Origin: Bacillaceae bacterium JMAK1
GTDB taxonomy: Bacteria; Bacillota; Bacilli; Bacillales; Marinococcaceae
Assembly: GCA_012970285.1 (NCBI GenBank)
Contig: JIBW01000004.1
Span: 124,001-188,000 of the forward strand
DNA: 64,000 nucleotides
Direction of reading: 5' to 3'
Position 1 is the first letter of the stretch; each line of letters begins with the position of its first letter. Shown here piece by piece: positions 1 to 64,000 of the stretch. The notes below the pieces were generated by a model, which was not told the origin of the DNA, ran no database searches, and saw only the letters and a list, made by a program, of their open reading frames with translations. Both the position numbers and the translations under genes were made by a program.

Positions 1-1
1 A

Positions 2-253
2 AAAGTGTCCAATCAAAAAATTGTTCTTTTAGCATCGGCCGTAATGGATAATCAAACGATTCATATGCACGTGCGACCTACGCCAATATCAATGGCTCAT
101 CCGCTCGCAAATCTTGCCCCAAAAGAAAAAGGGATTTGCTTTTACACAGAAGAAATGGGACGAGTAGCAGTCATAGGCGGTGCATCAAGCCCCGTTGGAG
201 CAGCCGGAGCTGCTCTGAAAGACATGATTAATCTAGTGCAAGCGAACTTCTAA
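2..253 (+). CDS. Homoserine dehydrogenase-like protein, C-terminal part (cut by window edge)
   Basis: Only the last 83 or so codons are present; the frame is open to the left edge. The stretch HVRPTPISMAHPLANL, followed by a segment ending in GRVAVIGGASSPVGAAGAALKD, matches the end of the homoserine dehydrogenase catalytic domain. There a VHPTLVPxxHPLAxV motif precedes a Gly-rich segment that closes the NAD-binding face. A GTG at 5 could be read as a start, but it lies inside the conserved domain, so the gene begins upstream. It is followed after 22 bp by an FAA hydrolase and then an SDR, apparently one operon. Homoserine itself may not be the substrate, because homoserine-dehydrogenase-like proteins also occur in catabolic operons of this type. 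Confidence 0.7.
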   Translation, partial: KVSNQKIVLLASAVMDNQTIHMHVRPTPISMAHPLANLAPKEKGICFYTEEMGRVAVIGGASSPVGAAGAALKDMINLVQANF

Positions 254-275
254 ATTCGTAAAAGAGGTGATTGTC

Positions 276-1157
276 ATGCGTTTATCAACCATTGCATTGA
301 ATGAGAAGGAAACACTCGCAATCGTAACAGAAAAGGGAGTAGTACTCGTCGAAGAAGTGAATGAAAAAGTCGGCGCCGCTTATGCAACAGAATTGCTGGA
401 ACTTCTACGAAGTGGTAAGCTCGAAGCGTTAACGACTTGGTACAACGAGACGGGCTTATCAGCGATTGAAAATGGAGAGTATACGTTTGTTACGGATTAT
501 GTCGTAAAGCCACTATACCGTCACCCGAGCAAGATTTGGGGCATTGGTCTAAACTATGTGGAACACGCAGCTGATTTAAGTGAAGTAGCTCCGAACACAG
601 AACCTGCGAGTTTTATGAAGCCTGATACGACGATCATCGGTAGTGGAGATACGATCAAAATTCCTTTGCAATCAGAGCGTACGACAGCTGAAGCTGAGCT
701 AGGTGTGATTATTGGAAAGCCGTGTAAAGATGTCGAAGAAGCAGATGTGCTTGATTATATTGCTGGGTACACGACGATTATTGATATGACCGCAGAAGAT
801 ATTTTGGAGAAAAATCCCCGGTACTTAACACGTTCTAAAAGTTTCGATACGTTCTTTAGTTTCGGACCACAGTTCGTTACGAAAGATGAAGTTGAAGACG
901 TGATGAAACTAGAAGTTAGCACTGTGATTAACGGCAAGCTACATCGTAAGAACACCGTTGATCATATGACGTTCACACCGTTCAACCTTGTGTCGTTCCA
1001 TTCCAAAGTTATGTCCCTTCTCCCTGGAGATCTTATTTCAACAGGTACCCCAGGGGCAGTACACATTCATGAAGGTGACGAAGTCGAATGCCAGATTAAC
1101 GGTTTCGCGTCATTGAAGAACAAGTGTCAAGATTTGAAAATTAAAACTCATGCATAA
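276..1157 (+). CDS. Fumarylacetoacetate hydrolase (FAA) family protein
   Basis: A 293-aa cytosolic FAH-fold enzyme. The conserved KIWGIGLNYVEHA entry segment, the acidic metal-binding patch EAELGVIIGK, the strand with IIDMTAEDI, and the C-terminal LPGDLISTGTPGAV loop are all visible. Family members hydrolyse C-C bonds of acylpyruvates, or decarboxylate or hydrate 2-oxo acids, with a bound divalent metal; the exact substrate cannot be read here. An in-frame GTG lies at 267, but AAGAGGTG at 262-269 sits 6 nt before the ATG at 276, so ATG is chosen. It lies between a homoserine-dehydrogenase-like gene and an SDR, 12 bp apart from the latter, consistent with a short catabolic operon. Confidence 0.85.
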   Translation: MRLSTIALNEKETLAIVTEKGVVLVEEVNEKVGAAYATELLELLRSGKLEALTTWYNETGLSAIENGEYTFVTDYVVKPLYRHPSKIWGIGLNYVEHAADLSEVAPNTEPASFMKPDTTIIGSGDTIKIPLQSERTTAEAELGVIIGKPCKDVEEADVLDYIAGYTTIIDMTAEDILEKNPRYLTRSKSFDTFFSFGPQFVTKDEVEDVMKLEVSTVINGKLHRKNTVDHMTFTPFNLVSFHSKVMSLLPGDLISTGTPGAVHIHEGDEVECQINGFASLKNKCQDLKIKTHA

Positions 1158-1169
1158 GAGGTGGAACCT

Positions 1170-1961
1170 ATGGATTTAAATTTAACTAACAAAACAGTGA
1201 TCGTTATGGCTGCAAGCCAAGGACTAGGAAAAGCAACAGCGTTAGAGTTCGCAAAAGAAGGCGCCAACGTCGTCATTTCAAGTCGCAACGAAGATGAATT
1301 GCAAAATGCTGTTGAACAAATTCAAGAAGCAGCACCATCTGCAAGTGTCATGTATAAAGTTTGTGACATCATGAAAGGTGACGACATTAAAAACCTTGTC
1401 CAGTCCGCAGCTGATCAGTACGGGACTGTTGATGTGCTCATTAATAATGCAGGCGGACCTCCGGCAGGCGGGTTTGATAAATTCTCAGATGAAGAATGGC
1501 AGAATGCATTTGAACTGAACTTATTAAGTTTCGTTCGAGCAATCCGTGAAGTGTTACCCCACATGCGTCATCAAGGTGGCGGGCATATTCTTAATTTCGC
1601 ATCTTCTTCCATTAAACAAACGCTCGATAATCTACTGCTCTCCAACACATTCAGAGCAGGCATCGTTGGACTTGCGAAAAGTCTCTCTCAAGAATTAGCG
1701 GAAGACAATATTTTGATTAATACACTTGGTCCAGGACGGATCGCTACAGGTCGAGTTGAAAGTCTAGACAAGATTAAAGCCGACAAAGTTGGCCTTTCTT
1801 ATGATCAAGTGAAAGAGAACTCTGAGAAAAGTATCCCGATGGGACGCTACGGTCAACCAGAAGAATTCGCAAAACAGGCGGTTTTCCTTTGTTCAGGTGC
1901 CAACACGTATGTTACCGGACAATCATTGCTCGTTGATGGTGGCTTAGTCAAAGCCCTTTAA
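1170..1961 (+). CDS. Short-chain dehydrogenase/reductase with atypical active site
   Basis: A 263-aa Rossmann protein. The N-terminal AASQGLGKA glycine-rich loop, the INNAGG strand and the C-terminal VTGQSLLVDGG match the SDR (FabG-like) fold. The start is the ATG at 1170, 6 nt after AGAGGTGG; an in-frame GTG at 1161 lies within that ribosome binding site. Aligning AGIVGLAK with the usual helix after YxxxK puts Ser and Arg where the catalytic Tyr and Lys normally sit (S-N-T-F-R instead of Y-x-x-x-K). The enzyme may therefore use another mechanism or be a binding protein. It is the last gene of the operon and ends in a strong terminator. Confidence 0.85.
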   Translation: MDLNLTNKTVIVMAASQGLGKATALEFAKEGANVVISSRNEDELQNAVEQIQEAAPSASVMYKVCDIMKGDDIKNLVQSAADQYGTVDVLINNAGGPPAGGFDKFSDEEWQNAFELNLLSFVRAIREVLPHMRHQGGGHILNFASSSIKQTLDNLLLSNTFRAGIVGLAKSLSQELAEDNILINTLGPGRIATGRVESLDKIKADKVGLSYDQVKENSEKSIPMGRYGQPEEFAKQAVFLCSGANTYVTGQSLLVDGGLVKAL

Positions 1962-1967
1962 TGTCGA

Positions 1968-2000
1968 AACCCCCTCCAATCACATTGGAGGGGGTTGTTC
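1968..2000 (+). terminator. Intrinsic terminator after the SDR gene
   Basis: AACCCCCTCCAAT and ATTGGAGGGGGTT form a perfect 13-bp stem with a 3-nt loop 7 bp after the stop codon. It is followed by a weak T-rich stretch (GTTC). Confidence 0.85.
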
Positions 2001-2161
2001 GTTGAATCGTCTTAGTGCAAATGACAGATAAGTTCGAAGTTTCAATATGATATAGTGAAACGAACAGTATAAGTTTCAGGGGTGGTTGTTCACCTTTTTT
2101 CCTCTCGTCATGTCTAAGGTTTATTCGTCGGTTCTGACGACAGGGAGGGGGTGAGGCGTTG

Positions 2162-2254
2162 ATGTATCTCACTTACGAAGCTGCTACGTTAATCGTACTT
2201 GTGGCAACCTTCGTATATATGATCGCAAAAGACGCGAACAACACAAAAAAGTGA
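2162..2254 (+). CDS. Small holin-like type I toxin (candidate)
   Basis: A 30-codon frame encodes one hydrophobic helix (YEAATLIVLVATFVYMIAK) followed by a charged tail (DANNTKK). That is the layout of the putative holin-like toxins (TxpA/BsrG/Fst-type) of Bacillales. A GGGAGGGGGTGAGG purine tract precedes the ATG. The mRNA has the features of such loci. CAGGGGTGGT at 2078-2087 in the 5' leader is exactly complementary to ACCACCCCTG at 2254-2263, just past the stop codon. A structured 3' region and a terminator follow. I also recall the downstream block from similar Bacillus loci, but a database search would be needed to confirm it. A weak promoter could be ATGACA (2021-2026) and TATGAT (2046-2051). 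Confidence 0.65.
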   Translation: MYLTYEAATLIVLVATFVYMIAKDANNTKK

Positions 2255-2366
2255 CCACCCCTGGCTTCCAAACTAGCGGGTAGTCACCGTCACTGGTGAA
2301 CATCGCCCCAAATGGGACTTGTTCTGTAGCGCTCTTGGATGTATCAGCATCCAGGAGTGCTTTTAA
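2255..2366 (-). ncRNA. Candidate antitoxin RNA overlapping the 3' end of the toxin mRNA
   Basis: In type I pairs such as txpA/RatA, the antitoxin is a small RNA transcribed convergently across the toxin 3' untranslated region. The non-coding block after the toxin stop is dense in short inverted repeats, for example GGTAGTCACCGTCACTGG, as expected of such a region. I did not find a convincing minus-strand promoter: ATTATA at about 2387-2392 could be a reversed -10, with no clear -35. The ends given are nominal. Confidence 0.3.
2328..2364 (+). terminator. Terminator of the toxin transcript
   Basis: AGCGCTCTTGGATG pairs with CATCCAGGAGTGCT (14 positions, with G-U pairs) around a 6-nt loop and is followed by TTTTA. 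The rest of the 340-bp gap up to 2595 contains no open frame I can support. Confidence 0.75.
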
Positions 2367-2595
2367 ATTATGCGAATTCTCGATTGATTATACGTGTAGT
2401 GTAGCAGATGGAACAGATTGTAGCAAATAGCTTTACAAAGCCATTAAATGAAAGAGTTTAATAAAAGTAATGCTTTGAGCATGAATCGACAGTTGAGGTT
2501 TAACTTGTCCGAGAGTCCATATTAATCTTCTCGTTATCTTAATCTCCTATAGTAGAAGCTACTAAGACTTCATTGGTTTTATAGGAGGGCGAAAC

Positions 2596-3303
2596 ATGAG
2601 ATTCAAACCAAAAGACGTCATCATTACGTTAGTACTAATTGCTACAACCTTAACCATTTCATTGATCATTAGTGCAAGCTTAACTGGTCTAATCTTCGGT
2701 CAATCTGAACTTACCAGCGTTATTTCAATAGGAATTATTGCATTCATAACGTTAATTTTCTCTTACTTCATTATTGATCGTATGATGTTAAAAAGAAACA
2801 ATCAAGGTTGGCAGGCGTTAGGATTCCAAAGAATTCCACTGAGAAAATCAAGACACTTACTATGGCAAATACCTGTTTTTTATCTGTTCAGTCTCTTAGC
2901 ACAGGGAGTGATCATGGTAATTTATCATGCATTCTTCCCCATTTCGCTGACAAACTTGGAAGGAACAACGAATTCACTATATGTAGATATATCAGTTTTC
3001 CCGATCGTGTTCTTTCTTGTTGTCATCTTTGCGCCCCTTTTTGAAGAGGTTTTCTTGAGAGGGGCTCTGCAAGAAACGTTGACGAGGCGATATGGTAATA
3101 AAGTTGCGATCATAGTTGGTGCCTGTATTTTTGTGTTGATTCACGCGTTTTTAATTGTACTAGCACCAGCGTATTTTTTATTTGGTTTCTTCCTTGGTTA
3201 CTTTTATTACCGTTATCAAAGCATCTATGCACCGTTATTGTTTCATGTGTTTATCAATTTGATCAATGTGTTAACAGTCTTTTTAGCAACGGTACTTCAA
3301 TAA
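2596..3303 (+). CDS. CPBP family intramembrane metalloprotease
   Basis: A 235-aa multi-spanning membrane protein with about six to eight hydrophobic helices. The CPBP (CAAX protease and bacteriocin-processing) motifs are present: EEVFLRGAL (motif 1, EExxxR) near residues 149-157, a His-bearing helix VLIHAF (motif 2, FxxxH), and HVFINLINV (motif 3, HxxxN) near the C-terminus. The family cleaves substrates within the membrane; in firmicutes members serve in peptide maturation or bacteriocin self-immunity. The ATG has a good TAGGAGGG site. It stands alone between two terminators, so its substrate cannot be deduced. Confidence 0.85.
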   Translation: MRFKPKDVIITLVLIATTLTISLIISASLTGLIFGQSELTSVISIGIIAFITLIFSYFIIDRMMLKRNNQGWQALGFQRIPLRKSRHLLWQIPVFYLFSLLAQGVIMVIYHAFFPISLTNLEGTTNSLYVDISVFPIVFFLVVIFAPLFEEVFLRGALQETLTRRYGNKVAIIVGACIFVLIHAFLIVLAPAYFLFGFFLGYFYYRYQSIYAPLLFHVFINLINVLTVFLATVLQ

Positions 3304-3317
3304 TGTAAGCACCCACA

Positions 3318-3350
3318 GGCGTCCTTGGTTATCAAGGAACGCCTTTTTTT
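3318..3350 (+). terminator. Intrinsic terminator after CPBP protease
   Basis: GGCGTCCTTGG and CAAGGAACGCC form an 11-bp stem with one mismatch and a short loop, followed by seven T. Confidence 0.9.
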
Positions 3351-3441
3351 GATGAAGCCGGTATCGTTATGAAGCGTAAGTTCGTTATAGCAAATAACAA
3401 AGGTGAATGAAGGATAAAAAAATTGAAGGGTTTGATTGTTT

Positions 3442-3605
3442 ATGAACGTATTAGTATTAGGAGGATCAAGTTACCTTTATACAAGACCATTCAAGACACG
3501 CACGATTGGTTGAACATCGAAGAAGAGATGATGCTCTCCAAGCTTAAGGTAGGACTGAGTAAAGAAAAGGAACTAGAGGTCATTGCCGCGTGGCGAAGTA
3601 GTTAG
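3442..3605 (+). pseudogene. Remnant of an NAD-dependent epimerase/SDR-type gene (tentative)
   Basis: From the ATG at 3442 one frame reads MNVLVLGGSSYL and then stops within 24 codons. This looks like the start of an NAD-dependent epimerase (xLVLGGSxYLG). A second frame, open from 3423 to 3605, ends in a helical, charged segment (DWLNIEEEMM ... KEKELEVIAAW) that could be the tail of a longer protein. The simplest reading is a gene that lost its middle and its frame. Neither frame has a clear ribosome binding site. The fragment is too short for a firm family assignment. Confidence 0.35.
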
Positions 3606-3645
3606 TTACAAGTATGCGCTCATACTAGGAGACGGTTCAGAGCTG

Positions 3646-3800
3646 CTCACAAATCCGACTGTTTGTGAGTAGCGTGGCGAAAAAAGTGAATCTAATGAGG
3701 AGTTCTACTCACAAAGTGAAGCGTGCTGCCCACAAAGCGTCAGTTATGGTGGCAGAATGAGTGAAATTTCCGTTGATCTGTTCTATTCTGCTCACAAAGA
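3646..3800 (+). repeat. Dispersed CTCACAAA-type short repeats in the intergenic spacer
   Basis: The octamer CTCACAAA or a close variant occurs at 3646, 3708, 3729 (CCCACAAA) and 3791, each within a context like CTGCTCACAAAG. The reverse form TTTGTGAG at 3662-3669 makes a small hairpin with the first copy. The 260-bp spacer has no supportable gene. Similar low-complexity families occur between genes in some Bacillaceae. Confidence 0.5.
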
Positions 3801-3866
3801 TCAGCCGTCGCAAATGATGAGTTAACTTCGATTAAGATCGTAGAAGCGATTAGGAGGGATAACCAA

Positions 3867-4562
3867 ATGAAAATTGCTGCGATTTATGATCTCCATGGGA
3901 ACTTTCGGGCGTTAGAAGCCGTGTTACAAGAAATCGAGAAAGAAAACGTCGATAAAGTGATTGTCGGTGGCGATGTAGCATGGGGCCCACAGCCAAAGCA
4001 AGTCGTTGATCACCTTTTTGCTAAGAAAGATGACTATATTTTTGTTATGGGAAACAGTGACCGAGAGATTTATGAGCAATACAAATCCCCTCGTCTAGCT
4101 GTTGATACGATGGTAGAAGAAGTGAATCAATGGTGTATTGAGCAATTAACGGACGAGCAATTGGAATGGCTGGGGTCTTTTAAATCTTCTCATGTTGAAG
4201 AAGACGTACTGTTTGTACACGGTTCACCGAGGAGTGATAGTGAGGCCATTAGAATTGACACACCTGCTAAAGAAGTGGAACAGATGATAAGCAATACAAA
4301 GCAATCGATCATTGTTTGTGGCCATACACACATCCAATTTAAGCGACAGATCGCTTCTAAATCTGTCATAAATGCAGGAAGTGTAGGACTTCAAAGTAGA
4401 GCGACAGGAGCTTGCTGGTTATGTATCGATACGACTGAATACGATTTACGCATGACAGAATATGATGTGGATCATGTAGCAAAAGAAATTCTGCGAGGGA
4501 ATGCTCCGTACAAAGAAGATTTCGCAGAGCATGTGACGAACCCTCCATATCAAGGTCCGTAA
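3867..4562 (+). CDS. Metallophosphoesterase family protein (YfcE-like)
   Basis: A 231-aa protein with the calcineurin-like phosphoesterase motifs in order: DLHGN (D8, H10), GGDVAWGP (D36), GNSD (N63, D65), VHGSPRS, and CGHTHIQF. These residues bind two divalent metals. Small cytosolic members hydrolyse phosphodiesters or nucleotides. The GNSD form, rather than GNHD/E, is seen in the YfcE/MJ0936 branch. The ATG has TTAGGAGGG 8 nt upstream. The next gene, an MBL-fold hydrolase, starts 39 bp later in the same direction with its own AAGGAGGA site, so the two are probably co-transcribed. The physiological substrate is unknown. Confidence 0.85.
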   Translation: MKIAAIYDLHGNFRALEAVLQEIEKENVDKVIVGGDVAWGPQPKQVVDHLFAKKDDYIFVMGNSDREIYEQYKSPRLAVDTMVEEVNQWCIEQLTDEQLEWLGSFKSSHVEEDVLFVHGSPRSDSEAIRIDTPAKEVEQMISNTKQSIIVCGHTHIQFKRQIASKSVINAGSVGLQSRATGACWLCIDTTEYDLRMTEYDVDHVAKEILRGNAPYKEDFAEHVTNPPYQGP

Positions 4563-4601
4563 GAACTATAGAAGAAATGAGCAATTTAAGGAGGATTTAT
4601 T

Positions 4602-5381
4602 ATGAAGGATCCATGGTTTACCGTTAAAGAACTTCATCCGAATACGTATGCCATTAGTGAGTATGGGCATTGGGAAAAAGTGCATTCCTTTTTACTAATT
4701 GGAGAGAAGCGAGCAGCATTGATTGATACTGGACTTGGAATTGATTCGATAAAACGAATGACTGATCAATTAACCGACTTGCCGATCGATGTGATCACAA
4801 CGCATGTACACGTTGATCACATTGGAGGTCATGGTGAATTTGAGCGATTGTATGTCCATGTTGAAGAAGCAAATTGGTTAGAAGATGGAATTAAAGGCCT
4901 AACAATTGATCACATTCGTAAAGATATTGGACGAGATTTAACAAAGGAACCACCACAATCATTCAACCCAAATACGTACACACCTTTTACTGGGAAGCCG
5001 ACAGGAATTCTAGAACACAAAGATCAACTTGAACTTGGCGGTCGCACGCTTGTCGTTCATCATACGCCGGGCCATTCACCTGGACACTTAGTCGTTGAAG
5101 ATACGACTAAGGGGCTGTTATTCACAGGCGACTTATTGTATATCGAATCACCGATATATGCGTTTTATCCGACGACGGATCCGGTAAAGTTGCTCGATTC
5201 TTTGTCGTACGTATCAAGTATTCCAAACATTAACAACGTATATGGTTCACACAACACATTGAATATACCAGATGACGTTTGGAATGACGTAACAATGGCC
5301 GTTCGCGACTTACGTAAAAAAGACTTGGCACACTTTGGGACAGGTGTACATACGTACGGTTCGATCTCGATTCGGTTTTAG
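4602..5381 (+). CDS. MBL-fold metallo-hydrolase
   Basis: A 259-aa metallo-beta-lactamase-fold enzyme. THVHVDHIGGH (H68, H70, D72, H73) is the zinc-binding HxHxDH motif. HTPGHSPGHL supplies the next His, FTGDLL the bridging Asp, and YGSHN the last His. The family includes glyoxalase II-like thioesterases, lactonases and nucleic-acid enzymes. There is no signal peptide and no extra domain, so it is most like the generic glyoxalase-II-like cytosolic hydrolases. It follows the metallophosphoesterase with a 39-bp gap and its own AAGGAGGA ribosome binding site. Confidence 0.85.
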   Translation: MKDPWFTVKELHPNTYAISEYGHWEKVHSFLLIGEKRAALIDTGLGIDSIKRMTDQLTDLPIDVITTHVHVDHIGGHGEFERLYVHVEEANWLEDGIKGLTIDHIRKDIGRDLTKEPPQSFNPNTYTPFTGKPTGILEHKDQLELGGRTLVVHHTPGHSPGHLVVEDTTKGLLFTGDLLYIESPIYAFYPTTDPVKLLDSLSYVSSIPNINNVYGSHNTLNIPDDVWNDVTMAVRDLRKKDLAHFGTGVHTYGSISIRF

Positions 5382-5492
5382 GTTTTAAAAAGCCGCAACC
5401 TAATTGCGCCTGACCCAGTTTATATCTAGGTCAATAAGTGTGTATATAACTTACTACATTTATATAACTAAAAAATAATCCTCCAAACAACA

Positions 5493-5535
5493 TAAAAAAA
5501 AAGACAACCCTTGGCAATCAAGCTTAAAGGTTGTC
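5493..5535 (-). terminator. Terminator of the M28 peptidase gene
   Basis: Read on the minus strand, GACAACC and GGTTGTC enclose a loop of about 19 nt and are followed by nine T. It lies 66 bp after the stop codon of the peptidase gene. Confidence 0.75.
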
Positions 5536-5601
5536 ACTGAAAGAACGTTGCTTATAATAGAATACGTTCTGTAACAAGCTAAGGGGATGCTGCATTATTC
5601 T

Positions 5602-6744
5602 CTAATAATCTAGCTCTGTCACAGATGTATAAATCAAGTCGCCGACCATTTTAAGTTTTTCGGTGCTGATTTTGTCGATGGTATCTTCTGGCGTGTGGTA
5701 CCACGGCTCTAAGCTATGTGTGCCTGGTTCTCTCCAAATAAAGTTAGCCGCATCGATGCCGACTTGGTGGAAAGCAACATGATCGGATGCACCACGTTGA
5801 AATAGGAACAAGATGTCATTGTTTAACGTGTTTGAAGCAGAGTTCGCCTGATGCCAAACGTTATTTGGTTGTCCATCGACCACATTTACATACAGTGTGT
5901 CTGCGGGTTCCCAATTGGTTGCGACCATGTCCATATTGAAGTTTCCGAAGCTGCGATTGATTTCTTCTTCAGAGAGTGTCTCTGCATAACGATACGCTCC
6001 GATGAGACCGATTTCCTCAGCCCCGAGAGCAACAAATCGTACTTCCTTCTCGACAGGGATATCTTGCATAACACGTGCTAGTTCTAGTAATGCGGCAGTG
6101 CCAGAACCGTTGTCATTTGCACCGGGTGCATTTGGAATGCTATCGTAATGTGCAGTTAGATAGACAATCTCAGGGTCTTCAATGCCTTCAGCTTCTTTTA
6201 TTGCAATTACATTTTGTGATTCTTCAGTACCGTTTCTGATGTCGAAATATTCTAGTGATGTTTCGTAGCCTAGGTCAACAAAAATATCTTCAATGTATTC
6301 CGCGGCTTCAACTTCTTCTAGACTTCCAGCGACGCGTGGACCGATTTCTACACTCAAGTGTTCGATATGTTCCATAGCAAGATCTTCATCAAATGGTAAG
6401 TATTCAGCCCTTAGTGATTCGCCATGATGAAAGAGCATGTCGAAAGCATGATCAGAAATCGCGTCTTTTTGATGATGGAGCAAGTTATGAAACCCACCAG
6501 TGTGACGAACGAGCTTTTCATTATTACCTTGGTCTTCATAATGTGCGAGTGTTGTCGCATGCACAGAGAGTTGACGGTACACGTGGCTAGAATCAAAATG
6601 GCCCTCAGTTTCTAAATCAGTAATCAATGATTGGAGCTCTGAAGCGGTATAGGGTGGTTGAGAATCTTCAGCTGCATAACTATGAGTGGTTGTCATCAAG
6701 CCACCGGCTAAGACGAGCATTGCTAAACGTGAATACATCTTCAT
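5602..6744 (-). CDS. Secreted M28 family aminopeptidase
   Basis: A 380-aa protein with a Sec signal peptide at residues 1-25 (a positive start, a hydrophobic LAMLVLAGGLM core, cleavage near SYA-AE). A pro-region of about 120 residues follows, then an M28 zinc-peptidase domain. Two-zinc ligands and catalytic residues are seen in TAHYDS (His), GANDNGSG (bridging Asp), GAEEIGL (catalytic and binding Glu), NMDMVA (Asp) and HTPED (His). The mature domain resembles secreted aminopeptidases that release N-terminal residues for nutrient scavenging. The mature protein is notably acidic, consistent with export into an alkaline or saline medium. AAAGGAG lies upstream of the ATG. It is a single-gene unit. 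Confidence 0.9.
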   Translation of the reverse strand: MKMYSRLAMLVLAGGLMTTTHSYAAEDSQPPYTASELQSLITDLETEGHFDSSHVYRQLSVHATTLAHYEDQGNNEKLVRHTGGFHNLLHHQKDAISDHAFDMLFHHGESLRAEYLPFDEDLAMEHIEHLSVEIGPRVAGSLEEVEAAEYIEDIFVDLGYETSLEYFDIRNGTEESQNVIAIKEAEGIEDPEIVYLTAHYDSIPNAPGANDNGSGTAALLELARVMQDIPVEKEVRFVALGAEEIGLIGAYRYAETLSEEEINRSFGNFNMDMVATNWEPADTLYVNVVDGQPNNVWHQANSASNTLNNDILFLFQRGASDHVAFHQVGIDAANFIWREPGTHSLEPWYHTPEDTIDKISTEKLKMVGDLIYTSVTELDY

Positions 6745-7100
6745 GGAACGAACAACTCCTTTGTTATAATTATTAGAATTTTAAGTAATTAGATCGTACC
6801 ATATCATCCATTTGGTACTTGAGAACGAAAGCGTCGAATGACAAAAGTATGAGTAAGAGACTATGTCAAAATATCGTAAAAAGACTTAAGAATGATCAAC
6901 TAATAAGGTCATAGGGTATGTTGGACAAGGTCTAAAATCATGTAGAGAGAATCCTTTCTAGGGATATGTTGCCGTTATCATGTACTTTATGACTATCTAT
7001 TAATTTAAGTTGAGAGACTCTTCCTTTCATTGATTTCCTGTTTGAAAATGACTAGGTAAAATTGGTCTGTTTTTGCATGAGGATAACGAAGATTCACAAA
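6745..7100. other. Intergenic spacer with no supported gene
   Basis: About 350 bp between the M28 and catalase units. It is AT-rich, with short stop-rich frames on both strands. The part nearest 6745 should hold the minus-strand promoter of the peptidase. I see no structured RNA. Confidence 0.5.
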
Positions 7101-7135
7101 CAAAAAAAGAGCCACCCACACATAGGGGTAGCTCT
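7101..7135 (-). terminator. Terminator of the catalase gene
   Basis: On the minus strand AGAGCTACCC and GGGTGGCTCT form a 10-bp stem with an 8-nt loop, followed by seven T, 11 bp after the stop codon. Confidence 0.9.
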
Positions 7136-7145
7136 ATTCATTTAT

Positions 7146-8561
7146 TTATAGCTTTGTGATTTGCTCTGACACACGATTCCCTAATGATTCTGAAGCTGAA
7201 CATAGGTAGTCAACGACAATCTGTTGTACTGAGCGGTCAATGCCTGTAAGTGCAACGGTTAGGTTCATGACAAGGTTTGTTTTTTCATTGGAGTTAAGAG
7301 AATGATAGTACTCTCCGGCTTGTGAGAAATCGTCGGTTTTACTTAAATCTGAGCGTGTGAGGTGGCCTTCGACAAAGCGTCCTTCTCCACTCGTGACTAA
7401 GTTGTCTGGTGTCCAATTTTTTTGGGCGTTGATGGGTACTTTTCGGAAGTCTGGACCGAGACGTCGTCGCTGGGAGTCGAAGTAAATGTTCGCTCTCCCT
7501 TGCAGCATTTTATCATCTGAGATTTCTGCGCCTTCGAGTAAATTTGTCGGTGAAAAAGCAAGCTTTTCAATTTGTTCCATGTAGTTTGTAGGATTTTCAT
7601 TTAATGTAAGCTTTCCGACGGGATATAGTGGAATCTGCTCCTCATCCCATACTTTCGTGTCATCTAGAGGATCAAATTGCAACAAATGGGCATCTTCTGG
7701 ATCGAGAATTTGAACGTATAACCCGTATTCGACCGGTTGACCGGAGGCGATCGTATCGTATAAATCCTGGCCTGAATAATCGGGGTTTCTCGCTGCCAAT
7801 TTGTTCGCTTCTTCGCTTGTAATGTACTCTTCTCCTTCAAATGGAATCCATCTGTATTTAATGTAATATCGTTTTCCGCGAGTATTTCGCCATACATACG
7901 TATTAACGCTATGTCCGGGGATCTTCCTTAAGCTTTTTACCGTTCCGGCATCTGAATAAAGGCGAACGACAAAATGAATCGACTCAGGTGCTCGTGCTAC
8001 AAATGCCCAGAATCGTGTCGGGTCAATGAGATTGTTTTTTGGAGAAGGAAGGAGAGCGCGAATGGCTTCTGGAAAGCGGATGGCATCTCTAACAGAAAAG
8101 ACAGGGATATGGTTAAACACCAAATCAAATACTCCCTCTTTTGTATAAAATTTCGTCGCAAAGCCACGAACATTACGGGACGTATCAGGTGTTCCTTTCG
8201 TACTAACAGCGAGTGAAAACCTTACCGCAATTGGAACGGTTGTTCCTGGTGTTTGCAGAAACGGAATCTTCGTGTAGTTGCTCATAGAACTGATCGTTTC
8301 AAATGAACCAAATGCTCCGAAGCCTTTTACATGGACAGGTCGTTCAAGAATCTTCTCATAGACAAGATCTTGGTTTGTTTCGTGTGCAATGCTATCTTGT
8401 TCAAGAGTTGGACCATTTTTGCCTACGGTTTGAGAATGGAACTTTGCCGGAATATCGCTGGACCAGTTCATATGTGTTGAAGGGGATTTATGGTGATGAA
8501 TATCGCCGGATTTACGAACCGGTATTTTCTTAAGGGGGTGCTTTTTTGATTGGTCGCTCAT
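7146..8561 (-). CDS. Heme catalase (divergent clade)
   Basis: A 471-aa monofunctional catalase converting hydrogen peroxide to water and oxygen. The distal His is kept in RPVHVKGFGAFG (H77), the distal Asn in LVFNHIP (N150, aligning with human N148), and the proximal heme Tyr in RANIYFDSQRRRLG (Y360). Surrounding residues are unusual: the normal VGNNTPVFF block reads VFNHIPVFS, and the region after residue 160 departs from the common FPDFIHxQKR sequence. An N-terminal extension of about 50 residues carries a His-rich patch (HHHKS). The length fits small-subunit catalases. GGGAGGG precedes the ATG. No PerR or sigma-B site was recognised in the 220-bp upstream gap. Confidence 0.9.
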   Translation of the reverse strand: MSDQSKKHPLKKIPVRKSGDIHHHKSPSTHMNWSSDIPAKFHSQTVGKNGPTLEQDSIAHETNQDLVYEKILERPVHVKGFGAFGSFETISSMSNYTKIPFLQTPGTTVPIAVRFSLAVSTKGTPDTSRNVRGFATKFYTKEGVFDLVFNHIPVFSVRDAIRFPEAIRALLPSPKNNLIDPTRFWAFVARAPESIHFVVRLYSDAGTVKSLRKIPGHSVNTYVWRNTRGKRYYIKYRWIPFEGEEYITSEEANKLAARNPDYSGQDLYDTIASGQPVEYGLYVQILDPEDAHLLQFDPLDDTKVWDEEQIPLYPVGKLTLNENPTNYMEQIEKLAFSPTNLLEGAEISDDKMLQGRANIYFDSQRRRLGPDFRKVPINAQKNWTPDNLVTSGEGRFVEGHLTRSDLSKTDDFSQAGEYYHSLNSNEKTNLVMNLTVALTGIDRSVQQIVVDYLCSASESLGNRVSEQITKL

Positions 8562-8782
8562 GAAACCCTCCCGTAATCATTGACGTTATTATCATCATAT
8601 TGAAAAAATGAGAAGGTTATGATTGAGTGGAGTAAGGATCGTTGAAACGAAGAGAAGTTGTAAAGTTAGTGAAGGGCAGCGAATCGTCTATAGCCTGATT
8701 AGGTAGTAAACAACTACCCTCCAAATCGATAAATACCCGATTTGTGGAAAACAAAACGTGAAATATAGTGGAGGAAGAAAAA

Positions 8783-9295
8783 ATGATTCGTTCTTATTAC
8801 GCTGCAGATGTTACGTATGTCATTGAAGCCCATCGTAAAATTTACAAAGAAGAATACGGATATGATGAATCATTCGTTGCGTTTATCACTCAGAATGTAA
8901 CATCATTGGAAAAACGAAATCATCATCGAGAGAACGTATGGATTGTTGACGAACATGGGCAACAACGAGGCTCAATTGCGATACAAGAAGCTTCTGAAAC
9001 GATTGCAAAGCTTGGATTATTCTTAGTCGATCCTGAAGCTCGTGGCAAAGGTTATGCAGAGCAGTTGTTGCAAACTGCGATACGTTTTTGTATTGATAAA
9101 GGATATGAACAGATTGATCTTATTACAAATGCGAAATTACTAGCTGCCAGGAAATTGTATCGTAAAAACGGATTTACGGTCATTTCGTCATGGTCAGAAG
9201 AGAAGTCAGGCCAAGTGCTTGAAGAGGAACAGTGGCGATTAGAATTATCACCTACTGCTCCGGATCATTCATTGCCTTTACAGCAACCTTTGTAA
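8783..9295 (+). CDS. GNAT family N-acetyltransferase
   Basis: A 170-aa acetyltransferase. The acetyl-CoA binding motif A is seen as LFLVDPEARGKGYAEQLLQ (R/QxxGxG/A form), followed by AIRFCIDKGYEQIDLIT and the motif B segment AARKLYRKNGF. The N-terminal half resembles MarR-fused acetyltransferases but no MarR domain is present. The ATG at 8783 is chosen because GTGGAGGA lies just upstream; an in-frame GTG at 8768 would sit within that site. Its last 44 bp overlap, on the other strand, a small membrane-protein gene. The substrate cannot be predicted. Confidence 0.85.
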   Translation: MIRSYYAADVTYVIEAHRKIYKEEYGYDESFVAFITQNVTSLEKRNHHRENVWIVDEHGQQRGSIAIQEASETIAKLGLFLVDPEARGKGYAEQLLQTAIRFCIDKGYEQIDLITNAKLLAARKLYRKNGFTVISSWSEEKSGQVLEEEQWRLELSPTAPDHSLPLQQPL

Positions 9296-9353
9296 CGAAG
9301 TATGTGAAAGAAAGAATAGCCGTACAGATAACTAAAGCAGTTGGTAATGTCAT
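9252..9353 (-). CDS. 33-aa small membrane protein
   Basis: Minus-strand frame with an ideal TAGGAGGT site 7 nt before the ATG at 9353. It encodes MTLPTALVICTAILSFTYF followed by VTKVAVKAMNDPEQ: a single N-out transmembrane helix and a short charged tail. The 3' end overlaps the convergent acetyltransferase gene by 44 bp. The excellent ribosome binding site and clear membrane-peptide composition support a real gene. Function unknown. Confidence 0.6.
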   Translation of the reverse strand: MTLPTALVICTAILSFTYFVTKVAVKAMNDPEQ

Positions 9354-9635
9354 TGTGATGACCTCCTAAGTGGTTGTTAACTAAAGTTTGCCATCGTTCT
9401 ATCTTTTTTAGTTATGTTCGTCGGCGAAACGCTTTTTCTAATGACTAAGGTGTTGTTTTTAGTACATAAGATGCGTTGAGCGGTGAGGCGACCGTCGTAT
9501 CGTTTAAACTAGATAAAAAGTTCAGTTTACAAATTTCTTAATTTTTCCAACTGGATAAAGAGATATGGTAAATTAATGGCGTAGGAGATCTTGTTATTCT
9601 CCATCCTATTAAACCCTCGTTAGTAGTTTACCAGC
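9354..9635. other. Intergenic spacer with no supported gene
   Basis: About 280 bp holding the minus-strand promoter region of the small membrane protein. No frame with a ribosome binding site was found. Confidence 0.4.
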
Positions 9636-9669
9636 AAAAAACCACGCGCCCTGCACGCGTGGTTTTTTG
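9636..9669. terminator. Bidirectional terminator
   Basis: ACCACGCG and CGCGTGGT form an 8-bp stem, flanked by A5-6 on the left and T6 on the right, so it can act on both strands. On the minus strand it terminates the L,D-transpeptidase gene. Confidence 0.85.
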
Positions 9670-9682
9670 TGTTTAGAAAACT

Positions 9683-10180
9683 CTAAGGTGAAATTGTTAC
9701 TGACGTACCATTCGGAACGAGCCTTGCAAGTTCCTCTACATCTGCGTTGTGCATGCGAATACATCCGTGGGAAACAGCATGACCGATAGAGGAAGGGTCA
9801 TTTGTCCCGTGGATGCCGTAATGAAGTTTTGATAACGATAGCCACATTGTTCCAAATGGCCCACCTGGATTCGGTTCACGATCGACAATGACGAAGCTTC
9901 CGATTGGCGTTGCTGTAACCATCCGACCAACAGCAATCGGGAACGTTCTCATAACTCGACCGTTGTAGTACAGCGTTAATGTACGAGAATTGACGGAGAT
10001 GTGTATGGAGTAAGGCACATTTGCAGAATCAGGTAAGTTAGGAATGATAATAACTTGGCCTGGGTAAATCTGATCAGGATGGATACTTGGATTTGCTTGC
10101 AAGATCGAGGGAAGGGAACGTCGGTAATTGGCGGCGATTGTTGAAAGTGTTTCCCCCGGAAGGACGGTATGACGGTACAA
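9683..10180 (-). CDS. L,D-transpeptidase with N-terminal LysM domain
   Basis: A 165-aa protein: LysM domain at residues 2-48 ([18 protein letters not shown] ... [10 protein letters not shown]) followed by a YkuD catalytic domain at about 57-164. The active-site motif SHGCIRMHN carries the nucleophilic Cys, with the upstream His in HYGIHGTN. It should act on the 3-3 crosslinking or modification of peptidoglycan, as B. subtilis YkuD/YciB do. There is no signal peptide; spore-associated YkuD also lacks one, so a spore role is possible. The start is TTG at 10180, with AAGGGTG upstream; no in-frame ATG gives an intact LysM. Confidence 0.9.
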
Positions 10181-10351
10181 ACAATCACACCCTTTCAGTT
10201 TTTACTAGTATATGTTTCACTCGAGTAATGAGTCTAATATAACAAAATCTAGGACTTTATTTTTAATCTTTGTAACTAAAATGTAAATCGTCAAAACAAC
10301 TTTTTTACAGTACAATTTTACCCAATGGAGTTTATGGACAAGGGTGGTTCA

Positions 10352-11440
10352 ATGAAACGTGTTGGGATAATGGGAGCATTTGCTTTCGCATTTATAGGTG
10401 GGGTTCATCAAGTCGAAGCGAATGAACAACCACAATTGGTTAGTGAATCAGCAATACTAATGGACGCTAAATCAGGAGAAGTTCTTTACGATAAACAAGG
10501 CAATGCGCCGATGTATCCGGCGAGCCTTACGAAGATTGCCACGACCATTATGGCTTTAGAACAAGGCGATCTAGATAAAAACGTTACAATTACTGAAGAA
10601 GCAATCGATGTGGTTGGGACGACGGTTTTCTTAATGGAAGATGAGGAATTACCGCTAGAACAGTTAGTGGAAGGAATGCTCATTAATTCAGGAAATGATG
10701 CAAGTAGTGCAGTTGCTTTGGAGCTTTCAGGTTCAAAAGAAGTATTTGTTGAAGAGTTTAATGAGTATTTACAAACAACGGTCGGTTTAGAAGATACATA
10801 TTTTACGAATCCACATGGGTTATTTCACGAGAACCATGTAACAACGGCGTATGATCTTGCGGTATTAACTCAATATGCGATGCAAAATGAAGAATTTCGG
10901 GAAATGGCAGCAATTGAAACGCTTGATTGGCAAAGTGAAAGTTGGGACACAACGATCATTAACCATCATCAATTAGTACGCGACCATGAAGAAGTTCTCG
11001 GTGTGAAAAATGGCTTTGTTTCGCAGTCAGGCTTTACGTTATCCACATATGCAGAGGTGGACGATACAGAGTTGGTGGCTATTACTTTAAACGCACCAAC
11101 AGCCGATGATACGTATCGTGACACGCTTGAATTGTTTCGCTATGGATTTGAAAACTACGCCACTGAAACGCTACCAGAAGGGGAGCAGTTCCAAGGGTCA
11201 GATGGGTTAACCTACGAGGCTGCTGATGAAATGTTTTATACCACTGCTCGTGCAAATGACGTAACGAAAGAAGTGCAAGAGGGTGGTTTGCTCGTTGTGA
11301 AAAATGATGATCAAGTCATTTTAGAAGAGCTATTAACCCCGTTTGAAGAACAAACGGTTCAAGCGAAAAGTGAAGATCCTGAACGTGAAGACGAATCGTT
11401 TTCTCTTTTTAATTGGATCAAGGATATATGGCCATGGTAA
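10352..11440 (+). CDS. D-alanyl-D-alanine carboxypeptidase (PBP5/DacF family), KNG variant
   Basis: A 362-aa S11 peptidase. It has a signal peptide (MKRVGIMGAFAFAFIGG, cleavage near VEA-NE), the nucleophile motif SLTK (S58, K61) and SGN (S113, N115). The third motif reads KNG (K219-N220-G221) instead of KTG. The C-terminal part (residues about 260-340) resembles the beta-rich PBP5 C domain, and the protein ends in NWIKDIWPW, a possible membrane anchor. It removes the terminal D-Ala from muropeptides. The ATG at 10352 follows AAGGGTGG; an upstream in-frame ATG at 10325 has no site. It is transcribed divergently from the L,D-transpeptidase, so two wall enzymes share one intergenic region. Confidence 0.88.
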   Translation: MKRVGIMGAFAFAFIGGVHQVEANEQPQLVSESAILMDAKSGEVLYDKQGNAPMYPASLTKIATTIMALEQGDLDKNVTITEEAIDVVGTTVFLMEDEELPLEQLVEGMLINSGNDASSAVALELSGSKEVFVEEFNEYLQTTVGLEDTYFTNPHGLFHENHVTTAYDLAVLTQYAMQNEEFREMAAIETLDWQSESWDTTIINHHQLVRDHEEVLGVKNGFVSQSGFTLSTYAEVDDTELVAITLNAPTADDTYRDTLELFRYGFENYATETLPEGEQFQGSDGLTYEAADEMFYTTARANDVTKEVQEGGLLVVKNDDQVILEELLTPFEEQTVQAKSEDPEREDESFSLFNWIKDIWPW

Positions 11441-11756
11441 ATGGGACCACCTAAATGGAGGTCCAGCGTGTCGGAAAAGTACTGATGGTCAGGCTGGGGG
11501 ATTCAATCAGTTGCAATGAATGTGGGAATTCCCATGTTCTACCATCAACATAGATGCAAAATCACCACATACAAGCGTTTATGTGGTGATTTTTATGTTG
11601 GGATTTTTAAAGATTTTCTCCAATCTAGGGGGCAAAATCCCAACATACAAACGTTTATGAGGTATTTTGAATTGCATTTTAGTGTGGATGTTGTCATGAA
11701 GCGCCCGTGCCAAGTAATTTCATTGTGCGTATCCAGAACCTCCCAAAAGGGAGGTT
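11441..11756 (+). repeat. Tandem imperfect hairpin repeats in a gene-free spacer
   Basis: AAAATCACCACATA (11558-11571) pairs perfectly with TATGTGGTGATTTT (11580-11593). Directly after it, TATGTTGGGATTTT pairs with AAAATCCCAACATA about 25 nt on. That last arm again leads into CAAACGTTTATG, so the unit AAAATC..AACATACAARCGTTTATG occurs twice about 79 bp apart. A further hairpin, ACCTCCC-AAAA-GGGAGGT at about 11740-11755 followed by T-rich sequence, looks like a terminator. A 137-codon frame runs across these repeats but has no ribosome binding site and no recognisable domain. Confidence 0.6.
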
Positions 11757-11762
11757 TATTTA

Positions 11763-11788
11763 TTTACATTGTTAACAGAAAATTTATA
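11763..11788 (+). promoter_or_regulatory. Possible Pho boxes upstream of the phosphoesterase-ugp operon
   Basis: TTTACA (11763), TTAACA (11772) and TTTATA (11783) fit the PhoP half-site TT(A/T/C)A(C/T)A. The last two are separated by exactly 5 bp, the spacing used by PhoP dimers in B. subtilis. They lie about 90-110 bp before the first gene of a phospho-compound uptake operon. Short AT-rich motifs like these also arise by chance. Confidence 0.4.
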
Positions 11789-11876
11789 CAATTATCGGTT
11801 TATTTATCACAAATTCAAATGACCTCAACATTCAGTCGTTACACTAACGTTGATCACATTGATGGAGGGATCATAC

Positions 11877-12704
11877 ATGTTGACGTTGGCGTTAATTGGG
11901 GATTTGCATTATCCAGTTTTAGAAAATGAAAGCATCGAGTTTCAGACGAAAAGGGAACGATTTTTCAGTAAGTTTATGAGTGAGTTCTTACGTATTCCTG
12001 CTGATTATCATTTGTCAATTGGTGATTTGACGCATCACGGGAAGCAGGATGAATTCAAGCAAATCTATAAAAAAATCACATCAACAGAAGCAAATTGGAA
12101 GCATGTGCTTGGCAATCATGATCTTTATGCACTTCGTAAGAAAGAGATAGAAGTGTTGATTAATCAACCTCGCTACCAAGCCATTACGACTGAAGAAGGA
12201 TTGATTGTACTTCTCGACACGACAAGGGAGAGGCGCCCAGACGATTGGAGTGGAATCATTGACCTTGAGCAGTATGAGTGGCTTGAGAAATTGGTCCATG
12301 AACATACTGACTTACCGATCTTCGTGTTTGCCCATCATCCCCTATACAATACGACGACTCGTTCAGCGGAATGGAATGGATCGATCGTTCGTGAGGATGC
12401 TGTTCACCAACTACTTACGTCACATAAACGTGGGGGCTATTATTTCTGTGGTCATTGTCACGTACATTCCATCTTCAAACAAAATCAATGGAGCTATATC
12501 CAGACAGCAGCGGTGTATGATCACCCAGTTGCAAGGTTGGTGACCATTCATAATGGAAGGCTCGATACGAGTCTTTATGAGATTGGTGATGATCAACTCG
12601 TTAAGGATGCTCAGTTTATTCATCATAATGTGTACAAACAAGAGACGCCATTCCATACACTCGGACGTTACGAAGATCAAAAACGAACGCTCAGTTTATC
12701 TTAG
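11877..12704 (+). CDS. Metallophosphoesterase, first gene of the ugp-type operon
   Basis: A 275-aa calcineurin-like phosphoesterase: IGDLHYP (D, H), SIGDLTHHG (D), LGNHDLYA (N, H, D), FAHHPLY (H) and CGHCHVHS (H, H) give the full di-metal site. The ATG at 11877 is preceded by TGGAGGGA; an in-frame ATG at 11850 lacks a site. The gene is followed 11 bp later by the ATPase of a glycerol-phosphate-type ABC importer. A role in cleaving imported glycerophosphodiesters or phosphate esters is therefore plausible; this is inferred from context. No signal peptide is seen, so it would work in the cytosol. Confidence 0.85.
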   Translation: MLTLALIGDLHYPVLENESIEFQTKRERFFSKFMSEFLRIPADYHLSIGDLTHHGKQDEFKQIYKKITSTEANWKHVLGNHDLYALRKKEIEVLINQPRYQAITTEEGLIVLLDTTRERRPDDWSGIIDLEQYEWLEKLVHEHTDLPIFVFAHHPLYNTTTRSAEWNGSIVREDAVHQLLTSHKRGGYYFCGHCHVHSIFKQNQWSYIQTAAVYDHPVARLVTIHNGRLDTSLYEIGDDQLVKDAQFIHHNVYKQETPFHTLGRYEDQKRTLSLS

Positions 12705-12715
12705 GAGGTGAGCAG

Positions 12716-13783
12716 ATGGCAGAGATTCGTTTTGAGAACGTAAGGAAGATGTTTGGAGAAGACACCATTATTCCAGATATGAACATGACGATTAAAGACG
12801 GTTCATTCACTGTAATTGTTGGGCCTTCGGGATGTGGGAAATCAACGACACTTCGCATGATCGCAGGTCTTGAGACGCAAACAGAGGGGAACATTTACAT
12901 CGGTGATCGACTCGTAAACGACGTGAGTCCTGGGAAACGAAACGTATCGATGGTATTTCAGAATTACGCACTGTATCCAACGATGACCGTGAAAGGCAAT
13001 ATAGAATTTGGTTTAAAAAACCGTAAAGTGCCAAAAGCAGAACGACAAAAGCTCATTGAAGAAGTAGCTGATATTGTTGGTCTAACACCTTACTTGAACA
13101 AGAAGCCTCAAAAACTGTCAGGGGGGCAACGTCAGCGTGTTGCGCTCGCGAGAGCGATGGTGAAAAAGCCAGATGTCTTCATTCTTGACGAACCACTGTC
13201 GAATCTTGATGCGAAATTAAGGCAACAAATGCGTTCCGAACTCGTTCAACTCCATGCCAAGCTTGGAACAACGTTCGTGTATGTCACTCATGATCAAGTA
13301 GAAGCAATGTCTATGGGGGATGAAATTGTGCTATTAGATCAAGGGGAAATTATGCAAATGGCACCTCCGCTTGATTTATACAATTATCCAGCAAATCGTT
13401 TTACAGCACAGTTTATCGGGACACCGCCAATGAATCTCGTCTCTGTCGATCAATTGCCATCTGCGGGTTTTAATGAAAAAGCTGTCGAACAGATCGGTTT
13501 TCGGCCAGAAAAAGCAAAATTACGACATTTCCCGGGAAATGATCAATTTTCAATGCCGTGTACGATCTTAAATCGGGAGACGCTCGGTTCTGAAATCATT
13601 TATCAACTGGATACGTTAGCTGGGAGGTTATTTGCGAAGACGTTTAATGAGCCGGTCGTTGACGCTGAGCAACTATTCGTATCGGTCAATAATGAAGACA
13701 TCTATTACTTTAAAGAAAACGGTCGTTGCATCGCTCCATATCTTAATCGAGAAACGCCGATAAAAGTGAGGAGCACGGTGTAA
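12716..13783 (+). CDS. ugpC: ABC transporter ATP-binding protein (UgpC/MalK family)
   Basis: A 355-aa carbohydrate-type ABC ATPase: Walker A GPSGCGKST near residue 37, Q-loop FQNYALYP, signature LSGGQRQRVALARAM, Walker B VFILDEPLSNLD, H-loop YVTHDQVEAM. A C-terminal OB/TOBE region (about residues 240-355) is typical of the MalK/UgpC branch that can serve importers for glycerol-3-phosphate or oligosaccharides. ATG is preceded by TAGGAGGTGAGC. It overlaps the next permease gene by one base (TAATG), so translation is coupled. In many Bacillaceae such an ATPase is shared among several importers. Confidence 0.9.
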   Translation: MAEIRFENVRKMFGEDTIIPDMNMTIKDGSFTVIVGPSGCGKSTTLRMIAGLETQTEGNIYIGDRLVNDVSPGKRNVSMVFQNYALYPTMTVKGNIEFGLKNRKVPKAERQKLIEEVADIVGLTPYLNKKPQKLSGGQRQRVALARAMVKKPDVFILDEPLSNLDAKLRQQMRSELVQLHAKLGTTFVYVTHDQVEAMSMGDEIVLLDQGEIMQMAPPLDLYNYPANRFTAQFIGTPPMNLVSVDQLPSAGFNEKAVEQIGFRPEKAKLRHFPGNDQFSMPCTILNRETLGSEIIYQLDTLAGRLFAKTFNEPVVDAEQLFVSVNNEDIYYFKENGRCIAPYLNRETPIKVRSTV

Positions 13784-14658
13784 TGAGTGGTTGGTTTGAA
13801 CGGTTTCGACCGTACGTAATGGTCGCTCCTGCGATCATCGTATTCGTTTTGTTTTTTATCTACCCGATTGGCTATATGATTTATTTGAGTTTTCATGAAT
13901 GGGACTTTATTAGCCCAGAGAAGCAATTTGTTGGACTAGATAATTTCTCTGGATTAAGTGAGCATCCTGAGTTTCTGAAGTCACTTGAGAATACGTTTGT
14001 GTTTACGTTTTTTAGTGTGGGGATTACGACAGTCCTAGCACTTTTACTTGCTCTTTGGATTAATCGCCCGACGAGATTTTACGGATTTGTTCAAGGTGCG
14101 GTTTTTAGTCCACACATTATTTCACTCGTGTCCATTGCCATGCTCTGGATGTGGTTAATGGACCCGCAATATGGACTTCTAAACTGGGGACTTGAGTTAT
14201 TTGGATTGCCCCAATCAGAATGGCTTGCTTCACCAGAAACTGCATTGTACTCAATTATTCTCGTAGCGATTTGGAAGAGCATTGGGTTTAACACACTGAT
14301 CATTATTGCAGGTTTACAGAGCATTCCACCCCATCTGTATGAAGCAGCAGCATTAGATCAGAGTAGTCGTTTTACATCATTTGCTAAGATCACGTTTCCG
14401 ATGATTTCACCGACTTTGTTTTTCTTAATCATTATGAATTTGATTGGGAGCTTTCAAGTGTTTGAAACGATCGACATTATGACACAAGGTGGACCGCTTC
14501 AATCAACAAATACACTCGTGTATTACATTTATGAATACGGATTTCGATTCTTCCAACTCGGATATGCGTCATCAGCAGGTGTAATTTTACTGATCGTTCT
14601 ATCCATACTAACTGTTCTCTATTTCTTCCTCATGAGTAGGAGGGTGCATTACCAATGA
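13783..14658 (+). CDS. ugpA: ABC transporter permease (UgpA-like)
   Basis: A 291-aa membrane protein with six predicted helices and the MalF/UgpA-type EAA loop (EAAALDQSSRFTSFAKITFPMISP) that docks on the ATPase. It starts at the ATG overlapping the stop of the ATPase gene and overlaps the next permease by 4 bp (ATGA). N-terminal helix MVAPAIIVFVLFFIYP is typical of the family. It forms a heterodimeric channel with the following permease. Confidence 0.9.
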   Translation: MSGWFERFRPYVMVAPAIIVFVLFFIYPIGYMIYLSFHEWDFISPEKQFVGLDNFSGLSEHPEFLKSLENTFVFTFFSVGITTVLALLLALWINRPTRFYGFVQGAVFSPHIISLVSIAMLWMWLMDPQYGLLNWGLELFGLPQSEWLASPETALYSIILVAIWKSIGFNTLIIIAGLQSIPPHLYEAAALDQSSRFTSFAKITFPMISPTLFFLIIMNLIGSFQVFETIDIMTQGGPLQSTNTLVYYIYEYGFRFFQLGYASSAGVILLIVLSILTVLYFFLMSRRVHYQ

Positions 14659-15482
14659 AAACGAGTCGGTATGCATTAAAAGGATTAAATGTACTCGGTT
14701 TGCTCATCGTTATTGCGATCTTTGCTACTCCCTTTGTGTGGATGGCAGTCACGTCGGTCAAATCGTTAAGTGAGACGATTACGTTTCCACCTGTATGGAT
14801 TCCTGAAACAATTCGGTTTGAGAACTTTGCTCTTGCATGGGATACAGGTCCGTTCTTTAGGTACTTTGTAAATAGCCTTGTTGTGACATTGTCGATTCTT
14901 GTGTTGCAATTGTTTACGATTGTACCCGCGGCTTACGCGTTTGCACGGTATCGTTTTTTTGCAGACCGCGCGTTGTTTGCACTCACGATGATTACGTTAA
15001 TGATCCCTACCCAGCTAATCTTTCTGCCGGTGTATCTGCAATTTAGCTCTTGGGGCCTTCTTGATACACATTTAGCATTAATTTTACCGTTTGCTGCCAA
15101 TGCGTTTGCGATTTTTATGCTTCGACAGACGTTCAAGCAAGTACCGGAAGAATTGTTGGAAGCCGCTCGCTTAGACCAAGCGAGCGAATGGAAGATTATG
15201 TACATGGTCATGGTACCAATGGCAAAGCCGACGATTATTACGTTGTTGTTATTTAGTTTTATTACGCATTGGAATGATTATTTTTGGCCGCTCGTTATGA
15301 CAACAACGGACGCTAGCCGGACGTTGCCCGTAGGGATTTCTGCGCTTACGAACGTTGAAGGTGGTGTTGCGTGGCACATTATGATGGCCGGCAACATGAT
15401 TCTAGTTGTACCAATTCTTATTATCTTTTTCATCGCACAACGTCATATTATTCGTGCATTTGTGTACACCGGTGTGAAATAA
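14655..15482 (+). CDS. ugpE: ABC transporter permease (UgpE-like)
   Basis: A 275-aa protein of the MalG/UgpE branch with six predicted helices. The N-terminal helix is followed by the periplasm-equivalent loop FPPVWIPETIRFENF, typical of MalG-like permeases. The EAA loop reads EAARLDQASEWKIMYMVMVPMAKP. Start ATG overlaps the preceding gene by 4 bp. It pairs with the UgpA-like protein. Confidence 0.9.
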   Translation: MKTSRYALKGLNVLGLLIVIAIFATPFVWMAVTSVKSLSETITFPPVWIPETIRFENFALAWDTGPFFRYFVNSLVVTLSILVLQLFTIVPAAYAFARYRFFADRALFALTMITLMIPTQLIFLPVYLQFSSWGLLDTHLALILPFAANAFAIFMLRQTFKQVPEELLEAARLDQASEWKIMYMVMVPMAKPTIITLLLFSFITHWNDYFWPLVMTTTDASRTLPVGISALTNVEGGVAWHIMMAGNMILVVPILIIFFIAQRHIIRAFVYTGVK

Positions 15483-15500
15483 CTTATAAGGAGGCATCAT

Positions 15501-16799
15501 GTGATGCGTAACTACCCACTAGCATTTGCAATTGCTTCATCAGCGGCACTTATTCTTGGAGGTTGTACAAATGAGTCAGAGGAGAGTGCTGCACAGTCAA
15601 CGCCAACTGAAGATGGTGAACCGGTAGAGATTGAATTTTGGTATGCGTTTGGTGACAAAATTGGTGAGAACAACGAGGCGCTTGTTGAAGAGTTTAATGC
15701 TTCTCAAGATGACATTGTCGTTAATGCCCATTATCAAGGGGATTATGCTGATCTTCACTCACAGACACAAGCAAGTGTTGCTGCAGGGAATGCTCCGCAC
15801 GTCACGTTAAATGAAATTGCATCAATGGGGGCTTTTGCTGAAGCGGGAATGACTGAGGATTTAACCCCTTATATTGAAAATGATGATGTAGACTTAGATG
15901 ACTTTGTAGATGGGTTAATGGGCAATTCCTATGTGAATGATGGCATCTACGGATTGCCGTATTTAAGAAGTACGCCGATTCTTTACTTAAACAAGACATT
16001 ATTAGAAGAAGAAGGACTGGACCCAGAAGGTCCAAAGACGTGGGAAGAATTTGAGCAATACACAGACGTACTTTCGAATGATGAAGGTCGAGTGGGGATC
16101 ACACTTCCAGTTAACGTCTGGTTCTACGAGGCTTTCGTTAAGCAAAGCGGTGGTTCGGTTTTAAATGAAGATGAGACAGAAGCTACCTTTAATGAAGCAC
16201 CTGGCGTTGAAGCCGTTGAGTACGTTAAAGGGATGTATGACAGTGGTAGCATTAAAGTGCCAACGGGTGATGAAGCAGGTCAAATTGCATTACAAGATTT
16301 CTCAAATCAACAATCTGCAATGGCGTTTAGTTCAACAGCGGATCTCACGAATTACATGTCCATTGCCGAAGAAAACGGCTTTGAATTAAATACCGCTTTT
16401 ATGCCGAAGAACGAACAGTATGGGACGCCTACAGGTGGCGCGAACCTCGTTATGATTTCGAGTCATCCTGAAGAAGAAAAAGCAGCAGCATGGGAATTTA
16501 TTAAATGGATGACTGAACCAGAGCAAACGATAACTGCTAGCCAGAATACAGGGTATTTGCCAATGCGACAATCGGCCATCGAAAGTGATGAGATGCAAGC
16601 CTTGTACGAAGAAGTTCCACAATTTAAAGTTGCTGTCGATCAATTAGAACACGCTGGGCCAAGACCATTAAACGCTAACTATTCAGAGGCACAAAATATC
16701 CTAAGAGATGCAATCACATCTGCACTCATTCAAGAAGACGTTACATCTCAACAAGCACTTGATGAAGCAGCGGAACGGATTAATGGGCTATTGCAATAA
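15501..16799 (+). CDS. ugpB: ABC transporter solute-binding lipoprotein (UgpB-like)
   Basis: A 432-aa family 1 extracellular solute-binding protein anchored by a lipobox (LILGGC, Cys about residue 22), followed by an acidic linker. Segments RSTPILYLNKTLLEEEGLDP, GGANLVMISSHPEEEKAAAWEFI and NTGYLPMRQSAI resemble the sn-glycerol-3-phosphate binding proteins of the UgpB group more than maltose or sugar binders. AAGGAGG at 15488-15494 serves either GTG 15501 (6 nt) or ATG 15504 (9 nt). It completes the order phosphoesterase-ATPase-permease-permease-binding protein and is followed by a terminator. The exact ligand is inferred. Confidence 0.88.
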   Translation: MMRNYPLAFAIASSAALILGGCTNESEESAAQSTPTEDGEPVEIEFWYAFGDKIGENNEALVEEFNASQDDIVVNAHYQGDYADLHSQTQASVAAGNAPHVTLNEIASMGAFAEAGMTEDLTPYIENDDVDLDDFVDGLMGNSYVNDGIYGLPYLRSTPILYLNKTLLEEEGLDPEGPKTWEEFEQYTDVLSNDEGRVGITLPVNVWFYEAFVKQSGGSVLNEDETEATFNEAPGVEAVEYVKGMYDSGSIKVPTGDEAGQIALQDFSNQQSAMAFSSTADLTNYMSIAEENGFELNTAFMPKNEQYGTPTGGANLVMISSHPEEEKAAAWEFIKWMTEPEQTITASQNTGYLPMRQSAIESDEMQALYEEVPQFKVAVDQLEHAGPRPLNANYSEAQNILRDAITSALIQEDVTSQQALDEAAERINGLLQ

Positions 16800-16807
16800 A
16801 ATTTGTA

Positions 16808-16845
16808 AGAAGGAGAGACAGTTCACATGTCCCTCCTTCTTTTTG
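16808..16845 (+). terminator. Terminator of the ugp-type operon
   Basis: AGAAGGAGAGACA pairs with TGTCCCTCCTTCT (one mismatch) and is followed by TTTTG, 9 bp after the stop codon. Confidence 0.9.
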
Positions 16846-17060
16846 TGCTAAAAATATATTTTTCACTACTTTTTGGACATTTATTTCGTCGGACTTGTTC
16901 TGGAGCAAATCTAGAACCCTTTAATACGTAAGGGGTTTCTATCGACCAACATTTTTTACGTTGCAACATAGGTTTGCTTTTGGAGAAAAAGGTTTCTGTA
17001 GACCCACTTAAATCGACTTTGCTAAGCTTCATTTACAAGATTGTGAGGGTGGGAGTGGCG

Positions 17061-17930
17061 ATGGAACAAGAGCGTTATTCTGATTTGAAGCGCGGTGAAC
17101 GAGGGGCATATTTAAGTTTAATCACGTATATCTTATTGGCGGTTGTAAAGATTTGGGTTGCCTACGTTACAAGTTCAGCTGCTCTTCGTGCCGATGGGCT
17201 AAACAATGCAACGGACATTGTCGTTTCAATCGCCGTTTTAATTGGCCTACGTATTTCTCAAAAGCCACCAGACCACAATCATCCTTACGGTCATTTTCGG
17301 GCAGAAACAGTCGCATCACTTGTTGCATCATTTATTATCATGCTAATCGGTTTGCATGTCCTGTTTGAAGCAATGATGAACTTGTTTTCAGGAGAAGTGG
17401 TCAAGCCTGATTTGATGGCGGCTTGGGTCGGTGCAATTAGTTTTGTTGTAATGATGGGTGTCTATCGCTACAACGCCAAGTTAGGAAAACAAATCAAAAG
17501 CCAAGCAATCCAATCCGTTGCAAAAGACAATTTATCTGATGCGCTCGTTAGTGCTGCAGCAACGTTAGGAATTTTAGGTGCACAGTTTGGATTGCCGTGG
17601 TTAGATGTTGTATTAGCGGTCATTGTGGGTGTAATTATTTGTAAAACAGCTTTTGATATCTTTCGTAAAGCAACGTATCACTTAACCGATGGTTTTCAGG
17701 AGCAAGAGTTACAAGCTTTTCGCAAGACGATCCTTTCAGTCAGCGATGTTGAACAAGTCAAAGAAGTAAAAGCGCGTTATTATGGCAGTAGTAGTGCAGT
17801 GGAAGTGGTCATTGCTGTTGATCGTAGACTGGATATTGTAGATGCGCATAACATCTCAACAGCTGTCGAACAACGGATGATTGAAGAACATGAAGCGATT
17901 GGCGTTGTCGTTCACGTTGAACCGTCTTGA
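17061..17930 (+). CDS. mneP: Cation diffusion facilitator, MneP (YeaB) type Mn2+ exporter
   Basis: A 289-aa CDF transporter. Six predicted membrane helices carry the metal site DGLNNATD in helix II and DNLSDA in helix V, joined by the loop PPDHNHPYGHFRAET that is typical of B. subtilis YeaB/MneP. Residues 205-289 form the cytoplasmic dimerisation domain. The match to MneP as I remember it is close throughout, so manganese efflux is likely. The start is ATG 17061, after GAGGGTGGGAG; a longer in-frame start at 16974 has no site. The 3' end overlaps the convergent patatin gene by 19 bp. I did not find a confident MntR site in the 215-bp upstream spacer. Confidence 0.85.
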   Translation: MEQERYSDLKRGERGAYLSLITYILLAVVKIWVAYVTSSAALRADGLNNATDIVVSIAVLIGLRISQKPPDHNHPYGHFRAETVASLVASFIIMLIGLHVLFEAMMNLFSGEVVKPDLMAAWVGAISFVVMMGVYRYNAKLGKQIKSQAIQSVAKDNLSDALVSAAATLGILGAQFGLPWLDVVLAVIVGVIICKTAFDIFRKATYHLTDGFQEQELQAFRKTILSVSDVEQVKEVKARYYGSSSAVEVVIAVDRRLDIVDAHNISTAVEQRMIEEHEAIGVVVHVEPS

Positions 17931-18841
17931 GTGTTTTCCAATTTGCGTTTTTGTTTATGCACTTCAAAATCCCATTTCGAAAGAAATTTCACAGCGGAAT
18001 CGTAGCCTGATTGGTAAAGAAAGGCGAGCATGTCTTCTGTTAAATCAAAGTCTGTAGCGGTAATATCACCGGTTGGAATCTTAATGGTACGATCAGATGT
18101 GGATGCGGTAAAGTACTTCATATCATGAGCTTGCATCATCGTTTTGAAGATGCTTTTGGCAAGGTGAATAGGAGTTGCAATGGTTGCTTGTACATGAACT
18201 TCATCTTTTACAAAATGGAATCCGAACGTTGGGAACTCAGGATTCTCACGGTCAAATAACCATATCGGAAAATTACTCAAAATCCCTCCATCAATGATGT
18301 AGGATTTTTTGGAGTTGTTTGTACGCCAAACGACAGGACGATAAAAGAATGGAAGTGACGTACTCATTGCAATCGCTTTTGAAATGTTAAACTGCTCAAT
18401 GTCAATTCCATAACGATCAAGGTCATCAGGAAATACAATCATTTGACCGTTCGTAATATCTGAAGCAATGATCTTTAGTCGTTCGTCAGGTAAGTCTGCA
18501 AAGGTTTGCACACCTTTAGATAATAGACGTTCATGAATCCATTGTTCCAAGTAATGGTTGTTGTAGAATCCTAGATGAACAAATAAATGAATCACGTTCC
18601 CAATAATCGGTATGCGATTGAGCCATGTGCGCCCTTTAAGTTGGTGATAGTCAAAGTCGAGAAGCAACTTTCGGATTTCTTGACTTGAATATCCAGCAGC
18701 AAGGAGTGCAGCGATAATTGAGCCGACAGAAGTTCCTGCTAACCGGACCCATTCAACATCATGTTCTTCCATAGCTTGAAGAGCACCTGCAAACGCGATT
18801 CCACGAATGCCTCCACCTTCAAAAACGCCATCTGCTTTCAT
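17912..18841 (-). CDS. Patatin-like phospholipase (YqhO-like)
   Basis: A 309-aa patatin-domain protein. The oxyanion hole GGGIRG (residues about 9-14), the nucleophile elbow GTSVGS (catalytic Ser) and the catalytic Asp in DGGILSNFP form a complete Ser-Asp dyad. Bacterial members are lipid acyl hydrolases. The ATG at 18841 has GAGGTGA upstream; the GTG at 18850 lies inside that site. It overlaps the mneP-type gene tail-to-tail by 19 bp. No signal peptide. Confidence 0.88.
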   Translation of the reverse strand: MKADGVFEGGGIRGIAFAGALQAMEEHDVEWVRLAGTSVGSIIAALLAAGYSSQEIRKLLLDFDYHQLKGRTWLNRIPIIGNVIHLFVHLGFYNNHYLEQWIHERLLSKGVQTFADLPDERLKIIASDITNGQMIVFPDDLDRYGIDIEQFNISKAIAMSTSLPFFYRPVVWRTNNSKKSYIIDGGILSNFPIWLFDRENPEFPTFGFHFVKDEVHVQATIATPIHLAKSIFKTMMQAHDMKYFTASTSDRTIKIPTGDITATDFDLTEDMLAFLYQSGYDSAVKFLSKWDFEVHKQKRKLENTQDGST

Positions 18842-18965
18842 AGAGTTCACCTCATTTTTTTAGCATATGCTCATCCCATAAAGGTAAATGCAGAAAGTAT
18901 ATGAAACAGTTTATCGAGAAATGGGTGAAAAGATTGTCAAATTATACGAATAACGAAGAGGGATC

Positions 18966-18992
18966 CATTATTGAATTTTTAATTCAATAATG
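18966..18992 (+). promoter_or_regulatory. 27-bp perfect palindrome, candidate upstream activator site
   Basis: CATTATTGAATT and AATTCAATAATG are exact inverted repeats around TTT. The centre lies about 60 bp upstream of the -24 element of the sigma-54-type promoter at 19038. This is where enhancer-binding proteins can act. It could equally be a repressor operator. The spacer upstream of 22144 carries a related sequence (AATAATTCAATTTTGA). Confidence 0.5.
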
Positions 18993-19021
18993 AGTTAGCG
19001 ATTCATTAGTAATGCCTTTGT

Positions 19022-19035
19022 CGTAAGCGCTTTCA
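19022..19035 (+). promoter_or_regulatory. CcpA catabolite-response element (cre)
   Basis: CGTAAGCGCTTTCA matches the cre consensus TGWAARCGYTWNCW in 13 of 14 positions. It ends 2 bp before the -24 element at 19038, so bound CcpA would probably interfere with the promoter, that is, glucose repression of the TRAP transporter operon. Confidence 0.7.
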
Positions 19036-19037
19036 TT

Positions 19038-19053
19038 TGGAATGGATTTTGCA
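19038..19053 (+). promoter_or_regulatory. Sigma-54 (SigL) -24/-12 promoter of the TRAP operon
   Basis: TGGAATGGATTTTGCA fits TGGCAYGNNNNTTGCW with one change (C to A). The GG and GC dinucleotides are separated by exactly 10 bp as required. It lies 37 bp before the GTG start of the solute-binding gene. Two similar elements lie in front of the acyl-CoA dehydrogenase genes. Confidence 0.7.
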
Positions 19054-19089
19054 TCTACTGTTATACAGATAGAAAGGAGGAGGATGAAG

Positions 19090-20106
19090 GTGAGTAGGAT
19101 TAAGCTTGGAGTTGGGTTACTTACATGTAGTTTAGTGTTAAGTTCTTGCCAGATAGGCGGTGAACGTAGTGATTATCAACATGCACACATTTCAGGACCG
19201 ACAGGATCGGGGTGGTACCCTCTGTCGACGTTATTCTCTGATATATGGCTTGATGAAATTGATGAACTGCAAGTGACGGTTGTTGAAGGTGGGGCAATTG
19301 GGAACATTCGTGAAGTTAATACGGCACGAGACGTACAATCAGGGTTTGCCTTTGCTTCAGATTTCATTGATGCACTGAATGGTCGAGGTGCTTTTGAAGG
19401 GGAGCCTCAAGAAAATGTACGAGCACTGGGCGCTTTTTATCCGACAATGTGGAATTTCGCGGTACTTGAGAACAGTCCGTATGAGTCACTCGATGATGTG
19501 CTCATGCACGGGGCGGATGCAATTAACGGCAACCCTGGTGATGCGAGTGAAGCGACATTCCGTAGAGTGTTTGAAGCGATGGGTTATGACCATGAGGTTT
19601 TAGATGAAGAACATGATGTAGGTATCAGTTATGGCGGCTACGGGGATGCAGCCAATCAACTTCGAGACGGATTGATCGATCTTACGGTACAAGGCGGTGG
19701 ACCTGGAGTGCCCGCGTTAACAGAGGTTGATGCGATGCGTCCACTTAGGTTGTTGGAAATTCCTGATGATGTTCTTGAAGAGCTTGAAGAAGGTGGATAT
19801 GGGTATTCTACTGATTTAAGTATTCCAGCAGGAACGTACTCGAATCAAACGGAAGATGTGAATACCGTCGCAAGCTGGGCGATGATGGTCGTTAATAAAG
19901 ATATGAATGAAGATCTCGTGTATGAGATGACAAAACAAATTTGGGAACACGTCGAACGAGTTCAAGAAGAACAACCGAGTCGTGGTGCTTGGTTTGATCC
20001 TGAGATGGCAGTTAGTGTGATTGATGATCCTGAGGAGAACTTCCACCCCGGTGCACTTCGTTATTATGAGGAGGTTGGTGCATTTGAAGGGGGGAGTGAG
20101 TCGTGA
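19090..20106 (+). CDS. TAXI family TRAP transporter solute-binding lipoprotein
   Basis: A 338-aa protein with a lipoprotein signal (LTCSLVLSSC, Cys about 19) and the TAXI-type fold: GPTGSGWYPLSTLFSDI at the N-terminus, VVEGGAIGNIREVN, and a ligand region with GGYGDAANQLRDG. TAXI proteins deliver carboxylates to a fused TRAP permease using the ion gradient. The start is GTG 19090: the tract AAAGGAGGAGG ends 6 nt upstream, while the ATG at 19084 abuts it too closely. The mature part is strongly acidic. It overlaps the permease gene by 4 bp. Neighbouring acyl-CoA genes suggest a carboxylic acid ligand. Confidence 0.88.
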   Translation: MSRIKLGVGLLTCSLVLSSCQIGGERSDYQHAHISGPTGSGWYPLSTLFSDIWLDEIDELQVTVVEGGAIGNIREVNTARDVQSGFAFASDFIDALNGRGAFEGEPQENVRALGAFYPTMWNFAVLENSPYESLDDVLMHGADAINGNPGDASEATFRRVFEAMGYDHEVLDEEHDVGISYGGYGDAANQLRDGLIDLTVQGGGPGVPALTEVDAMRPLRLLEIPDDVLEELEEGGYGYSTDLSIPAGTYSNQTEDVNTVASWAMMVVNKDMNEDLVYEMTKQIWEHVERVQEEQPSRGAWFDPEMAVSVIDDPEENFHPGALRYYEEVGAFEGGSES

Positions 20107-22088
20107 CGAATAAACTAAAGCTAACGCCAGATGGAAAAATAGATTTAAAAGTTGCAGAAGAAAAGAATAATACAGACATCGAACGTGCGTTTAATAACCC
20201 TGATGGAGAAGTAGGCTGGAGAAGAATTCGACGTTTCATTATTGCGGCGATTGCGATTGGACTCGCCATATACGTTCTTTATTATGCAGCGTATGGTGGA
20301 TTTCCCGCATGGCAACATCGCGCCATCTTCACCTCAATCGGATTAATTCTCTGTTTTGCTTGTTTTCCGTATAAAAAGGGGAAAAAACAAGGTCACTTGC
20401 TTTTTGACGTATTGCCTTTAGTATTATCGATTTTCTTATTGATTCATGCGTTTTTAGCTTATCCCGACATTGCACTACGTCAGGGAGCATCATCAATGTT
20501 CGATCAGATTGTCGCAACATTAATGATTTTCTTAATTATTGAAGGTGTTCGCCGTACGATCGGTCATGCGATGGCGATTTTGGCACTTTTCTTTTGGGCG
20601 TATATTTTTATTGGTCCGCTTTTTCCAGGAATTCTAGGTCACCAAGGCTTTAGCTATGGAAGAATGACGGATGCATTGTTTATTACGACCAATGGTATTT
20701 TTAGTGACCCTATTTATGTTGCTTCTACTGTACTCATTATCTTCTTGATTTTCGCAGCGTTTATGATGCGTACAGGAGTTGGGCAGTTTTTCATTGAGTT
20801 TGCCTTTGCGTTAACAGGTCGTATTCGTGGGGGCCCGGCATTGGCATCAGTTCTTTCCAGTGGATTGCTTGCGACCATTACTGGGAACGGGGCAGCAAAT
20901 GCTTCGATGACAGGCCCATTTACAATTCCGCTTATGAAGCAAGTTGGCTATAACCGTACATTTGCAGCTGGGGTAGAGGCCGTATCTTCTCAAGGTGGAC
21001 AAATTATGCCACCAATCATGGGCGCAGCAGCCTTTGTTATGGCAGAGTTTACAGGCATTCCGTACATTGAAATTGCGGCATACGCATTAATACCAGCGTT
21101 GTTGTTCTTCACCGTAGTAGGTGCGGTTATTTATTTCCAAGCAAGGAGACTCGGTTTAGAAGGTATTCCAAGAAAACAACTTCCAAATTTGAAGCATATT
21201 TTACTGACAAAAGGCTATTTAATTATTCCACTTGTGTTGATTATCGTGTTAATGGTATTAGGAACTAGCCCGATGAGAGCAGGGCTTTGGGCATTAGGTT
21301 CAGTGATTGTACTTAGTCTATTCAGAAAAGAAAGTCGATTGAACTTACTCTCTGTTTTAGCTGCACTTGAGGCAGGAATAAAAAATGCAATTCCTACAGT
21401 CATGGCCTGTGCGGGAGCAGGAATTATTGCAGGTTCAGTTATTATGACTGGACTAGGAATGAGCTTTTCTAGATTCGCCATTGATTTGTCAGGCGGTCAA
21501 CTGCTTCCGATGCTTCTCATGATTATGGTCGCTTGTATCATACTTGGAATGGGTATGCCGACAGTATCTGCATACGTCATTTTAGCAACAGTAGCAGCAG
21601 GTGCACTCGTACAACTAGATGTTCCAGTAATTGTTGCGCATTTCTTTGTATTCTACTTTGGGATCTTTTCTGGAATTACGCCACCAGTTGCGATTACGTC
21701 CTTTATTACGGCAGGGATTGCGGGTAGTAATCCACTTAAAACGTCTGTTTACTCGTTACGAATTGGGATGGCAGGATTTATTCTTCCGTATATGCTCGTT
21801 TACAATCCTGCACTTTCGTTAGAAGGCAGTACGTTTGACATTGTGTTTGGTATTTTCACAGCAACGTTAGGTCTTGTTGCCTTTGCTGCCTTTGTTGAAG
21901 GTTGTGTGTTAAAACGAGTGAATATCGTCGAACGTCTAATTCTTCTTGTTTCAGCGATCTTGCTCGTATATCAAGAGATTTATACCGATCTCATTGGAAT
22001 TGCACTCGTTATTGGAATCTTTGTCTATCAATGGAAGAAGGGGAATTCTACCAACGTTAAGGCGAGTAATCAATCACTAGATCAATAA
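20103..22088 (+). CDS. TRAP transporter fused DctQM permease (TAXI type)
   Basis: A 661-aa permease: a cytosolic N-terminal segment of about 40 residues, then roughly 16-18 hydrophobic helices. The first four to five correspond to DctQ and the rest to DctM. Typical DctM segments GNGAANASMTGPFTIPLMK, SSQGGQIMPPIMGAAAF and GMGMPTVSAYVILATVAAG are clear. It starts at GTG 20103, overlapping the binding-protein stop (GTGA). It ends 113 bp before the next gene, which has its own sigma-54-type promoter. It should work with the lipoprotein upstream in sodium- or proton-driven uptake. Confidence 0.92.
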   Translation: MTNKLKLTPDGKIDLKVAEEKNNTDIERAFNNPDGEVGWRRIRRFIIAAIAIGLAIYVLYYAAYGGFPAWQHRAIFTSIGLILCFACFPYKKGKKQGHLLFDVLPLVLSIFLLIHAFLAYPDIALRQGASSMFDQIVATLMIFLIIEGVRRTIGHAMAILALFFWAYIFIGPLFPGILGHQGFSYGRMTDALFITTNGIFSDPIYVASTVLIIFLIFAAFMMRTGVGQFFIEFAFALTGRIRGGPALASVLSSGLLATITGNGAANASMTGPFTIPLMKQVGYNRTFAAGVEAVSSQGGQIMPPIMGAAAFVMAEFTGIPYIEIAAYALIPALLFFTVVGAVIYFQARRLGLEGIPRKQLPNLKHILLTKGYLIIPLVLIIVLMVLGTSPMRAGLWALGSVIVLSLFRKESRLNLLSVLAALEAGIKNAIPTVMACAGAGIIAGSVIMTGLGMSFSRFAIDLSGGQLLPMLLMIMVACIILGMGMPTVSAYVILATVAAGALVQLDVPVIVAHFFVFYFGIFSGITPPVAITSFITAGIAGSNPLKTSVYSLRIGMAGFILPYMLVYNPALSLEGSTFDIVFGIFTATLGLVAFAAFVEGCVLKRVNIVERLILLVSAILLVYQEIYTDLIGIALVIGIFVYQWKKGNSTNVKASNQSLDQ

Positions 22089-22143
22089 TTCAATTTTGAC
22101 TTGATGAGTATGCTCCTTATGCAGAGCGATCGCTACCTAAGGG

Positions 22144-22159
22144 TGGCATCGTTTTTGCA
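22144..22159 (+). promoter_or_regulatory. Sigma-54 (SigL) -24/-12 promoter of the acyl-CoA dehydrogenase operon
   Basis: TGGCATCGTTTTTGCA matches TGGCAYGNNNNTTGCW except for C at the last position of the -24 block, with the correct 10-bp GG-to-GC spacing. It lies 43 bp before the ATG at 22202. Confidence 0.78.
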
Positions 22160-22201
22160 TTATATTTAACCAGATTCAGATTACTTGAGGAGGAATTTTT
22201 A

Positions 22202-23365
22202 ATGGATTTTAAGTTAAGCGAAGAAAATTTACAAATGAAAACGATGATTCGTAATTTCGTAGATAAAGAGGTTGACCCTTATGCGAATGAAATCGAAGAA
22301 ACTGAAGAAATTCCCGCTCATCTTCTTGAAAAGGCTAAAGAGCTCGGATTATTCGGTTTAAGCATTCCTGAAGAGTACGGTGGAATCGGTCTAAACACTG
22401 TCGGGAAGTGTACGGTCTTAGAGCAGCTAGGCAGAACGCACAACGCGTATGTGTCATTAATTGGAGCACATACTGGGATCGGAAGTATGGGAATCGTGCG
22501 CCTTGCAAACGAACACCTCAAGGAAAAATACTTACCTGACCTTGCATCAGGAAATAAAATTGCCTGTTTTGCACTGAGTGAGCCAGGTGCAGGATCAGAC
22601 GCTACGAACCTCTCCACAACTGCTGAAAAAAGAGGCGATCACTGGATTTTAAATGGGACAAAGCATTTCATAACGAACGCCCCGTTTGCTGATGTCTTCA
22701 CTGTCTTTGCGTTGACGGATCGTGAAAAAGGTGCGAAAGGTGGCATTACAGCCTTTGTTGTAGAACGTGACTTCCCAGGAATTACAATCGGCAAGCCGGA
22801 TAAGAAAATGGGACTTAGAGGTTCAAAAACAGCTCAAGTTGTCTTTGAAAACTGTGAAGTACCTGCTGAAAATGTAATCGGTGAAGTAGGCATGGGGTAT
22901 GTTAGTGCTTTGACAATTCTTGGTGAAGGTCGAGTTGGCCTTGGCGCTCGTTCCGTTGGGTCATGTGACAAACTTATCGAGTTATCAACAGAGTATGCGC
23001 TTGAACGTAAGCAGTTCGGAAAGCCGATTGCTGACCAACAAGCCGTGCAATTTATGCTTGCTGATATGAAAACGGAAACAGAAGCTGCTCGTTCTTTAAC
23101 CTATCGTGGTGCTTGGCTTCTTGACCAAGGAGAGAAAGCGATTCAAGAATGCTCAATGGCGAAATTGTTCGCAACAGATGTGTACAACCGTGTTGCTGAT
23201 AAGGCAGTTCAAATCCATGGTGGTATGGGTTATATGGCAGAGTATCCTGCTGAACGTTACTATCGAGACGCAAGAATTACGAAGATTTATGAAGGGACGA
23301 ATGAAATTCAACGAGTAATCATTGCAAAGCAGTTACTTAAACAACAAGCAAAGGTTACGAACTAA
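22202..23365 (+). CDS. Acyl-CoA dehydrogenase
   Basis: A 387-aa FAD enzyme catalysing alpha,beta-dehydrogenation of acyl-CoA and passing electrons to ETF. Signature 1 is CFALSEPGAGSDATNLSTTA. Signature 2, near the C-terminus, is QIHGGMGYMAEYPAERYYRD followed by ITKIYEGTNEIQR, whose Glu (YEGTNE) is the usual catalytic base. The length fits short- and branched-chain enzymes (MmgC/BCAD). AGGAGGA precedes the ATG. The next gene begins at the base after its stop codon, so they form one operon. A second acyl-CoA dehydrogenase lies at 25503-26633. Confidence 0.92.
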   Translation: MDFKLSEENLQMKTMIRNFVDKEVDPYANEIEETEEIPAHLLEKAKELGLFGLSIPEEYGGIGLNTVGKCTVLEQLGRTHNAYVSLIGAHTGIGSMGIVRLANEHLKEKYLPDLASGNKIACFALSEPGAGSDATNLSTTAEKRGDHWILNGTKHFITNAPFADVFTVFALTDREKGAKGGITAFVVERDFPGITIGKPDKKMGLRGSKTAQVVFENCEVPAENVIGEVGMGYVSALTILGEGRVGLGARSVGSCDKLIELSTEYALERKQFGKPIADQQAVQFMLADMKTETEAARSLTYRGAWLLDQGEKAIQECSMAKLFATDVYNRVADKAVQIHGGMGYMAEYPAERYYRDARITKIYEGTNEIQRVIIAKQLLKQQAKVTN

Positions 23366-24938
23366 ATGAATCCATCCGTAACGAAACAGAAAAGCGTCAT
23401 CGATCAAATACCAGAAGGATCTTTGTTTCAGTTTTTAGAAGAGAGTGCAGTAACGTATCGTGATCGAATTGCGGTCATTGATGAAGGCAAAGAATTCACG
23501 TATGATACGCTTTACAAACAGACGCTACACTTGTCGTCACTCCTTGCATCTAAAGGAGTGAAACAAGGTGATCGTGTGATGCTAATGCTCCCAAATTGCT
23601 TCGAATATGTACTTTCTTATTATGCGATTCTTCGACTCGGCGCCATTGTCGTACAAGTTAACCCAGGTTATCAACGCGAAGAGTTAAGCCATATGTACTC
23701 AATTTCTGAGCCTTGTTTATGGATTGGGGAATCGGTTCATAAAGAGAAGGTTGAACCGTTGAAACTACAGTGTTTATTCGTTGACGAAGAACTAAGCACA
23801 CGTACAAATGAAGATCTTGAACGTGTCAGCCTACCAGAAGTGGCAGTTAATGCAAGTGAAGATGTTGCTGTCATTCAATTTACTGGTGGGACAACCGGGC
23901 ATTCCAAAAGGAGCGATGTTAACGCATCGTAACTTGATGGCCAATGTTGTTCAGACGTTTGCCTTTGCACATGGCACGTATGAACGGGGCGAAGAAGTGT
24001 TTTTAGGTGTATCACCGTTTTATCACGTACTCGGTATGTCGAGCGTGATGAATCAAGGTTTGTACGCTGGTGCAACAATCGTAACGATGCGGAAATGGAA
24101 TGTGGAACAAGGCTTACGTTTAATTGAAACGTATGAACCGACGTACTTTCCAGCCGTTCCGACGATTTATATTAGTATTTTAGATTATGCAAAAGAGCAT
24201 CCCGTCCATTTAAAGAGTTTCAAAGTCATGACGAGCGGCAGTGCGCCTATGCCTTTAGAAATCATTCGTCAAATGGAGAAATTAAGTGATGGTGGGGTTA
24301 TTTCAGAAGGCTACGGATTATCAGAGTCGTCTCCAACGACACACCGCAATCCATTTAGTGGCTTAAGAAAGATCGGCAGCATCGGTATTCCGTTACCAGA
24401 TACCGAGTGCCGCATTGTTCATGTGGATCATGGCGAGGATCTTGGAGTAAACGAAGCCGGAGAGTTGCTCATCAAAGGTCCACAAGTAATGAAAGGCTAC
24501 TTTAGAGACGTGGAGTCAACCGCGATGCAATTGCAAGATGGATGGCTCGCAACCGGAGATATTGCAACCGTTGATGAAGACGGCTATTACTACATTGTCG
24601 GTCGAAAGAAAGAAATGGTCATCGGTAGTGGGTACAACATTTATCCGAATGAAGTCGAAGATGTCTTGTATACGCACGAGTATATTCTCGAAGTAAGTGT
24701 ATATGGTGTCCCTGACCGTTACCGAGGTGAAACATTAGCTGCATCAGTCGTCTTGAAAAAAGGAACAACACTTACAGTAGACGAGCTAAGAGCATGGTGT
24801 AAAGAACGCCTTGCCGCGTACAAAGTCCCTAAAATGATTGAGTTCCGTCAAGAATTGCCGAAAACAAACGTCGGTAAAGTATTACGGCGCAAGTTAGCTG
24901 AAGAACATATTGAACGCCTTAAAGCGAACGGTAATTAG
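23366..24938 (+). pseudogene. Acyl-CoA ligase (AMP-binding) interrupted by a single-base frameshift
   Basis: Two overlapping frames together encode one adenylate-forming acyl-CoA synthetase of about 523 aa. The first covers residues 1 to about 178 and ends ...VIQFTGGTTGHSK. The second resumes as GIPKGAMLTHRNLMANVVQ and contains SGSAPMPLEI, EGYGLSESSP, GWLATGDIATVDEDGYYYIVGRKKE and the C-terminal PKTNVGKVLRR lysine motif. The shift falls in the P-loop TGGTTGIPKG at the G run 23897-23899; removing one G restores the frame. Everything else is intact, so this is either a recent inactivation or an assembly error. It starts immediately after the dehydrogenase stop and would be co-transcribed from the sigma-54 promoter. 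Confidence 0.85.
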
Positions 24939-25002
24939 AGGAGCTTTAGCGCGTGAATATGAAGTCACAAATGATAAAGTACGTTGGTTGATTGTAATAA
25001 AT

Positions 25003-25029
25003 AAAAAAGCCCAGTTATGGGCTTTTTTA
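25003..25029. terminator. Bidirectional terminator
   Basis: AAAAAAGCCCA-GTTA-TGGGCTTTTTT is a short perfect stem flanked by A6 and T6. It serves the acyl-CoA ligase on the plus strand and the small membrane protein on the minus strand, whose stop codon lies within it. Confidence 0.88.
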
Positions 25030-25236
25030 TTTATTACGAGGATACACTTTGTTTGATACAAATACTCCTGTAAAAACACCAAGTGTAGTAATTATGACGG
25101 TTACAATTGTATGATACGGTGATGGGAGGTCAATTAAATAAAAGAAAGGAAACCCTAGCACTAGAAACACAAACCCTGCTGTTAGTGCCGACACTCCTGC
25201 TGGGGTTTGAAATGCGCCACCCCTTTTATTCGTCAT
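25027..25236 (-). CDS. 69-aa small membrane protein
   Basis: Frame with AAGGAG before the ATG at 25236 (a GTG at 25245 lies inside that site). Two hydrophobic helices, GVSALTAGFVFLVLGFPFFYLI and IVTVIITTLGVFTGVFVS in part, are separated by a short DLPSPYH loop, with basic ends (MTNKRGG, NKVYPRNK). No family recognised. It is convergent with the acyl-CoA ligase and shares its terminator. Confidence 0.65.
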   Translation of the reverse strand: MTNKRGGAFQTPAGVSALTAGFVFLVLGFPFFYLIDLPSPYHTIVTVIITTLGVFTGVFVSNKVYPRNK

Positions 25237-25450
25237 AAGTATCACTCCTTGCTCTTACATTAAGCATCGTTTCTGAAGTAGTCAGCGTAACATAAAATTG
25301 ATAATTACGACATTTCATGATTATTAAGGAAGTAAACTTGATATCGTTGAGGGTGAGGACGTAGTTCGTGCTTTACTACGAAGTTGTGTAGCGTTTGATC
25401 CTGATGGTTAACGTGCATTTTGTCACAACCGTTATCATACTTATGTAAAA

Positions 25451-25492
25451 AAATAAAAACCCCTGCAAATGAGTGGACACTTTTGTAGGGGC
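25451..25492 (-). terminator. Terminator of the second acyl-CoA dehydrogenase gene
   Basis: On the minus strand CCCCT and AGGGG with further pairing (ACAAA/TTTGC) form a hairpin followed by TTTTTATTTTTTT, 11 bp after the stop codon. Confidence 0.75.
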
Positions 25493-25502
25493 TAAATGGT
25501 TG

Positions 25503-26633
25503 CTACGATTTAAAAATATAGTTTCCGATAATGATTCGTTGAATTTGATTTGTTCCTTCGTAAATCTGGGTGATTTTCGCATCACGCATCATTCGTTCTA
25601 CAGGATATTCTTTAATGAACCCATAACCACCAAGGAGTTGAACAGCATCTGTCGTGACACTCATTGCCATATCAGAAGCAAAGCATTTGGCCATGGAAGA
25701 GTGTAAAGCAACGTCTTGTTCACCTTGATCGAGCTTTGTAGCTGCTTGATAGACGAGAAGTCGTGCCGCTTCAATCTTCATACGCATATCGGCAGCCATC
25801 GCTTGAATCATTTGAAAGTTGTCCAACGTTTTCCCAAACTGTTTACGATTTTTAACGTAGTCAATCGCATAATCATACGCGCCTTGGGCAATTCCAACAG
25901 CTTGTGCACCGACGACAGGGCGGGTCTCATTAAAGACATTCATGAGTATTTTAAAGCCTTTGCCTTCGTCCCCAAGCATGTTCTCTTTTGGCACCCGAAC
26001 ATTGTCTAGAAACACTTCGCGAGTAACAGAGCCACGAATGCCCATCTTATCCTCTTTGTTTCCAAACGTTAGTCCGTCCATTCCTTTTTCAGCGATGAAC
26101 AATGTAATGCCATTCGTACGATCTTCTGATGTTCTTGTTACGAATACGTAAATTTCTGATTCACCGGCGTTGGTGATGAACACTTTCTGCCCATTCAAAA
26201 GATAATCATCGCCATCTTTCGTTGCTGTCGTTGTTAAGCTTGATACATCTGAGCCAGAAGATGGTTCTGTGATTCCAAAAGATCCGAGTACTTCTCCTTT
26301 GGCAAGGCGTGGGATGTACTTCTGCTTTTGTTCTTCAGTTCCTGCTAGTAAGAAAGGAGCCATCGTTAATGCTTGCGTTGACAAAGCAACACTTGTTGAC
26401 GCACAAGCACTAGCAATCTCTTCGATAACAGCAACATGACTTAACATGTCACTGCCCGCTCCGCCGTATTTCTCAGGAACATGAACACCAAAGAGTCCAT
26501 TTTCTGCAAGAACTCGGATATTCTCCCACGGCATTTCCCCGAGACGATCGACTTCTTCAGCATGTTTAGCAACAACGTCACGGGCAATCTTTCTCGCAAC
26601 GTCTTTCATCATTTTTTGCTCTTCAAGTAACAT
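25503..26633 (-). CDS. Acyl-CoA dehydrogenase
   Basis: A 376-aa FAD-dependent enzyme. FGITEPSSGSDVSSLTTTA is signature 1. LLGGYGFIKEYPVERMMRDA, followed by ITQIYEGTNQIQR, forms signature 2 with the catalytic Glu in YEGTNQ. The start is ATG 26633, with GAAGGAG upstream; the frame stays open to 26699, but that extension has no site and would cross the promoter at 26688-26703. Sequence differs enough from the dehydrogenase at 22202 to imply a different acyl chain or step. It is transcribed alone from a sigma-54-type promoter, downstream of the activator gene on the same strand. Confidence 0.92.
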   Translation of the reverse strand: MLLEEQKMMKDVARKIARDVVAKHAEEVDRLGEMPWENIRVLAENGLFGVHVPEKYGGAGSDMLSHVAVIEEIASACASTSVALSTQALTMAPFLLAGTEEQKQKYIPRLAKGEVLGSFGITEPSSGSDVSSLTTTATKDGDDYLLNGQKVFITNAGESEIYVFVTRTSEDRTNGITLFIAEKGMDGLTFGNKEDKMGIRGSVTREVFLDNVRVPKENMLGDEGKGFKILMNVFNETRPVVGAQAVGIAQGAYDYAIDYVKNRKQFGKTLDNFQMIQAMAADMRMKIEAARLLVYQAATKLDQGEQDVALHSSMAKCFASDMAMSVTTDAVQLLGGYGFIKEYPVERMMRDAKITQIYEGTNQIQRIIIGNYIFKS

Positions 26634-26687
26634 AAGTATGCAAACTCCTTCGTTGTAAACTTTAAAATGGCTGTCCACCCTGTAAGT

Positions 26688-26703
26688 TGCAAAAAACATG
26701 CCA
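26688..26703 (-). promoter_or_regulatory. Sigma-54 (SigL) -24/-12 promoter of the second acyl-CoA dehydrogenase
   Basis: On the minus strand TGGCATGTTTTTTGCA is a full match to TGGCAYGNNNNTTGCW with correct spacing. It lies 55 bp upstream of the ATG at 26633 and about 85 bp after the stop of the sigma-54 activator gene. Confidence 0.85.
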
Positions 26704-26743
26704 CTGTGTGAAGCGAGAGTGGGGCACTTTTTATCGGGCTGGT

Positions 26744-26784
26744 GAAAAAAAGCACCAAATACCGGTGCGATAATGCACCGGTAT
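26744..26784 (-). terminator. Terminator of the sigma-54 activator gene
   Basis: ATACCGGTGC and GCACCGGTAT form a perfect 10-bp stem around 6 nt. On the minus strand TTGGTGC and a T7 run follow. It separates the activator from the dehydrogenase promoter. Confidence 0.8.
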
Positions 26785-26788
26785 CGGT

Positions 26789-28147
26789 TTACAACTCGTA
26801 CCGTTGAATCTTTCTAACTAACGTTGAGTGATCGACTTGCAGGACTTTGGCAGCTTCGCGAATTGAGGAGCTATGACGTAGCACTTTTTGAATGTGCTCT
26901 TTTTCTGCTTGTTCTTTGACATGTTTTAAAGAATGAATTGGACCGTCTAACGTAGATGAATCAGGATTCTGACGAATCTCACTAGGTAGCGAATCAACGT
27001 CGATTTCAGGACGTTCAGTAAGAATCACTAAATGTTCAATCAGATTTTCCAGTTGTCGTATGTTACCTGGCCAACTGTAATGATAAAACGCTTCAATCAC
27101 ATCTTCAGTCACAACGTTTTGTTTATGGTATTTACGATTATATTTCGCTAAGAAATAGTCGACGAGTGGGCGAAGATCTTTTTTTCGCTCCCGTAATGGT
27201 GGGATTGAAATTGGAATCACTTGTAAGCGATAATAAAGATCTACACGAAACTGGCCTGCTTGTACAAGGTCATCTAAATTTTTGTTCGTCGCGGCTATGA
27301 ACCGTACGTCTAACGTTTTTGGCTTCGTACCACCGACACGGGTGACTTCATTTGTTTGTAAGACACGCAGCAATTTAACTTGTAAATGTAGGGGCATTTC
27401 ACCGATTTCATCAAGCAATAATGTTCCACCATTAGCGGCTTCAAGTAAACCTTCACGAGACGATTGGGCGCCTGTAAATGCACCTTTTTCATAGCCGAAA
27501 AGCTCGGATTCAATCAAGTTCTCGGGGATCGCTCCACAATTAATTTGAATGTAGGCGGCATGATTGCGATCACTTTGTTTGTGTATATTCTTAGCAATGA
27601 TTTCTTTACCGACACCTGATTCGCCAGTAATTGTAATCACTGCATCGGTCTTCGCAACTTTCATCACGAGGTCTTGCAAGTTTCTTGTACTTTCTGATTC
27701 ACCAATCCAATCATCCGTATGTAAAAACTGTGAGCGTAGCTGCTTTAGTTCGGTATACTTTATTTCCATGTTACGCATGTGCTCGGAATATAAGTGATTC
27801 AAAGACGAGAGGTCATAGTAGTTCGCAATGAAACATTGAATCTCACCATTACTACGGTAGACAGGCTTACTTGTAATAAAGACTTTCGTGTCGTTATGCA
27901 ATTTTTGAAAGATCGTTAGTGGGTTTTTTTGGAGAACTTCCATTGATTGTTTAATAATAATGCCCGCTTCTTCCATCTCTTTTGGTGTTTTACCGACAAT
28001 CTCTTCAAGCGGTGCGCCAGAAATCTCTGAAACTCGTTCATTCGCGTAAAAAATCCGGCCTTCTAAATCAGAAAGTAAGATGCCTACATAGGATTGATCG
28101 ACACTTCTCAAAAAATCTACTTCATCCAATATTTTAAGGTGGTGCAT
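26789..28147 (-). CDS. Sigma-54-dependent transcriptional activator (PAS, AAA+, Fis HTH)
   Basis: A 452-aa enhancer-binding protein. Residues about 10-115 form a PAS sensor domain (SYVGILLSDLEGRIFYANE). Residues 145-375 form the AAA+ domain with Walker A GESGVGKE (175-182), the sigma-54 contact loop GAFTGA (222-227), Walker B GGTLLLDEIGEM and the arginine-finger region PPLRERKKDL. The C-terminus (REAAKVLQVDHSTLVRKIQRYEL) is a Fis-type HTH. Intact GAFTGA shows that it works with sigma-54 (SigL). Three -24/-12 promoters lie within 8 kb, so it very likely controls the TRAP transporter, both dehydrogenases and the ligase. The PAS ligand is unknown. Confidence 0.93.
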   Translation of the reverse strand: MHHLKILDEVDFLRSVDQSYVGILLSDLEGRIFYANERVSEISGAPLEEIVGKTPKEMEEAGIIIKQSMEVLQKNPLTIFQKLHNDTKVFITSKPVYRSNGEIQCFIANYYDLSSLNHLYSEHMRNMEIKYTELKQLRSQFLHTDDWIGESESTRNLQDLVMKVAKTDAVITITGESGVGKEIIAKNIHKQSDRNHAAYIQINCGAIPENLIESELFGYEKGAFTGAQSSREGLLEAANGGTLLLDEIGEMPLHLQVKLLRVLQTNEVTRVGGTKPKTLDVRFIAATNKNLDDLVQAGQFRVDLYYRLQVIPISIPPLRERKKDLRPLVDYFLAKYNRKYHKQNVVTEDVIEAFYHYSWPGNIRQLENLIEHLVILTERPEIDVDSLPSEIRQNPDSSTLDGPIHSLKHVKEQAEKEHIQKVLRHSSSIREAAKVLQVDHSTLVRKIQRYEL

Positions 28148-28314
28148 ACGTTCACCTCTACGTTTTCATAATGGTAATAGTTTATCACGAAAGGAATTCC
28201 TTTGTTCAGAAATATTGAAATACTCCAGGTTCTATCTAGTAATGTAGAAGATTAGGTTATAAGTTGTGTACGTTTAGTAATGATAGTTAAGGGAATATTC
28301 CAATAAAAGATATA

Positions 28315-28998
28315 ATGGAGGGGTCAACAATTCGACGAAGAATTTGGGCTGTTGTTCCAATTGCTGTGTTTTTGCTTATTGGTTGTAATCAAGCAGAACA
28401 ACAAGTGCAAGAGCTAAGTGAAGACTACGAGATTACAATGGCAACTGAAGAGGCAACTGAAGAAGAACGGGAAGAATTATTAGCATTAGAACATGAACAA
28501 ATCGATCATATGCTAATGTACATCCGAGAATCGCTCGATGAAGAGGAAGCGGAATCAGTCTCAATTCCTCAATCTAATTCACCGCACCGATTAAGAGCAT
28601 CCGGTACAAGTTCTGTAGAATTGGAAACCCAATATGATCCTGATGAAAATGATCATCCGTTTCACATTAAGCGACATTTTTCGTTTGCTTATGAGCTAGA
28701 GGAAAGTGATGTTGACCTTGCTGTCGCAGATGATGAAGAGTTGCCTAGTTTTGTAGAGATCGATCAAGAGGCGTCTTTTATCACGGGAATGATACCAGGA
28801 CTTGAGTGGCATGAATTAACCGCGCAAGTTAGTCCAGTCGGTCAGCAAGATTCACAGGAGTTGTCGTTCTCAACGATTGGAGAGTGGCGCGGAGAGTTCA
28901 TCTATGAAGATCAAAAGGTCGTGTTTTCTGAAGAAGATGAATGGGCAGGAATAATGAGCGTTGAAGAGTGGACACAAGATCAACTTTCTCAGTTTTAG
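28315..28998 (+). CDS. Acidic lipoprotein of unknown function
   Basis: A 227-aa protein with a lipoprotein signal (RRRIWAVVPIAVFLLIGC, Cys about residue 24) and then an extremely acidic mature part with long Glu/Asp-rich helices (EEATEEEREELLALE). No enzymatic motif recognised. The start is uncertain. The ATG at 28315 overlaps its own possible SD and a TATAAT (28311-28316). The tract TGGAGGGG (28316-28323) is instead ideally placed, 6 nt, for an in-frame ATT at 28330, a rare but known start codon. It is followed 65 bp later by an MTH1187-family gene. Confidence 0.65.
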   Translation: MEGSTIRRRIWAVVPIAVFLLIGCNQAEQQVQELSEDYEITMATEEATEEEREELLALEHEQIDHMLMYIRESLDEEEAESVSIPQSNSPHRLRASGTSSVELETQYDPDENDHPFHIKRHFSFAYELEESDVDLAVADDEELPSFVEIDQEASFITGMIPGLEWHELTAQVSPVGQQDSQELSFSTIGEWRGEFIYEDQKVVFSEEDEWAGIMSVEEWTQDQLSQF

Positions 28999-29063
28999 AG
29001 AAAAGGGAGAAGGGTAAAGCCCAACTACAATCAAGTTCATTCTATGAAACGGAGGGTCAACTC

Positions 29064-29369
29064 ATGGCATTTGCAGATGTGACATTAACTCCAATCGGAG
29101 AAGGAACAGCGAGCTTTTCACAAGAAATCGCTCATTTTCATGAAGTGTTAGATCGTTATGATAGTATTACGTATGAAAAAACATCGATGAGTACGATTAT
29201 TGAAGGCGATATGAACGATTTATGGGTTGTTTTGCAAGAGCTACACAAGACAGCTGTAAATCGAGATTGGGAACGGATTTCGATGAACGTCCGGATCGAT
29301 GATCGCAGAGACGGAAAAGAGCATAGCATCGAAGGGAAAAAACTATCTGTACAATCTCAGAAAGCGTAA
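29064..29369 (+). CDS. MTH1187 family thiamine-binding-type protein (YqgV-like)
   Basis: A 101-aa protein of the UPF0045/MTH1187 family (MAFADVTLTPIGEGTASFSQ ... GDMNDLWVVLQELHKTAV). The ferredoxin-like small proteins of this family form tetramers and some bind thiamine or pyrimidine ligands. The ATG at 29064 has GGAGGGT 7 nt upstream; a longer frame from 28968 overlaps the previous gene and lacks a site. A clear terminator follows. No thiamine genes lie nearby. Confidence 0.85.
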   Translation: MAFADVTLTPIGEGTASFSQEIAHFHEVLDRYDSITYEKTSMSTIIEGDMNDLWVVLQELHKTAVNRDWERISMNVRIDDRRDGKEHSIEGKKLSVQSQKA

Positions 29370-29381
29370 ATTATGACATGT

Positions 29382-29415
29382 TAAGCATAGGTTTTTAACC
29401 TATGCTTATTTTATT
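29382..29415 (+). terminator. Intrinsic terminator
   Basis: TAAGCATAGGTT and AACCTATGCTTA form a perfect 12-bp stem with a TTT loop, followed by TTTTATTT. Confidence 0.88.
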
Positions 29416-29532
29416 TGAATAGTAACCGTGACGTATCGTATAAATGAGTAGCAATAGAAATTAGTTTTAAAATGTCTATTGATTTTTCTGAATGCTAGTC
29501 GTATAGTGTTCGTATACAATTTTATAGATCTA

Positions 29533-29673
29533 CAACTTCGGGGCAGGGTGAAATTCCCTACCGGCGGTGATAAGGCGAAAGCCTTTCAGTCCGTGACCCG
29601 AATCGAAGGTTTTCGATTCGGTGGATCTGGTGAAATTCCAGAGCCGACAGTTAAAGTCTGGATGGGAGAAGTG
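29533..29673 (+). ncRNA. FMN riboswitch (RFN element)
   Basis: The RFN consensus is plain: CTTCGGGGCAGGGTGAAATT, CCCTACCGGCGGTGAT, a variable hairpin (CGAATCGAAGG/TTTTCGATTCG), GGATCTGGTGAAATTCC, AGAGCCGACAGT, then AGTCTGGATGGGAGAAG closing the multibranch junction. It precedes the riboflavin operon by about 165 nt and a terminator lies in between, so FMN binding should cause premature termination. A 75-codon frame across it is not a gene. Confidence 0.97.
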
Positions 29674-29771
29674 AGGAAAACGGTACAATTGAGCGAGTAT
29701 GCTTAGCTTATTTGTTATACCGTATCAATGGCACACGTGTATACGTAGGTGCTCACTTTAACAATTTCTTA

Positions 29772-29804
29772 AACTTCCTGAAGTTCTCTTCAGGAAGTTT
29801 TTTT
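29772..29804 (+). terminator. Riboswitch-controlled terminator before ribD
   Basis: AACTTCCTGAA and TTCAGGAAGTT form an 11-bp perfect stem with a 6-nt loop followed by T7. It lies between the RFN element and ribD, where it should form only in the FMN-bound state. Confidence 0.92.
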
Positions 29805-29839
29805 GATGCCAATTTAGAGGTGTAGAGGAAAGGGAGAAC

Positions 29840-30913
29840 ATGTCTAACCAGAATGAGTATATGAATTTTGCTTTAGAGCAAGCAAAGATGGTGCGAGGAC
29901 AAACGTCTCCAAATCCGACGGTTGGTGCAGTCATTGTGAACGAAGGTGAAGTAGTTGGTGTCGGCGCACATTTACGAGCAGGAGAAGCTCACGCTGAGAT
30001 CCATGCTCTTCAAATGGCTGGTGAACGAGCGGAAGGGTCCACGCTATATGTCACGTTAGAACCGTGTCAACATCGGGGGCGAACTGAACCGTGCACAACA
30101 GCCATCATTCAAGCACAAGTAAAACACGTCGTCATTGCGATGCTTGATCCGAATCCTGAAATGCAAGGAAAGAGTGTGGAAGTGCTTGAGCGTTCAGGCA
30201 TTACTGTTGACGTTGGTGTGCTTGAAGAAGAGGCGAGACGTATGAATCGTCCGTATATCCACTGGATGAAAACGAAAAAGCCTTACGTCACATTAAAGAT
30301 GGCAGGTTCATTGGATGGCAAGACCGCAACCTCACAAGGGGAAAGTAAGTGGATTACAAGCCCAGCTTCAAGAAGTGATGGCCATGCGGAAAGAAAGCAG
30401 CATGATGCGATTCTTGTTGGGGTTAACACAGTGATTCAAGACAATCCAGCACTTACGTCTAGAGATCCTTACGTACAGCCAATCCGAATCGTTCTGGATC
30501 GCCATTTACGAATCCCAAGGAGCTCAAAGTTATTAACCGACGTTTATCCAACGATTATTTATACCGAGAAGACTTCAGTTTTTGAAACAACAAAAGAAGT
30601 CGTTACGCTCACAAAAGTAACGCCCGAATATGTTTTAGAAGACTTAGGCAAACGGAACATTACATCGCTATTGGTGGAAGGTGGGGCAACGATCCATGGT
30701 GCATTTTTTACGGATCGTGTTGTGCAAAGAACAATTACTTATCTCGCTCCGAAACTAATTGGTGGAGCAGGTGCTCACGGGTTTATAGCCGGTTGTGGTG
30801 CTTTGCAACTTGATGAAGCACTTGATGTTCAATACGAGTGTATTGAACACATTGATCAAGATTTAAAAATTACTGCGATCGTAGGTGAAGACGATGTTTA
30901 CAGGAATCGTTGA
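29840..30913 (+). CDS. ribD: Bifunctional pyrimidine deaminase/reductase
   Basis: A 357-aa RibD. N-terminal zinc deaminase domain (residues 1 to about 145) with GEAHAEIHAL and PCQHRGRTEPC, whose His and two Cys bind zinc. C-terminal reductase domain with KTKKPYVTLKMAGSLDGK and VEGGATIHGAF. It performs the second and third steps from GTP towards lumazine. First gene of the FMN-regulated rib operon; it overlaps ribE by 20 bp. AAGGGAG precedes the ATG. Confidence 0.96.
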   Translation: MSNQNEYMNFALEQAKMVRGQTSPNPTVGAVIVNEGEVVGVGAHLRAGEAHAEIHALQMAGERAEGSTLYVTLEPCQHRGRTEPCTTAIIQAQVKHVVIAMLDPNPEMQGKSVEVLERSGITVDVGVLEEEARRMNRPYIHWMKTKKPYVTLKMAGSLDGKTATSQGESKWITSPASRSDGHAERKQHDAILVGVNTVIQDNPALTSRDPYVQPIRIVLDRHLRIPRSSKLLTDVYPTIIYTEKTSVFETTKEVVTLTKVTPEYVLEDLGKRNITSLLVEGGATIHGAFFTDRVVQRTITYLAPKLIGGAGAHGFIAGCGALQLDEALDVQYECIEHIDQDLKITAIVGEDDVYRNR

Positions 30914-31490
30914 AGAGGTTGGCACCATTGAAGAACTTGAATCGTTTCATGATTCAATAACGGTGAACGTCCGGGCGAATGTCGTGTTGGAAGATGTGAG
31001 TATCGGAGACAGCATCTCTGTTTCTGGTGTCTGTTTAACCGTTCGAACGTATACGGCAACGACATTTACTGCAGATATTATGCAAGAAACATTGCTTCAT
31101 TCAACACTGAACCATTTGAAAAAAGGTAATACTGTGAATCTTGAAAGATCAATGCGTATGAATGACCGGGTGGGTGGTCATTTCGTTGCAGGCCATGTAG
31201 ACGGAACGGGAACCATTCAACATATTACGGAGTTAGAAGGTTCGACTCTTTATGAAGTGGTTGTACCCGATCAGTTAACTAAGTACATGATTAAAAAAGG
31301 CTCAGTCGCAATCAATGGCACAAGTTTAACGATTGCAGAGATAGATGAGAACGTAATGACCGTATCAATCATCCCTCATACAAAAGACGTGACGCAATTC
31401 CAAACAGTAATGGTTGGAGACCCGGTCAATCTTGAGGTCGACCAACTCGGAAAATACGTGGAGAAGTTACTCGAAGGGAGAATCTCATGA
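30894..31490 (+). CDS. ribE: Riboflavin synthase alpha chain
   Basis: A 198-aa protein made of two similar lumazine-binding barrels, beginning MFTGIVEEVG. MNDRVGGHFVAGHVDGTG marks the second half, and GSVAINGTSLTIAEI the end. It dismutates two 6,7-dimethyl-8-ribityllumazine molecules into riboflavin. The ATG at 30894 is the family start, with TAGGTG 6 nt upstream, and overlaps ribD by 20 bp. It overlaps ribBA by 4 bp (ATGA). Confidence 0.96.
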   Translation: MFTGIVEEVGTIEELESFHDSITVNVRANVVLEDVSIGDSISVSGVCLTVRTYTATTFTADIMQETLLHSTLNHLKKGNTVNLERSMRMNDRVGGHFVAGHVDGTGTIQHITELEGSTLYEVVVPDQLTKYMIKKGSVAINGTSLTIAEIDENVMTVSIIPHTKDVTQFQTVMVGDPVNLEVDQLGKYVEKLLEGRIS

Positions 31491-32677
31491 CTTTCCATAC
31501 GATTGACGAAGCGATTGATACGTTGCGAGCAGGCGGGATGGTCATCGTCTGTGATCGTGAGGACCGTGAGAATGAGGGCGATTTAGTCGCACTTGGTGAT
31601 CGGATTACGACAGAGACGGTCAATTTCATGGCGACGCATGCACGTGGACTCATTTGTGCCCCGATTACAAAAGCGATAGCGAGACGATTGCAATTGCCAC
31701 TCATGACAGATGAATCAACCGATCCACATGAAACAGCATTTACAATTAGTGTCGATCATACATCAAGTACGACAGGAATCTCAGCAGAGGAACGTGCAAC
31801 GACGATTCAAGCACTAGCGAACGATGAAACCTCCCGGTTTGATATACAGCGTCCTGGGCACATCTTTCCTCTCATCGCAAAGAACAATGGCGTTCTTGAA
31901 CGCGCAGGTCATACAGAAGCAACCGTTGACCTTGCTAAACTTGCGGGCGCGAAAGAAGTCGGTGTGATTTGCGAAATAATGAACGAAGACGGGACGATGG
32001 CGAGAGTGCCAGAGCTCTTGGAATTCTCTCAAAAACACGAAATTCCAATCATATCAATTGAACGGTTAATCGAATACCGTCAACGGCAAGCAGCAGCCAT
32101 TGCTGAGACGACGGAAACGGAACTTGATACCGAATATGGCACGTTTCAAATTTATATTTTTAAAACAGACGACCATAAAGAACATATGGCTTTAGTGAAA
32201 GGCTCACTTACGGATGCAGGCCCTATTACGACACGTATTCACTCGGAGTGTCTCACCGGTGATTTATTTCATTCCAAACATTGTGACTGCGGAGAGCAAC
32301 TTCATCAAACGCTCGAAGCGATGCAACGCGAAGAAAAGGCGATTCTTCTCTATTTACGTCAAGAAGGCAGGGGCATTGGCTTATTCGAGAAAATTAAAGC
32401 GTATGAGTTGCAAAAAGGTGGCTTAGATACGGTGGAAGCCAATGAAAAGCTTGGGTTCAAAGCGGATGAACGTGACTTCTCCATAGCTGGGAACATGTTA
32501 CACCAGCTGGGTGTAAACACCATCTCTCTTATTACGAACAATCCAGAAAAAGTGGAGAGCATCAAATCACAAGGCATTCACGTGCATCAAGTGATTCATA
32601 CGAAACCGACGATTTACCCGGCAAATGAACGCTATGTGCTCACAAAACAAGAAAAGCTTGGGCATTTAATTCCCTAA
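31487..32677 (+). CDS. ribBA: Bifunctional DHBP synthase / GTP cyclohydrolase II
   Basis: A 396-aa fusion. Residues 1 to about 200 are 3,4-dihydroxy-2-butanone 4-phosphate synthase (DREDRENEGDLV metal/substrate loop; HARGLICAPIT; GHTEATVDLAKLAG). Residues about 205-396 are GTP cyclohydrolase II (RIHSECLTGDLFHSKHCDCG zinc site with three Cys; RQEGRGIGL). It supplies both precursors of lumazine. Start codon overlaps ribE by 4 bp. Confidence 0.96.
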   Translation: MTFHTIDEAIDTLRAGGMVIVCDREDRENEGDLVALGDRITTETVNFMATHARGLICAPITKAIARRLQLPLMTDESTDPHETAFTISVDHTSSTTGISAEERATTIQALANDETSRFDIQRPGHIFPLIAKNNGVLERAGHTEATVDLAKLAGAKEVGVICEIMNEDGTMARVPELLEFSQKHEIPIISIERLIEYRQRQAAAIAETTETELDTEYGTFQIYIFKTDDHKEHMALVKGSLTDAGPITTRIHSECLTGDLFHSKHCDCGEQLHQTLEAMQREEKAILLYLRQEGRGIGLFEKIKAYELQKGGLDTVEANEKLGFKADERDFSIAGNMLHQLGVNTISLITNNPEKVESIKSQGIHVHQVIHTKPTIYPANERYVLTKQEKLGHLIP

Positions 32678-32694
32678 GTAAAGGAGAAAGTAAA

Positions 32695-33180
32695 ATGACG
32701 ACGATTCAAGGTTCAGTAGTTGGGACAAATAAGAAAGTAGCGATTATTAAAGCAAGGTTTAATGAGTTTATAACAAATCAGCTGCATGAAGGGGCACACG
32801 CAACACTTCGTCAACATGAAGTTCAAGATGATCACATTGATACGATTATCGTTCCTGGTGCGGTCGAAATTGTTTACGCTGCAAAGCAAGCGGTAGAAAG
32901 CGGGCAATATGACGGGGTAATTACGATTGGCGCAGTCATCCGCGGAGAGACACCACACTTTGATTATGTGTGTAACATCGTTTCAAGTGGGATTACTCAA
33001 CTCAATACACGAGCAAATAGTAATTGTCCAGTTGTGTTTGGCGTCATTACGACCAATACGAATGAAGAAGCGATCGCACGAACAGGAATTAAACACGACA
33101 ATCAAGGAAGTGCTGCAGCACGGGCAGTACTTGAGATGATGAACCTTGATTTAAATCAGCATACGACAGCATTGATGTAG
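32695..33180 (+). CDS. ribH: 6,7-dimethyl-8-ribityllumazine synthase
   Basis: A 161-aa lumazine synthase. KVAIIKARFNEFIT, then PGAVEIVYAAKQ, TIGAVIRGETPHFDYV (catalytic His) and FGVITTNTNEEAIAR follow the family order. It forms icosahedral capsids that can enclose riboflavin synthase. It lies 17 bp after ribBA with AAAGGAGAAAG upstream, and a terminator follows. Confidence 0.96.
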   Translation: MTTIQGSVVGTNKKVAIIKARFNEFITNQLHEGAHATLRQHEVQDDHIDTIIVPGAVEIVYAAKQAVESGQYDGVITIGAVIRGETPHFDYVCNIVSSGITQLNTRANSNCPVVFGVITTNTNEEAIARTGIKHDNQGSAAARAVLEMMNLDLNQHTTALM

Positions 33181-33186
33181 CGAAAA

Positions 33187-33224
33187 CACGCCTATCTTTT
33201 TTCAATAAAGGTAGGCGTATTTTC
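33187..33224 (+). terminator. Terminator of the rib operon
   Basis: CGCCTA and TAGGCG, with further pairing of the inner CTTT/AAAGG, form a hairpin followed by TATTTTC, 7 bp after ribH. Confidence 0.75.
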
Positions 33225-33259
33225 ATGTTATGATGAACAGCAGAGAAAGGAGTGGAGAT

Positions 33260-33667
33260 ATGAAACGAGTAGATGTTGTTTATGCTCTAATACGAAATCA
33301 TAACGATGAAATTCTCGTCGTAGAAAATGAAAACAGTCGCTGGAGTTTACCTGGAGGTGCTGTAGAAACAGAGGAAACGTTAGAACAAGCGCTCATTCGA
33401 GAAGTGTATGAAGAAACGGCTCTTCACGTCGAACGAAAAGGGTTAGCGGCAGTTAATGAAGCGAAGCTACATGAAAGTGGCCACCATTGCGTGTTTTTCA
33501 CCTTTCAGGTCGAGGTTGTTGGAGGCACAATTGAACGACTTTACCCGGAAGAGATTACGAAAATCGAATGGGTTTCGATCAAGGTTGCGAATGAGCGGAT
33601 GCCTTATCATACAAACGGAATTAAGCCATTGCTAGACCAACATGCAGCGTATACATACCAGAAATAG
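33260..33667 (+). CDS. NUDIX hydrolase
   Basis: A 135-aa protein with the Nudix box GGAVETEETLEQALIREVYE followed by ETAL. It follows GX5EX7REUXEEXGU except that the Gly before the last hydrophobic residue is Ala. Small NUDIX enzymes cleave X-linked nucleoside diphosphates. The ATG at 33260 has AAAGGAGTGGAG upstream; a longer frame begins at 33230 without a site. Single-gene unit with its own terminator. Confidence 0.85.
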   Translation: MKRVDVVYALIRNHNDEILVVENENSRWSLPGGAVETEETLEQALIREVYEETALHVERKGLAAVNEAKLHESGHHCVFFTFQVEVVGGTIERLYPEEITKIEWVSIKVANERMPYHTNGIKPLLDQHAAYTYQK

Positions 33668-33677
33668 AATTGATGTT

Positions 33678-33711
33678 AGCGCACTTGCTGTTCAAGTGAC
33701 GCTTTTTTTTT
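33678..33711 (+). terminator. Terminator after the NUDIX gene
   Basis: AGCGCACTTG and CAAGTGACGCT (one bulge) form a stem followed by T8. Confidence 0.85.
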
Positions 33712-33808
33712 GTGATAGTTATACGACAAAACGAGACAAAAAAATACATTGGGGCTTTCTCTTATCTAGATTATACTAATAATTAAGATAATTAAGAGGG
33801 GTGAACGA

Positions 33809-35380
33809 ATGAACACAACAACGTCTATGGACCAAATGGTAAAGCGAGTGAGAAGACAAACGCTAGGTGATTTACTTCAACGAACGAGTGCACGTATGCC
33901 GAAGAAAATAGCCATCGTGTACGATAATGAACGATTAACGTACGAGCAATTAGCAAAGTTAGTCAATCAAACTGCTCATACGTTTATGTCTAGAGGGATG
34001 AACAAAGGAGATCGTGTTGCACTTCTCTCGAAGAACAGTTTAGACTTTGTCGTTGTTCAGTTTGCCTTGGCAAACATTGGGGCAGTTATGGTACCAATAA
34101 ATTACATGCTTACATCTTCAGACATTCGCTATATCTTGAATCATGCAAAAGTAGAAACGTTGGTTGGGTCAACCGAGTATGCCCCATTATTAGAAGAGTC
34201 ATCAAGTGAGATGCCCATTGCTAACCGCTACTTGATCGACACAGACTCAAAGCGAGAAGGTTGGGGAACACTTCGTGACCAAAGAAATAGGCAACCAGAA
34301 ACGGATATTGAGGTTGAACTTGATGACGATGATTTAGCACAAGTGCTCTATACGAGCGGAACAGAGTCCCGTCCGAAGGGTGTTATGCTAACCCATAAAA
34401 GTTTAATCAGCGAATATGTAAGCGTTATTATTGATGGCAAGATGGAAGTACGTGATGTGATGATTCATGCATTGCCACTATATCATTGCGCCCAACTTCA
34501 TGTTTTTTTAGGTCCAGGTGTCTATCTTGGTTGTACAAACATCATCTTGAGTGCTCCAAAACCAGAAGCGATATTCGATGCGGTTGAAAAGGACGGGGCC
34601 ACCCAGTTGTTTTGCCCCCCTACTGTATGGATTGCACTACTGCGCCATCCCTCTTTCGATGAACGCGATCTATCGAATCTAGAAAAGTGCTACTACGGAG
34701 CCGCGATTATGCCGCGGGAAGTATTAAAAGAGTTATCCACTCGTCTGCCAAATGCTCGCTTTTGGAATTTCTACGGCCAGACGGAAATCGCGCCGCTCGC
34801 GACAGCGTTGCAACCTGAAGATCAGCTTAGAAAGCTTGGATCGGCAGGTGTGGCATCGTTAAATGTTGAGACACGCATTGTTGATGACCAAGATCAAGAG
34901 GTGCCACGAGGGCAAATGGGCGAAATTGTTCACCGGACACCACATGCGATGAAAGGCTACTTGGACGATCCTGAGAAAACGGCAGAAACGTTTAGAGGTG
35001 GATGGTTCCATAGTGGAGATTTAGGGGTTATGGATGAAGAAGGATATGTAACAATCGTTGACCGTAAGAAAGACATGATTAACACCGGAGGCGTGAATGT
35101 TTCGAGTCGAGAAGTAGAAGAGACATTATATGAATTGGACGGCGTGTCAGAGGTTGCCGTGATTGGTACGCCTGATCCGTATTGGATTGAGGCGGTGACT
35201 GCACTCGTCGTTACGAAGGCTGGAAGTGAACTACAAGAAGAGACCGTGATGAAGTTTTGTGAAGAGCGATTATCGAAATTCAAAATACCAAAGCAAATTA
35301 AAATTGTACCTTCCTTACCGAAAAATCCAAGTGGAAAGATTTTAAAGCGATCACTGCGAGAAGAATACAGTCAATCATAA
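33809..35380 (+). CDS. AMP-dependent acyl-CoA ligase
   Basis: A 523-aa adenylate-forming enzyme. P-loop LYTSGTESRPKGVMLTHKSL near residues 187-206, NFYGQTEIAP (A5 motif), GWFHSGDLGVMDEEGYVTIVDRKKD (A7-A8) and the C-terminal PKNPSGKILKR with the catalytic Lys are all intact, in contrast to the frameshifted paralog at 23366. It activates a carboxylic acid as an acyl-adenylate and then a CoA thioester; the chain is not predictable. GAGGGGTGAACG precedes the ATG. It is a single gene ending in a perfect-palindrome terminator. Confidence 0.9.
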   Translation: MNTTTSMDQMVKRVRRQTLGDLLQRTSARMPKKIAIVYDNERLTYEQLAKLVNQTAHTFMSRGMNKGDRVALLSKNSLDFVVVQFALANIGAVMVPINYMLTSSDIRYILNHAKVETLVGSTEYAPLLEESSSEMPIANRYLIDTDSKREGWGTLRDQRNRQPETDIEVELDDDDLAQVLYTSGTESRPKGVMLTHKSLISEYVSVIIDGKMEVRDVMIHALPLYHCAQLHVFLGPGVYLGCTNIILSAPKPEAIFDAVEKDGATQLFCPPTVWIALLRHPSFDERDLSNLEKCYYGAAIMPREVLKELSTRLPNARFWNFYGQTEIAPLATALQPEDQLRKLGSAGVASLNVETRIVDDQDQEVPRGQMGEIVHRTPHAMKGYLDDPEKTAETFRGGWFHSGDLGVMDEEGYVTIVDRKKDMINTGGVNVSSREVEETLYELDGVSEVAVIGTPDPYWIEAVTALVVTKAGSELQEETVMKFCEERLSKFKIPKQIKIVPSLPKNPSGKILKRSLREEYSQS

Positions 35381-35413
35381 AAAACAGTGGGGTTCATGAA
35401 CCCCACTGTTTTT
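35380..35413. terminator. Bidirectional terminator
   Basis: AAAAACAGTGGGGTTCA and TGAACCCCACTGTTTTT are exact inverted repeats with no spacer, giving an A/T-flanked hairpin usable on both strands between convergent genes. Confidence 0.92.
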
Positions 35414-35414
35414 C

Positions 35415-36296
35415 TTAGTCTTCACGTAAATCGTCAATTGAATCAATATCCATGTACGATGGAACAGCTAATCCAATACGAGCACCCTCTAGGTTAGGTC
35501 CAAGATCAAGGACGTCATCTTGAAACGACTCATATTGAGCAGCATGGGTATGTGGAAGCCATGCCGCGACATGTGCATGGGCATCACCTTGTGCGACTGC
35601 TTGCCACATAATCGTTACTTCTAAATTGTTGACGTTTACTTCATAGCCAATCTCTTCTAACACAAGTTTAACGACGGCTGTTGAAGATCGTTCTGAATCC
35701 CAAGCACCAGAAGCGAGTAGGAACTCATCTCCATCTACGGGCTCTACACCTTCAATCCACTCGTCAACAACGTCACGGTTGTCAGTAATCCAATCTAATG
35801 CTGCTTCATCATCGTCAGTACCTTCGTATAATTGACCTTGTACATACCCCATGTCATCTTCCGTCCAATAAAAACGATCCAACACTTCAAATGCACTCGG
35901 ATGTTCTTCTTCAACACTTGGATGAACAACCGTATGAATATCTTCAGATTCACCAAAAGCAAGCTCTGGGTCATTTAGAAACTTCAAATCATATTCAATG
36001 AATTTCCAGTGGGGAGTCCAAGCCGTCACAACAATTGGTTCCTCTTCTGCATAACGGGATCCAAGTTCAGAAGTCATCGCTGCGTCTGAGCTAGAAAGCA
36101 CATTGAAATCTAAATCGTACGTTTCAATAGCAACATCCGTAGATGCCATAACACCGGTTCCCGCATCAATACCGATAATTTCATAATCTAATTGTTCTTG
36201 AACCGTTTGGTTCGATGTGTCTTCATCTCCGCAAGCAGCGAGTGTAAACGCTAGCGCCGAAGTCACACCTAGCATTGTGAACTTCTTTGTATTCAT
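35415..36296 (-). CDS. Glycine betaine/quaternary-amine ABC binding lipoprotein (OpuAC family), orphan
   Basis: A 293-aa lipoprotein (ALAFTLAAC, Cys about residue 22) of the OpuAC fold. VTAWTPHWKF is the aromatic-cage segment typical of glycine betaine and related quaternary-amine binders, and AAWLPHTHAAQY supplies a second Trp-Pro-His element. It should deliver an osmoprotectant to a membrane permease, but no permease or ATPase genes adjoin it. It therefore either works with a transporter elsewhere or is a sensor-type protein. The mature sequence is very acidic. The unit is bounded by terminators. Confidence 0.85.
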   Translation of the reverse strand: MNTKKFTMLGVTSALAFTLAACGDEDTSNQTVQEQLDYEIIGIDAGTGVMASTDVAIETYDLDFNVLSSSDAAMTSELGSRYAEEEPIVVTAWTPHWKFIEYDLKFLNDPELAFGESEDIHTVVHPSVEEEHPSAFEVLDRFYWTEDDMGYVQGQLYEGTDDDEAALDWITDNRDVVDEWIEGVEPVDGDEFLLASGAWDSERSSTAVVKLVLEEIGYEVNVNNLEVTIMWQAVAQGDAHAHVAAWLPHTHAAQYESFQDDVLDLGPNLEGARIGLAVPSYMDIDSIDDLRED

Positions 36297-36431
36297 AGTA
36301 ATGTACCCCTTGTATGTAATTTATTTTAAATGACTATTACATATTAAAGAGATTATTAAACTACGTCAAAGTGCTCTGTACAGCGTTTAGCATGAAAAAG
36401 CATGCTCATTCCACGGATTCAGTATCCACAA

Positions 36432-36472
36432 CTTTCAGACGCCTTTTTTAAACAAAATACGCGGTCTGAAAG
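36432..36472 (+). repeat. Inverted repeat in the OpuAC-GntR divergent spacer
   Basis: CTTTCAGAC (36432-36440) and GTCTGAAAG (36464-36472) are perfect 9-bp inverted repeats around 23 nt that include a T6 run. It could be a hairpin or an operator. No gene lies in this 279-bp spacer. Confidence 0.45.
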
Positions 36473-36497
36473 CGTAAACGATCTTTCGAATTATCAC

Positions 36498-36551
36498 TTG
36501 ACGGAGTAGAAGGTTTATTTTATTCTAAGTGTATTAGTTAATGTAGTACAC
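36498..36551 (+). promoter_or_regulatory. Promoter and likely GntR operator of the ABC unit
   Basis: TTGACG (36498-36503), 17 bp and TATTCT (36521-36526) form a sigma-A promoter. Immediately downstream GTGTA and TACAC (36529-36551) are inverted repeats 13 bp apart. This resembles the YtrA-type operator and suits autorepression by the encoded GntR protein. Confidence 0.6.
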
Positions 36552-36575
36552 ATAGTTCACTTAAGGAGCGAGGCT

Positions 36576-36959
36576 ATGATTAATATTGATCCATCAAGCA
36601 AAGAACCGATTTATCGTCAAATCGTAACGGCATTTAAGGAGCAAGTGGCACGGGGCATCTTGGAGCCAAATGAGAAGGTTCCGTCGGTGAGGGAGTTATC
36701 TTCACAGATTGTCGTGAACCCGAACACGATCAGCAAAGCTTATCAAGAATTAGAGAGAGAAGGGATCATTATCACAGTTCGAGGACGGGGAACGTTCATC
36801 GCAGAACAAGTGGTTAAAGAGATCGTTTCTAAAGACATAGAAGAAGTAAAAGAAAAGGTAAAACAACTCGTACTAGAAGGGTATTACGCCGGAATTGAAA
36901 AAGAAGTGATGCAAGATTGGGTTGCTTGTTATTACAACCAGTTTGGAGGGAAATCATGA
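36576..36959 (+). CDS. GntR family regulator (YtrA subfamily)
   Basis: A 127-aa protein: the N-terminal winged HTH (EPIYRQIVTAFKEQVARGIL ... PSVRELSSQIVVNPNTISKAYQELE) fills residues 10-75, followed by only a short helical dimerisation tail, the hallmark of the YtrA subfamily. Such regulators sit first in, and repress, operons for ABC transporters that answer to cell-wall antibiotics. Its stop overlaps the ATPase start by 4 bp (ATGA), so it controls the two genes behind it. Confidence 0.9.
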   Translation: MINIDPSSKEPIYRQIVTAFKEQVARGILEPNEKVPSVRELSSQIVVNPNTISKAYQELEREGIIITVRGRGTFIAEQVVKEIVSKDIEEVKEKVKQLVLEGYYAGIEKEVMQDWVACYYNQFGGKS

Positions 36960-37834
36960 TCGAAGTACGTGGACTTTCTAAGAACTTCGGAAACAAAGCC
37001 GTGTTAAACAACGTATCGTTTTCTGTCGGAAAAGGGTCGATTACTGGAATTGTCGGACGAAACGGTGCAGGAAAAACTACGCTATTAAAGGCACTTGTCA
37101 CAATCGTTGACCCTGATAAAGGAACCGTAACGGTTAACGACCATGACATTTTCCGTGAACCAAAAGCAAAAAACAAAGTGATGTACGTCTCAGAAAGTGT
37201 TGAAGCTCTGAAGAACTTCTCCATTCAACAAATTACATCGTTGTACCGCGACGTCTATGATCAATTTGATGAAGGCTACTTCCAAGAACTATTGGAGCGC
37301 TTTAAAATGCCGAAAGTAAAGAAGATAAAAAACTACTCAAAAGGACGAAAAGCATTATTTTCATTAATTTTAGCCTTCGCATCGAAACCAGAATACGTCT
37401 TGCTTGATGAGCCGACAGATGGATTGGATGTCATTGTCAAAAAAGAACTGATGCGATTTCTAGTAGATGAAGTTTCCAAAGAAGAAATGACGATTATTAT
37501 TGCCACTCATCGACTTGATGAACTTGAAACGCTTGCAGATCAAATTCTTGTTATGAAAGATGGCACGATTAAAGAGACATTTCAGTTGCACTCATTACGA
37601 GAAGAGTACCAAAAATGGCAAGTCGTTTATCAGGAATCAATGCCTGAAGCGTTAAAAGCGAACGTTCACATCCTAAATCAAACAGGTCGAGTGTACAGCC
37701 TCTTGTTTGAAGGTGATCAAGAAGAAGGGAAATCAAGGATCGAAGCTACCGAGCCACTCTTATACGAATCGTTACCACTATCATTAGAAGACATTTTTGT
37801 GGCGAAATTAGGAGGTGAACAAATTGCTGAATAA
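36956..37834 (+). CDS. ABC transporter ATP-binding protein (YtrB-like)
   Basis: A 292-aa ATPase with Walker A GRNGAGKTT, a degenerate signature region NYSKGRKALFSLILAFAS, Walker B YVLLDEPTDGLD and H-loop IIIATHRLDELE. The C-terminal 80 residues extend beyond the ATPase core as in BcrA/YtrB proteins. The ATG overlaps the GntR stop; the preceding GGAGGG is 6 nt away. It pairs with the following membrane protein, probably as an exporter or antibiotic-stress transporter. Confidence 0.9.
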   Translation: MIEVRGLSKNFGNKAVLNNVSFSVGKGSITGIVGRNGAGKTTLLKALVTIVDPDKGTVTVNDHDIFREPKAKNKVMYVSESVEALKNFSIQQITSLYRDVYDQFDEGYFQELLERFKMPKVKKIKNYSKGRKALFSLILAFASKPEYVLLDEPTDGLDVIVKKELMRFLVDEVSKEEMTIIIATHRLDELETLADQILVMKDGTIKETFQLHSLREEYQKWQVVYQESMPEALKANVHILNQTGRVYSLLFEGDQEEGKSRIEATEPLLYESLPLSLEDIFVAKLGGEQIAE

Positions 37835-38855
37835 AGGGTTACTCAAAATTGATATGCGCTCAACGTCGATGGTTCTAGGGATACTTGCTGTTCTTTTCTT
37901 CTTGCAATATCCACTGCGCGCATTACTAGAATTAGATTGGCTTCGTACGGTTGCAGAGGAACCTTCGTATAATCAACAAATGTTCAACAGTCAATATGGT
38001 TACTTTATTGAAGATTTATTCGGCGCAAGTGTATTCTCTGTTTTTGTGATTGCAGCGGTTTTAATTATTGCGGGTATGCTCATTGGGTTAGAGCGGAATA
38101 CGAGAAGACATGATTTTAATTTGTCACTTCCATTTTCTCGTAAAGAGATTTTCCTTACAAAAGCAACGCTCGGTGTAGGAATGATTACGCTATTGTTCTG
38201 GTTGAATGTTGCATTGGCACTTATCATTATTCAGTTCTCTGAGTTTAGTCAAACGCTTTCTCAATTGAATGTGCTTGAAATGATGATCGTCCCATGGTTG
38301 AGCTTACTTGCTATTTATATGTTTACGTTATTTATGGGAACAATTTCAGGAGAGATGATTTCTCAAATCGTGTTGAGCATAATCTTTCTCGTTTTCCCGT
38401 ATGGCTTTACGATGTTAGTCGGAATTGCTTTAACGGTTCATATGGGTAATGTGGGTCGCGTTTGGATCGGTATGGATGAATTTATTTTAGCGTTCACAAT
38501 CCCGTTTCACTTATTTAACGTTTATCATGCGTTTGACCATATGGCGATTTTGTATATCATGGTTTCCTTAGCCATGTTCGTGCTAAGTCTTGTTTTAGGC
38601 ACGTTCTTATATGGGAAAGGAAAAAGTGAGAAGAACGGTGAATTTCTACTTTTCCAACCCTTACAACCAGTATTTTTAATTGGCATTGTTGCTTGCTTTG
38701 GAATGTTTGGTGGCACGATCTTTACCGTGTTTATCGTATCAACAGGCGCAGCAATTTTATTCTATTGGTTCGGGTTTTTAGTCGTTGGAGGAATTGCCTT
38801 TTTAATTACGAGGCGTTTGCTACAAATGAATGTTACGTTAAAGACAAATAGGTAA
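37824..38855 (+). CDS. ABC transporter membrane subunit
   Basis: A 343-aa integral membrane protein with six or more predicted helices of the ABC-2 type. It has a large extracytoplasmic segment after helix 1 (WLRTVAEEPSYNQQMFNS). The TTG at 37824 lies 7 nt after AGGAGGTG and is preferred over GTG 37815, which is inside that site. It overlaps the ATPase gene by 11 bp. With the ATPase and the YtrA-type regulator it forms a three-gene unit. Confidence 0.85.
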   Translation: MLNKGLLKIDMRSTSMVLGILAVLFFLQYPLRALLELDWLRTVAEEPSYNQQMFNSQYGYFIEDLFGASVFSVFVIAAVLIIAGMLIGLERNTRRHDFNLSLPFSRKEIFLTKATLGVGMITLLFWLNVALALIIIQFSEFSQTLSQLNVLEMMIVPWLSLLAIYMFTLFMGTISGEMISQIVLSIIFLVFPYGFTMLVGIALTVHMGNVGRVWIGMDEFILAFTIPFHLFNVYHAFDHMAILYIMVSLAMFVLSLVLGTFLYGKGKSEKNGEFLLFQPLQPVFLIGIVACFGMFGGTIFTVFIVSTGAAILFYWFGFLVVGGIAFLITRRLLQMNVTLKTNR

Positions 38856-38860
38856 GTTTT

Positions 38861-38888
38861 GGGGTGCACTTGGTGAACAAGTGCATCC
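38861..38888 (+). terminator. Probable terminator of the GntR-ABC unit
   Basis: GGGGTGCACTTG and CAAGTGCATCC form an 11-bp stem (one G-U) with a 5-nt loop. The following TTTATGTTT is a weak T-tract. Confidence 0.65.
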
Positions 38889-38963
38889 TTTATGTTTAAC
38901 AACGTAAGCGTTCCGTTTAGAATAGATAGTAGAGAGACGAATTCAGCTATGAAAGAGGATCGT

Positions 38964-39683
38964 ATGAATTATAAATATGAAACTGAGAATAAAGATTATC
39001 GTGACTTTGCGAGTGGAAGAGTCTTGTTAAACGCCAAGAAAACGACGGCTTTTCCAATTCGGATGGCAAGTGAAATTATGCAACATTGCATAATTTCACT
39101 TGATAAAAAGAAAAACCTAACCCTCTATGATCCTTGTTGTGGCGGCGCGCATTTATTGACGACAATGGGTTTTTTGCACGGTAAAGTGATTACGTCTATT
39201 TACGGTTCAGATTTTGATCGTGACGTCATTGAGGTCGCAACTGCGAACCTTTCCTTACTTACCGAGGAAGGGTTAACAAAAAGGGAGAACCAGCTATCCT
39301 CATTGTATGATACGTACAGAAAGGATTCTCATAGAGAAGCACTTGAAAGTGTGGAACGATTACGAAGTTTGTCCGCTCAGGTGACATCCCCACACGCTTC
39401 GAGTTTCTCTTGGGATATTACGAATAACCCGCCGCCGTTAGATGAACAAATTGACATCGTTATTACCGATATTCCTTACGGAAATACGGTTGGTTGGGAG
39501 ACAACATCAAGTGATCCTGTACAAGATCTCCTCAGTCACTTAGAGATTGTGATGAACAACGATGATTCAATCATTGCGATTGTTAGTGAGAAAAAAGAGA
39601 CGATTCATCATGAGCGTTTTGAGAAAGTGAAGTCGTTGAAACACGGAAAGCGCAAAGTGACATTTTTGAAGCCAATCCAATGA
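38964..39683 (+). CDS. AviRa-like 23S rRNA methyltransferase
   Basis: A 239-aa methyltransferase. The opening DFASGRVLLNAKKTTAFPIRM, the SAM site LYDPCCGGAHLLTTMGFLHG, the acidic loop GSDFDRDVIEVA and the motif IV-like DIPYGNTVGW match AviRa. In Streptomyces viridochromogenes AviRa methylates G2535 of 23S rRNA and gives avilamycin (orthosomycin) resistance. The ATG at 38964 has AAAGAGGAT upstream; frames starting at 38892 or 38949 lack a site. It is followed 12 bp later by an APH-like kinase gene and likely co-transcribed. Whether it confers resistance or is a housekeeping rRNA modifier is open. Confidence 0.8.
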   Translation: MNYKYETENKDYRDFASGRVLLNAKKTTAFPIRMASEIMQHCIISLDKKKNLTLYDPCCGGAHLLTTMGFLHGKVITSIYGSDFDRDVIEVATANLSLLTEEGLTKRENQLSSLYDTYRKDSHREALESVERLRSLSAQVTSPHASSFSWDITNNPPPLDEQIDIVITDIPYGNTVGWETTSSDPVQDLLSHLEIVMNNDDSIIAIVSEKKETIHHERFEKVKSLKHGKRKVTFLKPIQ

Positions 39684-39695
39684 TCGGGGGGCGCG

Positions 39696-40628
39696 ATGAA
39701 TACAGATATCTTTCGTGAAATAAAAACGATTTTTGGCCTTAAGTCAGCTCAATTCGAATGGCTCGGTGGCTATGAGGGGAATGTATTTGTAAGCAATGAA
39801 GATGATGTTGTTATTAAGTTCCTTGATGCTTCAAGACATTCGTTAGAACGATTGCAACAAGAAGTAGAGTGGATGCAATTGATGAATCGAAATGGAGTTC
39901 ACGTTCCCCGTTCAGTTCTGTCTAAGAATGATAAGGCGATTGAACAAATAAGTGGCATTGAACAGTGCTTTTATGTAATCGTTACAGAGCGAATTAAGAA
40001 GACAACGTCACAGTCTTTTCTTAAAGATCCTTTGCTCATTGAACGGTGGGGGAGAACGCTCGGTAAGATGCATGCGATTTCAAAGCAACATGCTGATTGG
40101 CACTCGACGTATGCATCGTGGGATTATGATCATTGTCATCCTAATTTCATTCTGACGGCCGATCAAGATGTGCAAAGCATTTGGAACACGTATCAAGATG
40201 AAATTCAAAAGTTGCCAAAGACGAAAGATACGTTTGGTGTCGTGCACCATGATCTGCATCATGAGAACCTTCTTCTTCAAAGCGATGAGCTTTATGTTCT
40301 TGATTTTGGTGATCTTCGAAACAGTTGGTATGTGTATGACCTTGCGATCGCAATTTATACAGCCTTGGAAAATAATCGTTTTCGAAAGTTTGAAGAGCAA
40401 GGTTCCTACTATTTACGTTTCACCCAAACGTTTCTCCGTGGTTATGAGCGGGAAACAACGTTAGTAGAAGAAAGCCAGGCATTGTTGCCTTTCTTTTTAC
40501 ATTATCGACTCGTGTATTCGTATATGTATTTTCAACACACACTAACAGATGCGAAAAAATTAGAAGTCGCCCATATCTTAAACGATATGAAGAAGAGAAT
40601 TGTAACTGGTGAAACGGTCTATTATTAA
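39696..40628 (+). CDS. APH-family phosphotransferase
   Basis: A 310-aa protein of the aminoglycoside/choline kinase fold. The ATP-lobe Lys is in VVIKFLDASRHS, the catalytic Brenner motif is FGVVHHDLHHENLLL (Asp and Asn), and the metal-binding Asp is in YVLDFGDLRNSW. The family phosphorylates aminoglycosides, macrolides, choline, homoserine, fructosamine and others, so a resistance role is only one option. The ATG lies after CGGGGGGCGCG. It is adjacent to the AviRa-like gene and followed by an SDR 20 bp on. Confidence 0.82.
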   Translation: MNTDIFREIKTIFGLKSAQFEWLGGYEGNVFVSNEDDVVIKFLDASRHSLERLQQEVEWMQLMNRNGVHVPRSVLSKNDKAIEQISGIEQCFYVIVTERIKKTTSQSFLKDPLLIERWGRTLGKMHAISKQHADWHSTYASWDYDHCHPNFILTADQDVQSIWNTYQDEIQKLPKTKDTFGVVHHDLHHENLLLQSDELYVLDFGDLRNSWYVYDLAIAIYTALENNRFRKFEEQGSYYLRFTQTFLRGYERETTLVEESQALLPFFLHYRLVYSYMYFQHTLTDAKKLEVAHILNDMKKRIVTGETVYY

Positions 40629-40648
40629 TAAGGAATGTGATTTGTTTT

Positions 40649-41395
40649 ATGATCAATCCGAATTTGAAGGGAAAAACTATTCTTATTACTGGAGGTAACT
40701 CAGGGATAGGAAGTGCGATTACACAAGAGTTTGCAGCTATGGGAGGCAAAGTGGTCGTACACTATTATGATAAGGAAGAGAAAGCGACACAACTCGTGCA
40801 TTCGATTCAAGAAAACGGTGGCAAAGCAATCGCCATTTATGCAGATTTACGTCAAGAACAAGACGTAGACCAGTTAATGGAGAGATCAATTGAAGCATTT
40901 GGAACCGTTGATACGCTCATTAATAATGCTGCCGCTTGTGTACTGGATACGATTTTTGACACAGTCGGTGCGACGATCGATGACCATTTTGAAATGAATG
41001 CGCGTGTACCAGTTCAACTCATGAATCGTTTTGTTCTTATGCATAAAGAACAAGGGAAAAAAGAAGGAAGCATCATTAACATCTCAACCGATGCTTCACA
41101 AAAATTTGCGGGGCAGATTTCTTATGGAGCTAGCAAAGCAGCATTAGAAGCGTATACAAGAAGTGTTGCGATTGAAGCTGGTCCACACGGAATTACAGTG
41201 AATTGTATCTCACCAGGTCCGACTCAGACAGGCTATATTGATGAACAACTCGAAAGAATGGTAATGCCAGATGTCCCGATGCGGCGACTGGGTGAGCCGA
41301 AAGATATCGCAGAAGCAGCCGTCTTTTTTGCATCAAAACAAGCAAGGTGGATCACCGGACAAGTGTTACTCGTATCTGGCGGTCATTATATTTAA
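40649..41395 (+). CDS. SDR family oxidoreductase
   Basis: A 248-aa classical SDR: TGGNSGIG (NAD(P) loop), NNAAA, the catalytic Ser in INISTDAS, YGASK (catalytic Tyr and Lys) and PGPTQTGYI. All catalytic residues are present, unlike the SDR at 1170. ATG 40649 gives the usual N-terminus, though AAGGAA is 13 nt away; GTG 40637 is the in-frame alternative. Substrate unknown. It ends in a strong terminator shared with the convergent ABC-F gene. Confidence 0.88.
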   Translation: MINPNLKGKTILITGGNSGIGSAITQEFAAMGGKVVVHYYDKEEKATQLVHSIQENGGKAIAIYADLRQEQDVDQLMERSIEAFGTVDTLINNAAACVLDTIFDTVGATIDDHFEMNARVPVQLMNRFVLMHKEQGKKEGSIINISTDASQKFAGQISYGASKAALEAYTRSVAIEAGPHGITVNCISPGPTQTGYIDEQLERMVMPDVPMRRLGEPKDIAEAAVFFASKQARWITGQVLLVSGGHYI

Positions 41396-41399
41396 AAAG

Positions 41400-41439
41400 A
41401 AATCGGCCAAGAAAAGAAACCTTTTCTTGGCCGATTTTT
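41400..41439. terminator. Bidirectional terminator
   Basis: AAATCGGCCAAGAAAAG and CTTTTCTTGGCCGATTT are perfect 17-bp inverted repeats around a 4-nt loop, with A and T flanks, between convergent genes. Confidence 0.93.
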
Positions 41440-43054
41440 ATTCGGAGCGTTTCATACGAGCATAGTTAAAGGATCCTTCATAGCGAGTTAATTTACCGTC
41501 TTCAAGCCAAAGAGTCGTCGATAAAGACTTATTGAGAAAATAACGGTCGTGGGAGACAGCAACGATGGTACCTTGAAAACTTTCAAGCGCTTCTTCGAGC
41601 ATTTCCTTCGAATCAATATCAAGATGATTCGTCGGTTCGTCGAAAACTAATACGTTATGATGTTGCTGCATTAGCTGGGCAAGCCTAAGGCGCATCGATT
41701 CGCCACCACTTAGATCAGATACTGACGTAAACACATCATAACCATAAAATAGAAACTTCGCGAGGATATGGCGTGCTTCTGCTTCTGAAACCATAGCTGC
41801 ATCACGAAAAGCCGAAAGTACCGTATCTGTGCTCGTACCAAACTCTAAGTGTTGAGATAAATAACCGATCGAAATGTTATGACCAACTGAAACTTCACCT
41901 TCATCAACCTCATGATGTTGCAATAACGTCTTTAAAAGCGTAGATTTACCAGCGCCATTTGGACCGACAATTGCCACTCGTTCCCCGTGCCTTATGTGAA
42001 GAGATAAACCATTAAAAATTGGAGTTGTACCAAAGTGTTTGACGATGTTATCACATTTGAAAACGTCGTTTCCACTTCGTTGCTCGCTGTCAAAAGCTAA
42101 AGCAACTTGCTTTGTTTCGACGGGGCGTTGCAAACGTTTAATACGATGCAATGCTTTCTCCATGCTTTTTGCCTGACGGTGCATGCTTGCGTTTGGTGGC
42201 TTTGCACGATTCGCCCACTCTTTTAAACGCTTTATCGTTTCTGTCATTTTCTTGATCTTTTTTTGTTGATCCTCATAGTGTTGAAATTGACGTAGAATCC
42301 TTGCCTCTCGTTCCTTGACATAGTCTGTGTAGTTCGTGTGATAGATAAACAATTCACCGTCGTCAAGTTCCCAAATCTTTGTGACGGTATCATCAAGAAA
42401 CGCCCGATCATGGGAGATAATTAACACGCTTCCAGTGTAATCTTTAATCCACTTCGATAACCAATCTAATGCATAAATGTCGAGATGATTTGTTGGTTCA
42501 TCAAGAATCAATAAATCAGGTTTTTGTAAAAGTAGTTCAGCGAGTTCGACTTTAGTTCGTTCGCCCCCACTTAAGGTCGACCAGCATTTATCTAGTAGAT
42601 TGGAAATACCCAATCCTGCAGCTACGCGACGAATGTTCGCTTTAATCACGTAGCCTCCTGCTTTCTCAAACTGGTCTAGTAACGCTCCGTACGTGTTGAG
42701 AGTCGCTTCTAAATCCGTGTTGTTCGGATTTGAAAGTTGTGATTCATAGTGTCGTAGCTGCTGTTGCAATTGATTTAGTTCGCTAAATCCACGTTGAAGT
42801 AAATCATAGATAGTGATGTTTGCTCGTTCAGGCGTCTGCACGAGCATCCCTTTCGTTGATTCTTTTTTCCAGCCAATCGTTCCTGTAGTTGGTGATTCAA
42901 GACCTGCGATCAACCTTGCAAGCGTAGATTTCCCTTCACCATTTCGGCCAACAAGACCAATGGTTTCACCTGAATGGATTTGAAAAGATAAACCTGTGAA
43001 GATTGTAGTTCCTCCATATACTTGCTCTATATTTTTTCCATGACATACAATCAT
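41438..43054 (-). CDS. ABC-F type ribosomal protection protein
   Basis: A 538-aa soluble protein with two ABC domains and no membrane segment. Domain 1 has Walker A GRNGEGKST, signature LSGGERTKVELAELL and LLILDEPTNHLD. Domain 2 has GPNGAGKST, LSGGESMRLRLAQLM and VLVFDEPTNHLD. They are joined by a long, basic, helical interdomain linker (about residues 240-310, QKKIKKMTETIKRLKEWANR), the part that reaches the ribosomal P-site in VmlR, MsrA and LsaA. The family rescues ribosomes from PTC-targeting antibiotics. The ATG has TAGGAGGAACGAAC upstream. A leader peptide and terminator precede it, typical of antibiotic-inducible ABC-F genes. Confidence 0.9.
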   Translation of the reverse strand: MIVCHGKNIEQVYGGTTIFTGLSFQIHSGETIGLVGRNGEGKSTLARLIAGLESPTTGTIGWKKESTKGMLVQTPERANITIYDLLQRGFSELNQLQQQLRHYESQLSNPNNTDLEATLNTYGALLDQFEKAGGYVIKANIRRVAAGLGISNLLDKCWSTLSGGERTKVELAELLLQKPDLLILDEPTNHLDIYALDWLSKWIKDYTGSVLIISHDRAFLDDTVTKIWELDDGELFIYHTNYTDYVKEREARILRQFQHYEDQQKKIKKMTETIKRLKEWANRAKPPNASMHRQAKSMEKALHRIKRLQRPVETKQVALAFDSEQRSGNDVFKCDNIVKHFGTTPIFNGLSLHIRHGERVAIVGPNGAGKSTLLKTLLQHHEVDEGEVSVGHNISIGYLSQHLEFGTSTDTVLSAFRDAAMVSEAEARHILAKFLFYGYDVFTSVSDLSGGESMRLRLAQLMQQHHNVLVFDEPTNHLDIDSKEMLEEALESFQGTIVAVSHDRYFLNKSLSTTLWLEDGKLTRYEGSFNYARMKRSE

Positions 43055-43061
43055 GTTCGTT

Positions 43062-43157
43062 CCTCCTATAGATAGAGGAGACGTGAACAGAAAAAAGGCG
43101 ACGGAGAATCGCTCCGTCGCCTTTAACCATCATAATTCGATGAATAGACACGTCTCT
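43062..43157 (-). promoter_or_regulatory. Attenuator region of the ABC-F gene (antiterminator/SD-sequestering elements)
   Basis: In the minus-strand RNA, AGAAGAGACGTG (just after the leader-peptide stop) can pair with CACGTCTCCTCT downstream of the terminator hairpin with one mismatch in 12. The same downstream strand carries CTCCT, which can pair with AGGAG of the ABC-F Shine-Dalgarno around an 8-nt loop. So mutually exclusive structures could couple leader translation to both termination and initiation. Confidence 0.55.
43091..43123 (-). terminator. Leader terminator upstream of the ABC-F gene
   Basis: On the minus strand AAAGGCGACGGAG and CTCCGTCGCCTTT form a 13-bp perfect stem with a 5-nt loop followed by TTT. 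It stands 37 bp before the coding start, in the 5' leader, so it must be conditionally bypassed. Confidence 0.88.
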
Positions 43158-43159
43158 TC

Positions 43160-43291
43160 TCAGTGAATTTTCGGTATCGTTTTGTAAAAAAAGACAGACT
43201 GATCCAATTCCAAAACGATTGCCGAGAAAATCGTCCGACACCGCGACAAAAACGCACCCATTTGTGCCAGACTTCCACTAAAAAGACTCAT
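43160..43291 (-). CDS. Leader peptide of the ABC-F gene (43 aa)
   Basis: An ATG at 43291 preceded by GGGAGGTGAGTGGAC opens a 43-codon frame (MSLFSGSLAQMGAFL ... FFYKTIPKIH). Its TGA stop lies directly against AGAAGAGACGTG, the 5' arm of the long-range pairing, and 37 nt before the terminator hairpin. A translated short frame ending just before alternative RNA structures is the arrangement of ribosome-mediated attenuation known for vmlR-type and erm-type genes. The peptide has no recognised domain. It could alternatively be an independent small protein. Confidence 0.6.
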   Translation of the reverse strand: MSLFSGSLAQMGAFLSRCRTIFSAIVLELDQSVFFYKTIPKIH

Positions 43292-43501
43292 GTCCACTCA
43301 CCTCCCGAACGTTTGATTACTTCTAATGTAGCGAATGTATTCAGAAAAGTAAAGAATCTCTTTTATGCAAGGGATTTGAAGTGCCGGCGTAATGAACAAC
43401 GTGACTAATGTCGCTAAAACCGTTGTGAAAAGTGAATAAAGCTGATAACTTATTTTGGGTGTGTGTTCGAGGAGTAGAGACCGGTGCAGAACTCGGAGAG
43501 C

Positions 43502-43763
43502 GTGTAGCAAGCGGCGGTGTTGGTGTAGCAAGAGAAGGTGTCGGTGTAGCAAGAGAAGGTGAGGGTGTAGCAAGTGGCGGTGTTGGTGTAGCAAGCGGCG
43601 GTGTTGGTGTAGCAAGCGGCGGTGTTGGTGTAGCAAGCGGCGGTGTTGGTGTAGCAAGCGGCGGTGTTGGTGTAGCAAGAGAAGGTGTCGGTGTAGCAAG
43701 CGAAGGTGTCGGTGTAGCAAGCGAAGGTGTTGGTGTAGCAAGCGAAGGTGAGGGTGTAGCAAC
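43502..43763 (+). repeat. 21-bp minisatellite, 12 units plus a partial unit
   Basis: Units begin GTGTAGCAAG and run 21 bp: eight-fold related variants ending CGGCGGTGTTG, AGAAGGTGTCG, AGAAGGTGAGG and CGAAGGTGTTG. Units 5-8 are identical. Because 21 is a multiple of three and the unit has no stop in several frames, three long frames cross it: plus (V-A-S-G-G-V-G heptads, 43432-43791), minus (L-L-H-Q-H-R-R, 43298-43795) and minus (C-Y-T-N-T-A-A, 43450-43776). None has a convincing ribosome binding site. The first minus frame continues into a plausible membrane helix (LYSLFTTVLATLVTLFITPA). I therefore call the repeat, not a gene. Confidence 0.9.
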
Positions 43764-43809
43764 CCCCGATCTTCATACTCCACAGTTCTAAACAAAAGGG
43801 GTTAACAAA

Positions 43810-43977
43810 TTGGTATTAAATATTATTGTAACGTGTGTTCTTGGCATATTTGGAACAGCGCTGTTGCTAGCGCTTATGTCATTTATTGGGGTCGGGATTG
43901 AATTCTTCTTCTTTTTGATACATGGAATGATCTTTGCAATGTGCGTACTCATTTACATAAATTTGAAAGGAAAGTAG
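43810..43977 (+). CDS. 55-aa small membrane protein
   Basis: TTG start at 43810, 8 nt after AAAAGGGG. The peptide is almost entirely hydrophobic: NIIVTCVLGIFGTALLLAL and FFFFLIHGMIFAMCVLIYI form two helices, ending in the basic NLKGK. No family recognised. It is followed 77 bp later by another small membrane protein gene in the same direction and then mepB, so the three may be one unit. Confidence 0.6.
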   Translation: MVLNIIVTCVLGIFGTALLLALMSFIGVGIEFFFFLIHGMIFAMCVLIYINLKGK

Positions 43978-44054
43978 TTGTGATTTAGAGAAGGAAATCA
44001 ATACGGTCTATAATTTGGCAGATTAAAGTTAATAAAGTACTTAGGGGATAGATT

Positions 44055-44213
44055 TTGAAGAAAAAGAAGAATACCAAAAAAGATAAAATGAGTGTTGGCG
44101 GAAAGATTGGGCTTGCTGTTTTAATTGTATTTATGGCTGCTACACTCTTATTAAAAGCAATCGATCCAAACAGAGGTGGCGGTGCTAGGCATCTTTTTGA
44201 CTTATTTTCGTAA
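44055..44213 (+). CDS. 52-aa small membrane protein
   Basis: TTG start at 44055, 7 nt after TTAGGGG. Sequence: a very basic N-terminus (MKKKKNTKKDK), one transmembrane helix (IGLAVLIVFMAATLLL) and a tail DPNRGGGARHLFDLFS. It ends 11 bp before the mepB-like gene. Function unknown; the composition and position support a real gene. Confidence 0.6.
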   Translation: MKKKKNTKKDKMSVGGKIGLAVLIVFMAATLLLKAIDPNRGGGARHLFDLFS

Positions 44214-44224
44214 GGAGAGCGATC

Positions 44225-44743
44225 ATGAATGATTTTTATGAGGCGTTTGCATATGTAAATAAGCTGGTTTATGAGCCAAATCAGTTTACAGTAAAAGCAA
44301 TTCAAGAAGAAGTGCACAATAAAAAGTACGGGGCAGGCACGTTTCACTTAATGTCTAAAACCGTGCGATTTAGAGTCGCACATCAGACACCGACTAAGAT
44401 TGGTCAGTTTGTATCACTTTGGGAAAAAGATACGGATGGTAAAAATCGGCCGTATTCTTATGAAGCATCTCCAGATTTAATTGTGATCACGACCTTTCGC
44501 AATGAGCGACAGTTTGGGCAGTTTATCTTTCCGAAAGAGGTTCTTTTCAAAAGAGGCATTCTTCACTCACCTTCGACAAAGGGGAAAATGGCAATGAGAG
44601 TGTACCCTTCCTGGGACGAACCGAATAATAAACAAGCGATCTCTACTCAAAAATGGCAGTTGTCTTACTTTATCGACATGAGCAATCCGAGTCATCTATC
44701 TTTCAATAAATTAATGCAACTATACGAAAATCCCCTTTCATAA
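44225..44743 (+). CDS. MepB family protein
   Basis: A 172-aa cytosolic protein matching the MepB family, named from the staphylococcal mepRAB multidrug-efflux operon. Segments FRVAHQTPTKIGQFVSLWEK, PYSYEASPDLIVI, FGQFIFPKEVLFKRGIL and KGKMAMRVYPSWD are characteristic. The biochemical role is unknown; an OB- or nuclease-like DNA-interacting function has been suggested only by fold. AAGGAGAGCGATC precedes the ATG. No mepA or mepR lies nearby. Confidence 0.85.
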   Translation: MNDFYEAFAYVNKLVYEPNQFTVKAIQEEVHNKKYGAGTFHLMSKTVRFRVAHQTPTKIGQFVSLWEKDTDGKNRPYSYEASPDLIVITTFRNERQFGQFIFPKEVLFKRGILHSPSTKGKMAMRVYPSWDEPNNKQAISTQKWQLSYFIDMSNPSHLSFNKLMQLYENPLS

Positions 44744-44766
44744 TAGTGAGAGGGGATTTCCCATTT
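44725..44766 (+). terminator. Terminator overlapping the mepB 3' end
   Basis: AAATCCCCTTTCA and TGAGAGGGGATTT pair over 13 positions (one T-G) around TAATAG, which contains the stop codon. CCCATTTATC follows, a weak T-tract. Confidence 0.7.
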
Positions 44767-44815
44767 ATCTCGAAGGAAGTAAAAGCTAGTTCGTAAAGAA
44801 CGGAGGGATACTGTA

Positions 44816-45613
44816 ATGTCACTGATTCATAAAGGATACGGGTTAGACCATCAAGGGTACATTCAAAGTGATGTTGTACCAACACAAATCAGTTTGTATG
44901 AGACGTGTATTCAAGATTGCATCGAGCAATTAAAGCAATCTTTTCCTAACAAAGTGCATAGCGTTTACGTCTATGGCAGTGTGGCAAGAGGGGAAGCTGT
45001 GAAGAAGAAGTCGGACTTGGATTTGCTCGTTTTATTAACGGAGGATTTGACTGACCAAGAGAAACGTCGATTAAACGTGCTGGGGCAATCATTATCGAAA
45101 ACGTACGTTGATGATTTTCGTGAAATTGGTCTTGCATTTACGAATTATGACTATACGATGGATCCTAACAACTACGATGAACAAGCATTTTTAAAAGAGC
45201 TGTCAATCTGTGTAGATGGCAACGACTTGCGCTCATACTTCGGCCCGTATCGTTTAACCTCTGAGATTGCAATTCGTTTTAATGGAGATATTAATGAAGT
45301 ATATGAACGAGCGATGAAGCGTCTTTATCATGGGAATAATGAGGAATTTAGGCAGGCAACGATTGCGTTTGCGAGGAAGCTCATTCGCACTTATTATTCA
45401 ATGGTCATGTATCGCTCGCAAATTTGGACGACAAGGCTTCATGAGCAAGCACAAGTGATTGTTCAGAGTCTACCTGATAAAAGCAGTGTCATAGAGACCT
45501 TGCTAAGCTGGATCAATGAACCTCCCACTAATCAACTCGCTGTTGTTAATTTGTATGAACAAGAAGGGAGATGGCTCATTGATCATTTCCATCATGAAGC
45601 GAAGAAAGGGTGA
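44816..45613 (+). CDS. Nucleotidyltransferase-domain protein
   Basis: A 265-aa protein with the polymerase-beta-type NT motif VYVYGSVARGEAVKKKSDLD (GS-x-DxD, residues about 51-70), followed by a helical C-terminal domain. The arrangement resembles aminoglycoside nucleotidyltransferases (ANT) and MNT-type toxins' partners, but key ANT substrate residues cannot be judged by eye. CGGAGGGATACTGT precedes the ATG. Its stop overlaps a possible GTG start of the next acetyltransferase. Confidence 0.8.
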   Translation: MSLIHKGYGLDHQGYIQSDVVPTQISLYETCIQDCIEQLKQSFPNKVHSVYVYGSVARGEAVKKKSDLDLLVLLTEDLTDQEKRRLNVLGQSLSKTYVDDFREIGLAFTNYDYTMDPNNYDEQAFLKELSICVDGNDLRSYFGPYRLTSEIAIRFNGDINEVYERAMKRLYHGNNEEFRQATIAFARKLIRTYYSMVMYRSQIWTTRLHEQAQVIVQSLPDKSSVIETLLSWINEPPTNQLAVVNLYEQEGRWLIDHFHHEAKKG

Positions 45614-45618
45614 GTGAT

Positions 45619-46164
45619 GTGAACGTAATTGATACGCTAACGTATTATTCTGTAAGAGATGAAAAGCGCGAGTTGGTGGCGTTTTTACAACGACACCATT
45701 GGCCATACCATAGTAATCATGAATCGGGCGAAGTGGTGTATGAACAAGCTTTTGATGAAGGAAAATATCATGGTAAGAATCTAGCGTTTTGGGTGGAGCA
45801 GTTTGATAAAAAGATCGGTTTGGTTGTCATAGAAGACATTGATGATCTCAATCCAATGCTAGACATACGCTTAGCTTCAAACGTACGTGGAAAAGGGCTT
45901 GGGAAACACATTTTACAATGGATGACGGATTATACGTTCATAAATCATGAGAAAGTTATTCGATTAGAAGGCTGTACACGTATAGATAATTTGGCGATGC
46001 GAAAAACGTTTCATTCCGTGGGCTTTGTGAAAGAAGCGTATTATAGAAGTGGTTGGGTTGATGGAGACGGCACGGTCTTTGATTGTCTAAGTTATGCGAA
46101 AACGAGGAGCGATTGGGTTCATGGAACAATAACACCGATTCAAATGGACAACGAACCGTTTTAA
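45619..46164 (+). CDS. GNAT family N-acetyltransferase (RimJ-like)
   Basis: A 181-aa acetyltransferase: LDIRLASNVRGKGLGKHILQ is the acetyl-CoA loop (RGKGLG), and RKTFHSVGFVKEAYYRSGW matches the C-terminal motif of RimJ/RimL-like enzymes. GTG 45619 is preferred: AAAGGG lies 9 nt upstream, whereas GTG 45610 abuts that site and overlaps the previous stop. It is probably in one unit with the nucleotidyltransferase. Substrate unknown. Confidence 0.82.
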   Translation: MNVIDTLTYYSVRDEKRELVAFLQRHHWPYHSNHESGEVVYEQAFDEGKYHGKNLAFWVEQFDKKIGLVVIEDIDDLNPMLDIRLASNVRGKGLGKHILQWMTDYTFINHEKVIRLEGCTRIDNLAMRKTFHSVGFVKEAYYRSGWVDGDGTVFDCLSYAKTRSDWVHGTITPIQMDNEPF

Positions 46165-46200
46165 TTGAACTAGTCTTGGAAAGTTTCATATTACAATTCA

Positions 46201-46209
46201 TGCTATAAT
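46201..46209 (+). promoter_or_regulatory. Extended -10 promoter of the HNH gene
   Basis: TGCTATAAT is a consensus extended -10 (TGnTATAAT) 45 bp before the coding start. No strong -35 is seen, as is common with extended -10 promoters. Confidence 0.6.
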
Positions 46210-46254
46210 GCATGTAAATTCGACAATAATTCGGCCATAAGGAGGACAATGATC

Positions 46255-46557
46255 TTGAAGGCTACTGTAGGAACGTGTGAATTGTGTGGCAGGCATGATG
46301 TGAAGCGAACGGTTCATCATCTTGTACCAAAAGAAGAGGGTGGTGCTTTTGAACCGACTTCCCTCTTATGTATTCCTTGCCATAAACAAATTCATGCCCT
46401 CTATACGAATCAAGAAATTGCCCTTCGATTGACGACGATTGGTGCGCTTCAACAAGACCCAAAACTACAATCGTTTATTAAGTGGATTCGTAAGCAACAT
46501 TCTTCCACAATTCCAAAGACGACAAAGTCGAATGCCAAACGGCAAAGAGGGAAATAA
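46255..46557 (+). CDS. HNH endonuclease-domain protein (YisB-like)
   Basis: A 100-aa protein with two zinc Cys pairs and an HNH core: CELCGRHDVKRTVHHLVPKE and LLCIPCHKQIH. Small single-domain HNH proteins of this kind are common in Bacillaceae chromosomes, with unknown targets. AAGGAGG (46239-46245) is 9 nt from the TTG at 46255 but only 3 nt from the ATG at 46249, so TTG is preferred; the difference is two residues. The basic tail (KSNAKRQRGK) fits nucleic-acid binding. Confidence 0.78.
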   Translation: MKATVGTCELCGRHDVKRTVHHLVPKEEGGAFEPTSLLCIPCHKQIHALYTNQEIALRLTTIGALQQDPKLQSFIKWIRKQHSSTIPKTTKSNAKRQRGK

Positions 46558-46576
46558 AGCGAAGGGAGGATGTTTT

Positions 46577-46969
46577 GTGGACTCAAATGAATACGAACGA
46601 ACCGTATCTTTACGAGTCTCTTTTGCGCTCGTCTTTATCGGACTACTTATTACGTCATCTGTACTTATTTATAACGGATTTACGATTGTTGACACATTTC
46701 TTTATTTAATTGGCCTCCCTTTACTTGGGGCGGGCATTGCCACATTTCTTACGATGACGTTTGTTAGTCGAGGACATAAGGAACAACGCTATTTGAAGTA
46801 TGGCTTCATTATTGGGATCACCGTACCAAGCAGCGCGATCATTTATCATGTGAACCAAGGTGCAACACTTGCGACGTATACGATTGTTCTGGCGGTTTGC
46901 TTGACTCTAATATGGATTGGAATGTTTGTGCTTTGGCACTTGCATTTAAGAAGAGTTGCTGAATCGTAA
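46577..46969 (+). CDS. 130-aa membrane protein of unknown function
   Basis: GTG start at 46577, 6 nt after AAGGGAGGA. The frame extends upstream but only through the HNH gene. Four hydrophobic helices are visible (VSFALVFIGLLITSSVLIY; LYLIGLPLLGAGIATFLTM; YGFIIGITVPSSAIIY; IVLAVCLTLIWIGMFVLW), with a basic C-terminus (HLHLRRVAES). No family recognised. It lies 19 bp after the HNH gene, probably in one unit. Confidence 0.7.
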   Translation: MDSNEYERTVSLRVSFALVFIGLLITSSVLIYNGFTIVDTFLYLIGLPLLGAGIATFLTMTFVSRGHKEQRYLKYGFIIGITVPSSAIIYHVNQGATLATYTIVLAVCLTLIWIGMFVLWHLHLRRVAES

Positions 46970-47026
46970 AAGATTGGCAAACGTGCATTCTAGAATCCAA
47001 TCAATTGTTTATGATAAACTAGTCCT

Positions 47027-47260
47027 ATGTCTACAAAAAATAGTTTATTTCTCAATTTCTCGGTAACTTTTTTTACAATACTTAATGTGTCTGTTTGTCT
47101 CGTCGTTTTTGTACTTGCGCTCATTGGCATCGTGACAGGGGTTAATGAGATTAGAGATACAGCAATTGTATTGATGCCGCTCATTTTGGTAACAAGCTTT
47201 CTATCTAGACGCAGAAAGCGCCTCGAAGATGAGCAAAGTAAAGATGAAAAAGGCAAGTGA
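47027..47260 (+). CDS. 77-aa small membrane protein, possibly leaderless mRNA
   Basis: MSTKNSLFLNFSVTFFTILN begins a protein with two membrane helices and a strongly charged tail (SRRRKRLEDEQSKDEKGK), a topology like short stress-related membrane proteins. No Shine-Dalgarno precedes the ATG. A TATGAT at 47010-47015 would place the transcript start about 5 nt before the ATG, consistent with a leaderless message. A strong terminator overlaps the stop. No family recognised. Confidence 0.55.
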   Translation: MSTKNSLFLNFSVTFFTILNVSVCLVVFVLALIGIVTGVNEIRDTAIVLMPLILVTSFLSRRRKRLEDEQSKDEKGK

Positions 47261-47290
47261 ATCGGCATTGATGATTCACTTGCTTTTTTT
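47253..47290 (+). terminator. Intrinsic terminator
   Basis: GCAAGTGAATC and GATTCACTTGC form an 11-bp perfect stem followed by T7. Confidence 0.9.
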
Positions 47291-47318
47291 GCAGGTGTGA
47301 ATTTCAATCCAGTATAAT
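47289..47318 (+). promoter_or_regulatory. Sigma-A promoter of the pentapeptide-repeat gene
   Basis: TTGCAG (47289-47294), 18 bp and TATAAT (47313-47318), 26 bp before the coding start. Confidence 0.7.
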
Positions 47319-47343
47319 AGGACTGCTAAGGGGGAGTAGATGG

Positions 47344-47904
47344 ATGAAGGAAGAAGATTTTGAAGTTGTTCAACCTAAAGATGTTGCTCTCGACGATCAA
47401 GTACGTGTGAAATATTCGAGTGAAAACATGAAGAATACAGAGTTTGCACACATCTCAAATGTGAATGGGAAATTTTCATCATGCACGTTAACTGGATCAG
47501 AATTTCTTCATTCTGATTTCAAAAACAGCAAGTTTTCTTCGTCTACATTGCATGACACGATTTTTCTTGAGACGAATTTAACCGGTGTTAAGTTTACAAA
47601 TTCGTCAATGAAAAAAGCATCATTTGAAGGGTGCACACTCGTAAGCACGACGTTTAAACATTCAACATTAAATGACTGTGATTTTAGTCATGAGACGTTA
47701 AAAGGCGTTAAGTTCAATTATTGTTCGCTCAAGAACACCTCATTCTACGGAGCGAATTTACAAAACGTCAATTTTCAACATTGCAATTTGAGTCGTGTTG
47801 ATTTTCGTGATGCGACTATTGATCGTGCGACGCAATCCTATATGAGGGGCACAAACGCCGATCTTTCAGAAGCGAAGATTGCTTCTACTCGAGAATATGA
47901 ATAG
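47344..47904 (+). CDS. Pentapeptide-repeat protein
   Basis: A 186-aa protein built largely of A/C/S/T-(D/N/K)-(L/F)-x-x pentapeptides from about residue 30 to 165 (for example TGVKFTNSSMKKASFEGCTL, NTSFYGANLQNVNFQHCNLS). Such repeats form a right-handed quadrilateral beta-helix; Qnr and MfpA use it to mimic DNA and protect gyrase. Whether this protein does so cannot be told. GGGGGAGTAG precedes the ATG. A flavin-dependent oxidoreductase gene starts 19 bp after its stop, probably co-transcribed. Confidence 0.85.
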   Translation: MKEEDFEVVQPKDVALDDQVRVKYSSENMKNTEFAHISNVNGKFSSCTLTGSEFLHSDFKNSKFSSSTLHDTIFLETNLTGVKFTNSSMKKASFEGCTLVSTTFKHSTLNDCDFSHETLKGVKFNYCSLKNTSFYGANLQNVNFQHCNLSRVDFRDATIDRATQSYMRGTNADLSEAKIASTREYE

Positions 47905-47923
47905 AGATTGAGGAGAGACACTC

Positions 47924-48934
47924 ATGGAATCGAACATACAGTTATCAGTGCTAGACTTAGCAACGATGTACAACGGTGAGTCAGCGACACAAACACTTCA
48001 AAATTCAACAGAGCTCGCGCAACACGTGGAATCATTAGGGTTTACACGGTATTGGTTTGCTGAACATCATAATACGAAATATCAAATGAGCACGTCACCT
48101 GACCTACTTAGTGCACATGTAGCAGCGAAGACGAGCCGTATACGAATTGGTTCAGGGGGGATTATGCTTCCGAATCATAGTCCTCTTAAAGTGGCAGAAA
48201 ACTTCGCACTACTTGAAGCTCTAAATCCGGGACGAATTGATTTAGGAATTGGGCGCGCGCCAGGTACAGATGGATTAACGGCGCTCGCTCTTAGACGCTC
48301 CCGCGAAGCGGTCGTTCGCGATGATTTTCCAAGTCAACTTGAAGAATTGTTGAGTTATTTCAAAGGGGAGTTTAAAGACGATCATCCGTTTGCATCGATA
48401 ACACACGCTCCTGAACCATTAACACCTGCGCCATTTATGCTCGGTTCAAGTGATGGCGGCATGCGCTTTGCTTCCAACAACGGATTAGGCTTTGTTTTTG
48501 CCGCACATATCTCTCCGCAACTTGCCGTACCGATGTTACGAGCGTATCGTGAGAACTTTAGGCCATCTTCGTTTATGGAACAACCAAAAAGTATTGTAGC
48601 GATTATGGTTATAGCAGCAGAAACCGATGAAGAAGCAGAATATCTAGCCGGACCAGCTGAGTTACAATGGGTTCGCTGGGGAACAGGGCAGTTTACGAAT
48701 CCACCGCCTACACTTGAAGAAGCAGCGAATCATACGTACACGATGCAAGAACAGCTAGTGAAAGAGGAGAACAAAGGCAAATTCATTATCGGAAGCATCG
48801 AACGAGTTAAAGAAGAGATTCGGACTTTAGCGGATGAAGCACAAGTAGATGAAGTGATGGTTTTGAATATGTTAACAGAGAAAACTTCCCGTCACCGTTC
48901 ATATGAATTACTTGCCAAAGCTTTTTCACTTTAA
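47924..48934 (+). CDS. LLM class flavin-dependent oxidoreductase (MsnO8-type)
   Basis: A 336-aa TIM-barrel monooxygenase of the bacterial-luciferase superfamily. LGFTRYWFAEHHN, RIRIGSGGIMLPNHSPLKVA, LGIGRAPGTDGLTALALRRS and IIGSIERVKEEI match the short MsnO8/YceB/YwcH group, which uses FMNH2 from a separate reductase. Substrate unknown. GAGGAGAG precedes the ATG. It ends the gene pair with the pentapeptide-repeat protein. Confidence 0.9.
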   Translation: MESNIQLSVLDLATMYNGESATQTLQNSTELAQHVESLGFTRYWFAEHHNTKYQMSTSPDLLSAHVAAKTSRIRIGSGGIMLPNHSPLKVAENFALLEALNPGRIDLGIGRAPGTDGLTALALRRSREAVVRDDFPSQLEELLSYFKGEFKDDHPFASITHAPEPLTPAPFMLGSSDGGMRFASNNGLGFVFAAHISPQLAVPMLRAYRENFRPSSFMEQPKSIVAIMVIAAETDEEAEYLAGPAELQWVRWGTGQFTNPPPTLEEAANHTYTMQEQLVKEENKGKFIIGSIERVKEEIRTLADEAQVDEVMVLNMLTEKTSRHRSYELLAKAFSL

Positions 48935-48936
48935 AC

Positions 48937-48980
48937 AAAAAAGCAAGCCGTTGAGATTATTCTCAGCGGCTTGCTTTATG
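48937..48980. terminator. Bidirectional terminator
   Basis: AAGCAAGCCGTTGAG and CTCAGCGGCTTGCTT pair over 15 positions (one mismatch) with A-rich and T-rich flanks. It serves the oxidoreductase on the plus strand and the small membrane-protein unit on the minus strand, whose stop lies at its edge. Confidence 0.88.
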
Positions 48981-49113
48981 CTTTTCGCTGAACGAAGTAT
49001 TCAGCAATTAATCCGATGCCCGCTCCAACGAGGAGGCCGGCTGTGACATAATCGATAAACAACCCGATACCAAGACCAATAAGAACGCCACCAGCAATAA
49101 GAATTGGAATCAC
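48976..49113 (-). CDS. 45-aa glycine-rich membrane protein
   Basis: Minus-strand frame reading IPILIAGGVLIGLGIGLFID then YVTAGLLVGAGIGLIAEYF and a basic end QRKA: two glycine-zipper helices, a composition seen in many short Bacillus membrane proteins. The GTG at 49113 is the only standard start, but GAGGTG of the likely ribosome binding site includes it. An ATT at 49104, 6 nt beyond the site, is the alternative. It is the third gene of a minus-strand unit with two other membrane proteins. Confidence 0.55.
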   Translation of the reverse strand: MIPILIAGGVLIGLGIGLFIDYVTAGLLVGAGIGLIAEYFVQRKA

Positions 49114-49163
49114 CTCGGTTCACGTGTTTTCTGAATTGTATCATCCATATGAGGCAATAGGAT

Positions 49164-49712
49164 TTAATAGGACTTCTTTTTGCGCCTTTTTTGAGCTTCT
49201 TTCTCTGTGATATATCGAAAGGTAAGGCCAAATAATAGCAAAAACAGTGGAAGCCAAGTGAGTATTAACCAGTCGAAAAGAAAAGAAAGTCCAAAGACAA
49301 CCGGTGCTGCGATCATAAAGATGAGGCCAGTTTGTTTTTCTAATTGTTCAGTATGGTGATAAGTTTTTGATCGAAGCAAAAGGTTTGCAACGATTAAAAA
49401 GGCAAGTTCCATCAGTAAGTATGTGAAGATCGCAAACGCAATCAAGTTTAATGGAATGGTTAACCAAGCGGTCTCACTAAGCAATGCGCCATAGTGAATT
49501 AGACAACCGACCCCTGCCATTAACACTGTCCAAAGTAGTGTAGACTTTGGATGGCTTCGATAGGATTTCCACTCTTTCTTTTGTTGCCCATCGAGTGTTG
49601 AGTAACGACTCGTAGCAATCAGCCCATTGAGTATATACATACCGATCATAAATAGTAGAATGACGAATGCTGTGATCAACCAAGAGTCTTCAATAGGATA
49701 GACAGTCATCAT
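49164..49712 (-). CDS. 182-aa membrane protein of unknown function
   Basis: Five predicted helices (for example FVILLFMIGMYILNGLI; IPLNLIAFAIFTYLLMELAF; IFMIAAPVVFGLSFLFDWL) and a basic tail (KEAQKRRKKKSY). A DUF-type protein without recognisable motifs. The ATG overlaps the stop of the upstream small gene by 4 bp, and GGGGTGACG lies upstream. Probable subunit partner of its neighbours. Confidence 0.75.
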   Translation of the reverse strand: MMTVYPIEDSWLITAFVILLFMIGMYILNGLIATSRYSTLDGQQKKEWKSYRSHPKSTLLWTVLMAGVGCLIHYGALLSETAWLTIPLNLIAFAIFTYLLMELAFLIVANLLLRSKTYHHTEQLEKQTGLIFMIAAPVVFGLSFLFDWLILTWLPLFLLLFGLTFRYITEKEAQKRRKKKSY

Positions 49713-49927
49713 TGGACGTCACCCCTTTGTGAACGTTTTTTATCAATGTCCTTTTTATTGCGATTGTAGTGGTACACACCAAGAAGTAGATATAGTAGTG
49801 TGAGCGTTCCGAAAATCACAATAGGAGGAATTGGATTGGCAAGTAACAGAATCGATACGACCATCACAATGAAGGAAAGCGGTGCAGCAAAAGTTAAGAA
49901 AAAGAGATGTTTTGGTCGTTTTTTCAT
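49709..49927 (-). CDS. 72-aa membrane protein
   Basis: Two helices (FAAPLSFIVMVVSILLLANP; IVIFGTLTLLYLLLGVYHY) with basic ends (MKKRPKH; RNKKDIDKKRSQRG). AAAGGAG precedes the ATG at 49927. It is the first gene of a three-gene minus-strand unit and overlaps the next gene by 4 bp (ATGA). No family recognised. Confidence 0.7.
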   Translation of the reverse strand: MKKRPKHLFFLTFAAPLSFIVMVVSILLLANPIPPIVIFGTLTLLYLLLGVYHYNRNKKDIDKKRSQRGDVQ

Positions 49928-50156
49928 GGAGAAACTCCTTTCTTGTTACATATTCTAGCAAAAGTAATAAAAAAGCACCAATCTAGACGAAAGACACAAT
50001 ACTTCCTTATTGAATTGTAGAAAAGTGTAAGAAAATCTAGTTAATATCATACCAAACGTTATCTTTTCTTTTAAACTGAAAGTATAGGATAAATTTACGG
50101 GTGATGGATGAGAAAGGAGGAGCTCTTACGAATCATAGCTAGAAAATTAATCGTTT

Positions 50157-50217
50157 AGGGAGGTGAAACTGCTACTAACCAGAGATACAGAAAGTAAGTA
50201 GTGCTAGTAGCAGCGAT
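50157..50217 (+). promoter_or_regulatory. Hairpin-bridged ribosome binding site of the M14 peptidase gene
   Basis: GGGAGGTG (50158-50165) is 52 nt from the ATG in the linear sequence. Between them CTGCTACTA (50169-50177) and TAGTAGCAG (50205-50213) are perfect 9-bp inverted repeats. Folding them removes 45 nt and leaves the GGAGG core about 9 nt from the ATG, the normal spacing. No other Shine-Dalgarno precedes this start and no alternative in-frame start exists before the stop at 50176. Confidence 0.55.
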
Positions 50218-52713
50218 ATGAAGCGAGTACATATTTCAATGAGACCGTTACTAATAGCTTTAATATTTTTATTATTCTTACCAATTGTAAGTGAGGCTAA
50301 TGCTTACGAACCGATTCCTTACGAGGAAATTCTACCTATGCTAGAAGAATATAATGAAAGTGAACGTATGGAGTTTGATGTGATTGGGCAATCCGTTCAA
50401 GGTAGGGACTTGTATGAAGTTGTGATTTCAAACCCGGATGTTGATGTTGACGAAGTAAAGGAAATTCGAGAAAAGATGTTAGTTGAACCGACAGCATCGT
50501 TACAAATGATTAAGGACAGAACTGACTTTCACGTACCGATTTTAATTATTGGCGGGATTCATGGTAATGAATTCCCAGGTACTGACGCGGTTTTAGAGCT
50601 CATTGAGCGCTTTGCTTTTGCAGAAGACGAAGAGACGATGGCGATTTTGGATGAGCATGTTCTCGTATTTAATGTTGTTAATAACCCAGATGGCAGAGAG
50701 TTAGGTACAAGGCAAAATGCGAATGGTTTTGACTTGAATCGTGATCACGTTACGCTTTCTCAACCAGAAACAATGGTGAATATCGACATGATTCGCGATT
50801 GGAACCCGATGGTGTTGTTAGATCTCCACGGTTTTGTCGTCTATGATGATGACAACCCTGGACTTATTGAGCCGACAACACACCCTCACAACCCGAATTA
50901 TGAACATGACCTCTATTTAAAGTGGGCGATGCCGAATGCTGAGGCGATGGAAGAGGAACTCGTGACAAATCGCGATCAGTATGAAACGGATCGTTACCGC
51001 AACATGCAAGGCACATTCATTCCGTACCGTGATATGGAAGATGGTTGGGACGATTACCCGCCAATTTTCACACCGATGTATGCGAATCACCACGGAGTAT
51101 ATGGTCATACGTTAGAGACACCAGATAACAGTTTAGATGGTGTACGTTGGATGGTTGATGCAGTCATGGGATCGTTAAAGTTCTCGAGCGAGAACAAACT
51201 CGAAATGACAAAAGATCAACTCGAGATATTCAAGCGTGGTGTGGAATTTGAACATGTTGATCATCCGGAAGGATACTTCCCAAATGCCTACGTTTTACCT
51301 TTAGATAAGCAGAACGCATCTGCAACAATCAAAGGGGTAAATGAGTTATTACGACACGGGCTCATCGTTGAAAAAACGACAGAAACATTTGAAACGAGTG
51401 ACCAATCGTATGAAGAAGGTACGTATGTAGTAAGACTTGATCAAGCAAAACGAAGCTTGGCAAACGTCCTCCTTTGGGACGGAGAAGATATTAGTGATCA
51501 AGCAAACGCAATGTACGATGTATCCGCTTGGAACATTCCTGAACTGTGGGGATTTGAAGCGACACCACTGTATGAGGAAGTGGATGCAACACTTGAACCA
51601 ATCATGGAGCCTTTGGAAAACGTAGGTCAATTGATTGGAGATGGACCTTATGTTCTACAGAATAACTCTGTTGAATCTATTCAATTCGTTAATGAATTGA
51701 TTAATGAAGGTATTGAAGTAATCCGTGGTGAAGAAGGTCACTTTCACATTGATGCTACACGAAACGAGCAATTGGAATCAGTAGTTGCGGACTCTAATCT
51801 ATATCTAGAAACGACAAAGATCCCTCGTGATGGCTCAATGATCCACTCGCCTAAAGTTGCCATCTTTAACGATCGAAGTAATCACGGAACGAGGGCTGCA
51901 CTGAACAAAATGGGCTATCAAGTTACCGAAATTTCAACTAATGATGTGCTTGAACATAAACTAGAAGACTTTGATATTGTGATTGCGAACGGCGGTCAAG
52001 TTGACGAATCAGAAGAATATAAAGAACGTGTGCATGAGTATGTTGATGCAGGAGGTCATTATTTTGCCATTGGGCAAAGCGCATCTTCTGTAGCGGTCAA
52101 TCAGTTGGAGTTAAGTGATGCAACGACGCATACAGGTCCAAGAAATAGTAATGGTGTCGTGCATGTTGATTACTCATCTTCAAGTGTGACGAGCGGTTAC
52201 GATGAACAAGATTTAGGCTTTGTTTACAACCCGATTTGGTTTTCTGATGTAAGTGATGAAGAGGTTGTTGCACGATTTGCAGATAACGACTTTTTCAAGG
52301 CAGGATTTTGGCAAAATTCAGCAGAAGCTTCAGGTCAACCAGTAGTGATTGAAGGAGAACAGCCAAATGTAACGATTATGGGCTTAGAACCAGGGTTTAG
52401 AGATCATCCAGAGTATTTGTATCGATTGATGTCAAACGTCATCTTTACGTCAAGTGAACTAGAACTCGTAACGCCAGAGCGTGCATTAAAAACCATTGAA
52501 AACTTAGTTGATGAAGAGCAAATTTACTATGCATCAACGATTGATCGTTTGACTGTCGCAATTGAACGAGTAATCGAAGAAGATAGTTATGAAGCGGCAC
52601 GAAATTATTGGGAAGTCGTCATTTGGCAATGGAACTTAAATTCATTTTCACGTGATGCTTATACTCAGCTTCGATCTGATGCAGAGGGATTACTTGCTTA
52701 CTATGAATCATAG
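50218..52713 (+). CDS. Secreted M14 zinc carboxypeptidase, large form
   Basis: An 831-aa protein with a Sec signal peptide (residues 1-29, RPLLIALIFLLFLPIVSEANA). The M14 domain at about 30-330 has GGIHGNEFPG (H115, E118) and LDLHGF (H204) as zinc ligands and HTLETPDN as the catalytic Glu region. NNPDGRELGTRQNANGFDLN is the substrate-binding segment (Asn-Arg). The remaining 500 residues are an accessory region with a flavodoxin/GATase-like part around 545-640 (KVAIFNDRSNHG ... DIVIANGGQVDES). It should trim peptides outside the cell. A strong terminator follows. Translation start is discussed at the hairpin feature. Confidence 0.88.
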   Translation: MKRVHISMRPLLIALIFLLFLPIVSEANAYEPIPYEEILPMLEEYNESERMEFDVIGQSVQGRDLYEVVISNPDVDVDEVKEIREKMLVEPTASLQMIKDRTDFHVPILIIGGIHGNEFPGTDAVLELIERFAFAEDEETMAILDEHVLVFNVVNNPDGRELGTRQNANGFDLNRDHVTLSQPETMVNIDMIRDWNPMVLLDLHGFVVYDDDNPGLIEPTTHPHNPNYEHDLYLKWAMPNAEAMEEELVTNRDQYETDRYRNMQGTFIPYRDMEDGWDDYPPIFTPMYANHHGVYGHTLETPDNSLDGVRWMVDAVMGSLKFSSENKLEMTKDQLEIFKRGVEFEHVDHPEGYFPNAYVLPLDKQNASATIKGVNELLRHGLIVEKTTETFETSDQSYEEGTYVVRLDQAKRSLANVLLWDGEDISDQANAMYDVSAWNIPELWGFEATPLYEEVDATLEPIMEPLENVGQLIGDGPYVLQNNSVESIQFVNELINEGIEVIRGEEGHFHIDATRNEQLESVVADSNLYLETTKIPRDGSMIHSPKVAIFNDRSNHGTRAALNKMGYQVTEISTNDVLEHKLEDFDIVIANGGQVDESEEYKERVHEYVDAGGHYFAIGQSASSVAVNQLELSDATTHTGPRNSNGVVHVDYSSSSVTSGYDEQDLGFVYNPIWFSDVSDEEVVARFADNDFFKAGFWQNSAEASGQPVVIEGEQPNVTIMGLEPGFRDHPEYLYRLMSNVIFTSSELELVTPERALKTIENLVDEEQIYYASTIDRLTVAIERVIEEDSYEAARNYWEVVIWQWNLNSFSRDAYTQLRSDAEGLLAYYES

Positions 52714-52751
52714 AAAAAGACTTGCTCCGAATGTGGAGCAGGTCTTTTTTT
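52714..52751 (+). terminator. Terminator of the M14 peptidase gene
   Basis: AAAGACTTGCTCC and GGAGCAGGTCTTT pair over 13 positions (one mismatch) with a 6-nt loop, then T7. Confidence 0.9.
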
Positions 52752-52777
52752 GACGTGAAGATTAATGGATTGCTCAA

Positions 52778-53383
52778 CTAGATTTTCCCGTGTGTTAACC
52801 AAGGGAAGAATCCATTTAAGAAACGCTCGGTTGCCGGCATGAAATAGGATCCGAAATGATAATCGGGGTCAAGCGTCGTTACGATCCAAGTTCCCTTCGT
52901 ACTTGTTTTATCAATGTAGAAAACTGCACCACCATCTTCAGTTGTAATCAGTTTCTCTGCTTCTTGGATTGGCCAGAATACACCGTGCTGATGCCAAGTC
53001 GCATCTTCCAAGCTTATATAAGTAAACAAATCATGACTCGGTTTGTTTAAGTGCAAACCACTCTTAGGATTTTCTTCAAGCCACCACCAGAAGTTTGTTT
53101 CTCGTTCTTCCCAGTCTTGATTAGGAATCCACTCCCACGGTTGTGGCCCAAAAGCAACGACGATGCCTCCATCTTTGGTAAACTGTTGAATCTTAGCTTT
53201 AGCTTGCTTTAACAAGTTTTCGTTTAATTGTGAGGGGACAATTAAGACATCAACATCTGTAAGTGATGCATGTTCAAAGTCAGGGAAATAGAAATACTCA
53301 CTAACATATTCACGGTACTTTGATTCTTTAAATGTTCGATAATGTGAAGCAATTCCGCTGTAGATAACTCCGATTTTACGCAT
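52778..53383 (-). CDS. Uncharacterised protein, GATase/flavodoxin-like, Fur-linked (second of pair)
   Basis: A 201-aa cytosolic protein beginning MRKIGVIYSGIASHYRTF. VDVLIVPSQLNENLLKQAKA followed by FTKDGGIVVAFGP reads like a Rossmann/class I amidotransferase-like fold without a catalytic Cys motif. It is rich in Trp (NFWWWLEENP, TWHQHGVFWP). It resembles the adjacent upstream protein in order and in YID(K/R)xSTxGT, so they are probably paralogs. The ATG at 53383 has GGGGGAAG upstream and overlaps the previous gene by 8 bp; the frame extends further upstream without a site. No described family comes to mind. Confidence 0.7.
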   Translation of the reverse strand: MRKIGVIYSGIASHYRTFKESKYREYVSEYFYFPDFEHASLTDVDVLIVPSQLNENLLKQAKAKIQQFTKDGGIVVAFGPQPWEWIPNQDWEERETNFWWWLEENPKSGLHLNKPSHDLFTYISLEDATWHQHGVFWPIQEAEKLITTEDGGAVFYIDKTSTKGTWIVTTLDPDYHFGSYFMPATERFLNGFFPWLTHGKI

Positions 53384-54011
53384 TTGTTTCTTCCCCCTGA
53401 ATCCGATCATACTCATCATGCACCCATTGCAATAGTTGCGTTGGAATACGGTTTGTTGATTTGTTTTGAGCGTGGTAGTTGAATAAATCTTTACCTGCGT
53501 GAACAAAGATGGTTCCGTTTGTACTTAAGCGATCAATATAGGTCGTTGGCATACCGCCAGGTAAACATAAAAGCACTTCAACTTCCTCTGCATGAGGATG
53601 TGTTCCTCTTGCGAAAAATCCAGCAACGCCTTTATTGAACGTCATTTCTTCCGCAAGCACACCTTCAAAAATTTCATGGTCACTTTCTTTTGAAATGAAA
53701 TAATCTCGAAAGCTATTGACCGTTTTAGGGACAAATGGAAATGTTCCTGGTAACAAGTTCAAGAAAAGGTGACCACAAAAAATAACGATCTTACCTTGAT
53801 GAAGAAATTCCTTGATTCGATCTTGTTGCTGCATTAGGAATTCTTGATCACAAAACTCTTGAATGACGAGGCATTTGAACGGTTCTAAATCGATCGTTGC
53901 AAAATCATATTGGTCAATAAGATGGAAGTTCTCACGTGTAAATGGATGAGTACGATTACGTAATCCAAAAGCATGCCCTGGATCGAGCATAAGCGATGAT
54001 TGCTCTGTCAT
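53376..54011 (-). CDS. Uncharacterised protein, GATase/flavodoxin-like, Fur-linked (first of pair)
   Basis: A 211-aa cytosolic protein. KCLVIQEFCDQEFLMQQQDR then FLHQGKIVIFCGHLFLNLLP forms the Rossmann-like core, and YIDRLSTNGTIFVHAGKDLF the later part, parallel to the neighbouring paralog. CGH could carry a nucleophile-like Cys but the surrounding motif is not that of known amidotransferases. The ATG at 54011 follows TTGGAGGTAG. Its promoter region is shared with an iron-type ABC importer and holds a Fur box, so expression under iron limitation is expected. Function unknown. Confidence 0.7.
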   Translation of the reverse strand: MTEQSSLMLDPGHAFGLRNRTHPFTRENFHLIDQYDFATIDLEPFKCLVIQEFCDQEFLMQQQDRIKEFLHQGKIVIFCGHLFLNLLPGTFPFVPKTVNSFRDYFISKESDHEIFEGVLAEEMTFNKGVAGFFARGTHPHAEEVEVLLCLPGGMPTTYIDRLSTNGTIFVHAGKDLFNYHAQNKSTNRIPTQLLQWVHDEYDRIQGEETNA

Positions 54012-54080
54012 AAATTGTCTACCTCCAAGTTTCATGGTTGACGAATCGTCAAAGTCAATATAAACTACATTTCAGTTAGT

Positions 54081-54099
54081 GATAACGATTCTCATTATC
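54081..54099. promoter_or_regulatory. Fur box in a divergent promoter region
   Basis: GATAACGATTCTCATTATC matches the classic GATAATGATAATCATTATC in 16 of 19 positions. TATAAT at 54103-54108 is the probable plus-strand -10, directly next to the box, so Fur binding would block the importer promoter and, by position, also the minus-strand pair. Confidence 0.85.
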
Positions 54100-54157
54100 A
54101 TTTATAATGTTATTGTTGTAAAGTAAAAACCTCAAAATAGGTAAAGGAGTATTACAT

Positions 54158-55264
54158 ATGAGAAAAGAATTCATCGGCTTAGGTGTCTTAAGTATGGTCA
54201 TTCTTGCCGGCTGTGGTTCAAATACAGAATCGAAGGAAGTTGAGACGACAGCTGAGCAAAAATTAATCGAGGATGAGCTCGGTCGAGAAGTAGAAATTCC
54301 AAATGAGATTGATCAAGTCGTAATGGGAAGCATACTTCCGTATTTCTCAACGTGGTTTGTAGCAACAAACTCGACAGATGAAATTGCGGGCATGCATCCG
54401 AACTCCTATAATGCAGCCACAAATTCAATTCTAGAAGAGATTTCCCCTGCGGTTGCAGATGCAAATACATCGTTCGTAAAGAATGGAGAAGTAAATGTTG
54501 AGACGCTCATGCAGTTAAACCCTGATGTTTATTTCGAAAGAGCAAATGAGGAAATGTCAGTACAGAAAGTCGAAGAGACTGGAATCCCGACCGTTACTTT
54601 GGATACAGCAACAAAAACCGATAACCCACTCGATAACTTTGAGCGTTGGGTTTCAATTACAGGCGAAATTACTGGTACGAGTGATCGCCCAGATCAAATC
54701 ATTGAAGAAGGCCGTCAGGCACAAGCGGAAGTAGATGAGGGGCTTGAAGGTGTGTCTGAAGAAGAAAAGCCAAGCGTAATGCTATTGCAATATCATAGTG
54801 AAAATGAAATATCCATCGGTGGAGTCAATCACCACGGTAACCGCTGGATTAATGCGACTGGTGGTCGTGATGTTGCAGAAGGTGACATTAATGGGATTAA
54901 AGAAGTGAATATGGAGCAGGTGTATAACTGGGATCCTGACATTATTTACATAACGAACTTTACGGAAACCCAGCCAGAGGATTTATACGAAAATGTGTTT
55001 AGAGGGCAAGACTGGAGCGATGTTACAGCAGTTCAAGAACAGCAAGTGTACAAAATTCCATTAGGCATTTATCGTTGGATGCCACCGAGTGGGGATGCCC
55101 CGTTAATGCTGAAATGGATGGCTCAAAAAAATCATCCAGAACAATTTGATTACAGTATCGAAGAAGAAATTAAAGCGTACTACGATGAGTTTTATGATTA
55201 TGACATTAGTGACGAGCAAATCCATGACGTTTTGAATCCATCATCAGAGGCAGCAAAATATTAA
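54158..55264 (+). CDS. Iron-type (siderophore/heme/cobalamin) ABC binding lipoprotein
   Basis: A 368-aa cluster A-III (FepB/BtuF-like) binding protein. Lipobox VILAGC (Cys about 19), IEDELGREVEIPNEIDQVVM as the usual start of the N-lobe, NVETLMQLNPDVYF, NRWINATGGRD and VYNWDPDIIYITNF. It binds a metal chelate outside the membrane for the FecCD-type permease encoded 20 bp downstream. The Fur box upstream argues for iron. AAAGGAG precedes the ATG. The mature protein is acidic. Confidence 0.9.
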   Translation: MRKEFIGLGVLSMVILAGCGSNTESKEVETTAEQKLIEDELGREVEIPNEIDQVVMGSILPYFSTWFVATNSTDEIAGMHPNSYNAATNSILEEISPAVADANTSFVKNGEVNVETLMQLNPDVYFERANEEMSVQKVEETGIPTVTLDTATKTDNPLDNFERWVSITGEITGTSDRPDQIIEEGRQAQAEVDEGLEGVSEEEKPSVMLLQYHSENEISIGGVNHHGNRWINATGGRDVAEGDINGIKEVNMEQVYNWDPDIIYITNFTETQPEDLYENVFRGQDWSDVTAVQEQQVYKIPLGIYRWMPPSGDAPLMLKWMAQKNHPEQFDYSIEEEIKAYYDEFYDYDISDEQIHDVLNPSSEAAKY

Positions 55265-55284
55265 TTTAAGGATGTTCACTAGCT

Positions 55285-56289
55285 ATGAAAGCGACGTTGA
55301 AAGGATTATTTTTTGTACTATTCCCCTTGTTCCTTGGAGTACTGTCACTTAGTATTGGCAGGTTTGAAGTTGATTTTACGGTCCAAGTACAGATTCTACT
55401 CTCACAGTTCTTAGATATTGAGCAAACGTGGACCGACATGGAAGAAGCGGCAGTTATCCAATTACGCTTACCTCGAGTCATCCTTGCGATTCTTATCGGT
55501 GGAGGTTTATCCATTGCAGGAGCGGCATTTCAAGGGATGTTTGCAAACCCACTAGTTAGCCCTGACATTCTTGGGGTTTCTGCTGGTGCAGGTTTTGGGG
55601 CGGCACTTGGGATCTTGTTATTCGGTCATGGGTTTTCCACTCAAATTATTGCGTTAATAACAGGGATGTTAGCGATCGGAATTACTTTCCTTGTAGGTGG
55701 ATTTAAAAAGGAAATGCCGATTTTTATGATGGTCCTTGCCGGGGTTGTGACGAGTGCGTTATTCCAAGCGTTTATTTCACTGATAAAATTTGTCGCAGAC
55801 CCTGAAGAGAAGCTGCCATCCATTACGTATTGGTTAATGGGAAGCCTCGGTACTGCATCTTACTACGACATTATGATTGGAGCACCTTTCATTATCATCG
55901 GTATGGTAATCTTACTCGTTCTAAGGTGGAGAATTAACATACTATCATTGTCCGAAGAAGAAGCGAAATCACTTGGAATTTCTGTAGCGAAAACGAGGTG
56001 GCTCGTCATCTTCGCAGCAACGATTATTACTGCTTCGGCAGTATCCATTGCTGGTATCATCGGCTGGGTTGGGCTGATTATCCCGCATATTGCAAGAATG
56101 CTAGTCGGTAATAACAATCGGTTTGTTCTGCCTGTATCTATATCGATTGGTGGTTCCTATCTATTAATCATTGATAATCTGGCCCGAACGCTAACTGCTG
56201 CTGAAATTCCGTTATCAATCTTAACTGCAATCGTCGGAGCACCATTCTTTGCTTATCTTTTAATGCGTACTGGAGGAGGTTGGAAATGA
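55285..56289 (+). CDS. FecCD family ABC permease
   Basis: A 334-aa permease with about ten helices. LRLPRVILAILIGGGLSIAGAAFQG and NPLVSPDILGVSAGAGFGA are hallmark segments; GWVGLIIPHIARMLVG is the ATPase-contacting region. It would work as a homodimer. The ribosome binding site (AAGGA) is weak and 13 nt from the ATG. The ATPase start overlaps the last codon by 4 bp. Confidence 0.92.
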   Translation: MKATLKGLFFVLFPLFLGVLSLSIGRFEVDFTVQVQILLSQFLDIEQTWTDMEEAAVIQLRLPRVILAILIGGGLSIAGAAFQGMFANPLVSPDILGVSAGAGFGAALGILLFGHGFSTQIIALITGMLAIGITFLVGGFKKEMPIFMMVLAGVVTSALFQAFISLIKFVADPEEKLPSITYWLMGSLGTASYYDIMIGAPFIIIGMVILLVLRWRINILSLSEEEAKSLGISVAKTRWLVIFAATIITASAVSIAGIIGWVGLIIPHIARMLVGNNNRFVLPVSISIGGSYLLIIDNLARTLTAAEIPLSILTAIVGAPFFAYLLMRTGGGWK

Positions 56290-57104
56290 AATTAGAAGTC
56301 CGCGACGGGAATTTTTATTACGGAAAAAAGAAGAAAAAGACCAAGCCGTCATTCTTGTATCAAAATCCAATTAACCTCGAACTCTGTGAAGGAGAGATTC
56401 TGTCTGTATTAGGTCCAAATGGTGCTGGGAAGACGACGTTTCTTAAATGCTTAATAGGACTTAAAGATTGGAAGCAAGGTGAAACCCGTATTGAAGGTCA
56501 ATCGATTAATGATTACTCTGCAAGAGAATTATGGAAGCTGGTCGGATACGTTCCACAAGCATCGAAAATGGCGTTCTCTTATTCGGTGTTAGAAATGGTT
56601 ACGATGGGGCGGGCAATGTACATTCGTTCTTATTCACAGCCTTCTACAAAAGATGAAGCCGCAGCAATGGAAGCGTTGAAGTCAATTGGAATTGCACATC
56701 TTGCACATCAATCGTGTAATTCCATTAGTGGAGGGGAATTGCAGCTTGCTCTAATTGCACGAACACTCGTCGCAGATCCTAAGCTATTAATACTAGATGA
56801 GCCAGAATCACATTTGGACATTCAAAAGCAAAAAGTAATTTTGCAAACCATTAAAAGGCTAGTAAAAGAACAAAACATTACGTGCATTATTAATACCCAT
56901 TATCCTAATCATGCGTTTTACTTCGGGGACCAAGTTATGATGGTATCAAAAAAACAACCTGTGATTGTCGGTAAAACAGAAGAAATTATGACAGAAGAGA
57001 ATATGGAAAAGTACTTTAATATTCACGTGAAGAAAGTTGAAACAGAAATGGAAGATCGTACGTTTACGTCAATGATTCCTCACTATTTAAGTGAAGCAAA
57101 GTGA
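56286..57104 (+). CDS. FecE-type ABC ATPase with Lys-rich insertion
   Basis: A 272-aa ATPase: Walker A GPNGAGKTT, signature SISGGELQLALIARTL, Walker B LLILDEPESHLD, H-loop IINTHYPNHAF. The A-loop region bears an unusual basic stretch YGKKKKKTKPSFLYQNP, about 15 residues longer than typical FecE. The ATG at 56286 follows GGAGGAGG by 6 nt; a TTG at 56280 is the in-frame alternative. It energises the FecCD permease. A terminator follows. Confidence 0.9.
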   Translation: MKLEVRDGNFYYGKKKKKTKPSFLYQNPINLELCEGEILSVLGPNGAGKTTFLKCLIGLKDWKQGETRIEGQSINDYSARELWKLVGYVPQASKMAFSYSVLEMVTMGRAMYIRSYSQPSTKDEAAAMEALKSIGIAHLAHQSCNSISGGELQLALIARTLVADPKLLILDEPESHLDIQKQKVILQTIKRLVKEQNITCIINTHYPNHAFYFGDQVMMVSKKQPVIVGKTEEIMTEENMEKYFNIHVKKVETEMEDRTFTSMIPHYLSEAK

Positions 57105-57142
57105 GACGATGGGTTCATCTATAGAAGTTCTCTTATCATAAG

Positions 57143-57191
57143 ATGGCTGGTTGAGGCTCAGAATACACTGAGCCTCAACCAGTCATTTTTA
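57143..57191 (+). terminator. Terminator of the iron importer operon
   Basis: TGGCTGGTTGAGGCTCA and TGAGCCTCAACCAGTCA pair over 17 positions (one mismatch), with an 8-nt loop, then TTTTTATG. Confidence 0.93.
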
Positions 57192-57291
57192 TGTTACTGT
57201 CCATAAGAAGCAATGAAACAATGAATCTTAGGTTGTTCAGAACGACTTTCCTCTTTGTGCTATCATTTGTAGTGAAGGGAAGTGCACCATC

Positions 57292-58515
57292 ATGAATAAT
57301 CAGACATACGTGTATAAACGAACACTTATCGTAGTTGTAATTGCGCAACTTTTCGGTGGGGCGGGACTTGCAGCGGGACTTACAGTCGGTGCATTACTTG
57401 CACAAAGCATGGTGCAAGGGGAAGCACTTGCAGGTTTACCCGTTGCTTTGATCACGTTAGGATCAGCACTTGCGGCATTTTTAATTGGACGCATGTCACA
57501 ACGTCTTGGGCGCCGAGTAGGATTATCGCTCGGTTTTTTAGCGGGGTTTGTTGGGGCGATCGGGATTTTAGTTGCAGCTGTTTTACATAGCATTTGGCTT
57601 TTATGGATCATGCTCTTTTTATACGGGGCAGGGACTGCTTCAAATCTCCAGGCACGCTATGCGGGAACGGATCTAGCGACGGAAAAACAGCGAGCAACTG
57701 CGGTGAGTATCGCACTCGTCTCAACTACTTTTGGAGCTGTGCTCGGCCCAAACCTTGTTGATGTGATGGGAGATTTCGCGGGTAGCTTAGGAATTCCTCC
57801 CCTTGCTGGACCATTTATTCTTGCGGCACTTGCCTACGGACTAGCGGGCTTAACGTTGTTTATCTTTTTACGACCAGATCCATTTCTCCTCGCTCAATCT
57901 TTGCTAGATTCAAAGGAACAAAAAAGCGAAACATCTGACGCAAAGACACTACAAAAAGGTGTAGTCGTCGGAGCGATGGTAATGATTTTAACGCAAATTA
58001 TTATGGTTGCAATTATGACGATGACACCGGTTCATATGGAGCACCACGGACATAGTTTAAGAGAAATCGGCCTTGTTATTAGTATTCATGTCGGTGCCAT
58101 GTATTTGCCATCATTGTTTACTGGAATTCTCGTAGATCGTCTTGGGCGTACAGTAATGGTCGTTAGCTCTGCAATCACGTTGCTTGGGGCAGGTCTACTG
58201 GCGGCATTTACACCTCCAGATTCATTACTTGGATTAATTGTTGCACTTGGGCTGTTAGGGCTGGGTTGGAATTTAGGATTAATTAGTGGAACCGCACTAC
58301 TTGTAGACGGAACACATCCGAGCGTTCGTGCGAAAGTTCAAGGTTCTGTCGATGTATTCGTTGCGCTTGCAGGTGCATCTGGAGGGGCAATGAGTGGGAT
58401 GGTTGCTTCTGGAATGAGCTTTTCGTGGTTATCGCTATTAGGAGGGTTCTTAGCGTTAAGCCTCGTACCAATTGTGTTTTGGGCTAAGCACTCACGGGAG
58501 GTTGAGCATGGATGA
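57292..58515 (+). CDS. MFS transporter
   Basis: A 407-aa major facilitator with 12 predicted helices. The loop 2-3 motif reads GRMSQRLGRRVGLSLG (GxxxDRxGRR-like), and the second half has GILVDRLGRTVMV. The short central cytoplasmic loop (residues about 200-225, SLLDSKEQKSETSDAKTLQK) separates the two six-helix halves. It is most like drug or metabolite efflux proteins. GAAGGGAAG precedes the ATG. It is convergent with a 49-aa gene and close to a TetR regulator, which may control it, though no operator was seen in its own upstream region. Confidence 0.87.
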   Translation: MNNQTYVYKRTLIVVVIAQLFGGAGLAAGLTVGALLAQSMVQGEALAGLPVALITLGSALAAFLIGRMSQRLGRRVGLSLGFLAGFVGAIGILVAAVLHSIWLLWIMLFLYGAGTASNLQARYAGTDLATEKQRATAVSIALVSTTFGAVLGPNLVDVMGDFAGSLGIPPLAGPFILAALAYGLAGLTLFIFLRPDPFLLAQSLLDSKEQKSETSDAKTLQKGVVVGAMVMILTQIIMVAIMTMTPVHMEHHGHSLREIGLVISIHVGAMYLPSLFTGILVDRLGRTVMVVSSAITLLGAGLLAAFTPPDSLLGLIVALGLLGLGWNLGLISGTALLVDGTHPSVRAKVQGSVDVFVALAGASGGAMSGMVASGMSFSWLSLLGGFLALSLVPIVFWAKHSREVEHG

Positions 58516-58550
58516 AGAAACGGAGAGTGATCACTCTCCGTTTCTTCATC
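58511..58550. terminator. Perfect 40-bp palindrome between convergent genes
   Basis: GATGAAGAAACGGAGAGTGA is followed directly by its exact reverse complement, giving a 20-bp-arm palindrome without a spacer. It contains the MFS stop codon and ends 1 bp before the stop of the minus-strand small gene. The flanking T-tract (GTTTCTTC) is interrupted, so it is an atypical bidirectional terminator. Confidence 0.7.
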
Positions 58551-58551
58551 G

Positions 58552-58701
58552 TTAATTCGGGCGTCTACGGCAGATTGTCACGTCAATGCCCTGATCTTGC
58601 AAGCGCCGAACAATATCTTCAATCGTGTCTTCCGAACAGGGTTGAGGTTGGTCTATGCAGTTCACATCATTTTCTTGACTGTAACTTACGTGGTCATTCA
58701 T
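58552..58701 (-). CDS. 49-aa cytosolic protein of unknown function
   Basis: MNDHVSYSQENDVNCIDQPQ continues into a helical segment DTIEDIVRRLQDQGIDVTIC ending RRRPN. It contains three Cys and no hydrophobic helix. AAGGGGTG lies upstream of the ATG at 58701. It is divergent from the TetR regulator, with TGACTGAC-type sites in the shared 146-bp spacer, so TetR control of this gene is plausible. Confidence 0.6.
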   Translation of the reverse strand: MNDHVSYSQENDVNCIDQPQPCSEDTIEDIVRRLQDQGIDVTICRRRPN

Positions 58702-58723
58702 CGAGCAACACCCCTTATTAGTG

Positions 58724-58739
58724 ATGACTGACTGGTCAT
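58724..58739. promoter_or_regulatory. Candidate TetR operator 1
   Basis: ATGACTGACTGGTCAT is a near-perfect palindrome (ATGAC...GTCAT) close to the start of the 49-aa gene, next to a TATATT-like minus-strand -10. It shares GTCAGTCA, in reverse, with the second site at 58808. Confidence 0.6.
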
Positions 58740-58807
58740 AAATATAGTTTAGCATAACTTTATTACGTGGAATGTGTGTTTTAGGTGAAGTTTAATCTTT
58801 TGAGTGG

Positions 58808-58817
58808 ATGGTCAGTC
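58808..58817. promoter_or_regulatory. Candidate TetR operator 2
   Basis: TGGTCAGTCA, 30 bp before the TetR coding start, repeats the core of operator 1. This fits autoregulation of the TetR gene and joint control of the divergent gene. Confidence 0.5.
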
Positions 58818-58847
58818 AATGGTAAGATAAATCATGAGGTGTAGTTG

Positions 58848-59708
58848 ATGAATCAGAAAAAGACGGAGATTATACAAAAAGCAATACATCTTTTTGCGAC
58901 AGAAGGCTTTCACCCGACGTCGATTCAAGACATCTGTACCGTTAGTGGAATTTCAAAAGGAGCATTTTATCTTCATTTTGATTCCAAAGATCAATTGCTC
59001 GTAGAGATTTATGAATATTATTATGAAAGCCTGTATGAACAAGTTCAGCAGGTGAAAGAACAAGCTGAATCTCCTTACGAATCATTTTTGTTACAACTTG
59101 AAGCGCATTATGAAACGATTTTTAAGCATCGTGATTTTATTATCATGCAGTTGCAAGAACAAGAACTATCAACGAATCCAGCAATTAGAAGCTTTGTCAC
59201 GGAGATGAAGGAAGTTCGCTACGATTGGTTTAAGAAGAATTTTACCATTCTTTACGGAGAAGAAGTAGAACCTTATGTGTATGATTTGAGCATTCTTTTG
59301 GAAGGAATGAACAAGGCATATTTACAAACGATTCTTTATCTAGAATTAGATATTAATCCGAAAGATTTGGCGGTTTGGATTCTTGATCATTTAAATGACC
59401 ATAGAGAATCCCTTCTTGTTAAGCGCGCTACGCCTTTTTTCACTTCGGACATTTTACAAGAAAAGCATGAAGAGAAGCATGATAAAGAGCTTTCCGAAGT
59501 TATTCAAAGTGTCGTTGAAGTGATTGATGAGCTGAATGCTCCAGAAGAAAAGGTGTCAGAATGGTTAGAAGCGCTAGATGTATTAAGTGCAGAAGCGAAA
59601 AAAGACCAGCCTCGAGCGATTATTATTCAAGGCATGCTAAAAACACTTGAAGATGCACCGGACATGGAGTTTTACTGCAAACGACTAGAGCAATTAACCA
59701 TTCGTTAA
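58848..59708 (+). CDS. TetR family regulator (YerO-like)
   Basis: A 286-aa regulator. N-terminal HTH domain (residues 3-60: KAIHLFATEGFHPTSIQDIC followed by GISKGAFYLHFDSKDQLL) and a long ligand domain. The length and sequence resemble B. subtilis YerO, the repressor of the SwrC (YerP) RND exporter, but no RND gene lies here. GAGGTG is 6 nt before the ATG at 58848; the TTG at 58845 is less likely. It is divergent from the 49-aa gene and near an MFS exporter, its two most probable targets. Confidence 0.87.
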   Translation: MNQKKTEIIQKAIHLFATEGFHPTSIQDICTVSGISKGAFYLHFDSKDQLLVEIYEYYYESLYEQVQQVKEQAESPYESFLLQLEAHYETIFKHRDFIIMQLQEQELSTNPAIRSFVTEMKEVRYDWFKKNFTILYGEEVEPYVYDLSILLEGMNKAYLQTILYLELDINPKDLAVWILDHLNDHRESLLVKRATPFFTSDILQEKHEEKHDKELSEVIQSVVEVIDELNAPEEKVSEWLEALDVLSAEAKKDQPRAIIIQGMLKTLEDAPDMEFYCKRLEQLTIR

Positions 59709-59891
59709 TTGCCTCTTTTCGTTCGTGACTAAGTTATGATATGATGGATTTATTCAGATTATTTCGACACGAATTGTTTTATATGTAAAAAGCGTGTATT
59801 GCGCAAGTCATATGGTTTCATCAGAACCTTTCGTTTATGTAACTCATCTTATGAGCGTCTGTCATCTTCTTTTTGAGAAAGGAACTTCCGC

Positions 59892-60209
59892 ATGCTGAAC
59901 CTTGTGGCGCTAACCATTAGCCTAACCGTCTTTTTTTGCGCCTTTATGATTCATTCCAAGAGGCGGATTACTTTACTGAATAAAGTACTAATCGGATGGC
60001 CAAAAAGCCGACTTGAGCGTCATAAAGAAGAAACGTCTAAAGTTGCCAGCTTCTACGTGTTCCTTGCAGGCATCTTTGTTTTACTAATACCAATTTTCAT
60101 TTTACTGTTTGGAATTACAATTGGATTGCTATTATTTTTTATGGCTTGGATCTTACTGTATGCTCAGTTTCGAAGGAAGTTGCAAACGATTGGCAGCCAT
60201 CAAATGTAA
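59892..60209 (+). CDS. 105-aa membrane protein of unknown function
   Basis: Three hydrophobic helices: LNLVALTISLTVFFCAFMI at the N-terminus, then FYVFLAGIFVLLIPIFILL and IGLLLFFMAWILLYAQF, separated by a basic, charged loop (KSRLERHKEETSK). AAAGGAAC precedes the ATG. A strong -10-like TATGATATGATGG lies at about 59737-59749. No family recognised. It is followed by two terminator-like hairpins. Confidence 0.7.
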   Translation: MLNLVALTISLTVFFCAFMIHSKRRITLLNKVLIGWPKSRLERHKEETSKVASFYVFLAGIFVLLIPIFILLFGITIGLLLFFMAWILLYAQFRRKLQTIGSHQM

Positions 60210-60211
60210 GT

Positions 60212-60240
60212 GGAACTCATAGATATGGGTTCTTTTTTTT
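60212..60240 (+). terminator. Terminator after the 105-aa gene
   Basis: GAACTCATA and TATGGGTTC (one mismatch) form a stem followed by T8. Confidence 0.85.
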
Positions 60241-60255
60241 ATCAAGTATGAGCAC

Positions 60256-60284
60256 AAAAAATCGCCTTCTTCAGGCGATTTTTG
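60256..60284. terminator. Bidirectional terminator
   Basis: AAAAATCGCCT-TCTTC-AGGCGATTTTT is a perfect stem with A and T flanks. On the minus strand it terminates the PadR-HAAS-DUF4097 operon. Confidence 0.88.
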
Positions 60285-60319
60285 TTTTCGAAAGTTTAGC
60301 TTTTGTAGTCTAACCTACG

Positions 60320-61078
60320 TTAGTTATTATTAATAGAAACGGAGATATTTCCTACTTCAGAGCGTAACTCTAACTGAGGTGCGTTACTTTCACTTGCCAC
60401 ATCTTCTAGATCATTGATTTGGGTGAGACCAACTGTAGTTGAAACTGATGATTGAATTGCACCGGAAAGTTCGTCGAAGATTACGTTTATGTTTCCGACT
60501 TCGGTCTGTATAGTCAAGTCTTCGTTTAGGTCGGATAAGTGAAACTCAAAGTTACCAACTTCTGACTTAGCATCAATCGTATTTGCAATCATTGAAGCAT
60601 TAACATTCCCAACTTCGGTTGCAATGGACCAGTGCTCAGCTTGAACGGCATGAAGCTGGATGTCTGCGACACTACTTGTAATCGATACCGATTCGAATAA
60701 AATATCGGGAAGATAAACATCAATGTCATAATCTGCATTGAAAAATCCAAAAAGTTGAACGCTAGGTTTGTGTTTATGCGTAATATAAAGTGTATTTTCA
60801 TCCATATGTGTAGAAAGGTCATACTCTGTCTGTTGGATGTTCATGACATTTCCTTCATAGCCAACGAGAATATCGTCTTGGTCGTGTGAATGGATGGAAA
60901 TGGATGCAACGTCTGCGTCAATATTCACATGGTCAATCAAAGAAGGATCATACGCTTCATAGTGTTCTTCCCACGTAGAATGAAATGGACTCGTTCCAAA
61001 AAAGAAAAGTGCTATATTTCCAACAATTCCGGTCGATAGTAGACCGATCCCGGAAAACAGAACAGTACGTAAATTCAT
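60320..61078 (-). CDS. DUF4097-type beta-helix protein
   Basis: A 252-aa protein with one N-terminal membrane anchor (VLFSGIGLLSTGIVGNIALF). A repetitive beta-strand region follows, in which the phrase EVGN(I/V/F) recurs four times (TEVGNVNASM, SEVGNFEFHL, TEVGNINVIF, SEVGNISVSI). This is the DUF4097/putative adhesin fold seen in LiaG/YvlB-like envelope-stress proteins. It is the last gene of a three-gene operon and overlaps the HAAS-domain gene by 4 bp. It would face the outside of the membrane. Confidence 0.82.
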   Translation of the reverse strand: MNLRTVLFSGIGLLSTGIVGNIALFFFGTSPFHSTWEEHYEAYDPSLIDHVNIDADVASISIHSHDQDDILVGYEGNVMNIQQTEYDLSTHMDENTLYITHKHKPSVQLFGFFNADYDIDVYLPDILFESVSITSSVADIQLHAVQAEHWSIATEVGNVNASMIANTIDAKSEVGNFEFHLSDLNEDLTIQTEVGNINVIFDELSGAIQSSVSTTVGLTQINDLEDVASESNAPQLELRSEVGNISVSINNN

Positions 61079-61623
61079 TCTTGACCACCTCTGACAATAT
61101 TTAAGTTAAAGTTCAAATAACGAATGATAAGAGCGTAACAAAGCTGAAGTAACTTCCAACTACCGACGGCAAGGATTATTCCTAGCCCCACATAACCGAT
61201 GAGTAAAAAGCCTTGCATCCAAAATGCCGAAGAAAAACCTTCTTGAATAAGTAAAAGTAGTGGAGATAGAATAAGTGCGATCGATACAATGACGAGTGAG
61301 ATTGGAATTGCCATAATGGCCACAAATGGTCCTAAAACAAAGATCAAATTAAACATGCTTAAAGAGATCGCAGCGAACGAAGCACGTAGAATAGTTTTCA
61401 TCGAAGGATGATTATGCGCGACTTCAAGATTGTATTGCGCAACAATTTCTTTCGCTACTTTTTCAGGTTTGCCAAGTGATTCGGCTATTTCGTCTTCGCT
61501 TCGACCGTTAGCTAAGCCGATCGTGAAGTGCTCCTTATAATCAGCGAGGAATTCTATACGTTCCTCCGTTGGAAGATTAGCAAGCTTTGATTCTAAAGAC
61601 GCCATATAGTCAGTTTTTTTCAT
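61075..61623 (-). CDS. HAAS-domain (DUF1700) membrane protein
   Basis: A 182-aa protein. Residues 1-70 form the HAAS domain (MASLESKLANLPTEERIEFL, GRSEDEIAESLGKPEKVAKE), which is typically encoded next to PadR regulators. Residues 80-175 contain three or four membrane helices. It overlaps both neighbours (14 bp with padR, 4 bp with the DUF4097 gene), so the three are translated together. HAAS proteins are thought to interact with the PadR partner or with stress sensors. Confidence 0.85.
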   Translation of the reverse strand: MKKTDYMASLESKLANLPTEERIEFLADYKEHFTIGLANGRSEDEIAESLGKPEKVAKEIVAQYNLEVAHNHPSMKTILRASFAAISLSMFNLIFVLGPFVAIMAIPISLVIVSIALILSPLLLLIQEGFSSAFWMQGFLLIGYVGLGIILAVGSWKLLQLCYALIIRYLNFNLNIVRGGQE

Positions 61624-61942
61624 TTAAATCGACCTCCTCTTGAATAAATTGATTTACCCCGTGCTTAAGATCATTCCAATCATTCAGCAACTTTTCTTTC
61701 ATTTCTTCGCCTTTTTCCGTTATGGTGTAGTACTTCCGAGGAGGCCCCTCTTTGGATTCGGCGAGGTAAGTAGAAAATAACTCATCTTTCGTCATCCGTC
61801 GAAGTAGTGGATAAAGTCCTCCTTCAGAGATTGTGAATTTTTTAGAAATTTCTTCGACGAGTTCATAGCCATACCGATCTTTATTCGAAATAAGAAGTAG
61901 CACACACAATTCTAATATTCCTTTTTTCCATTGGGCGTTCAT
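61610..61942 (-). CDS. PadR family transcriptional regulator
   Basis: A 110-aa winged-helix regulator: KGILELCVLLLISNKDRYGY, SEGGLYPLLRRMTKDELFST, GPPRKYYTITEKGEEMKEKL are the standard PadR segments. The short form (PadR-s2) has a single C-terminal dimerisation helix. GGTGGTGATCG lies upstream of the ATG. A palindrome 29 bp further upstream is its likely operator. It leads the operon with the HAAS and DUF4097 proteins. Confidence 0.9.
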   Translation of the reverse strand: MNAQWKKGILELCVLLLISNKDRYGYELVEEISKKFTISEGGLYPLLRRMTKDELFSTYLAESKEGPPRKYYTITEKGEEMKEKLLNDWNDLKHGVNQFIQEEVDLNEKN

Positions 61943-61970
61943 ATACGATCACCACCATCGCTTTAATCGG

Positions 61971-61989
61971 TACTGTTCATTAAACAGTA
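61971..61989. promoter_or_regulatory. Candidate PadR operator
   Basis: TACTGTT and AACAGTA are perfect 7-bp inverted repeats around CATTA, centred 37 bp upstream of the padR start. The spacing and AC/GT-rich arms fit PadR binding sites. Confidence 0.6.
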
Positions 61990-62346
61990 GCTGATGTATT
62001 GAATTCAGAATATAGGTAAAAGATCCTAAAGTCAATACTGATTGATTTGATTTTAAATAAGTTGAGTGTATTTTTTGGGTTTCTTTTGTAAAAAGACAAT
62101 TGAATTTTTTGTTTTAAAAGCACACATTCGTTCAATTATTCATATAATTCACACTTGACAAATAGGTATTATAAGATTAGCATACAAAGTAATAACTTGA
62201 CGTCTCATGTTCATCAGAGGGCATGAGTGTATGCGACGTATTTAAAGATAGAAATGATCGCAAAGCTCTAGAATTGAACGAGCTGAGCGTTCATTCGGAT
62301 GTATGTGCGATTCATAAATTTTTTACGAGTGGGAGTGGATGTTTGT
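61990..62346. other. Divergent spacer with no supported gene
   Basis: About 360 bp, very AT-rich on the left. TTGACA at 62155-62160 with TAGCAT 17 bp on could be the plus-strand promoter. CTCATG and CATGAG at about 62204-62227 form a small hairpin in the leader of the flavin reductase gene. No known riboswitch consensus recognised. Confidence 0.4.
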
Positions 62347-62889
62347 ATGAATCATGTTGTCGTTATTTCGGGAAGTCCAAGTGAACCATCAAAAACGAGT
62401 CATGTGTTACATGAGGTTGCTGGGCGGTTACAAGCAGATTGCTCCGTTGATTTTATCAATGTCCGTGACTTACCGGCTGAAGATTTATTGCATGCGAAGT
62501 TCGGTTCTCCGAGTATTAAAGAAGCATCGGCTTTAGTTGAGCGTGCTGAAGTAATTATTATAGGAAGTCCGATTTATAAAGCTTCAATTACAGGTGGCCT
62601 GAAAGCATTTCTTGATTTATTGCCAGAAGGGGCGTTACGAGGGAAGACGGTCTTGCCTCTTGCTACGGGAGGAAGTATTGCACATTACCTCTCGTTAGAC
62701 TTTTCATTATTACCTGTGTTGCATACACTTGGCAGCACTCACTTGTTAAAGCCTGTTTATGTGTTAAGTAGCGATATTCACATTGATGGTGATCGATTAT
62801 TTATTCAAGATATTGATACTGCAGCGAGAGTTGATCAAGCTGTTGACCAAATTTTGCAAGGGTTTCAGAGCTATGAAAAAGTGAATTAG
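62347..62889 (+). CDS. NADPH-dependent FMN reductase (SsuE-like)
   Basis: A 180-aa flavodoxin-fold enzyme: VVVISGSPSEPSKTSHVLHE (phosphate-binding loop), IIIGSPIYKASITGGLKAFL (FMN site) and GKTVLPLATGGSIAHYL. The match is to the SsuE/MsuE branch, which supplies FMNH2 to two-component monooxygenases such as the luciferase-like enzyme at 47924, though these are far apart. The ATG at 62347 is chosen for its family start; GGGAGTGG lies about 9 nt upstream, and the frame is open to 62299. A terminator follows. Confidence 0.85.
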   Translation: MNHVVVISGSPSEPSKTSHVLHEVAGRLQADCSVDFINVRDLPAEDLLHAKFGSPSIKEASALVERAEVIIIGSPIYKASITGGLKAFLDLLPEGALRGKTVLPLATGGSIAHYLSLDFSLLPVLHTLGSTHLLKPVYVLSSDIHIDGDRLFIQDIDTAARVDQAVDQILQGFQSYEKVN

Positions 62890-62898
62890 TTCGTAAGG

Positions 62899-62928
62899 AA
62901 AGACACTTCTATATAGAAGTGTCTTTTT
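62899..62928 (+). terminator. Terminator after the flavin reductase gene
   Basis: AAAGACACTTCTA and TAGAAGTGTCTTT form a perfect stem followed by TT. Confidence 0.9.
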
Positions 62929-63073
62929 CGTATGTATAGCGGTAGTCGAAATAGGGATTCGAAATGGATTCTTTTAGGATCTTAAAATGATTCAATCATA
63001 AATTAAAAGCAATAGATTGAGCGTTTAATCTGTGATGGAAGTCGGGAATTGATAAGAATAGCGATTATTTTGA

Positions 63074-64000
<927 letters not shown>

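Follow-up and report, generated by a model that had tools for sequence, protein, structure and literature searches.

Genes and Promoter Elements of the Locus

The DNA analyzed in this study (hereafter, the window) is a stretch of 64,000 nucleotides from Bacillaceae bacterium JMAK1, a close relative of Geomicrobium sediminis DSM 25540 and Geomicrobium sp. JCM 19038. Its forward strand encodes a TAXI solute-binding protein (19090–20106; TIGR02122, PF16868), which is a probable lipoprotein judging by a lipobox read by eye, and a fused TRAP permease (DctM; 20103–22088). Both proteins score well above the cut-offs of their families (179.1 bits against 84.35 for TIGR02122, and 630.5 bits against 320.65 for TIGR02123), and together they constitute a TAXI-TRAP transporter. 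GTG at 19090 was taken as the start of the binding protein, since G. sediminis lacks one base between them, so that the reading frame is lost from the ATG at 19084. Further along the same strand are genes for an acyl-CoA dehydrogenase, designated ACAD1 (22202–23365; Pfam; 74–81% identity to relatives in Peribacillus, Aneurinibacillus and G. halophilum), and an AMP-forming acid-CoA ligase (23366–24938; Pfam AMP-binding). The latter is frameshifted in the window and occurs in two pieces (frames 23366–23932 and 23808–24938), and is a single open frame of 523 aa in G. sediminis. In G. halophilum, the best NCBIfam matches of the genes located 3' of ACAD1 and the ligase are 3-hydroxyacyl-CoA dehydrogenase, enoyl-CoA hydratase and thiolase.

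The reverse strand carries a second acyl-CoA dehydrogenase, ACAD2 (25503–26633; Pfam; a 98–99% counterpart in G. sediminis and JCM 19038), and a sigma-54 activator (26789–28147). Pfam assigns PAS, sigma54-activator (AAA) and HTH domains to the latter (PAS_4 scores 25.9 bits, cut-off 23.1), and its GAFTGA motif is intact, as had been predicted; it is thus an enhancer-binding protein with a sensory domain. The identities originally proposed for the transporter, dehydrogenase and ligase genes likewise agree with Pfam. No NCBIfam equivalog above cut-off was found among the matches listed for the dehydrogenases, ligases and activators of the window and of a second locus in the same genome, located on contig C5 (the C5 locus) and described below; for the PrdR equivalog NF041552 (cut-off 795 bits), the activator in the window scores 395.9 bits and that of C5 376.7 bits.

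Three −24/−12 elements precede these genes: one before the TAXI-TRAP operon (19038–19053, forward strand, TGGAATGGATTTTGCA), one before ACAD1 and the ligase (22144–22159, forward strand, TGGCATCGTTTTTGCA), and one before ACAD2 (26688–26703, reverse strand, read from 26703 to 26688, TGGCATGTTTTTTGCA). They occur where the original prediction placed them, with GG and GC exactly 10 bp apart; a distance of 37–55 bp to the start codon had been claimed, and the gaps to the likely starts are 36, 42 and 54 nt. Their description as near-consensus holds in that all three loosely match TGGCAYN5TTGCW, but the element at 19038 is off-consensus, reading TGGAAT and deviating at the C of GGCA. A search of related genomes, as had been proposed, located all three promoters in G. 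sediminis and JCM 19038; in G. halophilum and JCM 19039, it located those of TAXI and ACAD1. GG, GC and the spacing are thus kept at the TAXI and ACAD1 promoters in five of five Geomicrobium genomes (the window's own included) and at ACAD2 in all three genomes having the gene, while the neighboring positions vary; for example, the −24 part of the TAXI element is TGGTAT in three relatives and TGGCAT in G. halophilum.

Consensus counting within the window was considered as proof of promoter function and rejected, as it is near the chance level: the loose consensus (up to two mismatches) has 39 matches versus 28.7 ± 5.3 in shuffled sequences, and 7 of 100 shuffles reach this number. We therefore used conservation and enhancer sites as support instead. 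In the whole genome, TGGCAYN5TTGCW has 34 matches and the reversed pattern 16, so that about half of the consensus matches may be due to chance. The genome has 16 strong sigma-54 activator matches (five weaker ones of 21 were left out), and 12 of the 34 consensus matches are at most 1.5 kb away from one of these, compared with a random mean of 0.44 and no trial as high in 2000. The genome has one gene for a SigL-type sigma factor. Judging by conservation, placement and the enhancer motifs described below, all three elements appear to be real sigma-54 promoters.

A cre-like site for CcpA, inferred with one mismatch, abuts the TAXI −24 element (19022–19035, forward strand). Over the 20 bp surrounding this site, G. 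sediminis has the same sequence, and JCM 19038 differs at the first base. Reading by eye, a related sequence was seen at the same place in JCM 19039 and none at the TAXI promoter of G. halophilum. Since the cre consensus occurs in the window at chance level (11 matches, 10.3 expected), this site is only suggestive.

Two Types of Enhancer-like Sites

Upstream of ACAD2 are two copies of RTGC-N7-CACC, designated site A, on the reverse strand: a proximal copy (26741–26755, GTGCTTTTTTTCACC) at −52 from the −24 element and a distal copy (26764–26778, GTGCATTATCGCACC) at −75, the two being 23 bp apart. The tandem pattern TGC-N7-MACC-N9-YGC-N7-MACC has a single match in the genome, at ACAD2. No exact single copy was found upstream of the other sigma-54 sites (34 consensus matches), and copies with one mismatch occur at five others. 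A similar pair with the same spacing precedes ligase promoters adjoining orthologs of the window's activator in the genomes G018 and G023; in G023, it is also found at another ligase promoter. Among 29 genomes of the family, the ortholog is present in five, all of which have the pair next to it, and one of the 24 others has a match (Fisher test, 5e-5); as the pattern was drawn from those five genomes, this co-occurrence agrees with the pairing but does not test it independently. G. sediminis and JCM 19038 each have two further matches to the A pattern.

At the TAXI and ACAD1 promoters, we detected another motif, site B, located in both cases at −56 from the −24 element on the forward strand. 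It reads ATTCA-N4-TGAGT at TAXI (18982–18995, ATTCAATAATGAGT) and ATTCA-N4-TGACT at ACAD1 (22088–22101, ATTCAATTTTGACT), and an upstream copy at TAXI (18963–18976, forward strand, ATCCATTATTGAAT), at −75, has one mismatch to ATTCA-N4-TGAAT. Both promoters flanking an activator gene in the C5 locus, C5:219505, have B sites at −55 and weaker copies at −75. When site B was searched for within a 5-bp distance range from a −24/−12 element, the genome gave three matches (reversed control, 0), which were TAXI, ACAD1 and the promoter directly after the C5 activator. We also ranked 35 sigma-54-like sites of the genome with a matrix built from 16 B sites outside this genome, six of them from Geomicrobium relatives; three of 15 outside pattern matches (one JCM 19038 TAXI site and two look-alikes) were left out. 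The first four places were taken by C5:220534, TAXI (rank 2), C5:214716 and ACAD1 (rank 4), all with the site at −55/−56, and ACAD2 was 23rd. A matrix from ten Peribacillus-type sites alone reproduced the order of the top four and again placed ACAD2 23rd; the fifth-ranked site, C9:251909, is close to ACAD1 with this matrix (14.36 versus 14.73). Shuffled upstream DNA reached the score of TAXI in 0, of ACAD1 in 1 and of ACAD2 in 392 of 1000 cases, but the within-genus statistics are partly circular, since these loci were among the promoters in which the motifs were initially noticed by eye.

Within Geomicrobium, the B sites of G. sediminis are degenerate (TAXI, ATTCAAATGTGGGT; ACAD1, ACTCAATTTTGACT) and do not match the pattern, and JCM 19038 has a match at TAXI and none at ACAD1. 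No pattern match was found in JCM 19039, G. halophilum or an Aneurinibacillus genome, where the sites are looser or displaced. At the TAXI promoter, a B-like site at −55/−56 is present in four of the five genomes keeping GG/GC, and JCM 19039 and G. halophilum have B-like sites at both the TAXI and ACAD1 promoters. A palindrome with arms of 12–14 bp at TAXI in two genomes was examined as a common enhancer and rejected, as it is absent in JCM 19038.

Activators and Their Probable Targets

In a phylogenetic tree, from which five sequences were left out (G003_L177, G003_L185, G003_L187, Ghalo_L182 and Ghalo_L169), the activators fell into two groups of interest. The activator in the window (type A) forms a separate clade with those of G. 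sediminis, JCM 19038, G018 and G023, the last two being 53–56% identical to it. C5:219505 is placed inside another clade (type B; support 100/99), together with activators found beside ACAD1 orthologs in Bacillus sp. V5-8f, Peribacillus glennii and an Aneurinibacillus; G. halophilum and JCM 19039 contribute one activator each to this clade. The C5 activator has no more than 44–46% identity to the Peribacillus-type activator, and is the single match to it in the genome at E ≤ 1e-140. The HTH ends of the two types differ, VDHST[LI]VRK in A versus SQ[AP]T[IV][VA]RK in B. Outside Geomicrobium, only 3 of 13 loci with ACAD1 relatives have an activator within the 17-kb stretches examined, namely those of Bacillus sp. 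V5-8f, P. glennii and the Aneurinibacillus.

Site B and type B activators tend to occur together. In 299 genomes of the order, 13 match a stricter B-plus-promoter pattern, whose reversed control has no match; 35 carry a type B activator at E ≤ 1e-140, and 10 show both (Fisher test, 3e-8). The 13 as well as the 10 include the window's own genome and G. sediminis. In nine of the ten genomes having both, at least one strict match is located within 8 kb of the activator. Conversely, the strict match is absent in 25 of the 35 genomes with a type B activator, the activator is absent at this cut-off in 3 of the 13 matching genomes, and the stricter pattern does not match the window's own TAXI or ACAD1 sites. 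In P. butanolivorans, one B match follows a type B activator and another precedes a ligase gene of the ACAD1 locus. In JCM 19039, a sigma-54 element, having its B site at −73, and a thiolase gene come after a type B activator.

We consider it likely that the three promoters, each of which would be read by SigL RNA polymerase, belong to two regulons. The type A PAS activator would bind the two sites 23 bp apart at −75/−52 and thereby turn on ACAD2, the gene just downstream of its own, and the TAXI-TRAP and ACAD1-ligase operons, with site B at −56, would respond to an unlinked activator, most likely the type B protein C5:219505. The latter may also drive its own neighborhood, including the ACAD11-like kinase and dehydrogenase, ligase and Liv-type transporter discussed below, and the TAXI promoter may in addition be subject to catabolite repression through the putative CcpA site. 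Under this model, a carboxylic acid would be taken up, converted to its CoA ester and oxidized. The sites, their positions, conservation and co-occurrence are read directly from the sequences; from these we infer binding and activation, as well as the inducer and the substrate.

The original prediction of sigma-54 promoters before uptake, ligase and dehydrogenase genes is thus backed by conservation and by enhancer-like sites at fixed distances. Its assignment of all three promoters to a single regulon under the linked PAS activator now seems quite improbable. This assignment is favored by the gene neighborhood, by the shared sigma-54 type of the promoters, and by the genus g10 ortholog, which precedes a ligase-dehydrogenase gene run. 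However, the activator's tandem site was found at ACAD2 alone, with no A site upstream of the TAXI or ACAD1 promoters, where site B is present instead. In addition, the TAXI and ACAD1 promoters persist in JCM 19039 and G. halophilum, in which we found no type A ortholog and no ACAD2 ortholog (the best match in JCM 19039 is 49%, and G. halophilum has none at E ≤ 1e-100); in the five Geomicrobium genomes, ACAD2 and the linked activator are jointly present in three and jointly absent in two. Control of TAXI and ACAD1 by an activator other than that of C5, namely C8:491222, C6:219313 or C9:390640, would preserve the two regulons and is unlikely in our view. These activators also end in SQ-type recognition helices, and B-like sites occur at C8:487072/487376, less than 4 kb from another activator, but the only other promoters of the genome having a B site with at most two mismatches at −55/−56 are the two of C5, and among the genome's activators only C5:219505 is in the type B clade and matches at E ≤ 1e-140.

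Very improbable, finally, is the view that site A does no more than terminate transcription of the activator gene, and that the match at TAXI arose by chance in a sigma-A promoter controlled by CcpA. Such a reading could draw on the off-consensus −24 part of the TAXI element and on an inverted repeat that includes the distal A copy (arms of 10 bp in the window genome and 12 bp in G. sediminis). Yet the A pair and its spacing are kept in JCM 19038, G018 and the first G023 promoter, where no inverted repeat with exact arms of at least 7 bp spans the pair; in the second G023 pair, the copies do make up an inverted repeat, but this pair does not follow the activator gene. Against a chance TAXI element stand GG/GC in five genomes and the B-like site at −55/−56 in four. 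The two-regulon arrangement offers two testable activator-DNA pairings, and a case in which a sigma-54 promoter probably does not belong to the activator closest to it.

The C5 Locus and Candidate Substrates

The C5 locus contains genes for a 2-phosphosulfolactate-phosphatase-like protein, an APH kinase, a 410-aa acyl-CoA dehydrogenase, an SDR protein and a ligase, and further for parts of a Liv-type ABC transporter, a thioesterase, a thiolase and another acyl-CoA dehydrogenase. The kinase and the dehydrogenase are encoded by adjacent genes and match the full-length ACAD11 chains 8v3u and 8v3v with 153.8/157.4 and 472.9/470.6 bits, respectively, so that an ACAD11-type pair lies side by side. 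A role of ACAD11 in the breakdown of 4-hydroxy acids and its kinship with LvaA/LvaC are described in PMC12440821. The gene content suggests that the C5 locus resembles a 4-hydroxy-acid pathway, with 4-hydroxy acids among the possible substrates.

Relatives of most genes of the C5 set are located 3' of the type A activator and site A in G018 (dehydrogenases and thiolase, 71–86%); the kinase and phosphatase-like genes there are in two frames each, and the kinase has only a weak partial match in G023. The type B loci of G. halophilum and Peribacillus-type genomes hold part of the C5 set within the stretches examined. One gene set thus seems to be under different activator types from genus to genus, which is the basis of a wider reading that we regard as doubtful but worth stating: two related sigma-54 activator families with different DNA codes may have been exchanged over one 4-hydroxy-acid-type gene set (A in genus g10, B in the window genome and its nearest relatives), with the window genome keeping both, and the TAXI-TRAP system would be a previously unrecognized importer of 4-hydroxy or related monocarboxylic acids.

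The binding protein in the window belongs by sequence to the same family as 1us4, which we take to be the T. thermophilus TAXI-TRAP binding protein, and as VcGluP of V. cholerae. In VcGluP, Q93 and E125 hold the amino group of glutamate (PMC11574862); in the window protein, the corresponding columns are not Gln and Glu, being a gap beside Ala, and Thr, in a pairwise alignment only. The lack of these contacts argues weakly that the ligand is not glutamate and fits a non-amino acid. An attempt to name the ligand from the binding protein was abandoned, as the solved TAXI proteins are too distant, and the argument is accordingly limited to glutamate. Because of the C5 link, our best guess for the substrate is a non-amino, perhaps 4-hydroxy, monocarboxylic acid. 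TAXI transporters are a class with few known ligands, and the proposed tie between one of them and a particular, unlinked set of enzymes reduces the range of substrates to be considered; if this tie is real, 4-hydroxy acids and gamma-lactones would be the first growth substrates to try.

Relation to Known Systems

In a limited literature search, we found no report on either motif-activator pair or on an association of a TAXI operon with an ACAD11-like locus elsewhere in the genome, and no paper joining sigma54, upstream activating sequence, acyl-CoA dehydrogenase and Bacillus. In Bacilli, acyl-CoA dehydrogenases have been predicted on a large scale to be under sigma-54 control (PMC12316311), and this kind of regulation is, therefore, known. 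Regulons of sigma-54 and enhancer-binding proteins were reconstructed in Clostridiales by comparative genomics (PMC6615313) and, like those described here, comprise activator groups with their own upstream motifs, −24/−12 promoters and targets in acid metabolism; the present case involves Bacillales, and two activator groups and motifs on which our limited search gave no report.

GabR of Bacillus thuringiensis is also a PAS-AAA-HTH protein with a SigL promoter and repeats upstream (PMC4279683). It differs in the 21-bp repeat region at gabT, compared with the tandem site spaced by 23 bp here and the unlinked activator proposed for TAXI and ACAD1. The likeness to the lva operon and LvaR of Pseudomonas putida and to mammalian ACAD10/11 (PMC10164729, PMC12440821) comes through the match of the C5 pair in a direct comparison with ACAD11; P. 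putida belongs to another phylum, and the window's own locus is without a kinase gene. Finally, celA of B. thuringiensis resembles TAXI in having a cre upstream of a sigma-54 element (PMC10864463), but is associated with a PRD-type activator and PTS genes, whereas the putative cre site of TAXI directly abuts the −24 element.

Additional sigma-54-like promoters

The 16-mer that forms the promoter of the acyl-CoA dehydrogenase gene ACAD1 recurs as an identical copy at L198:8619-8634, where it lies behind the gene of another activator and is followed by a gene whose product appears to resemble 1-pyrroline-5-carboxylate dehydrogenase. On contig C8 of the same genome as the window, divergent sigma-54-like promoters at 487072 and 487376 (loci L029 and L030) are accompanied by several sites resembling ATTCA-N4-TGACT; the activator gene C8:491222 lies less than 4 kb away. 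A candidate cre-like site (19022-19035), kept in near relatives, immediately adjoins the -24 element of the TAXI-TRAP operon; if true, it would have CcpA acting on a sigma-54 promoter.

Integrity of the associated genes

The acid-CoA ligase gene (23366-24938) is split by a frameshift that may be either an error or a real loss in this genome; its G. sediminis counterpart is a 523-aa open frame, and the drafts of JCM 19038 and JCM 19039 likewise have broken frames in this region. The ACAD11-like cluster begins with a 2-phosphosulfolactate-phosphatase-like gene (L197:4759-5505), relatives of which are present in the clusters of G. halophilum and the related genome G018. Because the ACAD11-like kinase gene is divided over two overlapping frames in G018, and its search in another relative, G023, yielded a single weak partial match only (loci L084 and L085), the pathway may be decaying in these genomes.
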